Position numbers and translations under genes: made by a program | Assembly: GCA_036172665.1 (NCBI GenBank) | Contig: CM069878.1 | Span: 21,090,501-21,154,500 of the forward strand | Direction: 5' to 3' | Length of the DNA: 64,000 bases | DNA from: Prosopocoilus inquinatus | Lineage: Eukaryota; Arthropoda; Insecta; Coleoptera; Lucanidae | In this document: piece by piece, positions 1 through 64,000 of the stretch | Layout of the letters: each line of letters starts with the position of its first letter | How positions within the stretch are numbered: position 1 is the stretch's first letter | The notes under the pieces: model-generated | The model's database searches: none | What the model was told of the DNA's origin: nothing | Seen by the model: only the letters and a program-made list of their open reading frames with translations

Positions 1-164
1 GCATGGGGGACTCATTAGGAGCAAATCCCGCTTCAATTTGTCTATCCTACTGCAATGTTAGGTCAAAAAGCGATAGTAAGATGTCGCTATTTTATATGTT
101 CATCATTCTTACATCGCATTTGCGAATAAATTGGGCAAGTCGTTTTTGGTCTGCAGTGGGAATG

Positions 165-229
165 TCGAGCTACGTTTCTGCTGAAGAAGCCCCAAGCAGG
201 GCTGAAACAGCTGTCCAGAGGCTGCTCGA
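165..229 (+). ncRNA. Type I hammerhead ribozyme, copy 1 (intact core)
   Basis: Helix I has two parts: GUUUCUG (174-180) pairs with CAGAGGC (216-222), including two G-U pairs. An internal loop follows (UAC 171-173 opposite U 223), then outer helix UCGAGC (165-170) with GCUCGA (224-229). The core CUGAAGA is at 181-187. Helix II is AGCCC (188-192) with GGGCU (199-203) and a 6-nt loop. GAAA is at 204-207. Helix III is the self-complementary ACAGCUGU (207-214), with essentially no loop, as in the short-helix-III hammerheads known from retrozymes and Penelope elements that work best as dimers. C215 follows U214, giving the classical GUC cleavage site between 215 and 216. All invariant nucleotides are present. 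The internal loop in helix I is where tertiary contacts with loop II occur in natural hammerheads. Confidence 0.88.
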
Positions 230-476
230 GGTTCTCACTGCAATCAAAAACGATTTGCAAAAAATTTTTCTAAAATCTGTCATTATGCTTTGACAGCAAG
301 CATGGCCGCCTTGCATGGAGGACTCATTATTAGCAAATCCCGCTTCAATTTGTCTATCCTACTGCAATGTTAGGTCAAAAAGCGATAGTAAGATGTCGCT
401 ATTTTATATGTTCATCATTCTTACATCGCAATTGCGAATAAATTGGGCAAGTCGTTTTTGGTCTGCAGTGGGAATG

Positions 477-541
477 TCGAGCTACGTTTCTGCTGAAGAA
501 GCCCCAAGCAGGGCTGAAGCAGCTGTCCAGAGGCTGCTCGA
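477..541 (+). ncRNA. Type I hammerhead ribozyme, copy 2 (core variant GAAG)
   Basis: Same fold as copy 1, shifted by 312: CUGAAGA at 493-499, cleavage predicted after C527. It differs in the core at one base: position 519 (A15.1) is G instead of A, so the closing pair of helix III becomes a G-U wobble. A15.1-U16.1 is strongly conserved in active hammerheads, so this copy is probably slow or inactive. Helices I and II are unchanged. Confidence 0.8.
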
Positions 542-668
542 GGTTCTCACTGCAATCAAAAACGATTTGCAAAAAATTTTTCTAATAAGAATTTTCATAA
601 GACACCTTTTGTACAACATGACAGCAGGTAACGTTACTTAATTTCATTCGATTAAATATTTAATAGAC

Positions 669-770
669 GTTATAAATAGCTTATAGAAAAATTTTGTGCA
701 AATCGTTTTTGATTGCAATGTCAGGTCAAAAAGCGGTCGTAAGATGTCGCTATTTTATCTGTTATAAATA
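669..770. mobile_element. 82-bp miniature insertion made of the two ends of the retrozyme unit, with 10-bp target duplication
   Basis: The direct repeat GTTATAAATA (669-678 and 761-770) brackets an 82-base insert at 679-760. After six extra bases, the insert opens with AGAAAAATTTTGTGC, the reverse complement of one part of the 312-bp unit. It switches to direct orientation at about 718 and closes with GATGTCGCTATTTTAT. The larger insertion at 57238-58165 has the same inverted-then-direct layout and nearly the same outer ends. The layout resembles 5'-inverted products of target-primed reverse transcription (twin priming). There is no ribozyme in this miniature. Confidence 0.75.
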
Positions 771-844
771 TAAATTTTCAAGATGGACTTCGAAATATAT
801 GAAAAAGTAAATACTAATTATACTAAAAATATTTAGATATTACT

Positions 845-2110
845 GAATAGTGCCTTCTACAAAGACATTGGCAGCTAAAAACGAATATTTTTGTGATAAA
901 TTTTAAAGATACTTTCTATAGCAATGTACATATTTTTTTTTTTTAATTTCTTTAGCAATCAATCAGTGGCTCTCAACACTTCACTATCTTTAATTTTTTT
1001 TAAATATGGTTAAGTCCAAAAATGGTACTAAATATTGTCACTCGTTTTGACCAGTTAAGTTTGGCACGTTATATCGGGACCACTATCCATAATTTATACA
1101 GGATAAAGTAGGCTTTATATTTTGGACATTGAAACAGTGACTGGCATTAAGATAAATAATAAGGAGGAACTAAGAAGGCGAATATTAGATTCTTACCAAC
1201 ATGTTTCCCGAATTCATGTTCGACACGCTAGACGAGACATATAGGATTAAGAACGAATGTGTGTCTTGAAAACAATGGAGAACATTTCGAATATTTACTT
1301 TAATTTATTTAGTTCACAAATTCATGTTCTTCTTCTATAATTTTTATTCATCTTATTTATTTTAATCTTCTAATTTAATATGTTTGTGTGTTTTAACCAC
1401 CTAATATCATTTAGTCAATATTTATTGATTTTTCTTCTTCCGACAACTAAATGTTAGTTGCTAATACTTAACAAATAAAAAAAGTCGTTAGGAATAAATT
1501 TACTTTTTAAGAAAAACATGACGATACTCTATCAGTTTTTTGTCATATTCTAACTTTACTTGAAAAAAGGTATTAAGTATTATACTCACTGAAATCACCA
1601 GAAAAAAATGCTATCGACTACAATAATAAAAAGATAAGAAAAACCAAAAATTTAAAATTGTGTATTAAATAAAATTTTCAAATAAAATCTGAATTATTTA
1701 AGCTTCAAATTAAGATCAACAATTAAGTGTATATATCATTAAAATCAAAAGAAAAAATGCTATCGATAAGAACAATAAAAAAACATAAGTTGTATTTAAA
1801 AAATCGAAACTGATGATGGTCGTGGAAAGACGAAACATTTGACTTCCATTCTATTACTCCTATTCGTAGCAGAATTAAAAAGTGCCTGTCGAAAGTTAAA
1901 TCAGAATTTCAAGAGATACAGAGAGAAAATGAAAATCGATTCTTTTTACATTTTTATTAATATCTCAAGAAGAAATAATAAAAAAATCATTATGTTAATG
2001 AATACGAGTTAGACATTGATTCGTTCGATTTCTTCCATTTAACCATATTTGTATCTCTTACGTTTTAGGAGATCCCTTCAGTGCACACCCAATTTGAAAC
2101 AGTCGGTATA
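845..2110 (+). mobile_element. Decayed mariner-like (DUF4817-type) transposon, right part and 3' end
   Basis: A diverged inverted copy lies at 32955-34125, and a third, end-only copy at 56680-56990. All three share the run ending in the 'aaaatcgaaactgatgat' segment, followed by a region rich in AAAATGC and AAAGAGATA words. The right end near 2090-2110 reads CACCCAATTTGAAACAG, matching the opposite end of the second copy. The section 845-985 is also present, reversed, at 10090-10250, so it may be a shared terminal module. Coding remnants are listed separately. Superfamily assignment rests on the C-terminal peptide only. Confidence 0.55.
1138..1303 (+). pseudogene. C-terminal remnant of a mariner-like (DUF4817 family) transposase
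   Basis: Translation gives KEELRRRILDSYQ followed by HVSRIHVRHARRDI. After a frame change and in-frame stops comes CLENNGEHFEYLL and a stop at 1301-1303. The pattern 'E-x-LR-x-RI ... C-L-x-x-N-G-x-H-F-E-x-L-L-stop' is the usual C-terminus of a very common insect mariner-like transposase family. The second copy (33785-34060, minus) encodes the equivalent CLENSG peptide. No catalytic triad remains here. The function is dead. Confidence 0.55.
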
Positions 2111-3608
2111 AATTTGCTGCCCATCTGAAATCTTAACCCCTTAAAATTAAATAATAGACAATACATTCTACTTCCATGCTTTCAGTATATTATGAAACTA
2201 CAAAGTTATTTCTGACTTGATTGATATGTTGCCTATACTAATATCTTCAGGGGTCACGTTCTAAAACGTATAACTAACTTTTGTTTACTCGAAAGATTTT
2301 CTTTCTGCACTATTATGTAAACTAATATACGGGGTGTTTCCGAGAAAATGAAACCTCGTGGTGTAACTTGACGGTTAAAAGAGCGAGTGCGCCTACGTGA
2401 TTAGATGTTATAAGAATGTTCATTTTGAAAGTCACACGTTGTGGATCAATATACCGCGGCATGAAAGATTGTCCGTGTAACATAAATTATTATTTAAATG
2501 ATATTCATATATGCGGAGCTTAATTACATTCGGATACAATAGAAACAATAATTTATGTATAAAAGAACTAGCTAATACATTCCGGAATAATTTTCAAGCG
2601 GCGACAGCGACTTTAGCGTACTGAAGCACTAAGGCGCGCTTAATAACAACTAATTATGTCAGGTCTTGAGAAGTTGGCGAACGAAGCTCCCCTGTTCATC
2701 AGAGTGTACTGAAATGGCTGCAGCTTCACTATTAGATGTAATGCTGAATGTAGAATGCAGCAACTGCACGGAATCTGGCTGCGATTTCTGGTATTTCGGC
2801 TGTAAATTCTGCGATATTGCCAACATCGCGGCTGCTAAGTATTACCGAATATTCTTCGGGTTACAGCATCGCTGAAAACCTCTGAAAAATGTCTTCCCAT
2901 TATAATCATAATCAGTCAAATTGTTTTTCTTTTACACGTATACTTGGATCAATCCCATGAAGCCATTATCAGAAAATTATTTACTTTTACAGCATACAGA
3001 CGGTCTGCTACTAACTGGATTAATTTATTAGCGATTTAGTTTAGGATATTTGGGAATGGAAATGGAATGGTCTATTTGGAATGGAATTCTCCCCGTCCAC
3101 TGTACACATACTTCTAGGACTACTACTAACGCTCAATGTCTGCATAAAATATTAACTAAAGTATAAGGAATAATATGCAAGGGAAAGCATTTTCGGGAAT
3201 CGATGGTGCAATGATGTGGACTTTGTTTCTTTTCCGAGGAAAAATCAAATCACACCTGAAAGAAATAAGTAGCACCATTACTTTTTAAGGTCAGTTTACT
3301 CTATGACATTTAGATGTGATTTGTTTAAATCCTAGATCAACGCTCAAATCTAACTGACGCTCAAGTTTCATGCATCCATTATTTTCCTCATCTCTCTATT
3401 TCTTCTTTTGCTATCTACTTGAGTATCAACAAAATGTTGCAATGGGGAAATTAAGTTCAGCACAAAGCCAGCAGCTTAGTTGTGAAAATTGGTTAAACCC
3501 GAAAAATTGAGCGCCACTTAATATGGATCAGAAATTAATAAAGGAATTGAAGCTCCTCAGTTTAAACAGTTTTATTCAATGAGTATCAAATGGAACACCT
3601 AGAGGGTG
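2111..3608. other. Unassigned AT-rich sequence
   Basis: I see no gene. The start of 2333-2450 (GGGGTGTTTCCGAG) resembles the termini of other elements in the window. A short open frame at 2666-2875 (69 codons, cysteine-rich) has no recognisable domain or splice context. Confidence 0.4.
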
Positions 3609-3736
3609 TGTACGCGTTTCTGTGCGTTTACATGTAATTTTCTAACATAAAATGCTGCCGAGTGAGAATAATTCCATTTAAAACCAAGACAACTTTTAAA
3701 GGCAGCATAACGATGCCTTGTGAGAGTTGACCCTAA
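3609..3736. mobile_element. PIF/Harbinger-type MITE, truncated copy
   Basis: Matches the complete MITE at 11183-11352 in reverse orientation: shared words include CATAAAATGCTGCCGAGTGA and a segment around AAAACCAAGACAACTTTTA. It ends in GTGAGAGTTGACCC next to TAA. A second copy of the same MITE appears to start immediately after (GGCTCAATTC, 3737-3746) and is interrupted by the hAT element. Confidence 0.6.
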
Positions 3737-3746
3737 GGCTCAATTC

Positions 3747-3990
3747 TAGTGATGCGACGAGTCGCTGTTTTTAAGAATCGACTCGACTCGAATACTTTTA
3801 TAAAAGAATCGAGTCTTGACTCGAGTCAAGAGACTCGAGTCCAGATCAAAAGACTCGAGTACTTGCCTGAAAATCGCCGTTTAAAAGAATCGAGTCGACT
3901 CGAGTCAATTGACTCGAGTTCAGATATAAGTACTCGAGTACACGAATTGAACTCGGGACTCGCCGTTTTAAAGAATGTAATAAATTGAAC
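3747..3990. repeat. hAT left subterminal repeat cluster (GACTCGAGT words)
   Basis: Many direct and inverted occurrences of GACTCGAGT, AATCGAGTC and ACTCGAGTAC, in the orientation mirrored at the other element end. The open frame across it (3749-3988) is a by-product of the repeat and is not a gene. Confidence 0.8.
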
Positions 3991-5821
3991 TTTTTTATTA
4001 AAAAATGCGAGTTTTAACTCGAGTCCACATTAAAAGTTTCGAACATTTAACTGAACCCGGAAATATGAGTACTCATGACGTTACTTTCTTACTGTTAGTA
4101 GAATCGATAGATTAAAGGTGCAGTGTTTTTGTTTACATTTTTAACCTTATCAACACTCTATTTTAGACACGTATATGAAAATATGTAAAATGTAACTTTT
4201 AGGAATTTGTTTGAATCAAGAAATTATTATGAAAAAATTAAACAAGTGCCGATCGGAAACCCAAATGACTGATTCCGTTTGGAACCGCATCAAGATATTT
4301 CCTACGCCGACGTTTTGCTCTTCATTGCAGAAGAAATTCCTCAGAGCTGCTAATGGTGTTCTATTACTTCCCGTCAGTTTCAACGACTAGGAAAAGCTGC
4401 AGCCAGCAATATCAGTCCTGAGGAGGTTCTTCTACAATGAAGGGCGAAATGACGGCAGTGGAAGAAGTAGTAATGACGTGTTTTCAACCGGTAGCCAATT
4501 CAATGATGGATGACGGCCGTAGAAGCATTCATGTTAAACTCGCAACATATTTTTTTTTAATTAAGAAAGATTCCTAATTCCAACAATTTGTAGTTTGTCT
4601 TTATTTGGTTTCATAATTTTCATGATATTTGAGCTTGAAATTATTAGGGTTTGATTTATTTTTATTAATTTATTTTATAACGTACGGAGGAGATTGATAG
4701 GGCAGCTGTAGAAGATCAAAATAAAGCTTTTCTCTTAATTAGTTTTTGACCAAAACCCTAAAAAAGTTACAGTTAAGTTTCTTAATTTCTTCTTTAATCA
4801 ACACAAAAATGAAATATCCATAACTTTTACGCGACTAGATTTTTTTTTAAAATGGTTGTAAATACCAAAATTTAAAACGTAAAATATTACTACAGGTAGT
4901 AACTTTTACTTGTTAATTAATTTCACATTAAACTCTTGTAACTTTCTAGTTACTGATTTTTAAATAAAGTTTATTAAGAAAAAGTCTTTAATTTGATCTT
5001 CTCTATAATGTTAATTTGTTCTAACTGTTAACGTTTTGTCTGTTAATTACAATTAGCTCCTGTTACGCATTAAAAGCTCTTGTTAATGCAAAGGTCTACT
5101 AAAATAAATACACATTTCTTTTTAACTTAAATATCGTAAAAAATGAAAATGCAAATAAACAAAACAACATAAACATGTACCTATATTTTGAATTAGGAAT
5201 TAAGTATTTTTCTTAATCCAAGAAAATAGGTAGAGTAAAGTCAGCATACATACATATATGGAATAGACCGGCTAATATGGAATACCTAGTATATTTGAAA
5301 TAAGAAGCGCCATCTGTTAAACGACTCTGGCATTAACATGAGCTTCAGTGTTATAGGACATTACTACAGAGGTTCTTAGCTGGTAAGACTGCATAACTTT
5401 ACAGTACATGATTTTGTGAATTTATCGTTTTGGAAGTTTTCGCGCGGTACGAGAAAAATGTATTTTGGCGTATTTTTTAAAATGAAAGTGTTTCTTTACA
5501 CCAAAGTTAGTTTGTTATAGTGTAGATTAGTACAACAGTTGATATTTTACCTTATTAATTCAAAGTATTGCACATTTTCTCTTATTTCATGTCACCCCAA
5601 CTGATTATTCCATATTATCCGCCATTTTAAATAATATCATGAAAATGCAGTTTTTTTAATTTGTTTCAGATTTTCCCCAAAAATATGCATTTCTTAAATT
5701 TATTATATACAACCGCTGGAAAACAACATAAAGTATTTTTAATTAAAATATCTGAGTATTTAGTATCTTAGTTCAGAATTTATGATTGCCCAAAGAATGG
5801 ATATTCCATATATGCCGACTT

Positions 5822-6048
5822 TACAGTTGAAAGCAAAAAAAGTAGACAAATTACAGTTTCCTATAATTATTCTTTCTGAAAATGGAAGTGATTAAAGACG
5901 ACTTTATAAATAACTTTAAAAAAATTTAAAATCTTTCAAAATTAACAAGTTTAAAACTTTGGTAAAATCTGTGAATTCGGCTTAGCATTTTGAGGAAGAA
6001 TAATTACAGGAAACAGTAATTTGTCTACTTTTTTTGTTTTCAACTGTA
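5822..6048. mobile_element. Tc1/mariner-type MITE inside the hAT element
   Basis: Inverted repeats of about 55 bases start CAGTTGAAAGCAAAAAAAGT at 5824 and end with the complement at 6046. TA dinucleotides lie on both sides (5822-5823, 6047-6048), as expected for Tc1/mariner target duplications. A second, more decayed member is at 59591-59810. No coding capacity. Confidence 0.75.
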
Positions 6049-6689
6049 TATTGAACGTTCCGTTTAAAATAACAAAGTTCATTCTATATTTTACTTGATT
6101 TCCGGTCGTCACGTGTTTTATTTTTAATATATTCTGGCGGTTCAGATAAATTTAAAATTTTGTAACTATGTAATATTATTTGATATGTCTCATAATAAAG
6201 TGTGCAGGCACTGTGTAACATAAAAAGAAAACCTTATTTACTATGTAATTGCATGTTTAGTTGAATTAAAATTATTTTTTTAAAAGAAAACAAAATGTAG
6301 AATATAGAGCCACAAATTATTCATTAAATGAGTATGAGTCTTCAGTTTTTATTTAACAATATTTAACAGCCTTTTCAGTTACAAAAAACTGCACTCCCTT
6401 TGAAATTTTAGGACTTATTCATTTTTTATGTAATCTTTTTCAAAAAATATAAAAGAAAAACAATGACCGGCGCCGAACCGCCCCGATATCAAGCGTCTGA
6501 CTGTCACAGTAAGTTATTGCGGCAATCAACTGTTTTAGCAAAAGCATAGTACTTCTAAAACGAATGAGACTTGTCAAACGTTAACGCTTATTGCCTACAC
6601 GCATAATCTCAATTCTAAACTCGGTACTCATTCAGTCGTTACCAACTGATGAGGAGGCTCTATAAAGAGAATCCAATAAAATCCAGTCT

Positions 6690-6987
6690 GACATCGAGTC
6701 TACTCGACTCGTTGCAGCGCTATTTAATTCTAACGTTGGTACTTGAATCGAACTCGAGTTGACTCGAGTTTCACTGACTCGGTGTCACTGCAATAGTTAC
6801 TCGAGTAGAACGATACCTTTGGGAGTCGAGTCTGATGACGAGTCTACAAATTCTAAAGTCGATACTCGAGTACTTGTATCGTACTCGAGTCCGCTGACTC
6901 GGGTTCACAGAATTAGTTACTCGAGTACAATGAGTACCTTTGAGAATCGAGTCTGATAGCGAGTGTACTCGACTCGTCGCATCACTA
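6690..6987. repeat. hAT right subterminal repeat cluster
   Basis: Mirror image of the left cluster: repeated ACTCGAGT, GAATCGAGTC and TACTCGAGTA words up to the terminal CGACTCGTCGCATCACTA. Short overlapping open frames on both strands here (6759-6956 and 6771-6992) are repeat artefacts. Confidence 0.8.
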
Positions 6988-7011
6988 CTCAATTCTCACA
7001 CGAGCAGCGCG

Positions 7012-7246
7012 TCTTGATTGCCAGACAAAATTTCCTTCGGTCTAATTTTTCAAAAAAAGGAAGATTTTCGATATTTTCAATTTTGCTCAAGATGTGAAGC
7101 AGTTAATGGTCATTTGGCATTTTTAGTTAAATGTGAAGCAATTAATGAACATTGACTGCTTCACATCTTGAGCAAAACTGAAAATATCGAAAATCTTCCT
7201 TTTTTCGAAATGCTAGACAGAAGAAAATTTTGTCTGGCAATCAAGA
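7012..7246. mobile_element. 235-bp foldback/MITE with ~105-bp arms
   Basis: Left arm begins TCTTGATTGCCAGACAAAAT and the right arm ends with its complement. The arms pair over about 105 bases around a short centre near 7125-7135. It interrupts the second PIF-type MITE copy after its first ~25 bases. No clear target duplication was found. Confidence 0.75.
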
Positions 7247-7600
7247 GACACATTTTATAAATAACTATTTAATCCTACTAAAATTTTGTCTAATGTTTCC
7301 AACAATTCCAAATTACAACAATTTTTTAATTTTCGTATCTTAAATAAGTGCTATTTTTAGCAACACTAACAGCATTGTTCTACTTATTTTTGGTTATCGA
7401 ACATGCACAAACTTTTGGCTCAAAAAGTTTTTAAAAAAAATCAATAATAAAAAAATTTCCCATATGGTGCGAACTTTTTGGTGGTCACTGCATAGTTTGT
7501 CACTGTTGGAATGGATATTTTTGTAACTCGTTATATTTCGAATACGATTTTTTAAAAATATAAACAATACAAAATAAAAGAATTTTATTACACAAATACA
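7247..7600. other. Non-coding flank of the PIF/Harbinger pseudogene
   Basis: AT-rich, no gene. It probably contains the 3' untranslated end of the Harbinger element, whose terminal repeat I could not locate. Confidence 0.3.
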
Positions 7601-7602
7601 AA

Positions 7603-8670
7603 TTATATGTTAAACATTTCATTGAAAACTTGTTGCCTTCTATCTACTTGCTCTGCAAACGATATGTGTTGATTATGATATGGTGTATGTTGAGGTTGAT
7701 TAAAATCATGATTCGCAGCTTCAATGATATCACTTGCATCTATGCACATGTTATGCAGAATACAAGCTGCTGTTATCATTTCACTGCATAGTTTCTTGTC
7801 AATATTATCGAATTTACGTAGACGGCGAAGTCTATTTTTCAGAAGGCCAAATGCATGCTCTACAATAATCCTTGTTACCGATAATCTGCAATTAAAAGTA
7901 TTCTGTTGTTGTGTCAAATGCCCATAATCTTTAAATGGTGTGACGAGCCAATGCAGGTTAAGATAAGCTGTATCACCAATGATAAAATTTTGTCCCAATA
8001 TATTTGGATTATTGAGAATTATATATGCGTATATAGCAGATTTTCGTAGTAGGCGTGCATCATGAAGTGATCCTGGCTCACCGCAGAAAACATCTAAAAT
8101 TTTTTTACGGTGATCTACGATACCTTGCAATAATAAACTGTGATAGTTTTTCCTATTAATGTAGGCTGCTTGATCGACAGATGGTTTAGGAATTTCAAAG
8201 GTGACTTCCATCAACTGCTCCTATTATATTATTGATGTCTTTTATTCGGCGAAAACCTTCTGTAATAGGTGTATTCTATTTACCGCAAAACTCACTTCAA
8301 CTCAGATAAACATCATTTCCGTTCGCGCGAACAAATAAGTTTGAATGTGTATTTCAATCTGGCAACCAATAGGAGTGCACGAGTGACAAAGGGAAAGATC
8401 GAAATCACAGTTCAAACTTACTTGTTCATGCCAATGGAAATGACGTTTATCTGAGTTGAGACGAAATTTCTGGCAAAAAGAGCACGCCTAATAGGTTTTG
8501 CATTTTCATTATCAGACCACTTAATTACTGTTGCTCTCAGTGAAAGTAAAAATTTAAGTACACGCTTTAAACATCGGTAGGCAGAACTCACAGTGTCATC
8601 AAAGCAATCTGCAACTTGTCGGAAACTTTCTTGATTGCTCAAGCAATAAACCCAAAAAGTGACCAAAAAG
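7603..8670 (-). pseudogene. PIF/Harbinger transposase (DDE_Tnp_4 type), broken
   Basis: Read on the minus strand, 8666-8490 gives an N-terminal segment with SNQESFRQVADCFD and YRCLKRVLKFL, typical of the helix-turn-helix zone of PIF transposases. A 221-base MITE interrupts it. After the MITE, 8262-8213 encodes EGFRRIKDINNIIGAVDGS with the first catalytic Asp (GAVDG). A frameshift near 8212 then switches to the frame of 8214-7603. That part carries the second Asp zone (GSLHDARLL, IGDTAYL) and the catalytic Glu (VEHAFGLLKNRLRRLR), then CILHNMC near the C-terminus. At least one frameshift plus the MITE make it non-functional. The MITE target duplication allows the original reading across the site to be recognised. 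The companion Myb-like second gene of Harbinger elements was not found. Confidence 0.85.
8263..8493. mobile_element. 221-bp MITE inserted in the Harbinger transposase, TAATA target duplication
   Basis: Element 8268-8488 with imperfect terminal inverted repeats starting GGTGTATTC / GGCGTGCTC. Strong subterminal inverted words AACTCAGATAAAC lie on both sides. Direct repeat TAATA (8263-8267, 8489-8493). The element at 36767-38158 starts with nearly the same terminus (GGTGTGTTCATTTTACCGCA), so they belong to one family. Superfamily undetermined. Confidence 0.8.
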
Positions 8671-8699
8671 CATAAGTGAGTATATTAGAAGCTTTCCAG

Positions 8700-9900
8700 G
8701 TAAAATATTAAGTTTACTTAAATCCCGCAACTATTTCAAGGCAGAAATCTTTAAACAGTTCACTATGTAATAGAAGTTTCAGTAGTTTAGCCGTTAACTT
8801 TGAAATTAAAAATTGTAAACTGATTGTAATTTCATCAGGTTCCTTGGGTAAGCTATTAGGTTCTGGATAATGGGACTTGGAAAATAGGTGGATTTAGAGA
8901 ATTCCATAAGCATTTAGGATAAAAATGAGGTTTAGGACCCAGTCCAAAAAACCGTAGGTAATATCGGACGAAAAAATATACTTTTTACGCAGAACTTTCC
9001 CATTTACTGTCATGTCGCCTCGTAGTCACTTAGTTTTATTATAAATTTAAACTATGTCTCAATAAAATGGAAATTGAAACTATTTGGCTTTATTTTTGGT
9101 CTTGATTTACATAAAATATTCCAGTTTGTCATGTTTGACAACTGATTTGTCTAATTTGTCAAATACCCACTGTCGTGTGTCAAAAACATGATGGCAGTAC
9201 CTGTGTCTTTAGACAGTGATCGAGTGCTTTACGAAAAATGTTACAGCTGCGCCACCTACGTCTACCTTTTATTTCGTAAGACAAAAACAACGCATACAAG
9301 ACAGACACGTGACAAACAGAAATAGCGCACATCTGGTAAAAGCGAATAAATTCGCTAGGGGAGTTTTCCGTTTCAGTGGTTGTCTCTGACTCCTATTTAT
9401 TTTCCAAGTTTTATTGAAATAACAGAAAATCTCAAAAGCAGACTTGCTATATTTGAAAAATTTTATTTCTGACGTATACTTATGAACATAAAAGAATAAA
9501 AAGAAAGTACATTTTATAGAACTACTATTTGATAGACAAGTGTTGCAGTTCATTACTATTATGATTTTAATTGTGTAAAGCGACAGTTTATAAGTAAAGT
9601 GTTCTGAAATTTAACGACTATAATTCGAACACCTGAATGTGTTTCACTTTTTCCCAAAAATTTAAATCGGAAAAATAAAACGAAAAGGGCATTATGATCT
9701 GTGACCTATTTGCTCTGTCCAAAATCAATATAAAACTAAGACTACAATTTATTTTGCAATTACAGGCAATGTTGTACAACTAAATGTGAAATGTAATTCA
9801 TATGTTCTCACATCGATTTGAAAAATACCTAATGGACAGCACAAAGTTTATAACAAATACTTCATATTTCTTATTGAAACTACTAAACTAACTAATTTAA
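8700..9900. other. Unassigned sequence
   Basis: No gene recognised. An open frame at 9269-9553 (minus) has low-complexity composition and no domain. The 9120-9180 region repeats GTTTGACA/TTTGTCAA words. Confidence 0.3.
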
Positions 9901-9904
9901 TAGT

Positions 9905-10085
9905 TTAAACAGCGACATCCTAGGATCGCTTTTTGACCTAACATTGCAGTAGGATTGACAAATTGAAGTCAGTTTGCTACATAATAAGTCATCTCATGCA
10001 AGGCGGCAATGCTCGCTGTCAAAGCGTAATGAAGGTTTTCATAAAATTTATTGCAAATCGTTTTTTATTGATCCAATCATGTTAA
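9905..10085 (-). repeat. Diverged partial retrozyme unit (no ribozyme)
   Basis: On the minus strand it carries the non-ribozyme half of the 312-bp unit: AAAAACGATTTGCAA, TTTGACAGCGAGCAT, CCGCCTTGCATG, CTGCAATGTTAGGTC, then GATGTCGCTGTTTAAAC. It stops at the same end as other copies (GATGTCGCTATTTTATATG elsewhere). The hammerhead section is absent. It is clearly older than the arrays at 1 and 57 kb. Confidence 0.75.
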
Positions 10086-10089
10086 AAAG

Positions 10090-10250
10090 TAACTACAGGT
10101 AGAAAAATGTTGAGAGCCGCTGAATGCTGAAGAAATTTAAAAAAAATATATATTGTTATAGAAATTATCCTTCAAGTTTGTCTTAAAAATATTCGTTTTT
10201 AGCTGCCAATGTATTTGCAGAAGGCACTACTAAGTGTTATTCAAACATTT
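10090..10250 (-). repeat. Inverted copy of 845-985
   Basis: Reverse complement shares GCCTTCT.CAAA.ACATTGG, CAGCTAAAAACGAATATTTT and GCGGCTCTCAACA with 845-985. It lies next to a retrozyme fragment here, and the counterpart also follows retrozyme material. The order of the two modules differs between the two loci. Confidence 0.7.
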
Positions 10251-10431
10251 CCGCCGCCGATCTCTAATGAAAGATGGATTAAAAGAATTCTTGTAATCCC
10301 TCTATCGTTAAAGATTCAACCGTCTGGCTCTTTGCTTCCTCGCCAGTTGTTGCTTTGTTTTTTTTTTTGTACAGCTTTTCTACGTATTTCTTTATCTTCT
10401 TTAAATTAAAATATTAAAGGAATTTTATTTC

Positions 10432-10691
10432 AAGTGGTAACGTATCGGCCTTGCAATCGTAAGATTGTGGGTTCGCACCCGTTATCTCACTGTAGTGGTT
10501 TACTCACTTCAGGTACCCTTCAGTGTTGGGGATACAATTCGACACTGCTTCCCCTTCAACGGCAAGGAAGTTTAGAAGTAACAAAGCCATGAAACACTTT
10601 ACACTCACAAAGATACATCCCGCTCCTGAGGTCCTGACAAGTCTATGACTTATGACCCCGTTAGGCAAAACACCACAAATTAAAAAAAAAC
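10432..10691 (+). mobile_element. tRNA-derived SINE
   Basis: An RNA polymerase III promoter is visible: an A-box-like TGGTAACGTATCGG near 10435 and a B box GGTTCGCACCC near 10471, with spacing as in a tRNA gene. The anticodon-loop position reads TGC, suggesting a tRNA-Ala-like head, but the stems are imperfect, so it is not a functional tRNA. A tRNA-unrelated body follows (CAGGTACCCTTCAGTG and onward). An A-rich tail ends near 10691 (AATTAAAAAAAAA). No clear target duplication. Confidence 0.7.
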
Positions 10692-11160
10692 TAACTCGAA
10701 GCTCAGGGCCACTCTCTTTCTCTTCTTATTATTCTTTAGGAGTCTGCCGTTTTTATGACATTTGTTTCTCACAAAGATATTATTGTCTTTTTTGTCTTCA
10801 AAAGAGTTTCTTAGGCGCACTTTTAATTTTTTTTACCTCTTCTACTCATTTTATCTAAACGTTTTTATACCATTGCCTTGTGAGTATGTCCTAATATACT
10901 TCCTTCCAGGTATTCAGACCATTTTATCTCAAAATATACTTTCTGTCTTCATTTTTATACGTTTTCTTTTACACGCTAATATTTCTTTAATTGCGTTAGT
11001 CCTACTTTGATATCCAATTCGTTATCTTAGAACTAACTCTTATTTTTGCTCGGTCTTTTTGTTGTATTAGGTTAATAGAAAATTTTATACGCAATAATGA
11101 AATTTGTTTAATAGAAATGTATTACAATATCCGCTAATAAATGAATTGGTGTTTGGAAAC
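10692..11160. other. Unassigned pyrimidine-rich sequence
   Basis: T/C-rich stretches (10715-11000) generate overlapping open frames without recognisable domains. No gene called. Confidence 0.3.
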
Positions 11161-11179
11161 AGTATTCTTCTTTATTTCG

Positions 11180-11355
11180 TAAGGCTCAATTCTCACACGG
11201 CAGCGCGTCACGTCGCGTCATTTTGCTGCCTCTAAAAGTTGCCATGGTTTTAAACGAACCAATTCTCACTCGGCAGCATTTTATGTCAAAAAATTACATG
11301 ATTGACGCGACACGACGCGCTGCGATGCGCTGCTCGTGTTAAGAATTAAGCCTAA
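11180..11355. mobile_element. 170-bp PIF/Harbinger-type MITE, complete, TAA target duplication
   Basis: Element 11183-11352 with ends GGCTCAATTCTCACACG and the complement of GGCTTAATTCTTAACACG, flanked by TAA on both sides (11180-11182, 11353-11355). A 3-base TAA/TTA duplication is the PIF/Harbinger signature. The inside has further inverted GCAGCGCGTC words. Copies are at 3609-3736 and 3737-3746/6996-7011. Confidence 0.85.
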
Positions 11356-12700
11356 GTATAAACAATTCACTCAGTTTCCTCGACATTTTTGTTGGAATCA
11401 AATGAAATATGGATGTCAAATGAAAATTTGAATATTTATATTTAATTTCCTGGTTACACCGACATTATTTTCAGTTCGACTGCAGTATTAGGAACATGAT
11501 TTACTCCACAGTCGGTGGCAGATAGGAGCTCCTTCGTATTTGGCAGCATAGCGGTGTCATTGTCTTAATATTCTGCATGTCAGATAACTTCGATCTGTTT
11601 CTACACAAATAAACTGTTTTGTATTTGCTGAGAAAAAACTCAAGAGGAGCGTTGCTTGGAATTTCTACGAAAAGGAATACTGTGATTGAAGCACAAGAAA
11701 AACTGTTTCTCTAAGTATCGACAAGTCGATAAAACACATCGGTAACTCAATGCCCGTGTTAACCACCAAGCTGTCGATGGTGTTCCACACATACATCGAA
11801 CTAAATTAAACTTTATAGCGGAATATTCGTTTATTACACCGTGCAGATTCAAACAAACGTATCATTTGATATAACATGTACGAGGTGGAGTGCATGAAAC
11901 CGCACGAATCGATATCCATAAAGATCACGATCGGATCTAAAATTACCTATGCGATAAATCAGGGCCATTGTCGACATGTGGTACGAGCGACTATGCGCAA
12001 TTTCCACCGAAACGTTGCCTACGTAGGAAACGACGGAGAGCGTCGTTCTGCGAACGCCCACGTGCGATCGGACAGTAGGATACGTCGCACGTGCCGAAAA
12101 AAGATCACCTAACAGTGTCAATGTGTGCAGTATTAATTCTAATGACAAATAATCGCTCGGTATAATCTCTGATACAATTGCGATTTGTCGTATGCTGTTT
12201 AAATAGATGTTCGGATTTCCAATTAAAACTGTATATTGGGCACAATTTTAAAGCGAAATAAAAATGTGACTGCGCTGGATATTTTCAGGAAGTGCAGAGG
12301 ATCCACAATCACAGAGCATAAATATCCAAAAAACGATTGGAACACCATTGTGTAATTATCACCGAATTTGTTTTGGCTTTTTCAAATCTACATGCATTGG
12401 GCGAAAATAAACTCACAACAAACTTTTTCTGGTATTTATTATGTGTATGACTCTTGAAAAAACACTCTTGTATCCTAAAAGGCTTGTTACAAATTCAGAT
12501 CTCGGCAAAAGTGTTGCTGAAACACTCTTATCAGCTTCATATTATTTAATAATCATCACATTCTTTTCAGAAAACCACTGAAAAACTGAGATGAAACTTA
12601 AAAGAACTAACAAAAGTGGATAAAGAAACTGATGGGTGAAATAGAAAACAACAACAATAACGGTTATATGGATTGTACGATAATTAGCGAACTGAGAAGA
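11356..12700. other. Unassigned, includes a GC-richer block 11850-12115
   Basis: The block 11850-12115 has several CpG-containing words and open frames on both strands (99 codons minus, 78 codons plus). Neither has a recognisable domain or splice signals tying it to other exons. It could be an ancient element, a non-coding conserved block or chance. Confidence 0.25.
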
Positions 12701-12709
12701 AGGACGGCA

Positions 12710-13560
12710 AAATCTAACATCAACATTGAGGAAAGCGGAAGAACATTGTAAAATGATACTGAACGGGAAGTAAGAAGGAGAAGGTAGACCTGAAAGAAGC
12801 AGAAGATACAGAGGGCAAAGTGTTACCGTAGAAAAGAAGGAGAATTAGAAAAAATAAACTTAAATAAAACAGGGAAGATAAATTATACGCTGAAATATTA
12901 CTAAATACGAAGGAAGGAGAATCAGTAAAGATAGACTTAAATAAAAACTTAGAAGAAGTAAAAGATATAAACATACCAACAGAGGAAGAGTGCCCTGAAA
13001 TTTACTGAATAGGAAGCAATTAGTATTAGAAAAGATTTAAATAAAACGGAAAAGCAGGAAATGAAGACACCCTAACAGAAAAAGAGTGAGAAGATCATTT
13101 TAAAACGATATTGAATAGGAAGGAAAGAAAGTTGAAGAAGATAGACTGAAATACAGAAATGGAAGAAGTAGAAGACACAGACAAGAAATACTCTGAAGTA
13201 TTACTAAATAGGATGGAAGGATAAATAGAAAAGATAAACTTAAATAAGAACATGGACGAAGCAGGAGATAAAGTCATACCAACAGTGTTGTTTAAAAAAG
13301 TTTACTGACTTGGCAGGAAGGGAATTAGTAAAGATGTAAAGAAAATAAAGACATGAAAAAAGGGGAAAATGAAGACACACCAACGTAGAGAGAGTACACT
13401 GAAAGTTACTAAATAGGAAGGAAAGTAAAAATGGTAAGTAGTGTACAGGTAAATACGAGCGTGGAAGAAGCAAAAGAGGAAAATACATGAACAAAGGAAG
13501 TGTACGTTCAACTGTTAGAGAACCCAAAGAGAAATAGACGAAACCAAGCGTGAAAGAAGC
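12710..13560 (+). repeat. Degenerate ~100-bp tandem repeats, strongly purine-rich on + strand
   Basis: The block ACTRAATAGGAAGGAA recurs near 12753, 12897, 13000, 13109, 13198, 13302 and 13405. Between occurrences are AAAGATAGACTTAAATAAAA and GAAGAAGTAGAAGAYA segments and CAACAGAGGAAGAG. Spacing is mostly about 90-110 bases. The + strand is nearly all A/G except for short ACACC or TTTAC interruptions. Open frames on the minus strand here (12720-13527) are a composition effect. Confidence 0.65.
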
Positions 13561-13584
13561 AGGAGGAATCAGGGCCTAGAGTAT

Positions 13585-13770
13585 TGGGTTAATAATTCCA
13601 ATATTTCAGAAAAGTGGCCGTATACTTCGCATAATGTTAAAAAGTTAAACCGAAGGCTTGACAAGCGCTAGGTGACTACCAGCATGGTTTTCAGCGGGGT
13701 CTTCGGAAATATAAAAATCCAAAACTTATTTACGCACTTCAAACAAGCATTGGGTAGTCTGTAAAAACGC
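13585..13770 (+). pseudogene. Non-LTR retrotransposon reverse transcriptase fragment
   Basis: In one frame, 13670-13745 reads GDYQHGFQRGLRKYKNPKLI then YALQTSI. That is the conserved '(L)G-x-Y-Q-x-G-F-R-x-G-x-S-T ... L-x-Q' block of non-LTR reverse transcriptases. Upstream, 13590-13640 reads IIPIFQKSG, comparable to the 'I-I-P-I-x-K-K-G' block. The frames are broken between the two. It is a short dead relic. Confidence 0.5.
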
Positions 13771-13799
13771 AGTAATAAAAGACGCCAAAAATAGGTATA

Positions 13800-14118
13800 T
13801 CGAATAAATTGAAAAGAATAACGAGACAGTATAATAGTACAAAGAAAAAATCAAAGGAATTCAACTGTTGAAGAAGAATGTATTCTTCTTCAAAATTCTT
13901 GAAGAGAAAATTAATTTTTCTTATAGCAAGGGAACGCCAGAATGTAATTGGATGATATTTGGTATGGGGTCCTATAAGAATGTAAATCACATTTACAGGT
14001 CGTAAGCTGGTAAGCTTAACGAGACCATTATGGGTATACATAGATAAGTTTGGTTAAATCGTCTTATTTTGAGCCCAGAAATCTGTGGTTAAGCCTTGTC
14101 CACGGAATGTAGAGACAC
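13800..14118 (+). mobile_element. Truncated arm of the 28743-30085 foldback family
   Basis: Shares with 29866-30077 in the same orientation: TTCTTATA-CAA-GGAACGCC-type words (inverted), AATCGTCTTATTTTGAGCCC, TCTGTGGTTAAGCC and AATGTAGAGACAC at the outer end. Only one arm is present. Confidence 0.7.
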
Positions 14119-14830
14119 TTTTGTATGATGTTTAGGTTTTAGGACCTATTCTCCTCGATTTTGTAGTACTTTTGAGAAAACAAATGACAAACAAATTTCT
14201 TTAAATTTAGTTCATACTAACGCGGTTTGTCAAAATGTCAAATACCATTCTTTACTAAATAATTGATAAAATAGTAGACTTAAGAGGACAATATTTTAAA
14301 GAAGTGCTTAGTTTGACATCCTAAACACGATACGGTGATAAAAATAATGTAATGTTCCATTTAAAAAGGTTGAAAACAATTGAATTTTCCGTGAAAACAA
14401 TTGCATATCTCGAAAGTACCATAAAATCGAGAAGGAAAGGTCCTTTCTAATTTGAGTTACTTCGTAAAAATAAAAATAAGAAAGCTAGCTATTGCAGCGG
14501 CTTCCCATGAACAGCCTGTATACATACTAGGTGTCTGATATCTAGAGCTGGGATTACACGGAAATTGCATATTCGTTTCTATGACGTATATGAGCAAAAT
14601 TTCATTTTTTCGGAGCATACCAAACAATTTTGAATCAAATGCAGTAATTTAAAAAATGCATATTTTGCATAGTTTAGACATCCTAACGATATTTTATGAA
14701 AAATTGCATATTAGTGTATATTTTTGTAATTTCTCATACATTTTTTAAAATTATTAGCAGAATACTGGCTTAATGAAACTCTTTTGGATACATAGATTAT
14801 TATAAAATCGGAGCTCATCAATTAGTATCT
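14119..14830. other. Unassigned AT-rich sequence
   Basis: No gene recognised. It contains TACTAGGTGTCTGATATC at 14526, an end-like motif, and a GTTCCATTTAAAAAGG motif at 14353 shared with element ends elsewhere in the window. Confidence 0.3.
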
Positions 14831-14834
14831 CAAA

Positions 14835-15470
14835 AATGGTAAGAGATACGCAATCGGTTAAATTAGGGCAAAGTTGCTCATTTTAGTGCTGAATAAATCT
14901 GTTTTAAAAATTGTGAAATAACGCAATTTTCTTTTTATTTCTTCCTGAAGTTATATTATTTTATGAATCGCAAAAACAATTAATACATCCTCGAAGGCAC
15001 TTTTGAGCTCTTCTTTATCGTTAAATTTTATTTAAAACGTTTCGTCTCATTCCAACTAACAACAACTTCGTTTTTTCTTTTGGTGGCTGCATTGGATTTT
15101 AATACCAATAACTACTTAATGGAATTGACTCTATATTGCCAATTTTTTTGGTGCTTCTTCGTACATCACACATGCTTATTTAATAAAGTATCTTCTTTCC
15201 ATTTATAGCTATTTCATTTTATAGCTTTCATTTCTATTTATAATATTATAATCCAATATGGCAGCCATAAGAATTGATGATGATAATGCCCGGAACGAGA
15301 CGAAATGTTTTAAATAAAATTTAATGATGACCATCGTAAAGCGCTCAAAAGAGTGTCTATAGAATGTATTAATTTTGTTGCGATTCCTACAATAACTTCA
15401 GAAAAAAAAAATAATATAACGCAACTTTGCCCCAATTTAACCGACTTCGTACCTCTTACAATGGTCAAAT
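14835..15470. mobile_element. Foldback element with ~310-bp arms (same family as 44044-45374)
   Basis: Left arm GGTAAGAGATACG...CGGTTAAATTAGGGCAAA pairs with the right arm ...TTTGCCCCAATTTAACCGAC...GTACCTCTTAC. Pairing continues inwards through CACTTTTGAGC/GCTCAAAAGAGTG and AAATTTTATTTAAAACGTTT. The centre is near 15155. The shared arm words GAGATACGAAGTTGGTTAAA and GGGGCAAAGTTGCGCA also occur at 44090-44130 and 45290-45330. Confidence 0.75.
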
Positions 15471-15779
15471 GCGTATATTTTGAGCTCAGTTCACCCAGTA
15501 TTACTTTGCTTTGAAATCGAAAAAAGTTGAATGTAATATTAATGATTTAATTTGCCTTTTTTATCACTTTTCAAAATTTAAGTCTAAGTCGAAATTAATA
15601 GTCTCGTAATAGTCCAGAAAACATTTAATTAATAAATTCGTAGTCTGTTTTTTTTTTATTTATAAGGCAATAAAGCATTTATGCATAATTTCTGCATATT
15701 TGGGCATATTTTAGCCAAGAACCTTGCATATACACGGTGTCCACCGAGTGTCGCGGTCTTCTCTACCATCTAAAGTATA

Positions 15780-17155
15780 CAAGATAGAAAAAAAAAAAAT
15801 CAAACGAGCTAAGATGTAAATCAGTCAGCTCTATTTTATAAAATTATTTCTGTCAAACAGGCTGTTTAGTAACTGACAGCCATACCAAAGTTATATTTTA
15901 CCCGGTATATTTTTACATATTTCGAAAGTACGCGTAACGAGTAGGTAATAACCAAAAAGTTTTACTTAAGAGTTTGTAAGATTTGTAATATTAGTTATTA
16001 TGTGTACAGGGTGTTGAGTTTTGCAAAATATAATTTTCCTCAACATTTTCAAATGGAACATCCAGTATGTCTAAACTCTTGTGAAACACTGTTTTAATAA
16101 GCTTTCATAGAACTCCAAGTGTATTTGTCTAAACTGAAGAAATCGCGAGATAGCACTGAAGTATTTTTTTTCTTTCAAAATTAACGTTATTTAGCCCTTA
16201 CTTTGAAAATATTTAAATAACTTTATTAAAATAATTTTAAAAAATTACATTTAAAATTACGTTGCCGTTTTCTAGAAAATAGGAAAATAGTTGCCATGAA
16301 TTTTTAATTGACAGAACAATTGTTCAGATTAATGACACACTACTTTTACAAGTTTGTACTTCTTTTTGTGTTAACAAAATGGATTTTAATAATGAAAAGT
16401 TACGTGACGCGACACACCTAATAGGAAAAAGCAACTAAAACTGTCTTTTGTCGTCAAGATTATAAGATGTAAGAAGTATTTACAAGAAGCTGAAAAACAA
16501 TATGAATATTTAATAGAAATTTTCTAGATCCAATGGTTCCTTGTCATTCTTAATTTGTTCATTGTTTTCTGTTATTTTCTAATTTAATACTTATTATTCT
16601 CAATTTGTACATTATTTTGTTATTTTCAAATTTATTAATTAAATTAACTAATATTTGTTAATTTGTCAGCAAATTAAAACAGAAACTCATTAAGGCAGAG
16701 TTTCACAAGAGTTTAGATATACTTCGTGTTCCATTTGAAAATTTTGAGAAAAACTAACTGTTTCAAAACTCAAGACGCCATAATAACTAATAGATTCAAG
16801 CTGATGTGAAATTTCTGTAGATGAGATATTGTACTGACACCTACAAAAATTCACGATGAAATGTAAATAAAAATCAAACTATAACAGCTCAAAGTAGAGC
16901 ATTTTTTTACACATTAATATCTTACAAACACCTAAGTAAACAATGAACAAATTAAGAATCCGAATTTTTTTGTTATTACCTACTGGTTATGCATACTTTC
17001 GAAATATGTAAAAATATACTGGGCGTTCCATTTAAAAAATATAACTTTGGTATGGCTCTCAGTTACTGAACACCCTGTATAGCCAAAAATAATTTTATAA
17101 AATAGAGCTGACTGAGTTACACCTCAGCTCGTTTGAATTTCTTTGCTACCTTCTT
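15780..17155. repeat. Long inverted repeat (arms ~330 and ~460 bp)
   Basis: The left arm (CAAACGAGCT...CAGCTCTATTTTATAAAATTA, then ACATATTTCGAAAGTA) is the reverse complement of 16690-17150. The arms also share GTTTCACAAGAGTTTAGA and a form of the ACAGGGTGTT and TGGAACATCC motif. The unpaired centre is about 16115-16685. It directly abuts the Tc1 transposase stop codon. Confidence 0.75.
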
Positions 17156-17178
17156 TTCTAATATAAAACTAAAAAAAA

Positions 17179-18311
17179 TTAATAACGCGTGTTGCCTTCT
17201 CTAGCTGCAATAACAGCTTGACAACGCCTTGGCATGCTTGAAATTAAATTTCTTAAGTAAGGACCCTCCAAATGTTCCCAAACTTCTACCAAAGCTTCTG
17301 ATCGTTTTCCTAAAGTCTGAGCAGACCTTGGAGTGAGCGAGCACGCTGTTCCAACCTATCCCATACATGTTCAATGGGATTGAGTTCGGGAGTTCTTGCA
17401 GGCCAGTTCAAAGTGGCAAAGTTCACTTCATTAAAGTAATTCCTAACCACATTAGCTATGTGGGGTGTTGCGTTATCATGCATTAATACAAAATCTTCTC
17501 CTGTAAATGGGGCAAAAGGGACAACATAAGGTTCTAAAATGTTTCTTGTGTACCTATCCGCATTTACCGCTTCTCTAACCAGTACATGTAAATCTGTACG
17601 TGCCTCTAACTTTATGCCCTCCCATATCATAACCGAACCACCTCCAAAATTTACTCTTGGTTGAATGTTACACTGAACATAACGTTCTCCTGGTCTTCTG
17701 TAGACCTTTACATGGTTGTCAGATGAAAATAAACAAAACTTCGATTCGTCTGTAAAAAGAACTTTACCCCATTCGTTAAGTCCCCCCGCGCCCGCGAATT
17801 TCCGTATATGTATGTGTGTGTGTGAAAAAGAGAAAGAGTGAGGGGGGGGGGGCGCATGATGTATCTAACCGATCTTTACTATCTTTCCTGTTATTTGACG
17901 TTTCGACGGACTCCAGTAACGTTCACATGTTGTCCGGCAAATTCCAAACGTTCTCTACGGTGATCCCTGGTAAGGAGACGAGCTTTTGTTGGCACTCTTG
18001 TCGTGAAATGAACTTGTTTCAACCTATTCCTAATAGTTTGAACGTGAATGTGTCGGTTATGTACGTTGGCTAACTCAATTTGGAGTTTAGTGCAGTAACA
18101 AACCGCCCTGTCGCAGGGCAGTCTCAAAAAACGGTCTTGTTGCCCGTTTCCTGCCTTGTCCAGGTGTTCTTTTGTAACTATGCGTTTCATTAAGCCTTTG
18201 AACACACCTACTGATGGTTGAAGGATGAACATTTAGAGTTCTGGCAACATTTCTAATACCTTTGTCACTGTTGATTAGAGCGACTACTTGAGCTGCTTCT
18301 TCACTGCTCAA
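17179..18311 (-). pseudogene. Tc1-family transposase (DD34E), broken
   Basis: From 18311 the minus strand encodes MSSEEAAQVVALINSDKG, a helix-turn-helix (RNVARTLNVHPSTISRCVQR) and RKRAT. A frame change near 18110 leads into LQIELANVHNRHIHVQTIRN and ARLLTRDHRRERLEFAGQHV. About 140 foreign bases (roughly 17778-17915, with a GT run and a G10 tract) then interrupt it. The catalytic half follows: VLFTDESKF (first Asp), FVLMHDNATPHIANVV (second Asp) and PELNPIEHVWDRLEQR (Glu). Thirty-four residues separate the second Asp from the Glu, i.e. DD34E. A last frameshift near 17330 precedes the C-terminus ISSMPRRCQAVIAAREGN and the stop at 17179. All three catalytic residues survive, but the gene cannot make one protein. 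Confidence 0.9.
17778..17915. other. Foreign insert in Tc1 transposase with GT and poly-G tracts
   Basis: The transposase reading is continuous on both sides of this stretch, so it is an insertion. It contains CCCCCCGCGCCCGCG, a short (TG)n and a run of about ten G. No terminal repeats or clear duplication found. Confidence 0.5.
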
Positions 18312-18579
18312 ATGATGAGCTTATCTTTGTTGACGGTTCATTTTAACCAATATTGAAAAAGAGAAAGAAAATTTTACAAAACTTCGCAAAATTTTAACGA
18401 ATTTCACAAACGAACAGAATTTTTTTTAAATAAATTGTTGAAAAAAAAATTTGAAAGTACAACAGAAATAAGAGAGTGTTGCGATAATTTTTTGTCTAAG
18501 CGTAGTTTAAAATGTAAAATGTAAAATATTGCTAAGTAAAAAGTTTTTAATATCCACGTTATGAGACACCCAGTGTAAG

Positions 18580-21500
18580 ACTTTTTATAGATGTTGTTAT
18601 TATAGATTTCTGCAATTCTCATGAGCAAGAACTATACGAAAATTAATTTAAAATAAAGTTGGTTGGAATTTACTCAAATGACTTAAACTAGCAAAAACTA
18701 GTATCGCGGATAAAATAACGAAAAATAAATAATTCTCCTTGCTTTCAAGGATGTAAACCTTACGATGACAAAAAATTATCTAGACTCTGCTCTACTTTTA
18801 CAAAGGTGCCTTTCTGCTCTAAAAAAATAGAGAAATCAGAATCTGAAGGGTGAGGGTAGAAATTGTATAGATCCAAATTGAAATAGAAAGACGTATATTG
18901 ATTGAAGATTTTCACTGTATGGTCCACAAAATCATTCGTTGCTTCTACTCGTATCAACCGCATACTGATATCCTTTTGGAAACAATTCGTTTTTCATTAC
19001 AGAAATTTTTCAGTGCTGTTAATTTTGATGTACTAGCCGCTAAATTTACCATCCTTGGCCGCTATTTTATTGATATATACGCTTGCGCATTACAAAAAAA
19101 GGTATATCACCTACCTACTCCATCAAACTCAAATGAGCGAAGACCTATTACGATCAGTTTTAACTAAAAGAACCCGTATCTGCAATAGCAGAGAAGATAC
19201 TTTAATGAAAAGCTTCTCTGCCTTAAAAATTGACGAAATGTTACAAATGTGCGGCAACAAATACAGGGTCTTCATATAATAATTAATTATATTCCACATA
19301 ACCGTCCACCTCGTAAATCACTAACAATACACCTGGCCGGTTTTATGAAAATTATGGTACAATTTTTGGACAGAAAATCACTTTCCAAATGAACCTTATA
19401 GAGCTCAATTTTATGGAAGTACTGAAGGAGGCTTAAACATTTTTATCTGCTGTTGCAGCACTATTGAGAAGACTTTTTCATACGTTATGCCGAGATCTGT
19501 TATGGCAGAAAAACAATAAGTTAAAATAACCAGCAATTTGAAAATGACGTTTTCGGAAGATTAATGACTCCGAGATGATTGCTGTTTACTTAAAAGTTTT
19601 AATCTAGTTTAGCGCTCCCCTAAAGAAGATCCTGGCTATGCCCATGGTAGCAAATAATATACACAGTAATACACGAGAATCCCTAGCTCAGATGGAGTTG
19701 GAAGTGGGTTAAACTTCGACGATAATTTATTTAGGGGCACCACAGTTAATTTAAGTAGAAATCCTGTTCCATTCCTCCTTCTTATACTTTCTATAATTTT
19801 TTATTTTTAATTTTATTTGTACTTGTTTGTTTATCTTTCGAGAAACTGTGCTCGTAAGTGAGATTATCGCGCTTTTTTTGTTTTTATTGGCAAAATAGGA
19901 ATAATAATTTAAAAGGAGTATAAATAAGGTCTTCAAGTTCTTAATTCTCCTTTGCGCCCCCTTTTTTCTCGGTCGAGAATCATAACAATTAATAAATAAT
20001 TAAATGATTTAAAAGCTGCTTAAAAATAGTTTTGAAGTGGAATATTACCGCTTGAGAAATTGCGGTCGCCGAGTGTTTCAGTTAAGTGCTTTCAGAGAGT
20101 GGTGACTGGATTTTCAAAAGAGGTTAAGGCAGTAATAATTAAGACGTAATTAGAAGTCGTCACCGTCAGAAGTCGCTAAAGTTCGCCGTAAAAGCTCGCG
20201 AAGAACTCGGGCTTCTTTTATTTTCATATTTATTACATGAGGCGGATCCCGTGGGTAATGCATAATTCATCTCATCAGCTTTAATGATTCCAATGTGTTT
20301 AACGAGTGATATAAAATTTAAGACTACAATTACAGTTTTTACGGGCAAACTTCTCACCGGAGCACGTAAGCAAGCGAATGCAAATTGTGTCCGAATTTTA
20401 ACGAACGTCTGCAGTAAATCGCTTAGAGGATGGATATAAAAATGGGAAATGATGTCGTTTGTACGTCGTTAAAACGGAGCCTGTGAGTTTAGTTAACAAT
20501 AAGTGGTGAAATATCGCACATAGAATCGACAATGAACTCGCTATAGCTGCTTCTGTGTCGTAAAACAACTTTACATCCTAGACATTTTCGATGACGTTTC
20601 AGGTGTGTTGTGCATGGATTTTCAAAATTTGATGCAACGAAAGGCTAGCACAAGCACTTTTCTATAATAAAAAGAAAATCGGCAAATCTCGTTCATTTTA
20701 TCCCAAAGGTAAACTGCAACGGAAAATATTTCGACTTCCATTCTAAAATACCTCAATATATTCAAACTTCGAACTAAACCTAGCTATAGATACTCTTCTC
20801 ATTCTTTTCGACAATATTCTTAAATCTCAAAACTCAAAAATAAAAACTATTCCGTTTCTTTCAAAAAAATTCGCTTAAGTTGTTTACATTATCGAAAAAT
20901 TTCCTAGACTTTATTGAGTTTTTGCAATTTTCCCCTTTGTTTAAAATTATCCCTAGATTTAATGACTTTTTCCCTAAATTGATAATACCACTTTGCTGAA
21001 ATTCAACCGCAAAGTTATTTCCTCAACTACGCAACACGCTTATTAACTTAAAATTTAATTTCTTCCTTTGTACCACCATAAATAATAGCAATGTTCCCCC
21101 AATAAAAATTTAAATCGTATTTTAAAATGTAAGTAAACAGATGTGAATTGTATTTCACTTGTTTTGTGTTTGTTTATCTCCTTGGTCGTTTGCTTTGTTT
21201 ATCTGTCTACCTGTTGTAGTGGTCAACAGGCCGCAATTTAACTAAAGAGTATAACTGTACATTTAAGCGAACTTTGTGCAGTTTTTAATAATATAATTAA
21301 TCAAAACGCTGATCTTGTAAAATAAAGAAAAGTAACTTAATGAATCAGAAGAAAACTGTTTGTATCACATTCTTTGCTTACTTACATTTAATCTGAGATA
21401 TTTTCTGTTGTCATTGTTCAGTTGTGTTATTTTGTGAATTTCATTTTTTAAAACTGTACACTTCATTTGGTTCCAACCAAAACAGTGTACGTCTTGAAAG

Positions 21501-22635
21501 ATTTTAATCTAATATAAATTATACATAGAAACGTATTCAATAAAAATATATTTTTTACTTATGATTCTTTTAGTTATTTATTATTGCTGTTAGTTAAAAG
21601 AGTAAAATAAAATGTAATTTCAATTATTGAACAGTTTAGTTAAATTGAATTTATATGTGAATAAAATTTACCACAAGTTTTAAAAATCCAAAATTACTGT
21701 GTCAGTCCCTTTCGTTTATTAAAGCGACGATAAAAAAGCCATAATTAATTATAACTTTTATTAAAATAACTCAATATATCAAAATAGCGTGAATATATTA
21801 CGAGGGGGGGCGAGTGCTCCGTTGTAACAATATTACCAACAATATTAGAATACCAAAGTCAGGGCTTCATATAAAAGAGCTCGTTATAATTTATCATCCA
21901 GGATTTGAAAACAAATTTCTTTAAGAAAAGATGCTTTACGTAAGGAGAATATGCGCAAACAAATGAGGTTAATTGGATAAGCTATATTCTGTTGTCCAAA
22001 TTTTTCAGCTTTTCGCTTCTTTTTATTTAAACTTGTTGGAATTATTTAGTGACCGCACGGTACATTTAACGAAACATTAATTCACTCAAGCTAAAATATT
22101 TAACACTTTTTTCTTAGGTTCAATGATCACACGTGATTGCTAATAAATAAACGAAAACCTTGCTTAATTGAAGGTATTTTTATTAATTAAAAACCTTATG
22201 TTATGTGTGATCGATGATGGCATCGACTTAATTGTCCTTCCTTAATTGTGCTTCTGCTTGGCTAAATTTATTTTATTTTACTTTCAAGGCATACATCCTT
22301 TTGACGCAAAGACCAAGCCACGCCAGTTGGGCCGGTCAAGTTATTTTATTTTAAAAAAATTGATTCAATATTATAACCATGTCTTTTTTATCCTGTCCTG
22401 AGTGTCTTGCACCTGGTGTAAGTCTATCTTCAACAGCTTATCACTTTAGATCCTTTCTGAAATTCTCGTAATTTAAGTTTTGTTTGTACAAATTAGAAGA
22501 TGACATTCTATTTGTTGAAGAAATTCTCAAAAAAAAAAGAAATAAATAAATTTAAGAAAAGTTTTTAAAGTGGTGCCTCTAATTTAATATATTCAAACAC
22601 TACCTAAATAGATTATTTAGGCCCAAGGGTATAAG
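18580..22635. other. Unassigned sequence, probably intergenic or intronic
   Basis: No gene, RNA or recognisable repeat seen. 18760-19280 has overlapping open frames on both strands (67, 89 and 74 codons) without a known domain. 20100-20560 is less AT-rich and could hold conserved non-coding elements. A G7 tract occurs at 21804. Confidence 0.3.
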
Positions 22636-22639
22636 CCAA

Positions 22640-22790
22640 GACTTACATCGTAAGTTTTTAATCTATAACCAGACAGAATATAAATAAAAAGCACCCAACG
22701 TTTCGCCATCGATATAGCCATTGACAGCAAAATTAAAAACTACAATTTTCGTCGGACAAGAGTCAACTGCTATTAACAATAATCGTTGTT
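22640..22790 (-). repeat. Repeat fragment shared with 30885-30960
   Basis: On the minus strand: ATTCTGTCTGGTTATAGATT-AAAAACTTAC, matching ATTCTGTCCGGTTGTAGATT at 30889 on the + strand. Both loci also carry GGACAAGAGTCAACTGCTAT (22755 and 30931). A related piece is at 42170-42200. The minus-strand words GATGGCGAAACGTTGGGTGC resemble Penelope terminal regions, but no open frame supports this. Confidence 0.5.
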
Positions 22791-22799
22791 ATGAGTTTT

Positions 22800-24620
22800 T
22801 AAATTTAAGCTGGAATTGTACAACTAGACTTTAAGTGTCAGTGTGAGATGACCATTAAAACACTTGCTGAGAATCATGAAATTTACCTGGTAAGGGATGA
22901 TAAACTAAATATTTATTAGTACATGATATGACACGATGATAGTTTTCGTAAAAATTTGCAAAAATTTCTTACAAACTGCCAGAGACATGTTACCATAGTA
23001 AATGTTTATTGATTAATTCCACACATATCTGTCACTTTTTCGCCAGATAAATTGATACAAAAAATATCACTGTGTGTCAAACAGGCCTTCCAAATATTAT
23101 GGAATTATTCTGTCTTTTATTTACGCAGAACAGTGTACGTTCGCTTACGCGTTCGTTGATGAAATCGGGTCATAAAGAAGATACATTTGGATGCATTTAA
23201 TTCCGCATTGCGTATGATTTCCTTGGCAGACTTCGGATAAGTATCCAGGCAAAATTCGTCCGATAAGCCGGCACTAATTTCAATCCAAAATGTATTCCCC
23301 GTATTGATCTCCCTTTTACATGCGCATATAAAACCGCACGAAATGACCAAGTTTCTAAATTTAGCCCGGCACTAAATCCTTTCGAACCACATCCAGATTT
23401 CGTATTAAAACTTTTTAGCGAGCATTCTTCGTAAACAGCTCGCGATCGTTATGTAAAGTACTAACTGTTCACGGCCCCGATCAATAAGTTCGTGGTTTTT
23501 TTCAGTTAATGGGCCATGGATTCGATAATTTACGCCGCTGAAATGTTCGAATGCATCCAGTTTAGTCTTTTTGTTTTGCTTTTGGTCTGAAACTATACAT
23601 CACTAAATGATTATGATGCATTGAAAAAATCCACCCGGACTATTCCAATCGACACCAAATTAAAGTTTCCCGTTAATATTAAGTTATTTCTTCTTTTTCT
23701 TCAGTTTCTTTTCCTTTTCTTCAAACAGAACGTCTTCCTTTAACTCTTTCCCGTTTTTTCAAATAAAGGGGTTTCTAAAGTACCTACGTCATGTGCAGGA
23801 AAGTAATTGGAACGTCTTGTTTTAAGTTAAAAATGCCATTCTAAATCTGTTATATTTTAGAACGCATTTCGTCCTGGACATATGCGGAGGCGATGTTCTG
23901 CGGTGGCAACCCAGTGCTAAAAATAGCTTGCCCTGTCGATGAAGACGTAACAGAATATCTGCATTTTCGAAACGGCTCCAACTCACCAATTCAATTTGCG
24001 CTTTCGGGTTTGTTTCTAACACTAACTAGCATTTTAAAAATAATTCACTTCTTGTTGCACGTAAAACGATCTCGTGTTCTGCCTATTCCTTGAAGCATTT
24101 CCTGTACACATTTCACGAACACTGAGCACTGTTAACCAGATGTGTACGGTGACCGTCTCTTGAAACGAAAAGCCCGCGTTCGCTCCATACTTCTTTACAT
24201 TCCATACGACTTACACACTATGGGAAGTAAGGAAGTACGGAACTGGCGAAGGCCCCTGACGATAGATAGAAATGGCGTGTCCGCGATATTCCGGGGAAGA
24301 AACGGCACTCTTGGAACTTGGAAGTCGACTGAATGCACCATGCAACCTAATGTTACTGTTAAGTTGCCTCTTAGGTAGCTGAATTCTAAAAATGGCCCCG
24401 TTCACGCCATTGGTTCCACCGCATAGGAATACAATCTTACCCAACCCCTCTTCCCAAATTTGTCTTTTCTTAAAATACATCTGCGGCTAGCTGAACCTCC
24501 CGGCCGGCTACGCTGTGGCCGGGTAATTATAGACTACCATGTGGTAACACATGTGCATTTCTTACAAGAATCCTTCGTGAACTTACGTTCTGCTCGCTTC
24601 AACCAAGCAGGAGATGCCGA
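22800..24620. other. Unassigned, with GC-richer blocks 23110-23560 and 23850-24620
   Basis: No domain recognised in the short open frames (e.g. 23117-23350 minus, 24142-24378 plus). Composition is less AT-rich than the transposon-dense parts, and no repeat partner in the window was noticed for these blocks. They are candidates for host conserved non-coding sequence or unknown exons. Confidence 0.3.
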
Positions 24621-24626
24621 CTTTAT

Positions 24627-24999
24627 TATCGTCGAACAATCCGGACCTTATTTTTATCAGGCGACCATATCATCCTACCTGTCAACAGATGCCCAATTTT
24701 ACAAAATAAAACCGTTCAAAATAAAAAGCGAATTTTATTAAAAAAAAATTTTTTTTCAGATTTACTAATACACAAAGTACTTTGTTTTTTAAGGAATTTT
24801 GCACAAACTGAAATAACTTCGTAGACAATTGCTAAAGTAAGAACGGACATGAAGAAGGAATAATACCTCCAAATTAATATTCAAAGTTTCTTTTTTCATA
24901 CACATAATATCGTCCAGCAATCCGGATCTTATTTTTATCAGACGGCCATATCTTCCTACCTTTCAGTAGACGCCAATTTTACCTAAAGACGTTCAAAAT
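24627..24999 (+). repeat. Pair of ~90-bp direct repeats (24627-24722 and 24908-24999)
   Basis: Both copies read ATCGTC..(C/A)CAATCCGGA, CTTATTTTTATCAG, CCATAT, TCCTACCT and GCCAATTTTAC, followed by CGTTCAAAATA. They are about 280 bases apart in the same orientation. Nature unknown. Confidence 0.6.
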
Positions 25000-26200
25000 A
25001 GCTCACCGAGAAAATGTTGCTCACACCAGTTTAGTTTTATTTTAAAAAATAATAATTTAAATTTTAGTAATGGAAAACTTGAATAGTGATCCTTTTATGC
25101 TGAAAATTGTGATTCAAAACAAGTTAAAAAGATTTACACTTTGCCGTAAAAAATTGAGGACGTTTTGAATATGTTTTACCTTAAATTTTTCGGAAATATT
25201 TTTCGTTTCTAGTTTAAAAGTTAATTTTTAGAAAACATCTAAATCGATTTAATATGTTCATGGTAAAATTTTATTTAATGTTATTTTATTTAAAACCAAA
25301 CATTCGTTTATTTGGGTACCCGACGCCCAATTGTTTTTTGTGAATATCTGTAGCAGTACTGCAATAAATTCTACAATTTATTTTATCTTTTTTCTTTTTA
25401 AAATCAAAAATAAAAAATATAAGCAGGAATTATTTTATAGACACCTTCTACGATATTAGTTTTATTATACATGGAGTCTCACTTTAATTTAGAATCGAAA
25501 AACGTAATACTTTATAGGGTGTTCTATTAAAAAAAAAACTTTAATTTAGTTTATATCTCGTTTATCCGACCATGAATTGTTTTTCTGCGAGCACACAGAG
25601 AAACTTTGAATTAGTCCCTTTAAGTATTGTATTAAGCATTTTTTCCAAATTAAAATTCAATTTTTTTTCAAGGTTTTCCAATAAGAGCGATGTTAAGGTA
25701 TTAGTATCGAAAAGCTCGCCAAAATTTCAACATTTTTAATTACAGTCATTTAGAGAGGGCATTTACATTAAAATTGAATTTTTTTGTAGATGACAATGCA
25801 AGTTTAAGTGCTAAATATGAAGTGTGCTGTTCTGCGCAGATAATTACTTAATTGTACCAAATGTCATACTTATTAACATTTTGGAGTTGCGACGTCCGAA
25901 ATATTTTTCAATTTACTGTTAATTTAAAACATGGTTTGGAGGAGTTAAATATTCTTTAGGGCCTTTAGGATCTGGTTTGCTAAAAGGAAGCTAAAAATGT
26001 CTCAATCTTTACGTATTTTAAAATATATCAATAATTAAAGTCGGCTCTTGTCCGATGAAATAGGCGAGAAAATAATTTTTAAAATGCATATACAGGGATA
26101 TTCACGGTAAGTGGCCTATTAAAATACATTGGAAACTACCTCTTACAGGTCGCTGAAAAGTTGTATATGGCAGTAATCGATGACGATCTATTCAAATAAT
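25000..26200. other. Unassigned AT-rich sequence
   Basis: Nothing recognised except a TAGGGTGTTCTATT motif at 25516, similar to element termini in this window. Confidence 0.3.
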
Positions 26201-26204
26201 ATAA

Positions 26205-27020
26205 AATCAGTCATGACGTGTTTCCGGTCGGAAGTCGATAGTAACTTTCCTGTTTTAAATAGAACACTCCATATATTATTACATTTTTGAATCCCACGTT
26301 CAATTCTACATCTTTTATAGTCACATACATTCTGGCTAAAATGTATTGTTTTGATAATGATTTACCGGAAGTCAATACAAACTTTCTTATTTTAAACGCA
26401 ATACCCCATATATTATTAAATTTTTGAAATCCCCATTCAGTTTTAAATCTTTTGTATTTATATACGTCATAGCTAAAATGAAGTGCATTTGCACTGGATA
26501 TTTGATAAGGAGAGGATTCTCCAAGATAAAATTTTCCTAAAGTGCTCCTAAGTTGCGGTGTGTGGGTGTGATTTGCTGTCATCTGTAGGTTGTTTTCTGA
26601 CGATTTATACATAATATATATATTTTAATTTATCTTCAGGATTTTTATGTATCAAATAACAAGGAATTATATACTTATTTATTCGTTAGAATAAGAAGTT
26701 TTTTCGGGTCTTTGGTCTATTTATTTCCATATTTTCGTGTTGTTTGGTTAGCTCTTATTTGTAAGGTTTTCTGACGGTTAATTTTAGGTGTTCATATAAA
26801 TTATTTTTTTTTCCGATTTTATGCATAACATACAGGGAAATTCAGGCAACCCATTCATTAAAAGTTTACGGACTTTCTCTTTGAATTTCTATTTCATATT
26901 TTGCAGTTATAAGTTAGCGACAATGGTCTATTAAAATATAATATTTCCAATTTTCTGGCACTTCCGCATGTACCGGAAGTAGCTATCAACTTTCTTATTT
27001 TAAATGGAACACCCCATTTT
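26205..27020. repeat. Cluster of element-end fragments (TTAAATGGAACACCC / CCGGAAGT motifs)
   Basis: Three variants of 'CCGGAAGT ... AACTTTC-TATTTTAAA-GAACACCCCAT' occur at 26225-26275, 26365-26415 and 26965-27020. 26590-26830 is the reverse complement of 39500-39665 (shared CGGGTCTTTGGTCTATTTAT and TTGTAAGGTTTTCTGACGG). These are scraps of the foldback family seen whole at 39668-41243. Confidence 0.65.
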
Positions 27021-27839
27021 TTATTATAAAATCAATTTTTAATTGAGTTTAATTAAAAAGAATCACACTGAAATCGAATCAAGAAAAGAAAAAAGACGAT
27101 TGAGGAATTATTAAAAAATAAAATAAAATAAAGACAAATAGAATGATAAATTGTCACGATTTAACAAAATTTTATATCTGCATAAAACGTTATTAGTACA
27201 TCTACACTTGCTGTTTTTTTCTTTTTATATTTAAATCTGAATGGGGTCAACGGAAATTTTTATTTTCTTGAAAGGGCTGGGTGGTTTCAAAAAAAGAAGT
27301 TTGAAATCCCTGCTTTATACGCACGTATCAGAACTTATTAAACTATTAAATACAAATATCTCGAAAACTTTTCGTTTTATTTAAAATTATTTACAGAAAT
27401 TGTTATCAGAATTTAATTTGGGATCCAAATTTGAACAGATATCCCGGGTGTTCCATTTCAGAAAACAGAATGTAAGTTTATATCGCGGTTATTCGATGTG
27501 CATTTGTTATTCGGTAAATATCAGTAAAAACTTCGAATCATTCTGTACAAGTTTTGTATCAAATATTTCTTTCAGCCTGTACAAACAGTCGCAAGCAATA
27601 AATTGTGACAGTGATGACCAAAATTTAATACTTGCGACTGTACTTATACTGTGAGTTTTTTTTTACTTTGAACACACAGTGTAAATATTCACATGTTCAG
27701 GTTTACATTAAAAAAAACGTGTCAGGATATGCAAATAAGCTTCAATAAAGCAAATGTGCTGTTATTGTCAGTTGTGAAATGCAAGTACGAGTGTCAAATA
27801 TTTAAAAAATACTATGAAAGCATTTGATAATCGCTTGGC

Positions 27840-27945
27840 ATCAGTGTTCAAGTTCGAGATTCGACGAGGAAGGGGAGCATGAATCATAACACACCTGAAA
27901 AGGGGGCCACGAAACCTAAAAGTTTGGGAAACGCTGCTCTACAGC
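27840..27945 (-). mobile_element. hAT terminal fragment
   Basis: The minus strand from about 27945 reads AGCAGCGTTTCCCAAACTTT followed by a GTGGCCCCCTTTTCAGGTG word. This is the familiar CAG-x-GTTTCCCAAACTTTT type of hAT terminus. The other end and any transposase are missing. Confidence 0.6.
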
Positions 27946-27949
27946 ATCG

Positions 27950-28735
27950 GTTTACAGATGAAATTAACTGATTGCTAAAGCTCTAACAAAAAAAAAATTC
28001 ATAATGTAATTTTGATCTAATGAAAGTTTATCTTGCATCTGTTGAATATCTGGTAATGACTTCTAGCTGATTCTTGAAAATACTCGTCTTACTTTTTGAA
28101 TTTTCAATCGTATTTGGCTGAATTAAAAAAAAAATAATACTAAAACATTACCAATAACAAATCATTAGTGTTGAAAATTGAAGGATGTAAGCAGTTCTTG
28201 CAGTGAACTTATGTTCTCGGATGACTTATGAATGTCAATACTTCATTGATGATTTTACAGAGAAATACGGTTCTTAACTGAAGTGCATATATTCCGAATA
28301 CCGTAAGCTTTAAAACAACACATTTTCCATCTATTAGAAACAGAATTTAACGAGGTATTCAAATATTAAAATATACAGACAAGATTTTCCAGTTAAATTT
28401 TTTGAGACCTTTACTTTTCAATTGTCTCTTTGCTCAACGAAAAATATAACCATTAATTAAGAGATTATTCCACACGTTATTTACAATTAAATGGGCACAG
28501 TAAAAATAATTTTTTTGGAAGTTGATTATAAAAAAATGCTTTTACGTTTCTAATTCAATTGAATAGCTGTAGACTGCGATGGTTCTGTTTAGAACTATAG
28601 TTGTTGAATAAATGTTTGGTTTTAAGAAATCAGTCGAAATGTGCAGTTAAAATAAGTATATTCTATTATTAAAAAAGTATAAGCTTAAGCGAATAACTGA
28701 TTTTTGGAACGCGTTATACATGTGAAATAATATAG
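27950..28735. other. Unassigned AT-rich sequence
   Basis: No gene or repeat recognised. Confidence 0.3.
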
Positions 28736-28740
28736 TAATG

Positions 28741-30087
28741 TACTGGATGTCTCTAAATTCCGTGGACATGGCTTAAGCACAGGTTCCTGGGGTCAAAATA
28801 AGACGATTTATACCAAACTTACCTATATCCTTAATGGTCTCGTTAAGCCGATATTCTTCTTCAAAGTTCTTAAAGAGAAAGTTAATTTTTCTTATAACAA
28901 AGGAACGCCTGAACCTATTTAGATGAAATTTGATATGAGGTTCCACAGGAAGTCACATTTACAGGTGGTTTTAGTTACTCCCAGTGAACCCCTAGCGTGA
29001 AAAACAGGGTTGCCACAACACATATCTTACTATAACTTTTTGGAGGTTAGGAAGATAACTTTAGTTAATACATTTTTGGGAAGAAGCATTCGATAGGAAA
29101 CTATTTTGTGTCTTTATAACTTTTGATATTTCTTACGGTTTAGTCACAAAATGAAAATTGACTGCAGCATTTTTTATTTATTGTCCCTATGCGAATTACA
29201 CGGCAACCGTGTCAATTCCTATAGTCAATTCCTATAGAAAAATGCGTTTTGAGATATTACTAGCCTACTTTAGAAAACAACTGGAAAAAAACACAGTTAC
29301 ATGTATTTTCTCGCCCTCTGGCCCTTAGAAGCATTTAAGTTGCCCACCATACGATTCCAACAGGCGTAGTCGGTGATGCGCGTTCCATATGGTTATTATT
29401 TCTATGTAACAGGTATACTTTACTGCCCTTTAACTGCTTAATTTATTTATTTTGAGAAAAAGTCATTAATTAGTAAACTATATTGGGCATTTTTTTCTCT
29501 ATGACCAGGCTGCTAACTTAAAATTCTAAAAGATTTGTAAGAGAAGTTTAAAGATACATAAAAGGTTACTAATGAATAACTCTTTCCGAAAATAAGTTAG
29601 TTATACACCTAGAAGGCACTAGAGCATACTCATTTTCCATAAGTAACTCTGCAGCCATTTAATTTTCTTATTTTGTGACTAAACCGTAAGAAATATCAAA
29701 ACTTACAGAGACACGGAAAAGTTTCCTATCCAGTGCTTCTTTCTAAAAATTTATTAACTAAAGTTATCTTCCTATGCTCAAGGAAGTTGTAGCAAAATAT
29801 GTGTTGTGGCAACCCTTTTTCTCACAGTAGCGGTTAATTGAAAGTAACTAAAACCACCTGTAAATATGACTCACATTCTTGTGGAACCTGGTACCAAATT
29901 TCATCCAAATCGATTTAGGCATTCGTTTGTTATAAGAAAAATTAACTTTCTCTTCAAGAACTTTAAAGAAGAATACCGACTTAACGAGACCAATATGGAT
30001 ATAGATAAGTTTGGTGTTAAATCGTCTTATTTTGAGCCCAGACATCTGTGGTTAAGCCATGTCCATGGAATTTAGAGACAGCCTGTA
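28741..30087. mobile_element. 1.34-kb foldback DNA element with ~440-bp arms and TA duplication
   Basis: Ends CTGGATGTCTCTAAATTC (28743) and the complement of CAGGCTGTCTCTAAATTC (to 30085), flanked by TA. Arms 28743-29180 and 29640-30085 pair nearly end to end, including TTTTGAGCCCAGACATCTGT versus its partner and ACGGTTTAGTCACAAAAT. The 460-base centre has no gene. Open frames in the arms are not coding. A truncated relative is at 13800-14118. Confidence 0.85.
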
Positions 30088-30089
30088 GA

Positions 30090-30510
30090 ACTCATAGACG
30101 ATAACTTGCGTGGAAGACATTTTCTTTTATAATTAATGTAAGGGAGTAGCAGCAGTTGATATTTTACCTCTCAAGGATGTATCTAACAAATACTTTTTTA
30201 ATTTGTAGTCTGTGCCGTGAATGGTGCTGTGTATGTTTTAGATTTAACGCACCGATCACAGCACTGTGGACGTCAAACTGAGGGGAAATACATTAGACTG
30301 TTTATAGAAATGTGTACAGTTTTGTACCAAAGTGTGAACTAGGAACTAGGCCGTTTTATATTGCTCTATTTCTTGTACAGTGCCCCAATAAAGAGATGTC
30401 TTACCAGGTATATGTAATTTAAGGATTTACCTACTTTAGAGCATTATACCGAGCAATCGAGCAACGGTATAGAAGCGGTGAGGGTATTGGGTGGGTTTAA
30501 TGCTTACCGA
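30090..30510. other. Unassigned
   Basis: No gene recognised. Confidence 0.3.
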
Positions 30511-30515
30511 AAGAC

Positions 30516-30713
30516 GGCTTGTCCACGACGCCGCCCGTCCGCCCGTTCCGGCAAATTTACCGGATTACTAGTAACACATTAGATTATATTCTGCCACGAG
30601 CCGGCACGGTAAATTGTCTGAACAACAAGAGTGAATATAATCTAATGTATTACTAGTAATCCGGTAAATTTGCCGGGACGGCGGACGGCGAAAATTCTTG
30701 TCGTGGACAAGCC
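30516..30713. repeat. GC-rich ~198-bp imperfect hairpin
   Basis: GGCTTGTCCACGAC at 30516 pairs with GTCGTGGACAAGCC ending at 30713. CCGTCCGCC and GGCAAATTTACCGGATTACT pair with their complements, as does the ACATTAGATTATATTC segment. The centre is near 30600-30640 (TGCCACGAGCCGGCACGGTA). No partner copy is in the window and no target duplication was seen. It could be a MITE or a structured element of host origin. Confidence 0.7.
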
Positions 30714-30719
30714 GCCTAA

Positions 30720-32950
30720 GACTACGTAAACATGTTCCGCTCATCGCACAATCGATATGCCTCCCTTCCATTCGATTGTCCGCCTGCTCGTAATAGTGGT
30801 TGCTACTACTAATCCACACAATTATATTTTATTGGGGGAAACGTCTCTTTCTTGGATTACTGTACAACGATGCTCAACAAATATGATATTCTGTCCGGTT
30901 GTAGATTAAAAACTTACAATTTTCATAGGACAAGAGTCAACTGCTATTTTAGATGATACTATTTAACAATTTCTTAGCCCTTACGCTGAAGTTCAAAACT
31001 GTTGTAATTGTATCAAGAAAATTAACTGAATAGAGAATTACTTTAAAGAAAATAGAACGTGTTCGATTTTCAAACCAAAAATTTCTTTTTCCAAATATTA
31101 CAGAAATTGAGTTGAGTCCTTACAAGAAAAAGTACAGATGGCATTGTGATATAAAATTATCTGGAAAATGTAGAATATTTCACTTATTTTATGAATTTAT
31201 GGTACTGGTTGTTGCTCTGAATGCTTGTGAGATTTTTGATCATTCGTCATTTCGTTCGGTTTACGCATCATTTTCGTACCCTTCCTCTAAACAATCCTCT
31301 CGGTGTGCAGGCTACAGTCTACAAGGTTGAATTTCCCAGTTGACTATAGAAACACCGGCGCATCTGAGCCACATCAGTAAAAGAGGGTCGACTCGCCGCC
31401 CCTGGGCGCTACTACACTTTGCATCTTCATCCGTTTATTTTACACGTCCGGAGTGTTTGTGTAAACAAATTTGGCGGATAAACCGACCGCTACGTATAAG
31501 GGCTATTTTTACCTCTGAAATAAAATATACACGCGCGTCTCTCCGGCGGCCAAAAATGAATTCGCACCCCGCTTCATTCGGTAGCGTTAACGCACTGAAT
31601 TCTTCTTGCGCGAATGAAACGCGATTTGAATTTAAAAATAAATACAAGCCGCTGTGATTAAGAGAAGCCAACTCGAAGTAGACACGACGCTAATTTTATT
31701 TTCAACTTAACGCAACAAAATCCGATGTGATGATGATTAAAAAAATCAATTTAAATTTTCGTACCACACACCATATTCTTGATATGGAAACGCAGCGGAA
31801 GCTAAAAGCTTTTCTCTTTAAATACGCGAACCGTTTTCTTTGAGGAAAACGTTTTTAAGCGCGTTTCAGTTCCAAAGTGGAAGTTGGAAACAACACGGCG
31901 ATTGTTGCTGCGCCAGATTGATGAGGACGCCATTGTGTAAACGTCCTAAGAAATAATTTCGAACGACGAAAGTAATTCAGACAAAAACTGCGCAGCCAGA
32001 TAAGCCGACTGTCTACCTCCTCTGAAAATTCCTTGTGTTAAACCAGATGCTTTCAAACGTGTTTCATTTTGAAATCCACTCCGGAAGTTACTTTTGTTAA
32101 TAATACCGTATGATTTTTTAAATTTTAGATAAAGGAGGCTCCGGAAAGCAAAACGTATAGTACTAAATACCTCCATAAATAAAAATTTACTGTAGAATTT
32201 CTTAGTTCTGATAATAGATTTGTCATTTCCTCTTTTCCTGTCCATACTATCTTCCTGTACGACAAAATTTAATTGTACTTTGCTTTTCATGGCTAACCTT
32301 TACTTAAAATTTATAAAATCATATGTTATAATTAAAGGATCGAGGAAAATAGCCCGTCCAGTCTCCCAGATACCGATTACGGATCGTAACACCCCCGGTG
32401 TAGCGCAGATCTGCATCGTTGGATTGCCCGGTTTAACAGAGACGCGCGTTGTTGAATATTCTCAGGTATTCGAAATTCGAATAGGGAAGAAAATACTAAC
32501 AGTTGTCAGCTATTAATCGTTATTAAAATTAATTATTAAATAACGTTCCAAATTTTCGTTCGTTCGTTCGTTTCGATTTGCCGTGAGAATGTCTTGTCTT
32601 TTAAAGCGAGAAAATGATCTTTCAACTTAACAGGTTGTGAGAGACGCTTTCTCTAGGTAAATATTTACGGAGAGACTGAGCAATCAAATAAATGTCGAAT
32701 CGTCAAAATCAAAATTAATGAGACGCAGAATTCGATCGTAGAATCCCCGTATCTATCGGAAATGCAGCGAGAAATCAATCCCCTCCGCGCGCGGAATACA
32801 ACGCCTTTGAGTTTGGACCCTCAGATTCGAGGCCTTAGTTATAATACTAAAGCTTGACTTCATTTTAAAAATCCGACTTGTTTATGTATAAAAAATTAAA
32901 TAAATAAAAAAATTTAACACAGAAAAATTCGAGCCAGATTATATTAAATA
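30720..32950. other. Unassigned, probably host sequence, GC-richer at 31330-31680
   Basis: 31330-31680 contains many CpGs and open frames on both strands (105 and 78 codons) without a recognisable domain. 32550-32570 is a short CGTT microsatellite. 30885-30960 is the repeat fragment described at 22640. I call no gene. Confidence 0.3.
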
Positions 32951-32954
32951 TACC

Positions 32955-34125
32955 GGCTGTTTCAAATTGAGTGTGCACTTCTAAACCGTAAGAGATACAA
33001 AAATTTGGTTAAATGGAAGAAAAGTTGCACGAATCCATGTCTGACTCGTATTCATTAACAGAATGATTTTTTTAAATTATTTCTTCTTGAGATATTAATT
33101 AAAACGTAAAAAAATCGATTTTCTTTTTCTCTCTGTATCTCTTTTATTATACATAATTTTGAAATTTTGTTTTAACTTTCTACAGGCACTTTTTGATTCT
33201 GCTTCGAATAGGGGTAAGAGAATTGAAGTCAAGCGTTTCGTCTTTCTACGACAATCATCAGTTTCGATTTTTTAAATACAACTTTTTTCCTTTTATTGTT
33301 CTATTCGATAGCATTTTTTCTCCTGATATATATCACACTTAATAGTTGATATTAATTTGAAGCTTAAATAATTCAGATTTTATTTGAAAATTTTATTTAA
33401 TACATAATTTCAAATTTTTGGTGCATTTTCTTATCTTTTTCTTATTCCAGTCGATAGCATTTTTTCTTTGTGATTTCAGTGAGTATAATAGTTAATACCT
33501 TTTTTCAAGTAAAAAAACTGATACAGTTTCATCATGTTTTTCTTAATAAGTGAATTACTTCCTAACTATTTTTTTTAATTTGTCAAGTATTTAGAACTAA
33601 CATTCAATTGTCGGAAGAGGAAAAATCAATAAATATTAACTGAATGATATTAGATGATTAACACAAACCAAATAAACAGCAGTATAAACATCTTAAATTA
33701 CAAGAACAAAATAAATAACTTGAATAAAAATTATAGAAGAAAAACATAAATTTGTTAAATAAATAAAGTGAAATAAATAAATTAAAGTAAATCCTCAAAA
33801 TGTCTTCCACTGTTTTCAAGACACACAATCGTTCTTAAAACTATGTGTTGTCTAGCGTATGGAATATGAATTCGCATTTCTGCAAGAACCCGATATTCGC
33901 TTTCTTAGTTCCTCCTTGTTATTTATGTTAATGCTAGTCACTGTTTCAATGTCCAAAATACAAAGCCTACTTTATCCTGTTTAAATTAAATTACGCAGAG
34001 TCGTTCCGATATAACGTGCCAAACTTCAACTGGTAATTTACCTCGTCAAAACGAGTGATAAATTTAGTACCATTTTTGGACTTAACTATGTTTAAAAATA
34101 ATTAAAGATAGTGAAGTGTTTAAAG
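32955..34125 (-). mobile_element. Second copy of the decayed mariner-like element
   Basis: Inverted, diverged copy of 960-2110. The outer end reads GGCTGTTTCAAATTGAGTGT, and shared words include GAAGAAAAGTTGCACGAATC and ACTTCACTATCTTTAATT (reverse). It has only scattered small differences and indels over its whole length. Confidence 0.65.
33785..34060 (-). pseudogene. Mariner-like transposase C-terminal remnant, copy 2
   Basis: On the minus strand: a GTT-type block (RYIGTTL), EYRVLAEMRIHIPYARQHIV and CLENSGRHFE, in more than one frame. This corresponds to the copy at 1138-1303 and ends in the same family motif. Several stops and frame changes; not functional. Confidence 0.5.
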
Positions 34126-34854
34126 CCACTAAGGCCCAGTTTTTCCATCTCAGTTTAACTTTAAGCTCCGCTTTATTCCCGGAGTAACAATTGTGAGGAA
34201 AGTGTTCCCCGAAATAGCGATTAAAATATGTGGTTTAAGCATGAAGAAGTGCCATCATATTATAACAATAACACTAGAAAATGATTTAACTAGATAGTTA
34301 ATTCAATAAATAAAATGCGAAAGAATTTTGAGTTGCTACCCAAACTTCCGTCTGATATAACTATTTTTTACGCCAGTATACAGGGTGGGACAATTCGGTG
34401 GATAGCACCTGTATTAATGCAGATTTTTAAAATCTGTTTTCGTTGTTACTTACCTACCATAGGTAGATGCATAACTCAAAATTAGTTACAATTATACAGA
34501 GTGTTCCGTGTGGCTGTGCCAGTCCAGTTATGTTTTTTTTTTTAATGGAACATACTGTATATTATGGTTTATTTCGATTCGTCTTTAAGAGTAGACAAAT
34601 TTATTATAAGGATATTATGTACCTAAATCCAATGGTTTTTGAGATATTGACATTTCAATATAAAAAAAGTGGTATTATTTGATGTTTTACAGATTAGATG
34701 TTTATTAAAATTTGGCCTTTAAATTTTTACAGTAACATTACATAACCTCTATGGAACAGAAAACAATTTCCATCTCGAACATATTCCAATTATTTTACAC
34801 AGGGTGATTCATAACTCCGATGCTTATTTTACTCGGTTAGTTTAAACGGAACAA

Positions 34855-34985
34855 CCGAAGAACAAAGAAGATCGAGGGGTAGGCCATAAATGAGATGGAA
34901 ATTACAATTAGTGAGACACTCTGGTGTTATGTGGCAAACAATAACTAATATTGAAAACTGGATACAAATAGGGAAAAATGGATAT
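34855..34985 (+). pseudogene. Non-LTR retrotransposon C-terminal fragment
   Basis: Reads RRSRGRP, stop, MRWKLQLVRHSGVMWQTI and ENW. This matches the 'R-G-R-P-x-x-R-W-x-D-x-I ... G-x-x-W-x-x-x-A-x-D-R-x-x-W' tail found after the reverse transcriptase in several insect non-LTR families. A weaker second hit, RWKDNMVRHADF, lies near 35010-35050. Short and dead. Confidence 0.5.
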
Positions 34986-35159
34986 AATATAAAATGATCT
35001 AAAAAGGAAGAGATGGAAAGACAACATGGTGAGACATGCTGATTTTATGCTGATGTAATGAATAAGATTATTCCCCGAAGACCGGAAACAAATGGGAAAT
35101 GTAAATCCAAAGTCGATGGAATGGAAAATAAGCTGAAGAAGAAGACATTTGATTTGTTG

Positions 35160-36760
35160 TAATTAGTGTATACAATGTTGTGTTTCCAACTGGTTTAAAA
35201 TTATGGTAACTAATAGATTTCGCGTAACATTCAATTAGTTCTTTAAACGTGTAGGTAGAAGAACCGGTCGAGAAAAGATAATTTAACTCTTAATTCCCAT
35301 TATCGAGAAGAGCTCTCGACGGTGCGCAGGAAAAGCTCCTTAAGTATTAAAATATTTTGCGAGCTGCACGAATATAGGTTATGCAAATCCTAATCTCGCG
35401 AATAATAACAACGTGGCGGAAAATCTGAAATCCCTGCTAGTTATTACGTGATAGCGGCTGTTATTTTCTTGAAATTTTCGTAAACGTTTCGGGACTGTGA
35501 AATAATTATCAACTTTTGCTTCGTAAAGGACACAATTTTGTTTTCATCCGACTTTCGTTAGCATATAGTTTAACTTACATAAAAATGACATTCTTCAAAC
35601 CAGAATAAAATCTGTAAACAAATCTGAGAAAAATCGTGTCATGAAAGAATATCTTGAGCACATAAGTTTAAAAATTCCTGCACCACGAAAACATCCTAGG
35701 ATTACTTTTTTTTGTTCTTTCGTTCCGCCGAAATATTTTTATAAGTTTTTCTTGCCGCGAAATCCTGACAGAATATTATCCGTAATTTATGTCCTTTTTA
35801 AGCAAAAACTTAAGATACAAGGCAGTTTATCATGGCACCAACGCCAAAGCCGAACAGCCAAATAATTCGCGGCAGTCCGCTTTTTATTTCGACGCTGGGC
35901 GTAATAAACACAAAAGTGTCCAATTTATCTTACATCTCTAATTTAAACTCCGGGACTTGTGTTAACTTAATTCTTAATTAAGATAAGACTGATGGTGGGA
36001 CGCTCTTATCGAAATAAATTGTGACCTATTCTTTTTAGATCCAGACCAAAGTTAATTGAAATGCACTGTATGGACTCTAAATGTAGGACGAAGCTGCATT
36101 GCCAAAATCATGAATTCATTAATTAAAAACAGGGGTGTCTCAGGGTGTTTTGTTTTGTTTTTTTCTTCCTAATTTTGCTCAGCTAATATCAATTTTCTCA
36201 ACGAACGTTATTTTGAATTGAAAACTACATTTATTGAAAATTCATGCATGAAAAATTATATCATCTAGGTGTTACCCATTTTGTTGCTGGCACTAACTGA
36301 GTTTTAAAAAGATTCAGTTGCAAGTCTCTTTTCAAAATATGTAACTGCAAAACCGAAGCTTGTTTTCGCACTGATCGGCGTGAATCTTGTGCTACGGGCA
36401 CTAACAGTCAATTGTTTTGAATACACTGCGCACACTTCGCGGGAGCGCAGAAGGACAAATATTTTCAGTCGAACTACTTTTTTCAAATTTGGACTTGATT
36501 AGATTGGTACTGGGTGATTGATTGACGTTGCGAAGAGCATAACGAGCACAAAATTGTCGCTGAACTGCGATGTAAGAGTGATTTAATTTACAAAATCTAC
36601 AGAAACAAAACGCACTTGTTGGACATCAAACCGTACCATTGTGACATGTCAATTCAGACATTAATTTCCAAGACTTGTTTTTCTCATTGCAAACAATCAG
36701 GCAATTATATCTCAACAGACTTTAAAACTAGGTAAAATAAAAGTGTAAAATCTCTGAGAT
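35160..36760. other. Unassigned, probably host non-coding
   Basis: No gene recognised. 35270-35520 is less AT-rich and includes an octamer-like TTATGCAAATC. It may be a conserved non-coding block. Confidence 0.25.
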
Positions 36761-36766
36761 ACATTC

Positions 36767-38158
36767 GGTGTGTTCATTTTACCGCAAAACTCAGAGTAAC
36801 TCATCGGCATTCAGTAACCTTGGAAATTTGTATGTTTTTTTACACTCTCGTTGGTGAGATTTGGTGAGATTTTGTGAGCTACCTCCGAATCAATCAAATA
36901 GGGATTTAGGTTAGAATGCATGTATATGTAGTGCAATGATGTAGTAAGGTTAGATGGAGTCTAGCGTCATTTTGAATAGGACTGCATCGGCTTTAACATT
37001 AGTGAGAGAAAGATAATATGAGCATTCCCAAAGGGTAACAAAGATTAGAAATGGCGGATACCACGTGGTTTGGGGCAAATGAAAGCTTACTTCAGATGCA
37101 TCCGGATCAATGATGTAATAAGGTTAGATGGAGTCTAGCAGCATTTTGAATAGGACTGCATCGGCTTTAACATTAGAGAGAGAAAGATAATATGAGCATC
37201 CCCTAAGAGTAACGAAGATCAGAAATGGCCGATACCACGTGGTTTGGGGCAAATGAAAGCTTAGTTCAGATGCATCCGGATATGCAAAAAACTAGCTAAT
37301 CAAAAACAAATCGTAATAAATATTTTGCGTATTCAGAATGCATCTGAACTAAGCTTAATGCGTTTGCAAACGCCGTTGCCATAGCGAGTAAGCGGTTGAA
37401 TAGCGAGTTGTCAAAATTTAATTTCTTCTTAACTTCTTAATTTATAGTTCATATTCCAGTTTTTAATTAGACTATCGAATCTATTTTTGCAATTTGCACA
37501 TGCGTGTAATACGAAATATATTCAGTATTTTAAGTAATTTTAAAATACGTCTACCCTCTGTGTGGATGGATACATTTACATCTTTTTGTCGCATATTTAT
37601 GCAATCCTCAGCGAAACAAGTAGGTATCCTCCATTTTATTAACGCGATTATTGAAATATTATAATAAAAAAATAATTAAGAAACCTGCTTATCTTTTTAG
37701 TAAAATAGTCACTCACATAAAACTAAAAATCGTAAATACTAGAAGCGAAATCAATGGATGTTGAACTTTAATTAAATAATAAACAAAAACTTGATAAGTC
37801 ACTTCAAATAACTTAAAATCGAGAAAACGATCCCACAAAATCCAATTTGAAAACTAACAGACTAAACGCACAGACAACGAATATTTTCACGTTTTGACAT
37901 TGTCAAACTAATTTTGACGTTTTGCCCCAACCCAGCTGATCGAGGCTAGTTTTCTCTCTCTTTAATGTTCGTCGCGATACCTCTCACTCTACATTCCATC
38001 CACCCCATACCAGATCATTGATGTAATGGCCAAATGTCTCTTTTGACATTTGCGCAATGTCAGTGGAATTAACTTGTTCTTTTTAAACGTTTAACTCAGC
38101 AAAACTCATCTCACTTCTGATATTTACTGATCTGAGACGAAAGTAAAACGAAGTCACC
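36767..38158. mobile_element. 1.39-kb non-autonomous DNA element with internal 174-bp duplication
   Basis: The left end GGTGTGTTCATTTTACCGCA and the complement of the right end (GGTGACTTCGTTTTACTTTC) are imperfect terminal inverted repeats. They are related to the MITE at 8268-8488. Flanking bases do not form a clear duplication. The inside holds a tandem duplication (36934-37281), and an inverted scrap of its ATGCATCTGAACTAAGCTT word at 37340. No transposase. Confidence 0.6.
36934..37281 (+). repeat. Two tandem 174-bp units
   Basis: Unit 1 starts at 36934 and unit 2 at 37108. They share ATGGAGTCTAGC, AATAGGACTGCATCGGCTTT, GATACCACGTGGTTTGGGGC and AGTTCAGATGCATCCGGAT with few substitutions. 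A third CATTGATGTAATGG scrap is at 38018. Confidence 0.85.
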
Positions 38159-38159
38159 T

Positions 38160-39000
38160 ATTGTATAATAAAAAATGACGTTTTGGTTGCTCAAAACAGG
38201 AAATCATGTGTCGCCATGCTTAAGTTGTAATTACATTGAGAACATCCGATCACGTCATGACTTTGACAAGTAACGCTCAACTCCGAAATTGACTGTTTGC
38301 TATTTTCAAATTTTTTAGCACTTTCTACATGAAATATCTAATTAGAATGTCCAAAAAGTTACAGTAAGTAAAACACAAACCGACAGAAACATTCAATAAA
38401 AATGACATCTTGAAAAGGTGACCACCATACGTATTTGAGCTATTGTTTTAATAGAAGATGCAGCATCCACGATATTTCATTAATTTCTTCGATTGTAATT
38501 GATGATACATCGCTGTAAGCCTTCCACGTTACCAATTGGAATTTCAAATATTGAGTTTTTTTACGTTCCATCTTGTTTTACAGTTCGTCGTCCTATGAAA
38601 TGTACTTTTTTTAAACGTATCTTTCTGCATTTCATTTTCATTCTTGCGTATTGGTTTTCACGTTTTCACTAATTTTGACGTCTGTCATGCACACAGTTTA
38701 GGTTCGACGTGACTGTTGTCTGGCCTCCTTCATGACCTGCTTTAATGAGTTTTTTTTAATGTATGGTTATTATTAAACTTAATCTATTCAATTATTCCAA
38801 ATTTGCTGCTTAAATACTGTCGACAGTGGACACTTTTTTGACGTAAATTTAATAGTGCTAAGAATTTTGCTGGCTGTAATTATGAACTGACGGAACTTTA
38901 CGGATGAGAGAAATGTTAGACAAAAATTTAAAAAGTTCATGTTAGCCATGCAGCCAAGATGAAAATGAAAAACGAATTTATCTTTGAATTCCCCACTTAC
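38160..39000. other. Unassigned
   Basis: No gene recognised. Confidence 0.3.
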
Positions 39001-39033
39001 TACTTAATTTGTATTAGTAAGTAGTAGGTGAGG

Positions 39034-39153
39034 AATCATGTGTTGCTACGAAGTGCATGGTTTCTGTTCAATAATTGTTGAAAATAATTATTGAATTAAT
39101 TCCATAATTAATTATTGAACAGAAACCATGGACTTCATAGCAACACAAGAATT
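39034..39153. repeat. ~120-bp inverted repeat (MITE-like)
   Basis: CATGTGTTGCTACGAAGTGC and ATGGTTTCTGTTCAATAATT pair with the complement ending at 39153. Flanking copies of CACTTACTACTTAATTTGTA occur at 38994, 39157 and 39231, so the element probably sits in a small repeat cluster. Confidence 0.65.
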
Positions 39154-39337
39154 TCGCACTTACTTAATTTGTATGCATAGGGCATGGTTTGCGTTCAATA
39201 ATTATTGAATGATTAATTCATAAGATTCTACACTTACTACTTAATTTGTATTTGAAATAATAAACAATAAATTTTTAAGAATAAAAATTTAAAAAAAAAC
39301 AGTTGTAATTCTTCCGCCCACAATAATTTTTATATCC

Positions 39338-39378
39338 GTAGATACGTATTTCGGCAGCTAAGCTGCCATCTTCAGTAC
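39338..39378 (-). ncRNA. Penelope-type hammerhead-like motif, copy B
   Basis: Minus strand: GUA - CUGAAGA - U - GGCAGC UUA GCUGCC - GAAA - UACGUA - U C - UAC. The GUA/UAC pair closes helix I, helix II is 6 bp, and AUACGUAU is a self-complementary helix III. One extra U separates CUGAAGA from helix II, which is not canonical. Compared with the copies at 48204 and 53905, the helix I closing triplet has changed on both sides (CUA/UAG to GUA/UAC), i.e. compensatory change. Confidence 0.55.
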
Positions 39379-39667
39379 CCTACCAACTTAAAAGCACTAA
39401 AAAGATCTAAAAAAATCATCATCTTAATAAAGTCATAAAAATGTTAAAACTAACAATAATCTAATCATCCTAAAAAATATATATGTCTAGATGTAAGTAA
39501 ATATAAATTAATATGTAAAGATCTAAAATTAACCGTCAAAAAAACCTTACAAATAAGTTCTAACCAAACAACACGGAAATAAATAGTCCAAAGACCCGAA
39601 AAACTTCTTATTCTAACGAATAAATAAGTATAAATTCCCTGTTATTTGATACCTAAAAATCCTGAAA

Positions 39668-41243
39668 ATGTGTCCCGCGCCATGTGCTCACCCTTCTAGA
39701 ATCTTTATTTATTAATAGATTAACCTGAATTTTGAATCATCCTAAAAGATATATGTCCAAATGTAAGTAAATGTAAATTAATATGTAACATCTAAAATTT
39801 GTCTGCAATTTATATTTACTAACATTTAGACATATACCGGGTATCCCGCGCCATGTGCTCACCCTTCTAGAATCTAGAACCTGGATTTTGAAGACAATAA
39901 ATTAAACAAAAAATTGAATTTTTCGACATACTGCTAGTCGTCATAGAACTTCCGGTTTCGCCGGAAGTGACATCAACTTTCTTATTTTAAATGGAATACC
40001 CTATATATTTTTACATACTTAAAATCTACGGATCATTATGAGTCCGAATACGTATCAATTGATCATTTTGGTTTCCATGACAACAAAAAAAAAACTTTTA
40101 TTTTTCAATCTAGAAAGCTATGAATCGCATTTTATCGATCTAATGCGATCAAGTGTTTCGAAAAAATCACTCCTTTGATGGTATTTTGACTTTTAACATT
40201 TTTACAGTATTTGAAATTTTCAATAGCTCTTAATTCATTTTTTCCGATGGAACCTCATATGTTTCTACGCTTAGTTCAACAGAACATTTTTTTCTGAATA
40301 CGCTGAGTACGATCTAATGCTATCAAGTGTTTCGAGAAAATCACTTCTTTGATTTGTATTTTACTTTTTTAACATTTTTACAGCATTAGAAATTTTCATT
40401 AGGTCGTAACTCATTTTTTTAATAGAAACTCATACGTGTCTTAGCTTAGTTAAATAGAACATTTTTTAGAACATATTTTCCTTGAAAGTCATTTGAAATA
40501 AAGGGAGTGTAAAATTTCAATAAGACATGCTCTATTTTAAATTATTTTTAAAGAAAATATGACGTATTTGGTATCAGCGTACTCAGAAAAAAATGTTCTG
40601 TTGAACTAAGCGTAGAAACATATGAGGTTCCATCGAAAAAATGAGTTAAGAGCTATTGAAAATTTCAAATACTGTAAAATTGTTAAAAGTCAAAATACCA
40701 TCAAAGGAGTGATTTTTTCGAAACACTTGACCGCATTAGATCGATAAAATGCGATTCATTGTTTCTAGATTGAAAAACAAAAAAGTTCTTTTTTCGTTGT
40801 CTTGGAAACCAAAATTAACAATTGATACCTATTCGGACTCATAATGATCTGTAGATTTTGAATATGTAAAAATATATAGAGTGTTCCATTTAAAATAAGA
40901 AAGTTGATATCACTTCCGGCGAAACCGGAAGTTCTATGACGACTAGCAGTATGTCGAAAGATGCCATTTTTTGTTTAATTTATTGTCTCCAAAATCCAGG
41001 TTAATCGATTAATAAATAAATAAAGATTCTACAAGTGTGAGCACCTGGCGCGGGACACCCGGTATATGTCTAAATGTAAGTAAATATAAATTGCAGACAA
41101 ATTTTAGATGTTACATATTTACTTACATTTAGACAAATATCTTTTAGGATGATTAGATTTAATTTATTGTCTCCAAAATTCAGGTTAATCGATTAATAAA
41201 TAAAGATTCTAGAAGGGTGAGCACAAGGCGGGGGACACCCGAT
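39668..41243. mobile_element. Nested foldback element, arms ~780 bp
   Basis: The whole stretch is an inverted repeat around about 40515. The inner element 39837-41062 starts CCGGGTATCCCGCGCCATGT and ends with the complement, with TATA at 39833-39836 and 41063-41066. Outside it, the arms continue symmetrically through ACATTTAGACATATA, CATCCTAAAAGATATATGTC and a second GTGTCCCGCGCCATGTGCTC at the outer ends (39668 and 41243). One arm is repeated at 59840-60560. Arms include GAACTTCCGGTTTCGCCGGA and TATTTTAAATGGAATACCC. No gene. Confidence 0.8.
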
Positions 41244-41249
41244 ATATGT

Positions 41250-41945
41250 TATGTATAAATCGAAAATATAAAAATAAAAATATAATGAGAGTTTCAAACC
41301 GTTCGCCTTGCTTCTTTGTAGACAACGCGACTTGAACTTAATGCACGTGTTCGGGCCCCTCTTCATAGAAAGAGATAACAAACATTTTAATAAAGTGTAA
41401 ATTGCCGGTTTTAATCGGCCATGACAGAATTGCGACCTCGTGTTCCATAATTTCCCCGGAATTGAATTTATTAACACACTGCCAGCGTATGTATGTACAC
41501 GGGTCCTGACGCCGACACCACCTACGACGGTGACGAAACTGTGAAAATATGTGTCGAATTTCTCATGCTTCTTTAATTTTGGAATGTAACGTCATTTAGT
41601 AAATTTGTATATACGCATTTACTTACGTGTGCGTTTGTTCGAAGCAGAGAAAATCGCTAGCCACCGCCGAAGCCATAGGAACGCACACAACTAATTTTTT
41701 TTAATAGTTTTTGTTCCGGTCGCACTAATTCACTAGCTTAGTCATTGTTCTAAGGCCACATCATAAGTGGAGCTACTGTCTGTATAAAATAACGTGCACT
41801 ACCAATTAACACAGGCCTTTGGTAGCGCATAAGAATTCATGACAGTGGCGTACCATGAAAGAAGCAATTTCATACTCCTATTAATTAATTCTTCGCAGTG
41901 ACCACATTTTTCATTTGAAATTCAATAATTTTATATAAACTATAT
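41250..41945. other. Unassigned, possibly host conserved sequence
   Basis: 41280-41540 is less AT-rich with CpGs and no repeat partner noticed. An open frame (41193-41477 minus) has no recognisable domain. Confidence 0.25.
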
Positions 41946-41954
41946 GTATATTAA

Positions 41955-42075
41955 GAAAAAAACAAAGTTGCTCAGTCACAGTTTAACGTTAATCTTCAGT
42001 TAACTTCTATCCTAGGTGAAAAAACTGAAGATTAAAATTAAACTGTGATTGAGAAACCGGTCCAAAGTAAATTCA
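41955..42075. mobile_element. MITE remnant of the GGGCCGGTTTTTCAAT family
   Basis: GCTCAGTCACAGTTTAACGT ... CTGAAGATTAAAATTAAACT and GTGATTGAGAAACCGGTCC form an inverted repeat. It resembles the better preserved MITEs at 59001-59128 and 59341-59458. Confidence 0.5.
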
Positions 42076-42079
42076 AATC

Positions 42080-44040
42080 CTAAACAAAGAGGACCTGAAG
42101 TATAACATACGTATACGTCTCGTAACTGAAAAGTGTTCCAAATAAATGGTTTTTAAACTTTAACCAGTTAAAATTTACTTACAATTTTCGTAGGAAGTCA
42201 ACTTCAATTATGAAAAATACTCGTTTTGGATTCTAGAGTGTTGCAGTTAAGTATTTATAACACCATCAGTGTCCAAACTTATTCGAAAAATATTTCCAGT
42301 ATTACCTCCAAACAGGATCGAAACGGATGTCCAGGAAGTCCACTGCATTCGAAACTAACTTGTAACTAATGTATTGTTAATAATTTAAATAGTTTGTAAC
42401 AAAACTTATTTACAAAAGTAATAACTGTAAAACACGATTAACAAATTATTATAAAAATATTCTTATTCGTTCCAAAAGTTTCCAAACTTTTTCGACTCTA
42501 ATCCGTTGCATTCAACTTCAAGTGATTTTTAAACTTGAAATCCAATGCATCAGATTTGTTTTATCAGCACAGTTGTAACAACATTCTATGAATGTAGCCG
42601 AAAATATTTCGTATTATCGCATATTTATTAACCAATCGATTTTATGCATTGTAATGATAATACATCGATCATTTGTACAGGTGCTTGACCGTTCAACCAA
42701 CCACAGCATATTGTTATTACATAACAAATTAAATTTTGGGGGGATACGTATTAATATAATAATGAAAGCGGACTATAAATGAAAAGGATATAATTAGCAC
42801 AAAAAAGATGTGCTTCATATTAAAAACTTTTTAACAAATTTAATCGCTTTGGAAATTTCAGAAGTCAATACAAAAAGAATATTTGTTTATTTGTAACGAA
42901 ACTTACTGTAAAGTATGGTAGATGAATTACAAAAAAGATATTTTTTTGTCATGCCAGAAGTTCCCAAATACATAATTTTGATTCTGATTCGTTGCATTCA
43001 TCTTTTAAAATTTTTAACTTACGCGTACTATCATTCATACATTTCTAGCGAAGTCATTTGAAGACGTTTGAAGATGTTTGAAGACGTTCATTTACCACCC
43101 CCATCCCCATTTAATTCGCTAAATAATTAAATATTTCGTTCCTTTCACGCTTAATTTTATCCAAAAGAATGAGCCACATTTTGAGAACCCCTACGGAGGC
43201 TGCTGGGTTTTATTTTTTTAATTTAATTTGAACGTGGATTTTTTTCTTTCGCAAATATTGCGCACAAATATTTAAATGAGACCATGTCTGGATTAAAGCA
43301 AATGACACGCTACTGTATTAAGGGGGGTCGAGGCCAGAAGGCATAGCTCACAATGTGATGTATTGGTGGCTCTCCCACTTACACGACATGTGTGTTGACG
43401 ATTTGGTGTGTCTGCACAAGCGAACGACCGTCTCTGTGTGTCGGCTGTGTGTGTGTGGATTTCGTCGAGTTTCTCCTCAAGCTAATAATATATCAGCGTT
43501 TGAGCATAAGTTTGCGACATTATTATTATTATTCTACATGCCGACGTATCTACCTAATCCGTCCTTTGAAGTTTAGAATTCGAAAGTGTAGCAAATAATT
43601 TTGTTTTCTTGTATGAAAACAGAAAATAAAAAAATCCTCTTATTAATTAATTCATAAAAAATTTTGGAGCTCAATCACACAGGGTATTCAGTGGCTGAGA
43701 TCTTTTTATTTTACAATACAAGATACTATTACGGCTGCTACTGTAGTAAGCGGTCTAACTGCGATTCTAAGATTAACCTATTGTATTGTGAATGTGTTCT
43801 GCTCTCAAAATATACCTGACTAATTTACTGTATTAAATGATTTAATTATACACACATATACAGGGTACGTCATTGGTAACGATTTCTTCAATATCCCCAC
43901 AACTATTAATTATAAAAGAAAATGCCTCCTCCTACAAAAGTTATGCCTACGATAAGCTCTACAGGGTGTTATCGAATATGATAGCCATAATTATGCCACG
44001 TATAGATGGCGTCAAATTATTACTATTTAACCTAGCTTAT
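42080..44040. other. Unassigned
   Basis: No gene recognised. 43355-43600 has GTGTGTG tracts and a short ATT microsatellite, producing open frames of no evident meaning. TACAGGGT end-like motifs are at 43859 and 43961. Confidence 0.3.
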
Positions 44041-44043
44041 CTA

Positions 44044-45374
44044 CAGGCGTTTTTCGAGTGCTACTATAGGGATCTCGCTTATCTTAAGAGATACGAAGTT
44101 GGTTAAATTGGGGCAAAGTTGCGCATTTTCATGCTGAATAATACACTTTTTTTATGAAGAATTTGAATACGGCATCCCCCTTTTAATAATTTTCAAGATG
44201 ACGGAGAAACAACTGGCAACTTCATTTTTTCTTATGGACGCCATTTTGGATTTTAACATTTTGAGATTACGTTTTCTTTTTCTCTTTACAACGATGTATC
44301 ACACAGGGGTCCCATATCAATTTTTACGAAAAATTCAATTTTGCATTTTTTGCAAAGAGTGCTTTGGAGAAACAAAACTTTCTTTTATTGTGAACAAAAG
44401 TTTGACAGTTTGATCCTATTTCAAGTCTTGTCATTTACGTTTGCGCTAGTTTTATCGCGAAAATGCCTTTTTTATGTAAAGAATAAAGAAATGTGATAAT
44501 AATGATTTGTCTTTACAACGATGTATCATACATAATGGTCCAATATCACATTTTTGCCAAAAACCCATTTTCTCATTTTTTGCGAGAGTGCTTTGGAAAA
44601 GCAAAACGTTCTTTTATTGCGAACAAAAGTTTTACAGCTTGATCTTATTTCAAGTCTTGTCATTTGCATTTGTGCTAAACTAATCGTACCAGAGATTTCT
44701 AAGCAAGACATTATACAGACACTTTTTATTATGAATTAGAATATGTCATCCCCGAAATATAATAAGAATAGTAAATTTGTATCATATATCTTTGTTCTTC
44801 ACTTGAAAAAGGTATTTTCGTGATAAAACCAGCAGAAACGCAAGTGACAAGACTTGAAATAGGATCAAACTGTCAAACTTTTGTTCGCAATAAAAGAACG
44901 TTTTGTTTTTCCAAAGCACTCTTCTCAAAAACGAAAGATTGAATTTTTGGCAAAAATGTGATACTGGAACCCCATATGTGATACATCGTTGTAAAGAATA
45001 AAAACGACGTAATCTCAAAATGTTAAAATCCAAAATGGTGCGCATAAGAAAAAATTAAGTAGCCAGTTGTTTCTCCGTCGTCTTGAAAATTATTGAAAGG
45101 GGGATGCCGTATTGAAATTCTCCATAAAAAAAAAGTATCTGAATAATGTCAGAGTGAAAAATGCCTAGTACGATTAGTTCATCGTTAAAAAAATTAAAAA
45201 CTAAAATCAGAATTTTTTTGTTTTTTGCGATATTTTCAAAACTATTGAAAATATTTCAAATTTCTTTTCAGATTATTATTCAGTACGAAAATGCGCAACT
45301 TTGCCCCAATTTAACCAACTTCGTATCTCTTAAGATAAGCGAGATCCCCATAGTGGCGAAAAACGGACAGCCTA
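44044..45374. mobile_element. 1.33-kb foldback element, arms ~450-600 bp
   Basis: The left arm (CAGGCGTTTTTCGAGTGCTA, GGGATCTCGCTTATCTTAAG, then GAGATACGAAGTTGGTTAAA) pairs with the right arm ending GGACAGCC near 45374. Inner pairing includes CATCCCCCTTT, GAGAAACAACTGGC and AACGATGTATCA. TA is present at both outer ends. The centre (about 44500-44780) contains an extra direct copy of arm sequence. Same family as 14835-15470. Open frames in the arms are not coding. Confidence 0.8.
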
Positions 45375-45375
45375 T

Positions 45376-45950
45376 ACAAAAGTATTTCGTTTCTGAAATA
45401 TAAATATACAATAAAAATATAAAAAACATTTTAAAAGCAAGTTGAAAAACATATTTTGGAAAAATGAACTATGTAACAGTTATGTATTGTATAATGATAT
45501 GTAAAATTCCATTTAATGTTTTCAAGGCATGCTGGAGATTTACGAAATTCCGAGTTTCTGCAGCAATATAATTTTTCGACCTAAATATCTCGAAAACGAT
45601 TAATATGACGAAGAACGAACTTAGTACATTTCTGAACCAATTTTATTCGAACTTTTCAATTCTTGTTTCAGTTTTGTTTAAAATGTCTCAATAAGGAAAT
45701 TATTTACTAAAATGTTAACCTTTTTCTCCGTATCTACGCCACTGGTAAAGAATGCTGAATTTTCCGCATGACATATCCATATCTGTACTTCACTTGTTCT
45801 GCGTATCAAATTTCAATCCTCTACCTCAAACCGTTCCAGAGATATTTAAGAAAATATATTTTTCAAGCTTCCTCTTTAGCTGGTTATACCTCAGAAACGA
45901 AGGACTTTTGTATATAGATAAATTAGGTTAAATTGTAATATTTTGATGTC
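45376..45950. other. Unassigned AT-rich sequence
   Basis: No gene recognised. Confidence 0.3.
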
Positions 45951-45953
45951 GTC

Positions 45954-47924
45954 TAGGGTAAGTAAAGGAGGCCAAAGTAGGACATTTTTGTTATACAACG
46001 TAGGGTCGGAAATTAATAATTACTTTTTAAGACTGTAAAAATGACTTAATATGATAGAATACTGAAGAAATAAAACGAGGTAATTAAATGAATAAAATTT
46101 TTATTATACTGAGTGTCGTAAAAGTTTCCAGAATTTGTTTACAGACAATTTTTTGATGTTTTTTATGGATTTTAAATTCTAAAAAATGCTAATTGTATTG
46201 AACTTTCCGTCAAATTTTAATCTAGAATATGTTTGTTCAATTCCTTATTTATTTTGAGTTAAGAGAACTGTGAATCATCAAAATAAACGAGTCACAACTA
46301 CATATCATAGTAATGAAAATGATCGACATTGTTCGATCGACGGGTTTTAAGAAACCTGTTGTCTATATCACCGTGAAGCAGTGATTTAGGGAGACTGTTT
46401 GAATCGCGGAACACGGTCTGTAGAAGCTACTTAATATTGCATAAACGATGCGCTGTGAGCCCTATAATCCAGTTATGAAAACGTTTTATTTTTATTGGAG
46501 ACTATTTCTAGCTTCTCGTAGTCATGGTGATATAAACAGACAATCTCCTTTTCTACAAGATTGTAAAATTTTACAGGTCTTTCATACCAGTCCGTAAAAT
46601 ATTACAGGTCTGTTCCCGTAATTTATCGTTTACTTGGTTACCATAAACATCTAAATTAACCTGTAAAATATCATTTACTAAGAAGGTGGAAATAAAAAGT
46701 TATTAACATTATAAAACGAAATATAAATAATTTTTTAGTGAATTTCAGATTATTTTACAACGTATGTTTCAAAGTGTTGCCTTTAACTTGTGCACTCATC
46801 TGACAATGATGTTGTAATAATTGTCTTGTGCGTTCAAAAATTCCAAGATTCGTTCATATCTCGCCAGCGTCTTCAATATTAGGATCAGTTCCATTTCGTT
46901 TTGGTATCTATAAAGTCATTCTTAATCGATACCATAAACTGTTTTGTCTACTATTTTTTGCTTTCGACAGTAAGTCCTTCAATGGGCCTGGAACAATGTC
47001 GATCATCTCCATTCCTATCTTGTGTAATTGTGACACGTTTATTTTGATGATTCACAGTTCTCTTCGCTTTAAATAAACAAAGAATTAAACAAACACATTC
47101 TAGATTAATATTTGACGGAAAATTCAATACAATTACCAGTTTTTAGAATTTAAGATCCTCAAAAAACATCAAAGAATTATATGTAAAAAACCCCGGAAAC
47201 TTTTAGGACGCCCTGTACAACAAAATTTATTCATTTATTTACCTAGTTTTGGTACGTTAATAATTTTCTCAGTATTCTGTCATCCGTCATTCAAATTCAA
47301 TACAATTACCAGTTTTTAGAATTTAAGACCCTCAAAAAACATCGTTTTCGTACGTTAATAATTTTTTAAATTTTTTAGTTTTGGTACGTTAACTTTTTTC
47401 AGTATTCTGTCCTCTGTCATTTTTACAGTCTTAAAAAGTAATTATTAATTTCAGGCCCTATGTTATACAGGGTGTTAATAAAAATACCTATAAAACGTTG
47501 ATAGTAGAGATCAAAATAAGAAAAAAAGGCTACTGAACCCATGTCCGATACTCAATACAGGGTGTCTCTATTTCTAAAATTTTTATTTTTTACATAAAAT
47601 TCGGGATCGATAAATTAGATAATAGCACTGGCCACCTTACGACTTTCGGTTTTACCGGAAGTGATGTAGTCGTACCGTGGCCAGTGCTACATGGGAAATT
47701 TTAGTTTTTCATTTAAGTTATCGATCCCACATTTTATGTAAAAAATAAAAATTCTACAAGTGTGAACACAGCGTGGACAGCCAGTATTGAGTATCGGACA
47801 TGGGTTTATTAGAATTTTTTTCTTGTTTTGAATCCTACTATTGCCTGCCAAACGTTGTATAGGTTTTTTATTAACACCCTGTATAACAAAAAAATGTTAT
47901 TTTGGCCTCTTTTGCTTGCCCTAG
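45954..47924. mobile_element. Composite foldback containing a second, nested MITE
   Basis: The outer ends CTAGGGTAAGTAAAGGAGGC (45954) and the complement of the segment ending 47924 pair. Inner arms 45992-46330 and 46960-47466 pair (GGAAATTAATAATTACTTTT, GTCGATCAT, TTTGATGATTCACAGTTCTC). Part of the right arm is duplicated near 47290-47345. A separate palindromic MITE (47468-47881) is embedded at the right junction. No gene. Confidence 0.7.
47466..47883. mobile_element. 414-bp palindromic MITE (CAGGGTGTTAATAAAAAT termini, TA duplication)
   Basis: CAGGGTGTTAATAAAAATAC at 47468 and its complement ending at 47881, flanked by TA. The arms run to the centre (GCACTGGCCAC ... GTGGCCAGTGC around 47625-47690) and include an ATACAGGGTGTCTC word and a CCGGAAGTGATGTAG word. 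It is almost a perfect hairpin. Confidence 0.85.
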
Positions 47925-48194
47925 AAATTTGGCAAACGAATTTTTCAACAACCTGTATATAATAACAACACCGAGTGCTTTTATTTTACTTTATTATTAT
48001 AATGTTTCACCAAGCGCTGACAGTCTCTTCCATTGAAATTTTATTGAGTTTTTCTTGAAAATGTTTTGGCTGTTATTTGAAACATTGCAGACTTATTGAG
48101 TTTTGGTTGAATGTCAGCGTAAAATCCTAATGTTATGGAGACTGTGATTTGTAGTACAAAGAAAATGGATTTAACCTCCTAACCACAAAAATTT

Positions 48195-48548
48195 GTTTAA
48201 AAGCTAAATACGTATTTCGGCAGCTGTGCTGCCATCTTCAGTAGATGCATTTTTCTTGATCACAAGAAAAGTGACTGTGCCATGCCTATCGCTACCTTAT
48301 ATACTAATTCGTTCCGCTCCAATGAAGCGATCTGTCTAATGCGAGCGTCTCACCGGATTACGTCAACCAAGTCAAGCAAACGGAACCTGCCAAAGGCCCA
48401 TGATCAGTGTTCATTAAATCTCTCTTATTTTTGTACATGAAAATAGTTTCAAACCCGTCTAATTCCCTGTTGCTTGACGTTGCTTTTACTAACCTAAGAT
48501 TGTTTAAATCTATGATGGAATGGAAATGGAATTTATGAAATATCTTGC
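48195..48548 (-). mobile_element. Penelope-like element fragment, 3' part of ORF and terminal region
   Basis: Minus-strand translation of 48520-48370 gives IDLNNLRLVKATSSNRELDG, FETIFMYKNKRDLMNTDHGP and a stop. This is the C-terminus of a Penelope polyprotein downstream of the GIY-YIG endonuclease (the family ends in E-x-x-x-I-x-K...N-x-D-x-G-P-x-x-S). Downstream (minus) comes the non-coding terminal region, ending at the hammerhead-like motif (48204-48244). The opposite-oriented copy at 53546-53965 aligns over the same section. Confidence 0.75.
48204..48244 (-). ncRNA. Penelope-type hammerhead-like motif, copy A
   Basis: Minus strand: CUA - CUGAAGA - U - GGCAGC ACA GCUGCC - GAAA - UACGUA - U U - UAG. 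Helix I closes with CUA/UAG, then after an internal loop AAAA/UUUU can pair further out. Helix II is 6 bp, and AUACGUAU is the palindromic helix III. The extra U between CUGAAGA and helix II departs from the consensus, so activity is uncertain. Location at the end of a Penelope element is where this retroelement group is known to carry hammerheads. Confidence 0.6.
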
Positions 48549-48554
48549 CAAGGG

Positions 48555-49231
48555 TGCGCTTAAAAGTATATAATAATAATAATAATGACTTTATTAGAAG
48601 TAATGCTTGATCAATACAAGATGAAGCTTCAAATGCGGAGTCCAGTCATGATGCTGGTGCCACCTGCTCTACTCAACCCAATAAATAAATAGTTCATATA
48701 AATATAGTAATTAAGTCACATTTAATACATAGATACCCAGGCACGAACATAAATTCATAAAAATTAAGATACATAACGACAGAAATGAAAATAAAATAAG
48801 AATGAAGATAAAATAAGAATGAAAATTAAACATAAGTACTCGTCCGAACACGTTACTCTCTAAGCAATAGATTCTTGAGTTCATTTTTAAATTTACTATA
48901 AGAGTCCAAATTAAATTGTACAATGTATTTGTTAAATATCTAGAATATATTATATTGGAAGGATCGTTTAGCCATTTCTGTAGTATGCATCGGTGGAGTC
49001 AGTAAACCCTTCAATCGTAAATTCAGATTATGTACATATCTGTGCGAAAATATATTTTATTATAAAGATATTTTATTATAAAGATATTGCGGACTCTCGC
49101 TTTTAATATTTTATAAAATGTACAAGCAAAATGTAATAAACGTGTGTTTTTCATGTTTAGCCACCTAATCTCTTTTTAACTTATAACTCACCCTGTCATA
49201 CTTCCTCAATCCGAATATTATTCTTAAATAT
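48555..49231 (-). pseudogene. Non-LTR retrotransposon, 3' part (split by Copia)
   Basis: Minus strand 49215-49020 encodes GLRKYDRVSYKLKRD, VAKHEKH and then ILKARVRNIFIIKYIFAQIC, the C-terminal region after the thumb of an insect non-LTR reverse transcriptase. A 3' untranslated stretch follows down to a tail of ATT/ATA repeats near 48572. Continuous with 53314-53545 across the Copia insertion. Confidence 0.65.
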
Positions 49232-49393
49232 TGATGTAAAATTGTTAAGCTGTCTACATAGAAGGCTATGCAGGCTTGTACCTATGTATGAATGTTAGTA
49301 TATATTTTTGTTAATTCCATTGTTTTTGCCCTAATAAAAGCATATTGTGAAGTTGTGTTTTTATAAGTATACCAAAAATCCTCCAGATCCACA
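49232..49393 (+). repeat. Copia 5' LTR (162 bp)
   Basis: Starts TGATGTAAAATTG and ends CCAGATCCACA. Contains an AATAAAAGC polyadenylation-type word near 49333. Immediately followed by the primer-binding site. Confidence 0.88.
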
Positions 49394-49396
49394 ATA

Positions 49397-49408
49397 TGGT
49401 AGCAGAGA
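49397..49408 (+). promoter_or_regulatory. Primer-binding site, initiator-Met tRNA type
   Basis: TGGTAGCAGAGA starts three bases after the 5' LTR and resembles the TGGTATCAGAGC primer-binding site complementary to initiator tRNA-Met in Copia-type elements. Confidence 0.65.
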
Positions 49409-49559
49409 GTGGTTCTCTTGGTATATGAGATATTTGTCTATTTGTCTCCGTCTCTGAAGTTTTGTCAGAAAAAAGTCCAATTGGGTAAATTGCTTTTGCT
49501 GTAAGTTCTTGGGTGGAATTTTTGCTTTGGTGCCGTACGGGTTAAGCACGGATTTCCAC

Positions 49560-50400
49560 GGAATCGAGAAATTGGTGGGACTGAAAATTGGACCATTTAG
49601 AAGTTCGCAATAAGGAATTTGTTACGCGGGACAGAAGGTGCATATGAAGTATGTATTGGCGAAATCAAGAAACCTATAGAGTTGACAAACGATGCCACTA
49701 TAGAGGAGCGAGATACTTACAACGTATTATATAAGGCACGGGACAAAGCTGATCGCAGTGCTAGTCAAATTATAGTAAAGACTGTTGAGTCCAAAGTAAT
49801 GGCACTGTTAGTTGCATGTGAATCTGCTCGAGATATGTGGACGAAACTTCATGCAGTATTCGAAAAGCAGACGAAACAGGCCTCACATGCTGTTCAGTCA
49901 GAATTTTTCGGTTTTAGTATGATTTCCGGCGATGATATGGTGACGCATATTGCTCGGTTTTAATGTCTGGTTTTACGTATACAACTTAATGTAAACCCAG
50001 ATGAATCATCGTTGATTGCCAGACAGTTATGAAAACTTGCGTCAGTCTTGGTGGGCAAAACCTGAAGAATGTCAGACACTTAAGAATTTGATTGAAATGT
50101 TGACTTCAGATGAAAAACGACGATTTCAACGTTCGGTGAAGCAAGACGAATTAGTTGCGCTGATGGCAACCAAAACACGAAGAAAAGAAGGTAACTCAGG
50201 AGTTACTGTTGGTGCATATTGTAAGTCAACAAAGAAATTTACTAAGTTACCACATGAGAAAGAAAAAGAAAAGAAGTTTAAATGTTTTGGCTGCGGCGGC
50301 GAAGGTCACATCAAGCGAAATTGTCCAAATTACAAAAACAATGTCAAAGTAATGTGTCAAATTATGGAGGTGATCAAGCATTTATCAGTGAAATTATTAA
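49560..50400 (+). pseudogene. gag: Copia gag (broken)
   Basis: 49619-49963 encodes a gag segment (SKVMALLVACESARDMWTKL, then FEKQTKQASHAVQSEFF), the UBN2-type gag region of Copia elements. The frame stops at 49963. It resumes at about 50016 (SYENLRQSWW) and includes a CCHC zinc knuckle, CFGCGGEGHIKRNC (C-x2-C-x4-H-x4-C), near 50282-50325 for RNA packaging. The expected N-terminal start is damaged: sequence just upstream of 49619 is in another frame. Confidence 0.82.
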
Positions 50401-53120
50401 TGCAGAGAGTGAAAATGATTTGTGGATCGTGGATTCTAGAGCAACAGATCACATAACAAATCAATTCGGTTGGTATTCGTCGTTTGAATATTTTGCAACA
50501 CCTATAAAAATTCATATTGGTGACAAATACACGATGGATGCACTTGGAAAAGGGACCATTCAATTTGAATCATCTGTTGATGGAAAATGGATACGCTGTC
50601 ACATGGAAAATGTTCTTTTTGTGCCGGCTGCCCGGAGAAATCTATTTTCTGTTATGTCTGCCTTAGATAAGGGCCTGTCATTCAATTTATCAAAAGTAGA
50701 ATGTGAATTTGTGAAACATGGTGTTGTGAAAGCGCGTGGTGTGCGTTATGGCCAGCTATTCAAGATGGAAATTCGAATAATGAAATTTGAGCAACCTTAT
50801 GTCCTCGAAGCAAATCTTATGTCAAAGCAAACATTACAACTTTGGCATAAGCGGCTGGGTCACCAGAATAAGCGTTACGTTCAAAAGTTTCTGAAAGCAC
50901 GTGAATTTGATGATGGCGAATTTGAGTGCATGTGTTCAGGGAAAACAAACTCGAAATAACTTTCAATTACGTCAACAACGTGCAATGGAATCAGGTGAAG
51001 TGATTCACGCTGATTTGTGCGGACCAATGGAATGTACATCAATTGGTGGTGCAAAGTTCTTCCTGTGTTTTACATGTGATTATTCAAAATTTCGCATGGT
51101 GTACTTCTTGAAAGAAAAGTCAGAGACTGCTTCAAAGAGTCTAGAAGTGCTACAAATAGTAAAGAACAATTGTGGACGTACATTAAGAGTATTCCAATGT
51201 GATGGAGGACGAGAATTTAACAACTTTGAAGTGCAAAATTTTATGAAATCGAACGGAGTAAGCTTTGCTGTTACCAATCCTTACACTCCGGAGCAAAGTG
51301 GTTGTGTTGAACGCACGAATAGGACAGTGGTCGAACAGGCTCGTACGATGTTGTTAGCTAAGTCTCTGCCTAAAATATTATGGGCGGAAGCTGTAAACAC
51401 CGCTGTACACGTCCTCAATCATACGGGTCCAAGTCATGAAACTGAAAAGACTCCATACGAACTCTTCATGGGGAAGACGACGGTACTATTTCCAGAAGAA
51501 ATTGACAATGTTTCAGGAGCTGATAAAGAAGATACTGCGACTGACTCAGAAACTGAGAGTAGACATTCTTCAGAATCTTCAACTGAAATTTTGAAGACTG
51601 AATCTTCCGATAGAAAACTAAGAGATCGACGTAATGTTAAGCCACCTGAACGCTTGATAGAGACGATGTTAGCTGAAATTGATGAACCAAGAAGTTATGC
51701 AGAAGCCATAAACTCTGCAGAATGTCAAAAATGGAAAAGAGCTATGGAAGAGGAAATGACGTCGTTGAAGGAGAATTCAACGTGGACTTTAGTTGAGTTA
51801 CCAACAAGTCGTAAGTCTGTATCAAATCGCTGGGTATTTCGAATCAAGCGCAGCCTGATGGTCAAATTAGTCGTTACAAAGCACGACTAGTTGTTCGTGG
51901 ATATAGTCAGAAAATAGGCATTGATTACAATGAAACCTTCAGCCCTGTTGCTCGATTTGACACAATTCGATCTGTTTTAAGTGTTTCAGCTGATGAGCAT
52001 TTAGAACTGGCACAATTTGATGTCAAATCAGCTTTCTTAAATGGAGTCCTTAAAGAAGAAATATTTATGGATCAGCCTGAAGGATTCGAAGACGGTACCG
52101 ACCGAGTTTCCAAACTCCAGAAAAGTTTATACGGATTAAAGCAGTCGCCAAGGTGTTGGAATCGGCACTTCAAAGACGTGCTGATGAATTTTGGACTTTG
52201 TGAATGTAAGGCGGATCCACGCTTATTTTATCGAGAAGGTCAACGAAACAAGTTGATAGTGATACTTTATGTCGATAACGGTTTAGTGGCAGCATTAAGA
52301 AAGCGTGATATTGAAGAATTCCTGCAGCAACTAAAAGCAGAATTCAGCATTACAATTGAGCCGGTTGGTTACTTTCTGAATATACAGATTACACGTAAAG
52401 ATGGTGTTATAAAAATTAATCAAGAAAGGATATTGATACTGACCAGTACTTTCGACCAGGGGAAGCGACCGTTCTTGAATTAACTTCTGCTCCATATCGA
52501 GAAGCAGTCGGTTGCTTGATGTATCTGGCTGTTGCTACCAGGCCAGATATCGCATTTGCGATAAGCTATGCTTCACAATTTTTAGAGAAACCAGAAAAGA
52601 AGCACTGGAATTTAGTGAAAAGAATTCTGGCTTAAGGTTCCACTCAATTGGGCATTGAGTACCAAGCAAGTACTGAAAACAATAGGCTCAAGATCTACAG
52701 TGATGCTGACTTCGCAAGTGATCCTGCAACTCGACGCTCAGTAAGCGGAATGATTTCCAAATACCGTGGAGGAGCCATCACCTGGGCAAGCAAGCGGCAA
52801 CAGTGCGTATCCTTGTCAACAACAGAAGCAGAATACGTGGCTGTGAGCGAGGCAACAAGAGAAACAAATTGCCCCGTTAAGATATGTTCCTGTTCTTCTA
52901 GTGGACAATGCGAGTGCTATCAAATTAGCAAAGAACCCGGAATTTCATAAACGTTCAAAACATATAGATGTGCGATTTCATTACGTTTGAGAACAAATTC
53001 AGGCGGGTTAGTTGACAATCGAACATGTACCTGGTGATAAACAGGCTGCAGATATTCTTACCAAACCTGTTCCGCGTTTTCAATTTGTTCGTATGCGCTC
53101 ATTAATAGGTACGGTATAGG
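50282..53120 (+). pseudogene. pol: Copia pol: protease, integrase, reverse transcriptase, RNase H (broken)
   Basis: The protease reads WIVDSRATDHI near 50420, where the usual D-S-G active site has Arg for Gly. The GAG pre-integrase domain LWHKRLGHQNKRYVQKF is near 50840. The integrase core, near 51000-51460, has HADLCGP, QCDGGREF and CVERTNRTVVEQAR (D, D, E present). The reverse transcriptase starts near 51820, is frame-shifted near 51860, and continues through FSPVARFDTIRS and QFDVKSAFLNG. The catalytic box is YVDN instead of YVDD (52270). A further frameshift near 52430 and a stop at 52633 precede RNase H (IYSDADFASDP, SLSTTEAEYVA). The tail ADILTKPVPRFQFV ends near 53100. Mutated protease and RT motifs plus frame breaks make it dead. 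Confidence 0.9.
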
Positions 53121-53155
53121 TTTTTTTTAACAATGTAAAATTTTAGGGTAAGTAT

Positions 53156-53313
53156 TGATGTAAAATTGTTAAGCTGTCTTTACATAGAAGGCTATGTAGG
53201 CTTGTAACTATGTATGAATGTTAGTATATATTTTTGTTAATTCCATTGTTTTTGCCCTAATAAAAGCATATTGTGAAGTTGTGTAAGTATACCAAGAATC
53301 CTCCAGATCCACA
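53156..53313 (+). repeat. Copia 3' LTR (158 bp)
   Basis: Same ends as the 5' LTR, with a 2-base gain and a 6-base loss relative to it. Preceded by a short purine stretch (TTTTAGGGTAAG) as weak polypurine tract. Confidence 0.88.
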
Positions 53314-53545
53314 ATATTAAACAAGCATTTTGTACTCGTTGAAGTTTAGTAGAAGTTTTGAAGTCTAAGCATGGACCGTACACCACATCACAATAATGCA
53401 ACGATAAAATAATAGTTTGACACAAATTTATTTTAATATTTTGGCTCAATGAATGTCTACATCTGTATAATATTTTTAAATTGAAAAATGCGTTTTTAAT
53501 AATATTGGAGACGTGTTGGGCAAACAAAAAGAAATATACTAACAC
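53314..53545 (-). pseudogene. Non-LTR retrotransposon reverse transcriptase fragment, 5' side of the Copia insertion
   Basis: The minus strand from 53545 encodes IIKNAFFNLKILYRCRHSLS, NIKINLCQTIILSLHYCDVV, then YGPCL and LQRVQNACLI. This is the standard 'K-x-x-L-x-x-x-L-I-L-S-H-x-N-Y-C-D-V-V-Y-G-P-C-L ... I-Q-R-V-Q-N-x-C-x-R-x-I' thumb region of insect non-LTR elements. The reading breaks exactly at the Copia LTR and resumes at 49231. The element is 5' truncated at about 53545, where the Penelope fragment begins. Confidence 0.8.
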
Positions 53546-53965
53546 GTTTCAAAGAGCAGTTAGCTCATTGAAAGTACAATAGAATTGAAAATTCCCATAT
53601 TGCGCAACATATTTTTGGCACCAGTCATAAAATAGATTTAAACAATCTTAGGTTAGTAAAAGCAACGTCAAGCAACAGGGAATTAGACGGGTTTGAAACT
53701 ATTTTCATATACAAAAATAAGAGAGATTTAATGAACACCGATCATGGGCCTTTGGGATCAGGTTCCGTGTTGCTTGACTTGGTTGACGCAATCCGGTGAG
53801 ACGCTCGCTTTAGACAGCTCGCTTCATTGGAGCGGAACGAATTAGTATATAAGGTAGCGATAGGCCCATGCCAGTCACTTCTCTTGTGATCAAGAAGAAG
53901 GCATCTACTGAAGATGACAGCATATCTGCTTAAATACGTATTTAGTTTTTAAAAAAAAACTTTTT
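53546..53965 (+). mobile_element. Penelope-like element fragment with GIY-YIG C-terminal part and hammerhead-like end
   Basis: The + strand encodes RFKEQLAH, a stop, KYNRIENSHIAQHIFGTSHK, IDLNNLRLVKATSSNRELDG, then ETIFIYKNKRDLMNTDHGPL and LLDLVDAIR before a stop near 53800. The first part (R-F-K-E-H ... H-I-A-x-H) is the end of the GIY-YIG endonuclease domain that distinguishes Penelope elements. A non-coding terminal region (53800-53900) and a degenerate hammerhead-like motif (53905-53945) follow. Inverted relative to the copy at 48195-48548. Confidence 0.8.
53905..53945 (+). ncRNA. Penelope-type hammerhead-like motif, copy C (degenerate)
   Basis: CUA - CUGAAGA - U - GACAGC AUA UCUGCU - UAAA - UACGUA - U U - UAG. 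Helix I closure and palindromic helix III are kept, but helix II is weakened and the first G of GAAA is U, so it should be inactive. Confidence 0.5.
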
Positions 53966-54259
53966 GTGGTTAGAAGGTTAAATTCATTTTCTTTGCACTC
54001 CACATTATGTATCATAATTAAATAAATTTAAGAAATTAAGGCCTGATCTCTCTACTTTTCTATGAATTTATTGACACGATAATATCTCTGAAAACCATTG
54101 TCAATACAATAGTTTTCAAGGATATTACCTGATGGAAAATGGAAAGTTCGATTCTAAATATAATTGATTTATGGTAATACGTAAAATAAAATTTCACAAA
54201 ATAATCGGCTAATAAAAGCAAAAAAAATTGTAAAATTGAAAAATATCAACTTACTTTAT

Positions 54260-54616
54260 ATACTGTGGCGCGCCACCCGTCTTAGCTCAAGGCGTCAAGA
54301 AGTCGGTTCGTTATGCGTCATTGGCTGCCACGCCACCGGGGTCTACATCGAACAGACTAGACTTTTCCGGCGATGGAATAAACTCGAATCTTCCAGCGTA
54401 GAGGATTCGAGACGGCCGCAAAGGATATAAAATGGGCCAAAGTTGACTCACCAGTCAGTCGAATTCGAACAGCGATCGTCGAAGTTAGATTTTAGTGTGA
54501 AAATAAATTGTTACAAATAAATTAGTTTTTAAGCTTTATTAAATTACGGTTAAGTTTTTATCGAGTGTTTTATTCGGTTAAATAAATAAAATTAAACCCT
54601 AGAAACGTAACAATAC
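54260..54616 (+). mobile_element. Solo LTR (349 bp) with 4-bp target duplication ATAC
   Basis: LTR 54264-54612 begins TGTGGCGCGCC and ends AACGTAACA (TG...CA), flanked by ATAC on both sides (54260-54263, 54613-54616). GC-rich 5' part, AT-rich 3' part with AATAAATAAAA. A 4-base duplication and TG...CA ends suit a Gypsy-type element. No internal region is present, so it is a recombination remnant. Confidence 0.82.
54425..54487 (+). promoter_or_regulatory. Core promoter inside the solo LTR
   Basis: TATAAAA at 54426-54432, initiator TCAGTC at 54455-54460 about 30 bases downstream, and a DPE-like AGTTA at 54483, close to the usual +28 position. This spacing fits an RNA polymerase II start at about 54457 (CAGTC). 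Confidence 0.6.
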
Positions 54617-56679
54617 TTTATTTCGACACCTCTATAGCCATCTACTCCATATTTTTCAAAATGTTTAGTTCTTCTACGGCATTTAGGGTTTAAGAAGACC
54701 TAGTGTTACAACTTGGGGTAGTTAAAAGATTAATTTATTTTTGTATACAAGTATCGGGAAAACAAAAACAAAACGTGCAGTAAAGGCTGACCAAAATTAT
54801 ATACTTGCAGATAGACGGCATACTGCGTTAGAAACGAGCATACATTATTTCTGTGTCTAATAGAATGTGAATTACTTAAAATAATTACAATTAATGCATC
54901 CAATAAAAAGAAAAAAAAGTTAAAAGAAACGGTTAATTTGTGGTTTTGCTTCTATAAAATTTTTCCAAGAGAAATTCAAAGAAAATATTTTTAAGAGGCT
55001 GAGTTGGCCGCAAGGAGGCGCAATTAATGGACTCAACAATAAAAATTAATTTTACTAACAAAAGTCTTAGAATAAGGTGCATCTTTGATAGCACCATTAG
55101 AAAGTTGTATTAATTCTGCACAACTTTTATTTTAGACTTATCACTTATCGTATCACCGTTAGTAAAGGTGGAGAAAACAGTTGAATTACTTACTTTAAAA
55201 AATATGGTCAAAAATGGAAGGATGTATATCTTCTATAATGATTACAAAGCATATAATCGGGAGAACATTTTGGTAAAAACCCGAAAATTGATAACGTTTT
55301 TCGTTCTCGAGTTATTACCAAATGAGTCTATTAACTGAAAATAAAAACGAATCTAAAAGCTCAAAATAATGCTTTCGAGTAAAACTTTTCATTTTGAGGT
55401 AAGTAGAAATACATTAATTTGTTTAAATGCGTGTAGTTGTTTTTAAGAGCCTAATATTTAAATAAAAGAACAATACAGGAAACAAACACATCAATGGGAA
55501 AAACACAGGCACTAAATAAAAGTAATGACTGAACCTAAAATATTTTCAAAATATAATCTATCTTTCATTTCGAAATAGCCGTTTACTATCCGTAACTATA
55601 TCAATAATAATTTCTACACAACTCTATGCGGACAATAAAAAAATATTGTACAGCGGCACACTGAAACTTTGTTGATCACATTGCCTGATTATTGTTCATT
55701 ACTTTTATTTAGTGTTTCAATTATTTTTGTTTCTCTATTTGTTGTTGTATTGTTGTGTTTAAATTTTCTCTGTTCCCAAAAACATTTAATTTTAAATGCG
55801 TCTAAATAATGTTCTAAAATGATTAAAAACTTTTATAGGCATTATTTGACGTTAAAATTAAAAGTATTATTCAACAGTATTTGTTTAAACTTTCTCCTTC
55901 CGCTAATATCAATTTTATTAATAGACATATTTGATAATAACTCGGGAACGAAAAAAGATAATCATTTCAGGATTTCACCATAACTTGCAAAAGAAACAGT
56001 TGTGTGAAAAATTTCTAGAAAGTGTGGATTCCCGCCACCATAATATTGTAAATTCCTATTAGGAATTTCTTATTCCTAATAAACGGAATGGAATTTTTTT
56101 AATCCAAGAAAACAAGTTTCTGGATATGAAATGCTTATTAAAATACTACAGAACATCCAACATCATTACAAGTTGAAATTTACACCAGCAAACACACAAA
56201 AAAATTAAATGTTGTTTATTAAATTACAATTTATAACTCAGATTTTATAGATATAAATTTAAAAAATTTCTACGTTCAAAGTTTAAAAGCTATTCATAAA
56301 AAGTCTTGTACTATTGGAAATCTTAGTAAGTGATGTTTCAAACTTCATATATTCATATACAGGGCGTTGCATTTAAATTTTTTTAGAAAAATGGTAATTT
56401 ACGTTTTGCATCACCCTGTGTAAAGTACCCGGAAAAAAATCGAGATGATTACACATTTCTGTTTTCTAATAGTTAAATAATGTATCCACTAAAATTTAAA
56501 GCAAAATAATAAAAATAACAAATTTATGGAGTAACAAATTTTGCCATTTTTTACCGGTAAGTTGTCAATAACTCGAAAACGATAAACTTTAGATCAATAA
56601 AACCTTATATTATTTTCGTCCACTGATAATGAGATTTCTAGTAGTGCAATAATATATAGGGTGTTCCATTTAAAAAGCA

Positions 56680-56990
56680 TATGTTAGGGTTTTTCGGTTA
56701 ACTGGAAGAAAAGTTGCACGAATCAATACCTAATTCGTATCCATTGACACATGATTTTTTTCTCTTATTTCTTCTTGATATTAATGAAAATGTAAAAAAG
56801 TTTTTTTCCTTTTTTTATCTCTTTTATTATACATAATTTTGAAATTCTGATTTAACTTTCTACGGCCACGCAGAATTGAAGTCAAACGTGTCGTCTTTCC
56901 ACGACCATCATCAGTTTCGATTTTTTAAATACAGCGTATATCTTTTTATTATTCTATTCGACAGCATTTTTTTTCTCCTACCTTTCCATT
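56680..56990 (-). mobile_element. Third (end-only) copy of the mariner-like family
   Basis: Same orientation as 32955-33340: TGGAAGAAAAGTTGCACGAA, ATTATACATAATTTTGAAAT, CGTCTTTC.ACGACCATCATC and ATTCTATTCGACAGCATTTT. It starts after ATAGGGTGTTCCATTTAAAA (56656). Confidence 0.65.
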
Positions 56991-57279
56991 TAATTTTTTT
57001 TGAAAAACTGAATAACTACTACTTTCGCCCTCTAGCTACTTTATAACAAATTAGCCGTAGTCGTTGAATAGGAACTTTATATCAGCTTAAAATTACCTTT
57101 CAAACGAGCCGAAGTTTGGTTATTTCTTATAAAGAGTACAGAAGCTATGATATTTTCTAAAGTAAATAATTCAACTGTTTTCTCTATCAAAGCTGTAGCT
57201 TATTCTGAGACTTTCTCTAATAAAGTAAATATTTATTAGAAAAATTTTGTGCAAATTGTTTTTGATTGCAGTGAGAACC

Positions 57280-57344
57280 TCGAGCAGCCTCTGGACAGCT
57301 GTTTCAGCCCTGCTTGGGGCTTCTTCAGCAGAAACGTAGCTCGA
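57280..57344 (-). ncRNA. Type I hammerhead ribozyme, copy 3 (intact)
   Basis: Same sequence as copy 1 on the minus strand: CUGAAGA is the complement of 57322-57328, helices I-III are unchanged, and the GUC cleavage site lies between 57294 and 57293. Confidence 0.87.
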
Positions 57345-57591
57345 CATTCCCACTGCAGACCAAAAACGACTTGCCCAATTTATTCGCAAATGCGATGTAA
57401 GAATGATGAACATATAAAATAGCGACATCTTACTATCGCTTTTTGACCTAACATTGCAGTAGGATAGACAAATTGAAGCGAGATTTGCTCCTAATGAGTC
57501 CCCCATGCAAGGCGGCCATGCTTGCTGTCACAGCATAATGAAAGATTTTAGAAAAATTTTGTGCAAATTGTTTTTGATTGCAGTGAGAACC

Positions 57592-57656
57592 TCGAGCAGC
57601 CTCTGGACAGCTGTTTCAGCCCTGCTTGGGGCTTCTTCAGCAGAAACGTAGCTCGA
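57592..57656 (-). ncRNA. Type I hammerhead ribozyme, copy 4 (intact)
   Basis: Exactly 312 bases from copy 3, same orientation, all core nucleotides present. Cleavage predicted between 57606 and 57605, so copies 3 and 4 delimit one 312-nt monomer. Confidence 0.87.
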
Positions 57657-57919
57657 CATTCCCACTGCAGACCAAAAACGACTTGCCCAAAAACAATTTG
57701 CACAAAATTTTTTTAAAATCTTTCATTATGCTGTGACAGCAAGCATGGCCGCCTTGCATGGGGGACTCATTAGGAGCAAATCCCGCTTCAATTTGTCTAT
57801 CCTACTGCAATGTTAGGACAAAAAGCGATAGTAAGATGTCGCTATTTTATATGTTCATCATTCTTACATCGCATTTGCGAATAAATTGGGCAAGTCGTTT
57901 TTGGTCTGCAGTGGGAATG

Positions 57920-57984
57920 TCGAGCTACGTTTCTGCTGAAGAAGCCCCAAGCAGGGCTGAAACAGCTGTCCAGAGGCTGCTCGA
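57920..57984 (+). ncRNA. Type I hammerhead ribozyme, copy 5 (intact)
   Basis: Plus-strand copy in the right arm. CUGAAGA is at 57936-57942 and cleavage is predicted between 57970 and 57971. The following unit is truncated at 58165 before its ribozyme. Confidence 0.87.
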
Positions 57985-58239
57985 GGTTCTCACTGCAATC
58001 AAAAACAATTTGCACAAAATTTTTCTAAAATCTTTCATTATGCTGTGACAGCAAGCATGGCCGCCTTGCATGGGGGACTCATTAGGAGCAAATCCCGCTT
58101 CAATTTGTCTATCCTACTGCAATGTTAGGTCAAAAAGCGATAGTAAGATGTCGCTATTTTATATGTAAATATTTATTGATGACCCTATTGATTGCGCCCC
58201 CTTGCGCTCAACTCAGATACTTAAAAATATTTTGAATTT

Positions 58240-58995
58240 TTTTTGGTCACTTTGACCCTTTTTTTTTTTCTCCCAAAGCTGTAGGCATTATGGTTAGTTA
58301 TACACCGCCGGTCGTCTCCCATCTTGAGACACTCGGTATATAATTTGACAACACGCACATCTTCTACTTTTGGGTGCTGCATTTTTTTTTTTGTTTTTTG
58401 ATTTCATTAAAGAGATTGCCAAGATGCTCAATTTCTATGAATTAATTCAATCCACATGTGTAAACGAAGTTGAAAATGAAGTCGTTACCAGCTTTGTTAG
58501 TGGCCGGAGAGTTGCGGAATTTTTATGTCTTTAATTAACTCTCCGATCTTTCCTCTCGTAGCTCCTCGCGACTCCAAATAGGTCCGGTTTATTTTATTTG
58601 TTTTGATTACAGCAGTTTGCGTCCGTATCATGTTACGTGGAGCGCTGTTCTTACGCGCTACCAAAATAACGAATTATATTTAAACTTTCGAAAATAGCAT
58701 CGCGAGGCAACGCAAGTTCAACGATTCCCAGCTACCACCTATTTCTAATAAACGACGGACGTCTACGTGCGTGCATGAAAAGATGCCCGGCTCCTTGTAT
58801 TTAATAGACGTTCGTTCATTCATTGATGCAAGAGCCTGATTTATTTGAAAACAATCGTTGTTTGAAAATGTTAAAGAAAATGTAGGTATATCGAAACATA
58901 TTATGTATTTGGAAACAGCTAATTGTATTCTTTTAGGATTCATTCATAAAGTACACAAATTTAACTCAAAGTTAACTTTACCGCCGTTGCGTCGA
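58240..58995. other. Unassigned, possibly host non-coding
   Basis: 58440-58780 is less AT-rich without a repeat partner noticed. No domain in the 87-codon frame at 58680-58943 (minus). Confidence 0.25.
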
Positions 58996-58997
58996 TC

Positions 58998-59131
58998 TTA
59001 GGGCCGGTTTTTCAATTACAAGTTAACTGTAACCTTTAGTTTATTGCCATAGAAACAATTGTCTTCGTACTTGTTATCATAGAAATAAATCGAGAGTTAG
59101 GGTTAACATGTAATTGAAAAACCGGGCCTTA
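58998..59131. mobile_element. 128-bp PIF-type MITE with TTA duplication
   Basis: GGGCCGGTTTTTCAATTACA (59001) and the complement of the right end (to 59128) form the terminal inverted repeats; TTA on both sides (58998-59000, 59129-59131). The inside includes TTTATTGCCATAGAAACAAT. This terminus is common among insect MITEs. Confidence 0.85.
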
Positions 59132-59340
59132 GGCCGATTGGTAAAGTGACTGTTAGTGTTATCCGATTGTTGATACAGAAAATGAGTTTATGTATTGAGT
59201 ATTGGTAGTCTCAACAATGATATAAATTCCTTTTAACAAGGAGGTAAACTAAAAACCAGTAAATTTGCTTGGTAGCGATAAACATGCAGAGGGGATACAT
59301 AAATGTGTACGAGCAATTGTACGTAATCAATTGAAAAACC

Positions 59341-59461
59341 GGGCCTCACAAGTTAACTTTAACCTTCAGTTTATTGCCATAGAAACAGTTGTCTTTGTAC
59401 TTGTTACCATGGAAATAAACCGAGAGTTAGGGTTAACCTGTGATTGAAAAACCGGGCCTTA
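59341..59461. mobile_element. Second MITE of the same family, left end damaged
   Basis: Shares ACAAGTTAACT, TTTATTGCCATAGAAACAGT, GAGAGTTAGGGTTAACCTGT and TTGAAAAACCGGGCC with 59001-59128, followed by TTA. The left terminus lacks the first ~20 bases; just before it lies a TTGAAAAACCGGGCC in the opposite terminal sense, perhaps a third broken copy in 59131-59340. Confidence 0.75.
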
Positions 59462-59588
59462 AACCATTAGAGTTAAAAAGGTAAACATAAGTCAGTCATA
59501 GTATGTATATTGTGAAGTTAAAATTACTCAGTTCTCTAACACTACTCGAAGTACGTTTTCTTGGGCGCATTCAAAAAATACAAACACT

Positions 59589-59810
59589 TACAGTCGAAAG
59601 GAAAAATTAGTAACCAATTACAGTTTTTTGTAATTTTTCTTTCTGCAGTACTGTTTAAATATGACTTCATAGGCGACACTAACATTTTGAAAGCTTTCGC
59701 ATTTGACAAGCTCAAAACTTTTATAAAATCTGCGAAGTCGTATTTAAACAGCACCGTTTTGGAATTTATAGGAAACTAATTGTCTACTTTTTTTTTCCAC
59801 CGCAACTCAA
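59589..59810. mobile_element. Tc1-type MITE, decayed relative of 5824-6046
   Basis: TA-CAGTCGAAAGGAAAAATTA at 59589, then AATTACAGTTTTTTGTAAT, internal TTGAAAGCTTTCGCATTTGA, and TAGGAAACTAATTGTCTACT at the right side, as in the copy inside the hAT element. Confidence 0.6.
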
Positions 59811-59839
59811 AGTTGGCTCTACGACCGATCAACAAACAA

Positions 59840-60560
59840 CAATCTAATCATCCTAAAAGATATATGTCTAAATGTAAGTAAATATGTAACATCTAAAATT
59901 TGTCTGCAATTTATATTTACTTACATTTAGACATATACCGAGTGTCCCGCGCCATGTGCTCACCCTTGTAGAATTTTTGTTTATTAATCGATTAACCTGG
60001 ATTTTGGAGACAATAAATTGAACAAAAAATGGCATCTTTCGACATACTGCTAGTCGTCATAGAACTTCCGGTTTCGCCGGAAGTGATATCAACTTTCTTA
60101 TTTTAAATGGAATACCCTATATATTTTTACATATTTAAAATCTACGGATCATTACGAGTCCGAATACGTATCAATTGTTAATTTTGGTTTCCATGACAAC
60201 GAAAAAAAAAACTTTTTTGTTTTTCAATCTAGAAAGCTATGAATCGCATTCTTTCAATCTAATGCGATCAAGTGTTTCGAGAAAATTACTCCTTTGATGG
60301 TACTTTTATTTTTAACATTTTTACAGTATTTAAAATTTTCATTAGGTCGTAACTCATTTTTTTTTAAATAGAAATTCATACCTATTCTTAGCTTAGTTCA
60401 ACAGAACATTTCCTTCTGAGTACGTTGATACCAAATACATCATATTTTCTTTGAAAGTCATTTGAAATAAAGGGAGTGTAAGATTTCAATAAGACATGCT
60501 CAATTTTAAATTATTTTCAAAGAAAATATGACCTATTTGATATGAGCGTACGAAATTCTT
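59840..60560. mobile_element. Single arm of the 39668-41243 foldback family
   Basis: Contains CATCCTAAAAGATATATGTC, GTGTCCCGCGCCATGTGCTC, GAACTTCCGGTTTCGCCGGA, then the long TTTGATGGTA, CATTAGGTCGTAACTCATTT and GAAAGTCATTTGAAATAAAG segments in the order of the left arm at 39745-40510, and a short piece of the returning arm. It abuts the Gypsy fragment near 60565. Confidence 0.8.
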
Positions 60561-60574
60561 AACACCCTTCAAAA

Positions 60575-62110
60575 TTCAAAATATTTTTGCCGATAAGACT
60601 TGTTCAAGGCCTATCTACATTTGAGAACAGATGAAGAAAGTAGCATCATCCAGACCATCTCCACACATTGAGGAACGTATCGAATGAATAGGTTAAGTTT
60701 TGAAATAAAAACGGCACCAGCAGATTTTAACCGGGTAATGGACCAAATTCTGAAGGGATTGCAGAAGACTATTGCCTATTTCGATTATATTCTTGTCCAC
60801 GGGGTAACAAAAGAAGAATGCAAAAGAAATCTTTTTGCTTGTCTCCAGAGACTGCATAAATATGACTTGCACCTTAATAAAAATAAATGTACATATTTTC
60901 AGACCCAGATTGAGTATCTAGGATACACGACCCAACAGAACAAAATATCTAAATCGCCATCAAAAGTAGAAGCAATTATTAATATGCCCCGTCCGAAGAA
61001 CGTACCAGAATTACGCCGATTCTTGGGAATGGTAACATATTATTCTCGCTTCTTACCCGACGTTTCAACCATTACAGCACCACTAAGAACATTACTTAGA
61101 AAACATCAAAAGTATTTTTGGACAGCTAAATGTGAGTCAGCTTTTATTAAACTCAAAAATGAAATAGTAAGTGATAGAGTCGTAATGCCATTTAATCCAA
61201 ATCAACCTGTTTTGCTCACAACAGATGCAAGTCCAACAGGAATTGCGGCAGTACTATCGCATGTCATCAATGATACAGAACAACCAATTGCTTTTGCTTC
61301 TCGTTCCCTAACCAATGCTAAACAAAATTATTCACAACTTAACCGTGAAGCGCTAGCAATTGTGTTTGGAACAGATTATTTTTTTGATTACCTTTTTGGA
61401 CGTCATTTTACATTAACAGATAACGAGCCTTTGGCAAGAATTTTTCATCCAAAGGCCAAATCACCAAAAATGACTTCAGCTCGACTTTTACCATATGCAT
61501 ATTTCGTGGCTGGATTCAACTACACAGTAAAATTCAAGAAGGGCGCTGACAATCAAAATGTGGATTGTTTGTCAAGAGCTCCAATCAAACATTACACACA
61601 CATTGGCATTACGAAAATGAAGTAATTAGCACGTCGCTACTGTACCTGGAAAAATATTGACAAAGACATAAAAAAACTTGTAAAATCTTGTGCAGATTGT
61701 TTATCAATTAAACACAATCCAGCAAAGGCACCTGTTCATCATTGGGATATTCCTGATAACAATTGGGACCGGATTCACATCGATTATGCTGGACCCTTTC
61801 AAGGATTTTATTTTCTTTTGCTGGTCGATGCTAAATCTCGTTGGGCAGAAATCGGAATACTTCTCGATGCACCGAATACAACAAAAACTATTACCTTACT
61901 GAACAGGATGTTTGCAACTCACGGGTTTCCTCTTGTTATTGTATCGAATAATGCATCTATTTTCACAAGTGAACCATTTAGAAATTATTGTCGCAAAAAT
62001 GGCATAAAAAAAATTCATTACTCCAGGACATCCAGCAACAAACGGTCTTGCCGAAAGACATGTTCAACCTTTAAAAGAACGCTTAAAGGCAATGTCAAAT
62101 GAAGTCTTTT
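60575..62110 (+). pseudogene. pol: Gypsy pol: reverse transcriptase, RNase H and integrase (5' truncated, broken)
   Basis: The reverse transcriptase begins mid-domain near 60575 (AYLHLRTDEESS), has a stop, then resumes at 60684 with FEIKTAPADFNRVMDQILKG. The catalytic box reads YFDYI where Gypsy elements have Y-x-D-D-I, so it is mutated. IEYLGY and LRRFLGMVTYYSRF follow, then RNase H (LLTTDASPTGIAAVL, IAFASRSLT, LNREALAIVF, and ADNQNVDCLSR), ending at 61625. The integrase zinc-finger remnant (CADCLSIKH) and core follow: IHIDYAGPF (first Asp), then SNNASIF where D is expected (Asn instead), and a frame shift near 62015. No LTRs or gag found. It starts directly after a foldback arm, indicating truncation. 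Confidence 0.9.
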
Positions 62111-62650
62111 CCGCCATAGAGCAACACCTTTAGCATATGGGAAGTCACCATCAGAATTGTACTTGAATCGACAAATTCGAAATTCGAATCAAGCTTGACG
62201 CAATGCGACCTTATCATGAAAAAATTTTAATCAAGATATCATACCCCGTACGAGATCTTTGCAAGTAGGAGAGAGAGTACAAACAAGATATTTCGTCAAC
62301 AATAAGTTAACGAAACTGTGTGGTCAAACAGAAACTTGGAAACCTTCATTATATCATACTACTAGATGGAGGAAAAACTGTCAAGCGCCATATCAACCAA
62401 CTTCAAAAATCGGATATAAAAAAGAAGGAAGTCAAGTTTAGTGATCCAGTAACACCGGATAGAACAGAACACTCTGCAATGGAATATGACGCGCTACGTT
62501 ACCAGTTGCCAGTTGAAGAGAGGAAGCAGAACGAACATGCAACACCAGAACTTCAAGAAGCACAGGGGGAACAATCTGCATGCACTATGCCAGTTTATAT
62601 AGTAATTTCATTACCTTCATTTACTAAGTACCATTTTCCAATTCAGTAGA
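62110..62650 (+). pseudogene. Gypsy integrase C-terminus remnant
   Basis: In shifting frames: LQVGERVQTRYF (62250-62290), then NLHYIILLDGGKTVKRHINQ (near 62345-62400), the GPY/F-chromo-like tail with 'x-Y-x-I-x-L-x-D-G-x-x-x-x-R-H-x-x-Q-L'. A stop at 62647 ends the readable part. Confidence 0.7.
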
Positions 62651-63387
62651 GGAGAATTGTTGCATCCTCTACTCGTATAAAAATAAGTATGCTTTAAAAA
62701 ACAAGTATGCGTTGTTTACAATAGTGATAAAAATTATTATGATCTGTCAAGATATAAAATTATGTGCATATAATATAAATAATTTAAAAAAAATATGCAA
62801 ATAGCTTTTTTATAAAATGCAGAAATTAATTATTCGTTCCAAATACATGCTATCAACATATGCAAGATTGTCTGTGTGAAAATTCACTATACTAAACCTT
62901 CCCAAAAAAATCGCTTTGCATCTTTCATTTGAAAAATGGAAATGAAACACTTTGTATTTAATTCGAAAGCTCCCACAGTCGCTAGTCGCTGTCAGTGTCC
63001 ATCATAGCATTTGGTTTCCGGCCCAAAATCACATCACATTAATTTTAGATTGATGTTTCGTCCACTCTTAGAAATAAATCATTTCTTTAAACTCATTATT
63101 AATTGTTGCAATTTTAACTTGCCATAGAAAAAGTTGTATAGATGCGAGCAATAAATTTTTGTCGTTATTGATTATTAAAGATTTGAATTATATTTAATTA
63201 AAAGTAAAGAGATTGATGTCTTAATATTGAATACTGGGAATAATTTCTTAAAACTCGACGATTTTTATGAAAATTTTCAATTTCTGGAATTGAAATTGAC
63301 ATTTTGATTTTGCATGATGACCAAAATTGTGTAAGTTTACATTCCGAAGAAAATATCGTATCAATTTTTTTTTTAATCTCTTTACAG
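62651..63387 (+). other. Intron of mib1 (3' part) with Gypsy upstream
   Basis: AT-rich, no further repeat recognised. Ends with a polypyrimidine run and TTTACAG at 63381-63387 before the exon. How far the intron extends to the left cannot be told from this window; some or all of the preceding transposon-rich DNA may belong to it. Confidence 0.6.
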
Positions 63388-63607
63388 TGCTATGAAAATC
63401 TTATTATTGAAATTGCCAAGGCCTTGGATAGTCGACGAAAAGAAAGATGACGGTTACACGGCACTGCACTTGGCAGCTCTGAACAATCACGTGGAAGTCG
63501 CCGAGCAACTCGTCCTTAATGGAAAAGCTAACATGGATCTTCAGAATGTCAATTTACAAACAGCGCTACATCTGGCTGTTGAACGACAGCACACGCAAAT
63601 TGTCAGA
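63388..63607 (+). CDS. mib1: mind bomb (E3 ubiquitin-protein ligase MIB1), internal exon encoding ankyrin repeats
   Basis: A 220-base exon bounded by a 3' splice site (T-rich tract then TTTACAG at 63387) and a 5' splice site (AGA|GTAAGT at 63608). Reading starts with the last base of a split codon, then [20 protein letters not shown] and two ankyrin-repeat blocks: [20 protein letters not shown] and then [17 protein letters not shown]. It ends in phase 0. The motif [20 protein letters not shown] is characteristic of MIB1. That cytoplasmic RING-type ubiquitin ligase ubiquitinates Notch ligands (Delta, Serrate/Jagged) to drive their endocytosis and so activate Notch in neighbouring cells. The ankyrin region mediates protein contacts, and catalytic RING domains are encoded further downstream, outside the window. 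The ATG at 63392 is internal. Intact frame, no stop. Both flanking exons lie beyond the visible sequence. Confidence 0.88.
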
Positions 63608-64000
63608 GTAAGTAACACACACGATTTTTTACTATTAACTAACAAGAGATGACATACGTTTTAGAATTTGAAATACTCACGAAAAATTAGTTTTTGTAAT
63701 AATTTAAGACAAAAAATCTCTTTTGTGATCTAGATAATTAAACATTTAATCAACTCAACCACATCGAAATTTTTAATAACTTTATTCTGTAACAGTAAAA
63801 AGTAGTTATATTTCGCAACTAAACGGCTCGGTTTTAAAAATTTTATTTGTGAGCACTACAATAAATGAATAATGTATTTAACTATATTATGTCGCAATAA
63901 TATGCAGGCACTATACTACTATAGCGCATTCCACTCTTAGAATGCAGTAAGACCAAGTTATGAATTGAAAAACCGTGAAAGACAGAAAGGGACGCATATA
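63608..64000 (+). other. mib1 intron, 5' part
   Basis: Starts GTAAGTAACA. No further exon or repeat recognised to the window end. Confidence 0.7.

Follow-up and report, generated by a model that had tools for sequence, protein, structure and literature searches.

Introduction

Metazoan non-LTR retrozymes, as described in PMC7229834, carry a type I hammerhead ribozyme in a low-G+C unit of about 300 bp, occur as dimers to multimers and are bordered by target site duplications (TSDs) of more than 4 bp. In 2020 the enzyme that mobilises them and the template were still open, Penelope-like elements (PLEs) being named in the same paper as a strong candidate. Its main text presents retrozymes as tandem arrays and names neither fixed insertion ends nor inverted arms. 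Going by their descriptions (PMC7229834; PMC2837043), the hammerheads of newt, axolotl, schistosome and cave cricket also sit within repeats that are a few hundred base pairs long.

Among PLEs, the Anolis Poseidon element was reported in 2024 to use, in vitro, two adjacent internal start sites on its RNA which match the tail, and to cut and extend both strands of the target, with a preference for AT-rich DNA (PMC11167929). Copies with an inverted arm and a tail have been described for Adineta PLEs, and according to that account it was still open in 2013 how inverted PLE copies tailed on one side arise (PMC3846280).

Here we analyse a stretch of 64,000 nucleotides (the window) from contig CM069878.1 of the Prosopocoilus inquinatus assembly GCA_036172665.1, together with copies of its hammerhead-bearing repeat elsewhere in the genome. 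The element and the retrozymes of PMC7229834 are alike in type I hammerhead, unit size, low G+C, multimers, TSDs and co-resident PLEs. Unlike the newt, axolotl, schistosome and cave-cricket repeats, its sampled copies are dispersed insertions with TSDs. As a retrozyme the element belongs to a known kind; as far as our searches show, what is new is its head-to-head insertion from two sites, of which we found no description for animal retrozymes in the parts of the open-licence PMC literature that were consulted.

The hammerhead ribozyme and its repeat unit

The first-pass annotation of the window had reported five type I hammerhead copies in two loci. All five were upheld by a search of the window with a 35-nt core pattern (at most 3 mismatches), which found none in shuffled sequences:

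165..229, plus strand: type I hammerhead, intact core (181-187, 204-207, 213-215; pattern match 181-215), predicted cleavage between 215 and 216
477..541, plus strand: second hammerhead, one core change (GAAG; pattern match 493-527), predicted cleavage between 527 and 528
57280..57344, minus strand: hammerhead, intact core by the core pattern (match 57294-57328)
57592..57656, minus strand: hammerhead, intact core by the core pattern (match 57606-57640), 312 bp from the copy at 57280..57344
57920..57984, plus strand: hammerhead, intact core by the core pattern (match 57936-57970), in the opposite arm of insertion 2

Direct reading and the pattern together give the type I layout, with core CUGANGA / GAAA / NUH, three helices and an open helix I. 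The core is intact in four of the five copies, as had been claimed, the single change being GAAG instead of GAAA in the copy at 493. Helix II (5 bp, AGCCC/GGGCU) and helix I (7 bp, internal loop UAC/U, 6 bp) also agree with the annotation. Helix III had been read as a loop-less palindrome, ACAGCUGU, and this we would redraw: preferable is a helix III of two pairs, A-U and C-G, capped with the tetraloop AGCU, itself a palindrome. Cervera and de la Pena (PMC7229834) liken a 2-bp stem with tetraloop to invertebrate hammerheads. The axolotl hammerhead, as presented there, likewise combines a short helix III with a palindromic tetraloop. Within arrays the ribozymes are spaced by 312 bp, which is the repeat length, as the annotation held; cleavage at the predicted sites would thus release RNA of unit length.

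The Rfam covariance model Hammerhead_1 (RF00163) aligned with the motif from end to end (model positions 1-45 of 45; 23.8 bits, E 3.4e-4, when only the 86 bases 160-245 were given), at a score below the gathering cut-off of 34. In the whole-window Rfam search no hammerhead reached its gathering threshold, and HH9 scored 14.5 bits (E 3.4) on 1-1200. Among 48 distinct ribozyme copies, helix changes comprise 30 one-sided pair-keeping, 19 pair-breaking and 0 two-sided ones, a variation too small for a covariation test.

The unit has a G+C content of 43%. An open frame of 115-118 aa runs through it (294-641, plus strand; 57171-57527, minus strand), 312 being divisible by three. Comparison of the 115-aa frame (294-641) with the protein collection gave 2 candidates, none of them at E 0.01, and we therefore claim no coding role for the unit. 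Assignment to the PLEs by an ORF with reverse transcriptase and GIY-YIG domains fails, the unit being only 312 bp long. The exact 27-nt core had 0 matches in viral_contigs, and insertion 2 had none among plasmids (near mode).

Several other features of the window and genome were recorded. A second hammerhead-like motif, similar to CTGATGATGGTCGTGGAAAGACGAAAC, is found at 1810-1840 (plus), 33261 (minus) and 56914 (minus); it differs slightly among these three copies of a dispersed repeat, of which those at 965-2110 and 32949-34130 are 81% alike. A mir-1 precursor lies at 24176-24249, and its score exceeds the Rfam cut-off on either strand (minus 62.6 bits, plus 53.4 bits). The stretches 49601-52483 and 60672-62102 hold decayed retrotransposon frames, which we take from their translations to be copia- and gypsy-like. 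Elsewhere in the genome, locus L082 (C6:31279764-31281104) is a nuclear COX1 copy, open for 527 codons from stop to stop in the invertebrate mitochondrial code; the COX1 family has 42 genome matches in all. Together with the mir-1 match, this copy is a hint of the insect origin that the annotation had given.

Copies in the window

The 312-bp tandem repeat reported at the start of the window is indeed there, with 1.9 copies and 98% matches over 1-585. It is part of a larger structure, and mapping on the unit gave the following features:

1..585, plus strand: insertion 1 (L009), window part of the plus arm, ending at unit position 273 (repeat and unit mapping)
583..595: right TSD of insertion 1, 13 bp, TAATAAGAATTTT, the left copy lying outside the window (flank comparison)
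678..763: miniature ribozyme-less insertion, its minus arm covering unit positions 278-236 and its plus arm 51-100
9907..10070, minus strand: old copy lacking the ribozyme, 84% alike with the unit, of which it spans positions 241 to 92 (unit mapping)
57225..57237: left TSD of insertion 2, GTAAATATTTATT (flank comparison)
57236..58166: insertion 2, head-to-head arms, minus arm 57236-57690 and plus arm 57688-58166
58165..58177: right TSD of insertion 2, GTAAATATTTATT (flank comparison)

Insertion 1 begins 1,149 bases to the left of the window and as a whole runs from window position -1149 to 585, with a minus arm of 995 nt, a plus arm of 745 nt and three ribozyme cores per arm. The array at 1-585 is a portion of its right arm; the tandem array is thus only part of the insertion unit. 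Insertion 2 has its outer ends at unit position 273 (minus arm) and 99 (plus arm). The miniature insertion shows the same usual two outer ends, near unit positions 100 and 275, and a TSD, GTTATAAATA, whose two copies (669-678, 761-770) overlap the ends as called. The old copy at 9907..10070 has one end of the type near position 100 and no detected second arm.

Architecture of the insertions

The 650-Mb assembly (173 contigs) contains 18,212 matches to the 35-nt core with at most 3 mismatches (9,086 forward, 9,126 reverse), and the reversed pattern, used as control, has 0; the figure counts ribozyme cores, not insertions. For architecture, 60 loci plus the window were mapped on the 312-nt unit. 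Loci L009-L048 came from a match list favouring long matches; on contig C1 the first 20 intact-core clusters were taken as L049-L068, chosen solely for the intact core. Of 77 rows, 11 were excluded (10 cut by the locus end, and one miniature copy already counted via L009), leaving 66 complete insertions.

The usual form consists of two arms, minus then plus, with their 3' sides outward, that is, head-to-head. In 48 of the 66 insertions, which we call canonical, one outer end falls at unit positions 92-111 (u100-type) and the other at 268-293 (u275-type). No insertion of the 66 has two u100 ends and one has two u275 ends. The sample chosen for intact cores on C1 gives 17 canonical among 23 complete insertions. 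Ribozyme cores less than 2 kb apart, among the 100 matches listed on C1, form 19 minus-plus, 0 plus-minus, 6 minus-minus and 3 plus-plus pairs. The two fixed ends, as putative start sites of copying, lie 137/175 nt apart on the unit. Comparison of the two start regions with each other gave a score of 30, reached by 32 of 500 shuffles, which is not significant.

The remaining 18 insertions are non-canonical as detected. In L061 and L039 a second arm, too short for calling, was seen by eye; the others are old, nested, broken or unexplained. L040:1545-2510 has two u275-type ends, and over the length displayed its left flank is the reverse complement of its right one; this insertion therefore seems to be centred in a larger genomic palindrome.

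Flanking sequences were compared in 47 of the 48 canonical insertions, one being without flank. In 42 of the 47 the two flanks share a run of 9 or more nucleotides lying no further than 14 nt from the called ends, against 33 of 1,082 mismatched flank pairs, and in 34 of the 47 this run is 12 or 13 nt long. The target duplications are rich in A+T (87%, compared with 66% in the flanks). The sampled copies are, then, dispersed insertions with 12-13-bp TSDs, head-to-head arms and two fixed ends.

These observations bear on the identity of the element. The annotation had called it retrozyme-like, and this part stands: a type I motif in a 312-bp unit, within the range of 150-450-bp repeats, arms of one to several units, G+C below 50% and TSDs longer than 4 bp all agree with metazoan non-LTR retrozymes. 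We read the element as non-autonomous, mobile and of the retrozyme kind. The tandem, satellite-like layout also ascribed to it does not describe the sampled copies. A satellite DNA expanded via unequal crossing-over, with the ribozyme as a passenger, would account for the head-to-tail 312-bp arrays; since single insertions are dispersed, with matched 12-13-bp TSDs and fixed ends, that reading is refuted for the canonical copies sampled, and we give it next to no credence overall.

The junction between the arms was studied in the 45 canonical insertions that have exactly two segments, the set from which the arm figures below are also taken. The arms have 1-5 letters in common at the junction in 22 of the 45. 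In L044 and L055, on different contigs, the inner junction joins unit positions 51 and 108 in both, where some 11 letters overlap; this may mark a hot spot of joining.

In twin priming by LINE-1, two target 3' ends prime on the RNA and leave inverted halves joined at a microhomology. Inverted arms, short junction homologies and target duplications are all products of LINE twin priming. The inversions make up a minority of LINE insertions, and the second priming site varies. An ordinary LINE might have made the present copies, starting the first strand at one site while the second target strand primed internally, any resemblance to PLEs being coincidental. The junction letters speak for it. Here, however, the inverted form is the usual one in the sample (48 of 66), both ends are fixed, arms may exceed one unit, and PLEs of the same genome have a matching architecture; we consider a LINE origin improbable.

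What was copied

The 90 arms of the 45 insertions cross the predicted cut site between 215 and 216 a total of 150 times. None of the 90 inner ends falls at 213-219, where about 2 would be expected if they were even, and the inner ends are spread evenly along the unit (KS p 0.43). The crossings and the lack of inner ends at the cut site show that the copied RNA was not a cleaved linear monomer.

Both arms derive from one RNA source, since variant letters agree between them far more often than in permutations. This was tested on 44 insertions of minus-plus pattern only, with the window copy excluded. For variant letters also present in at least two other insertions, the arms agree at 44 of 68 (permutation mean 12%, maximum 35% of 300 permutations); for all variant letters they agree at 90 of 249 (permutation mean 4%, maximum 13.5%). 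The finding of equal unit lengths across both arms at 15 of 21 loci (permutation p 0.024) is weak and is set aside.

A circular template would be the simplest account. The predicted circular fold has -112 kcal/mol, whereas 100 mononucleotide shuffles average -72, and in 48 of 65 distinct units both start sites lie within one open loop of the predicted fold. The shared loop by itself is modest evidence, since 26 of 312 equally spaced position pairs also share a loop in the consensus fold.

The template might instead be a linear multimeric transcript of genomic arrays, ribozyme activity being incidental. Crossing of the cut site needs merely uncleaved or religated RNA, and for the Anolis PLE hammerhead mutations are reported to be without effect on insertion in vitro (PMC11167929). 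Intact cores, found in 200 of 217 ribozyme copies, fit a circle and a linear multimer alike. On the other side, the 32 arms of the C1 sample have a median length of only 204 nt, so that most copies of this type are too short to serve as template for long arrays; even so, an arm of more than 3 units is present in 14 of the 45 insertions, all from the sample favouring long matches. The inner ends, moreover, show no preferred RNA 5' end. We regard a linear template as unlikely, if still deserving attention, and a circular one as the better account.

The retrozyme arms are not mirror images: their inner ends lie within 15 nt of each other in 3 of 45 insertions, where 4.5 are expected by chance. 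This bears on self-priming, in which one cDNA folds back and copies itself into a palindrome, a route suggested for the PLEs of Adineta with an antisense RNA as template (PMC3846280). Near-perfect PLE palindromes of the beetle genome, given below, favour it. The retrozyme arms are unmirrored at the junction, and fold-back alone does not predict two different fixed outer ends; for the retrozyme, self-priming is already unlikely, and as a general explanation we rate it as very improbable.

Penelope-like elements of the same genome

Where GIY-YIG sequences lie less than 12 kb apart, they form 47 minus-plus, 0 plus-minus and 1 minus-minus pairs (150 scored of 2,232 candidates). A minimal-hammerhead pattern adjoining these PLEs has 3,534 genome matches (control 0); its neighbours less than 4 kb apart, among 100 matches listed, are 21 minus-plus, 0 plus-minus and 1 minus-minus. 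The Rfam search of a PLE 3' region gave no hammerhead match up to E 5. In the window, relics with the PLE-type minimal hammerhead CTGAAGATGGCAGC..GCTGCCGAAATACGTAT lie at 39342-39375 (minus), 48208-48241 (minus) and 53908-53941 (plus), the last being degraded.

Short PLE copies were picked for two close opposite matches and so inform about ends and flanks, not about the inverted share. In PLE family 1, all nine have exactly one short end and one about 39 nt longer, the extra piece being a predicted stem-loop, and the nine copies have flank strings of 11-15 nt in common. Family 2 adds little on flanks, since its five copies have strings of 13, 10, 10, 6 and 4 nt and 182 mismatched PLE pairs also reach 10.

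The arms of these PLEs are often matched. Eight of nine short copies of family 1 are near-perfect palindromes, and arms are unequal in three of five copies of family 2. L073, L074, L075, L076, L078 and L081 are PLE palindromes of about 1.1-1.7 kb, 99-100% alike and with nearly symmetric arms. Open-frame lengths agree within 5 aa in 14 of 46 GIY-YIG pairs (1.1 expected, maximum 6 in 5,000 permutations); the count took 46 of the 47 minus-plus pairs, the omitted one having frames of 406 and 788 aa, which are not symmetric. Frames of equal length might also result from one stop passed on to the two arms. Matched arms in PLEs and unmatched arms in the retrozyme would reflect a template with an end and one without.

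The PLEs and the retrozyme are alike in head-to-head arms, in two distinct fixed 3' ends and in TSD length class (12-13 nt modal in the retrozyme, 11-15 nt in nine copies of family 1). Their sequences are another matter: the similarity of the unit to family 1 is not significant (360 of 1,000 shuffles score as high), and in four comparisons of end with end the score was equalled by 233 to 1,000 of 1,000 shuffles, so the link between the two is one of architecture. Family 2, by eye, has CTATTTTA in common with the unit near one end.

With the published GIY-YIG-clade PLEs, as far as described in PMC3846280 and PMC11167929, the retrozyme compares well in its head-to-head form, a one-sided tail of 30-40 nt, targets rich in A+T, short TSDs, two start sites of reverse transcription and a nearby hammerhead. 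It differs from PLEs in lacking an ORF of their kind, in its canonical rather than minimal hammerhead, in start sites 137/175 nt apart, and in arms that stop at even, unrelated positions.

Discussion

We think it probable that this animal retrozyme moves by way of a circular RNA, which PLE machinery copies by extending the two strands of the cut target, starting at two fixed internal sites. Judging from the known biology of hammerheads, transcripts would cleave themselves, and a host RNA ligase would close the product into a 312-nt circle. A protein of the Penelope-like kind, combining reverse transcriptase with GIY-YIG endonuclease, would then make a staggered cut in AT-rich DNA, and both target 3' ends would prime on the same circular RNA, at about positions 100 and 275. 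In the sampled copies the arms run inward over variable distances, up to several turns, passing through the cut site. The two cDNAs would finally be linked to each other inside the insertion, in about half of the cases at a few common letters.

A broader reading, to which we would give an even chance, is that animal retrozymes are obligate clients of PLE machinery. One ribonucleoprotein would copy the small circular RNA from both target 3' ends of a staggered cut, with the two sites facing one open loop. A retrozyme insertion would consist of two rolling-circle cDNAs, head-to-head and each with a length of its own. The autonomous PLE, whose RNA has an end, would give matched arms instead. Two points are counted against the use of PLE machinery by the retrozyme proposed above: the retrozyme sites lie 137/175 nt apart and those of the PLE about 39 nt, and PLE copies are often nearly symmetric while retrozyme copies are not.

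The mechanism predicts two start sites, extension of both strands and a stagger of 12-13 nt. An insertion signature common to the retrozyme and the PLEs suggests how such elements jump, and the retrozyme, apparently copied from an endless template, uncouples copy length from the two start events. If animal retrozymes are indeed obligate clients of PLEs, this would explain both how they move and why PLEs carry an inverted copy and a tail on one side.
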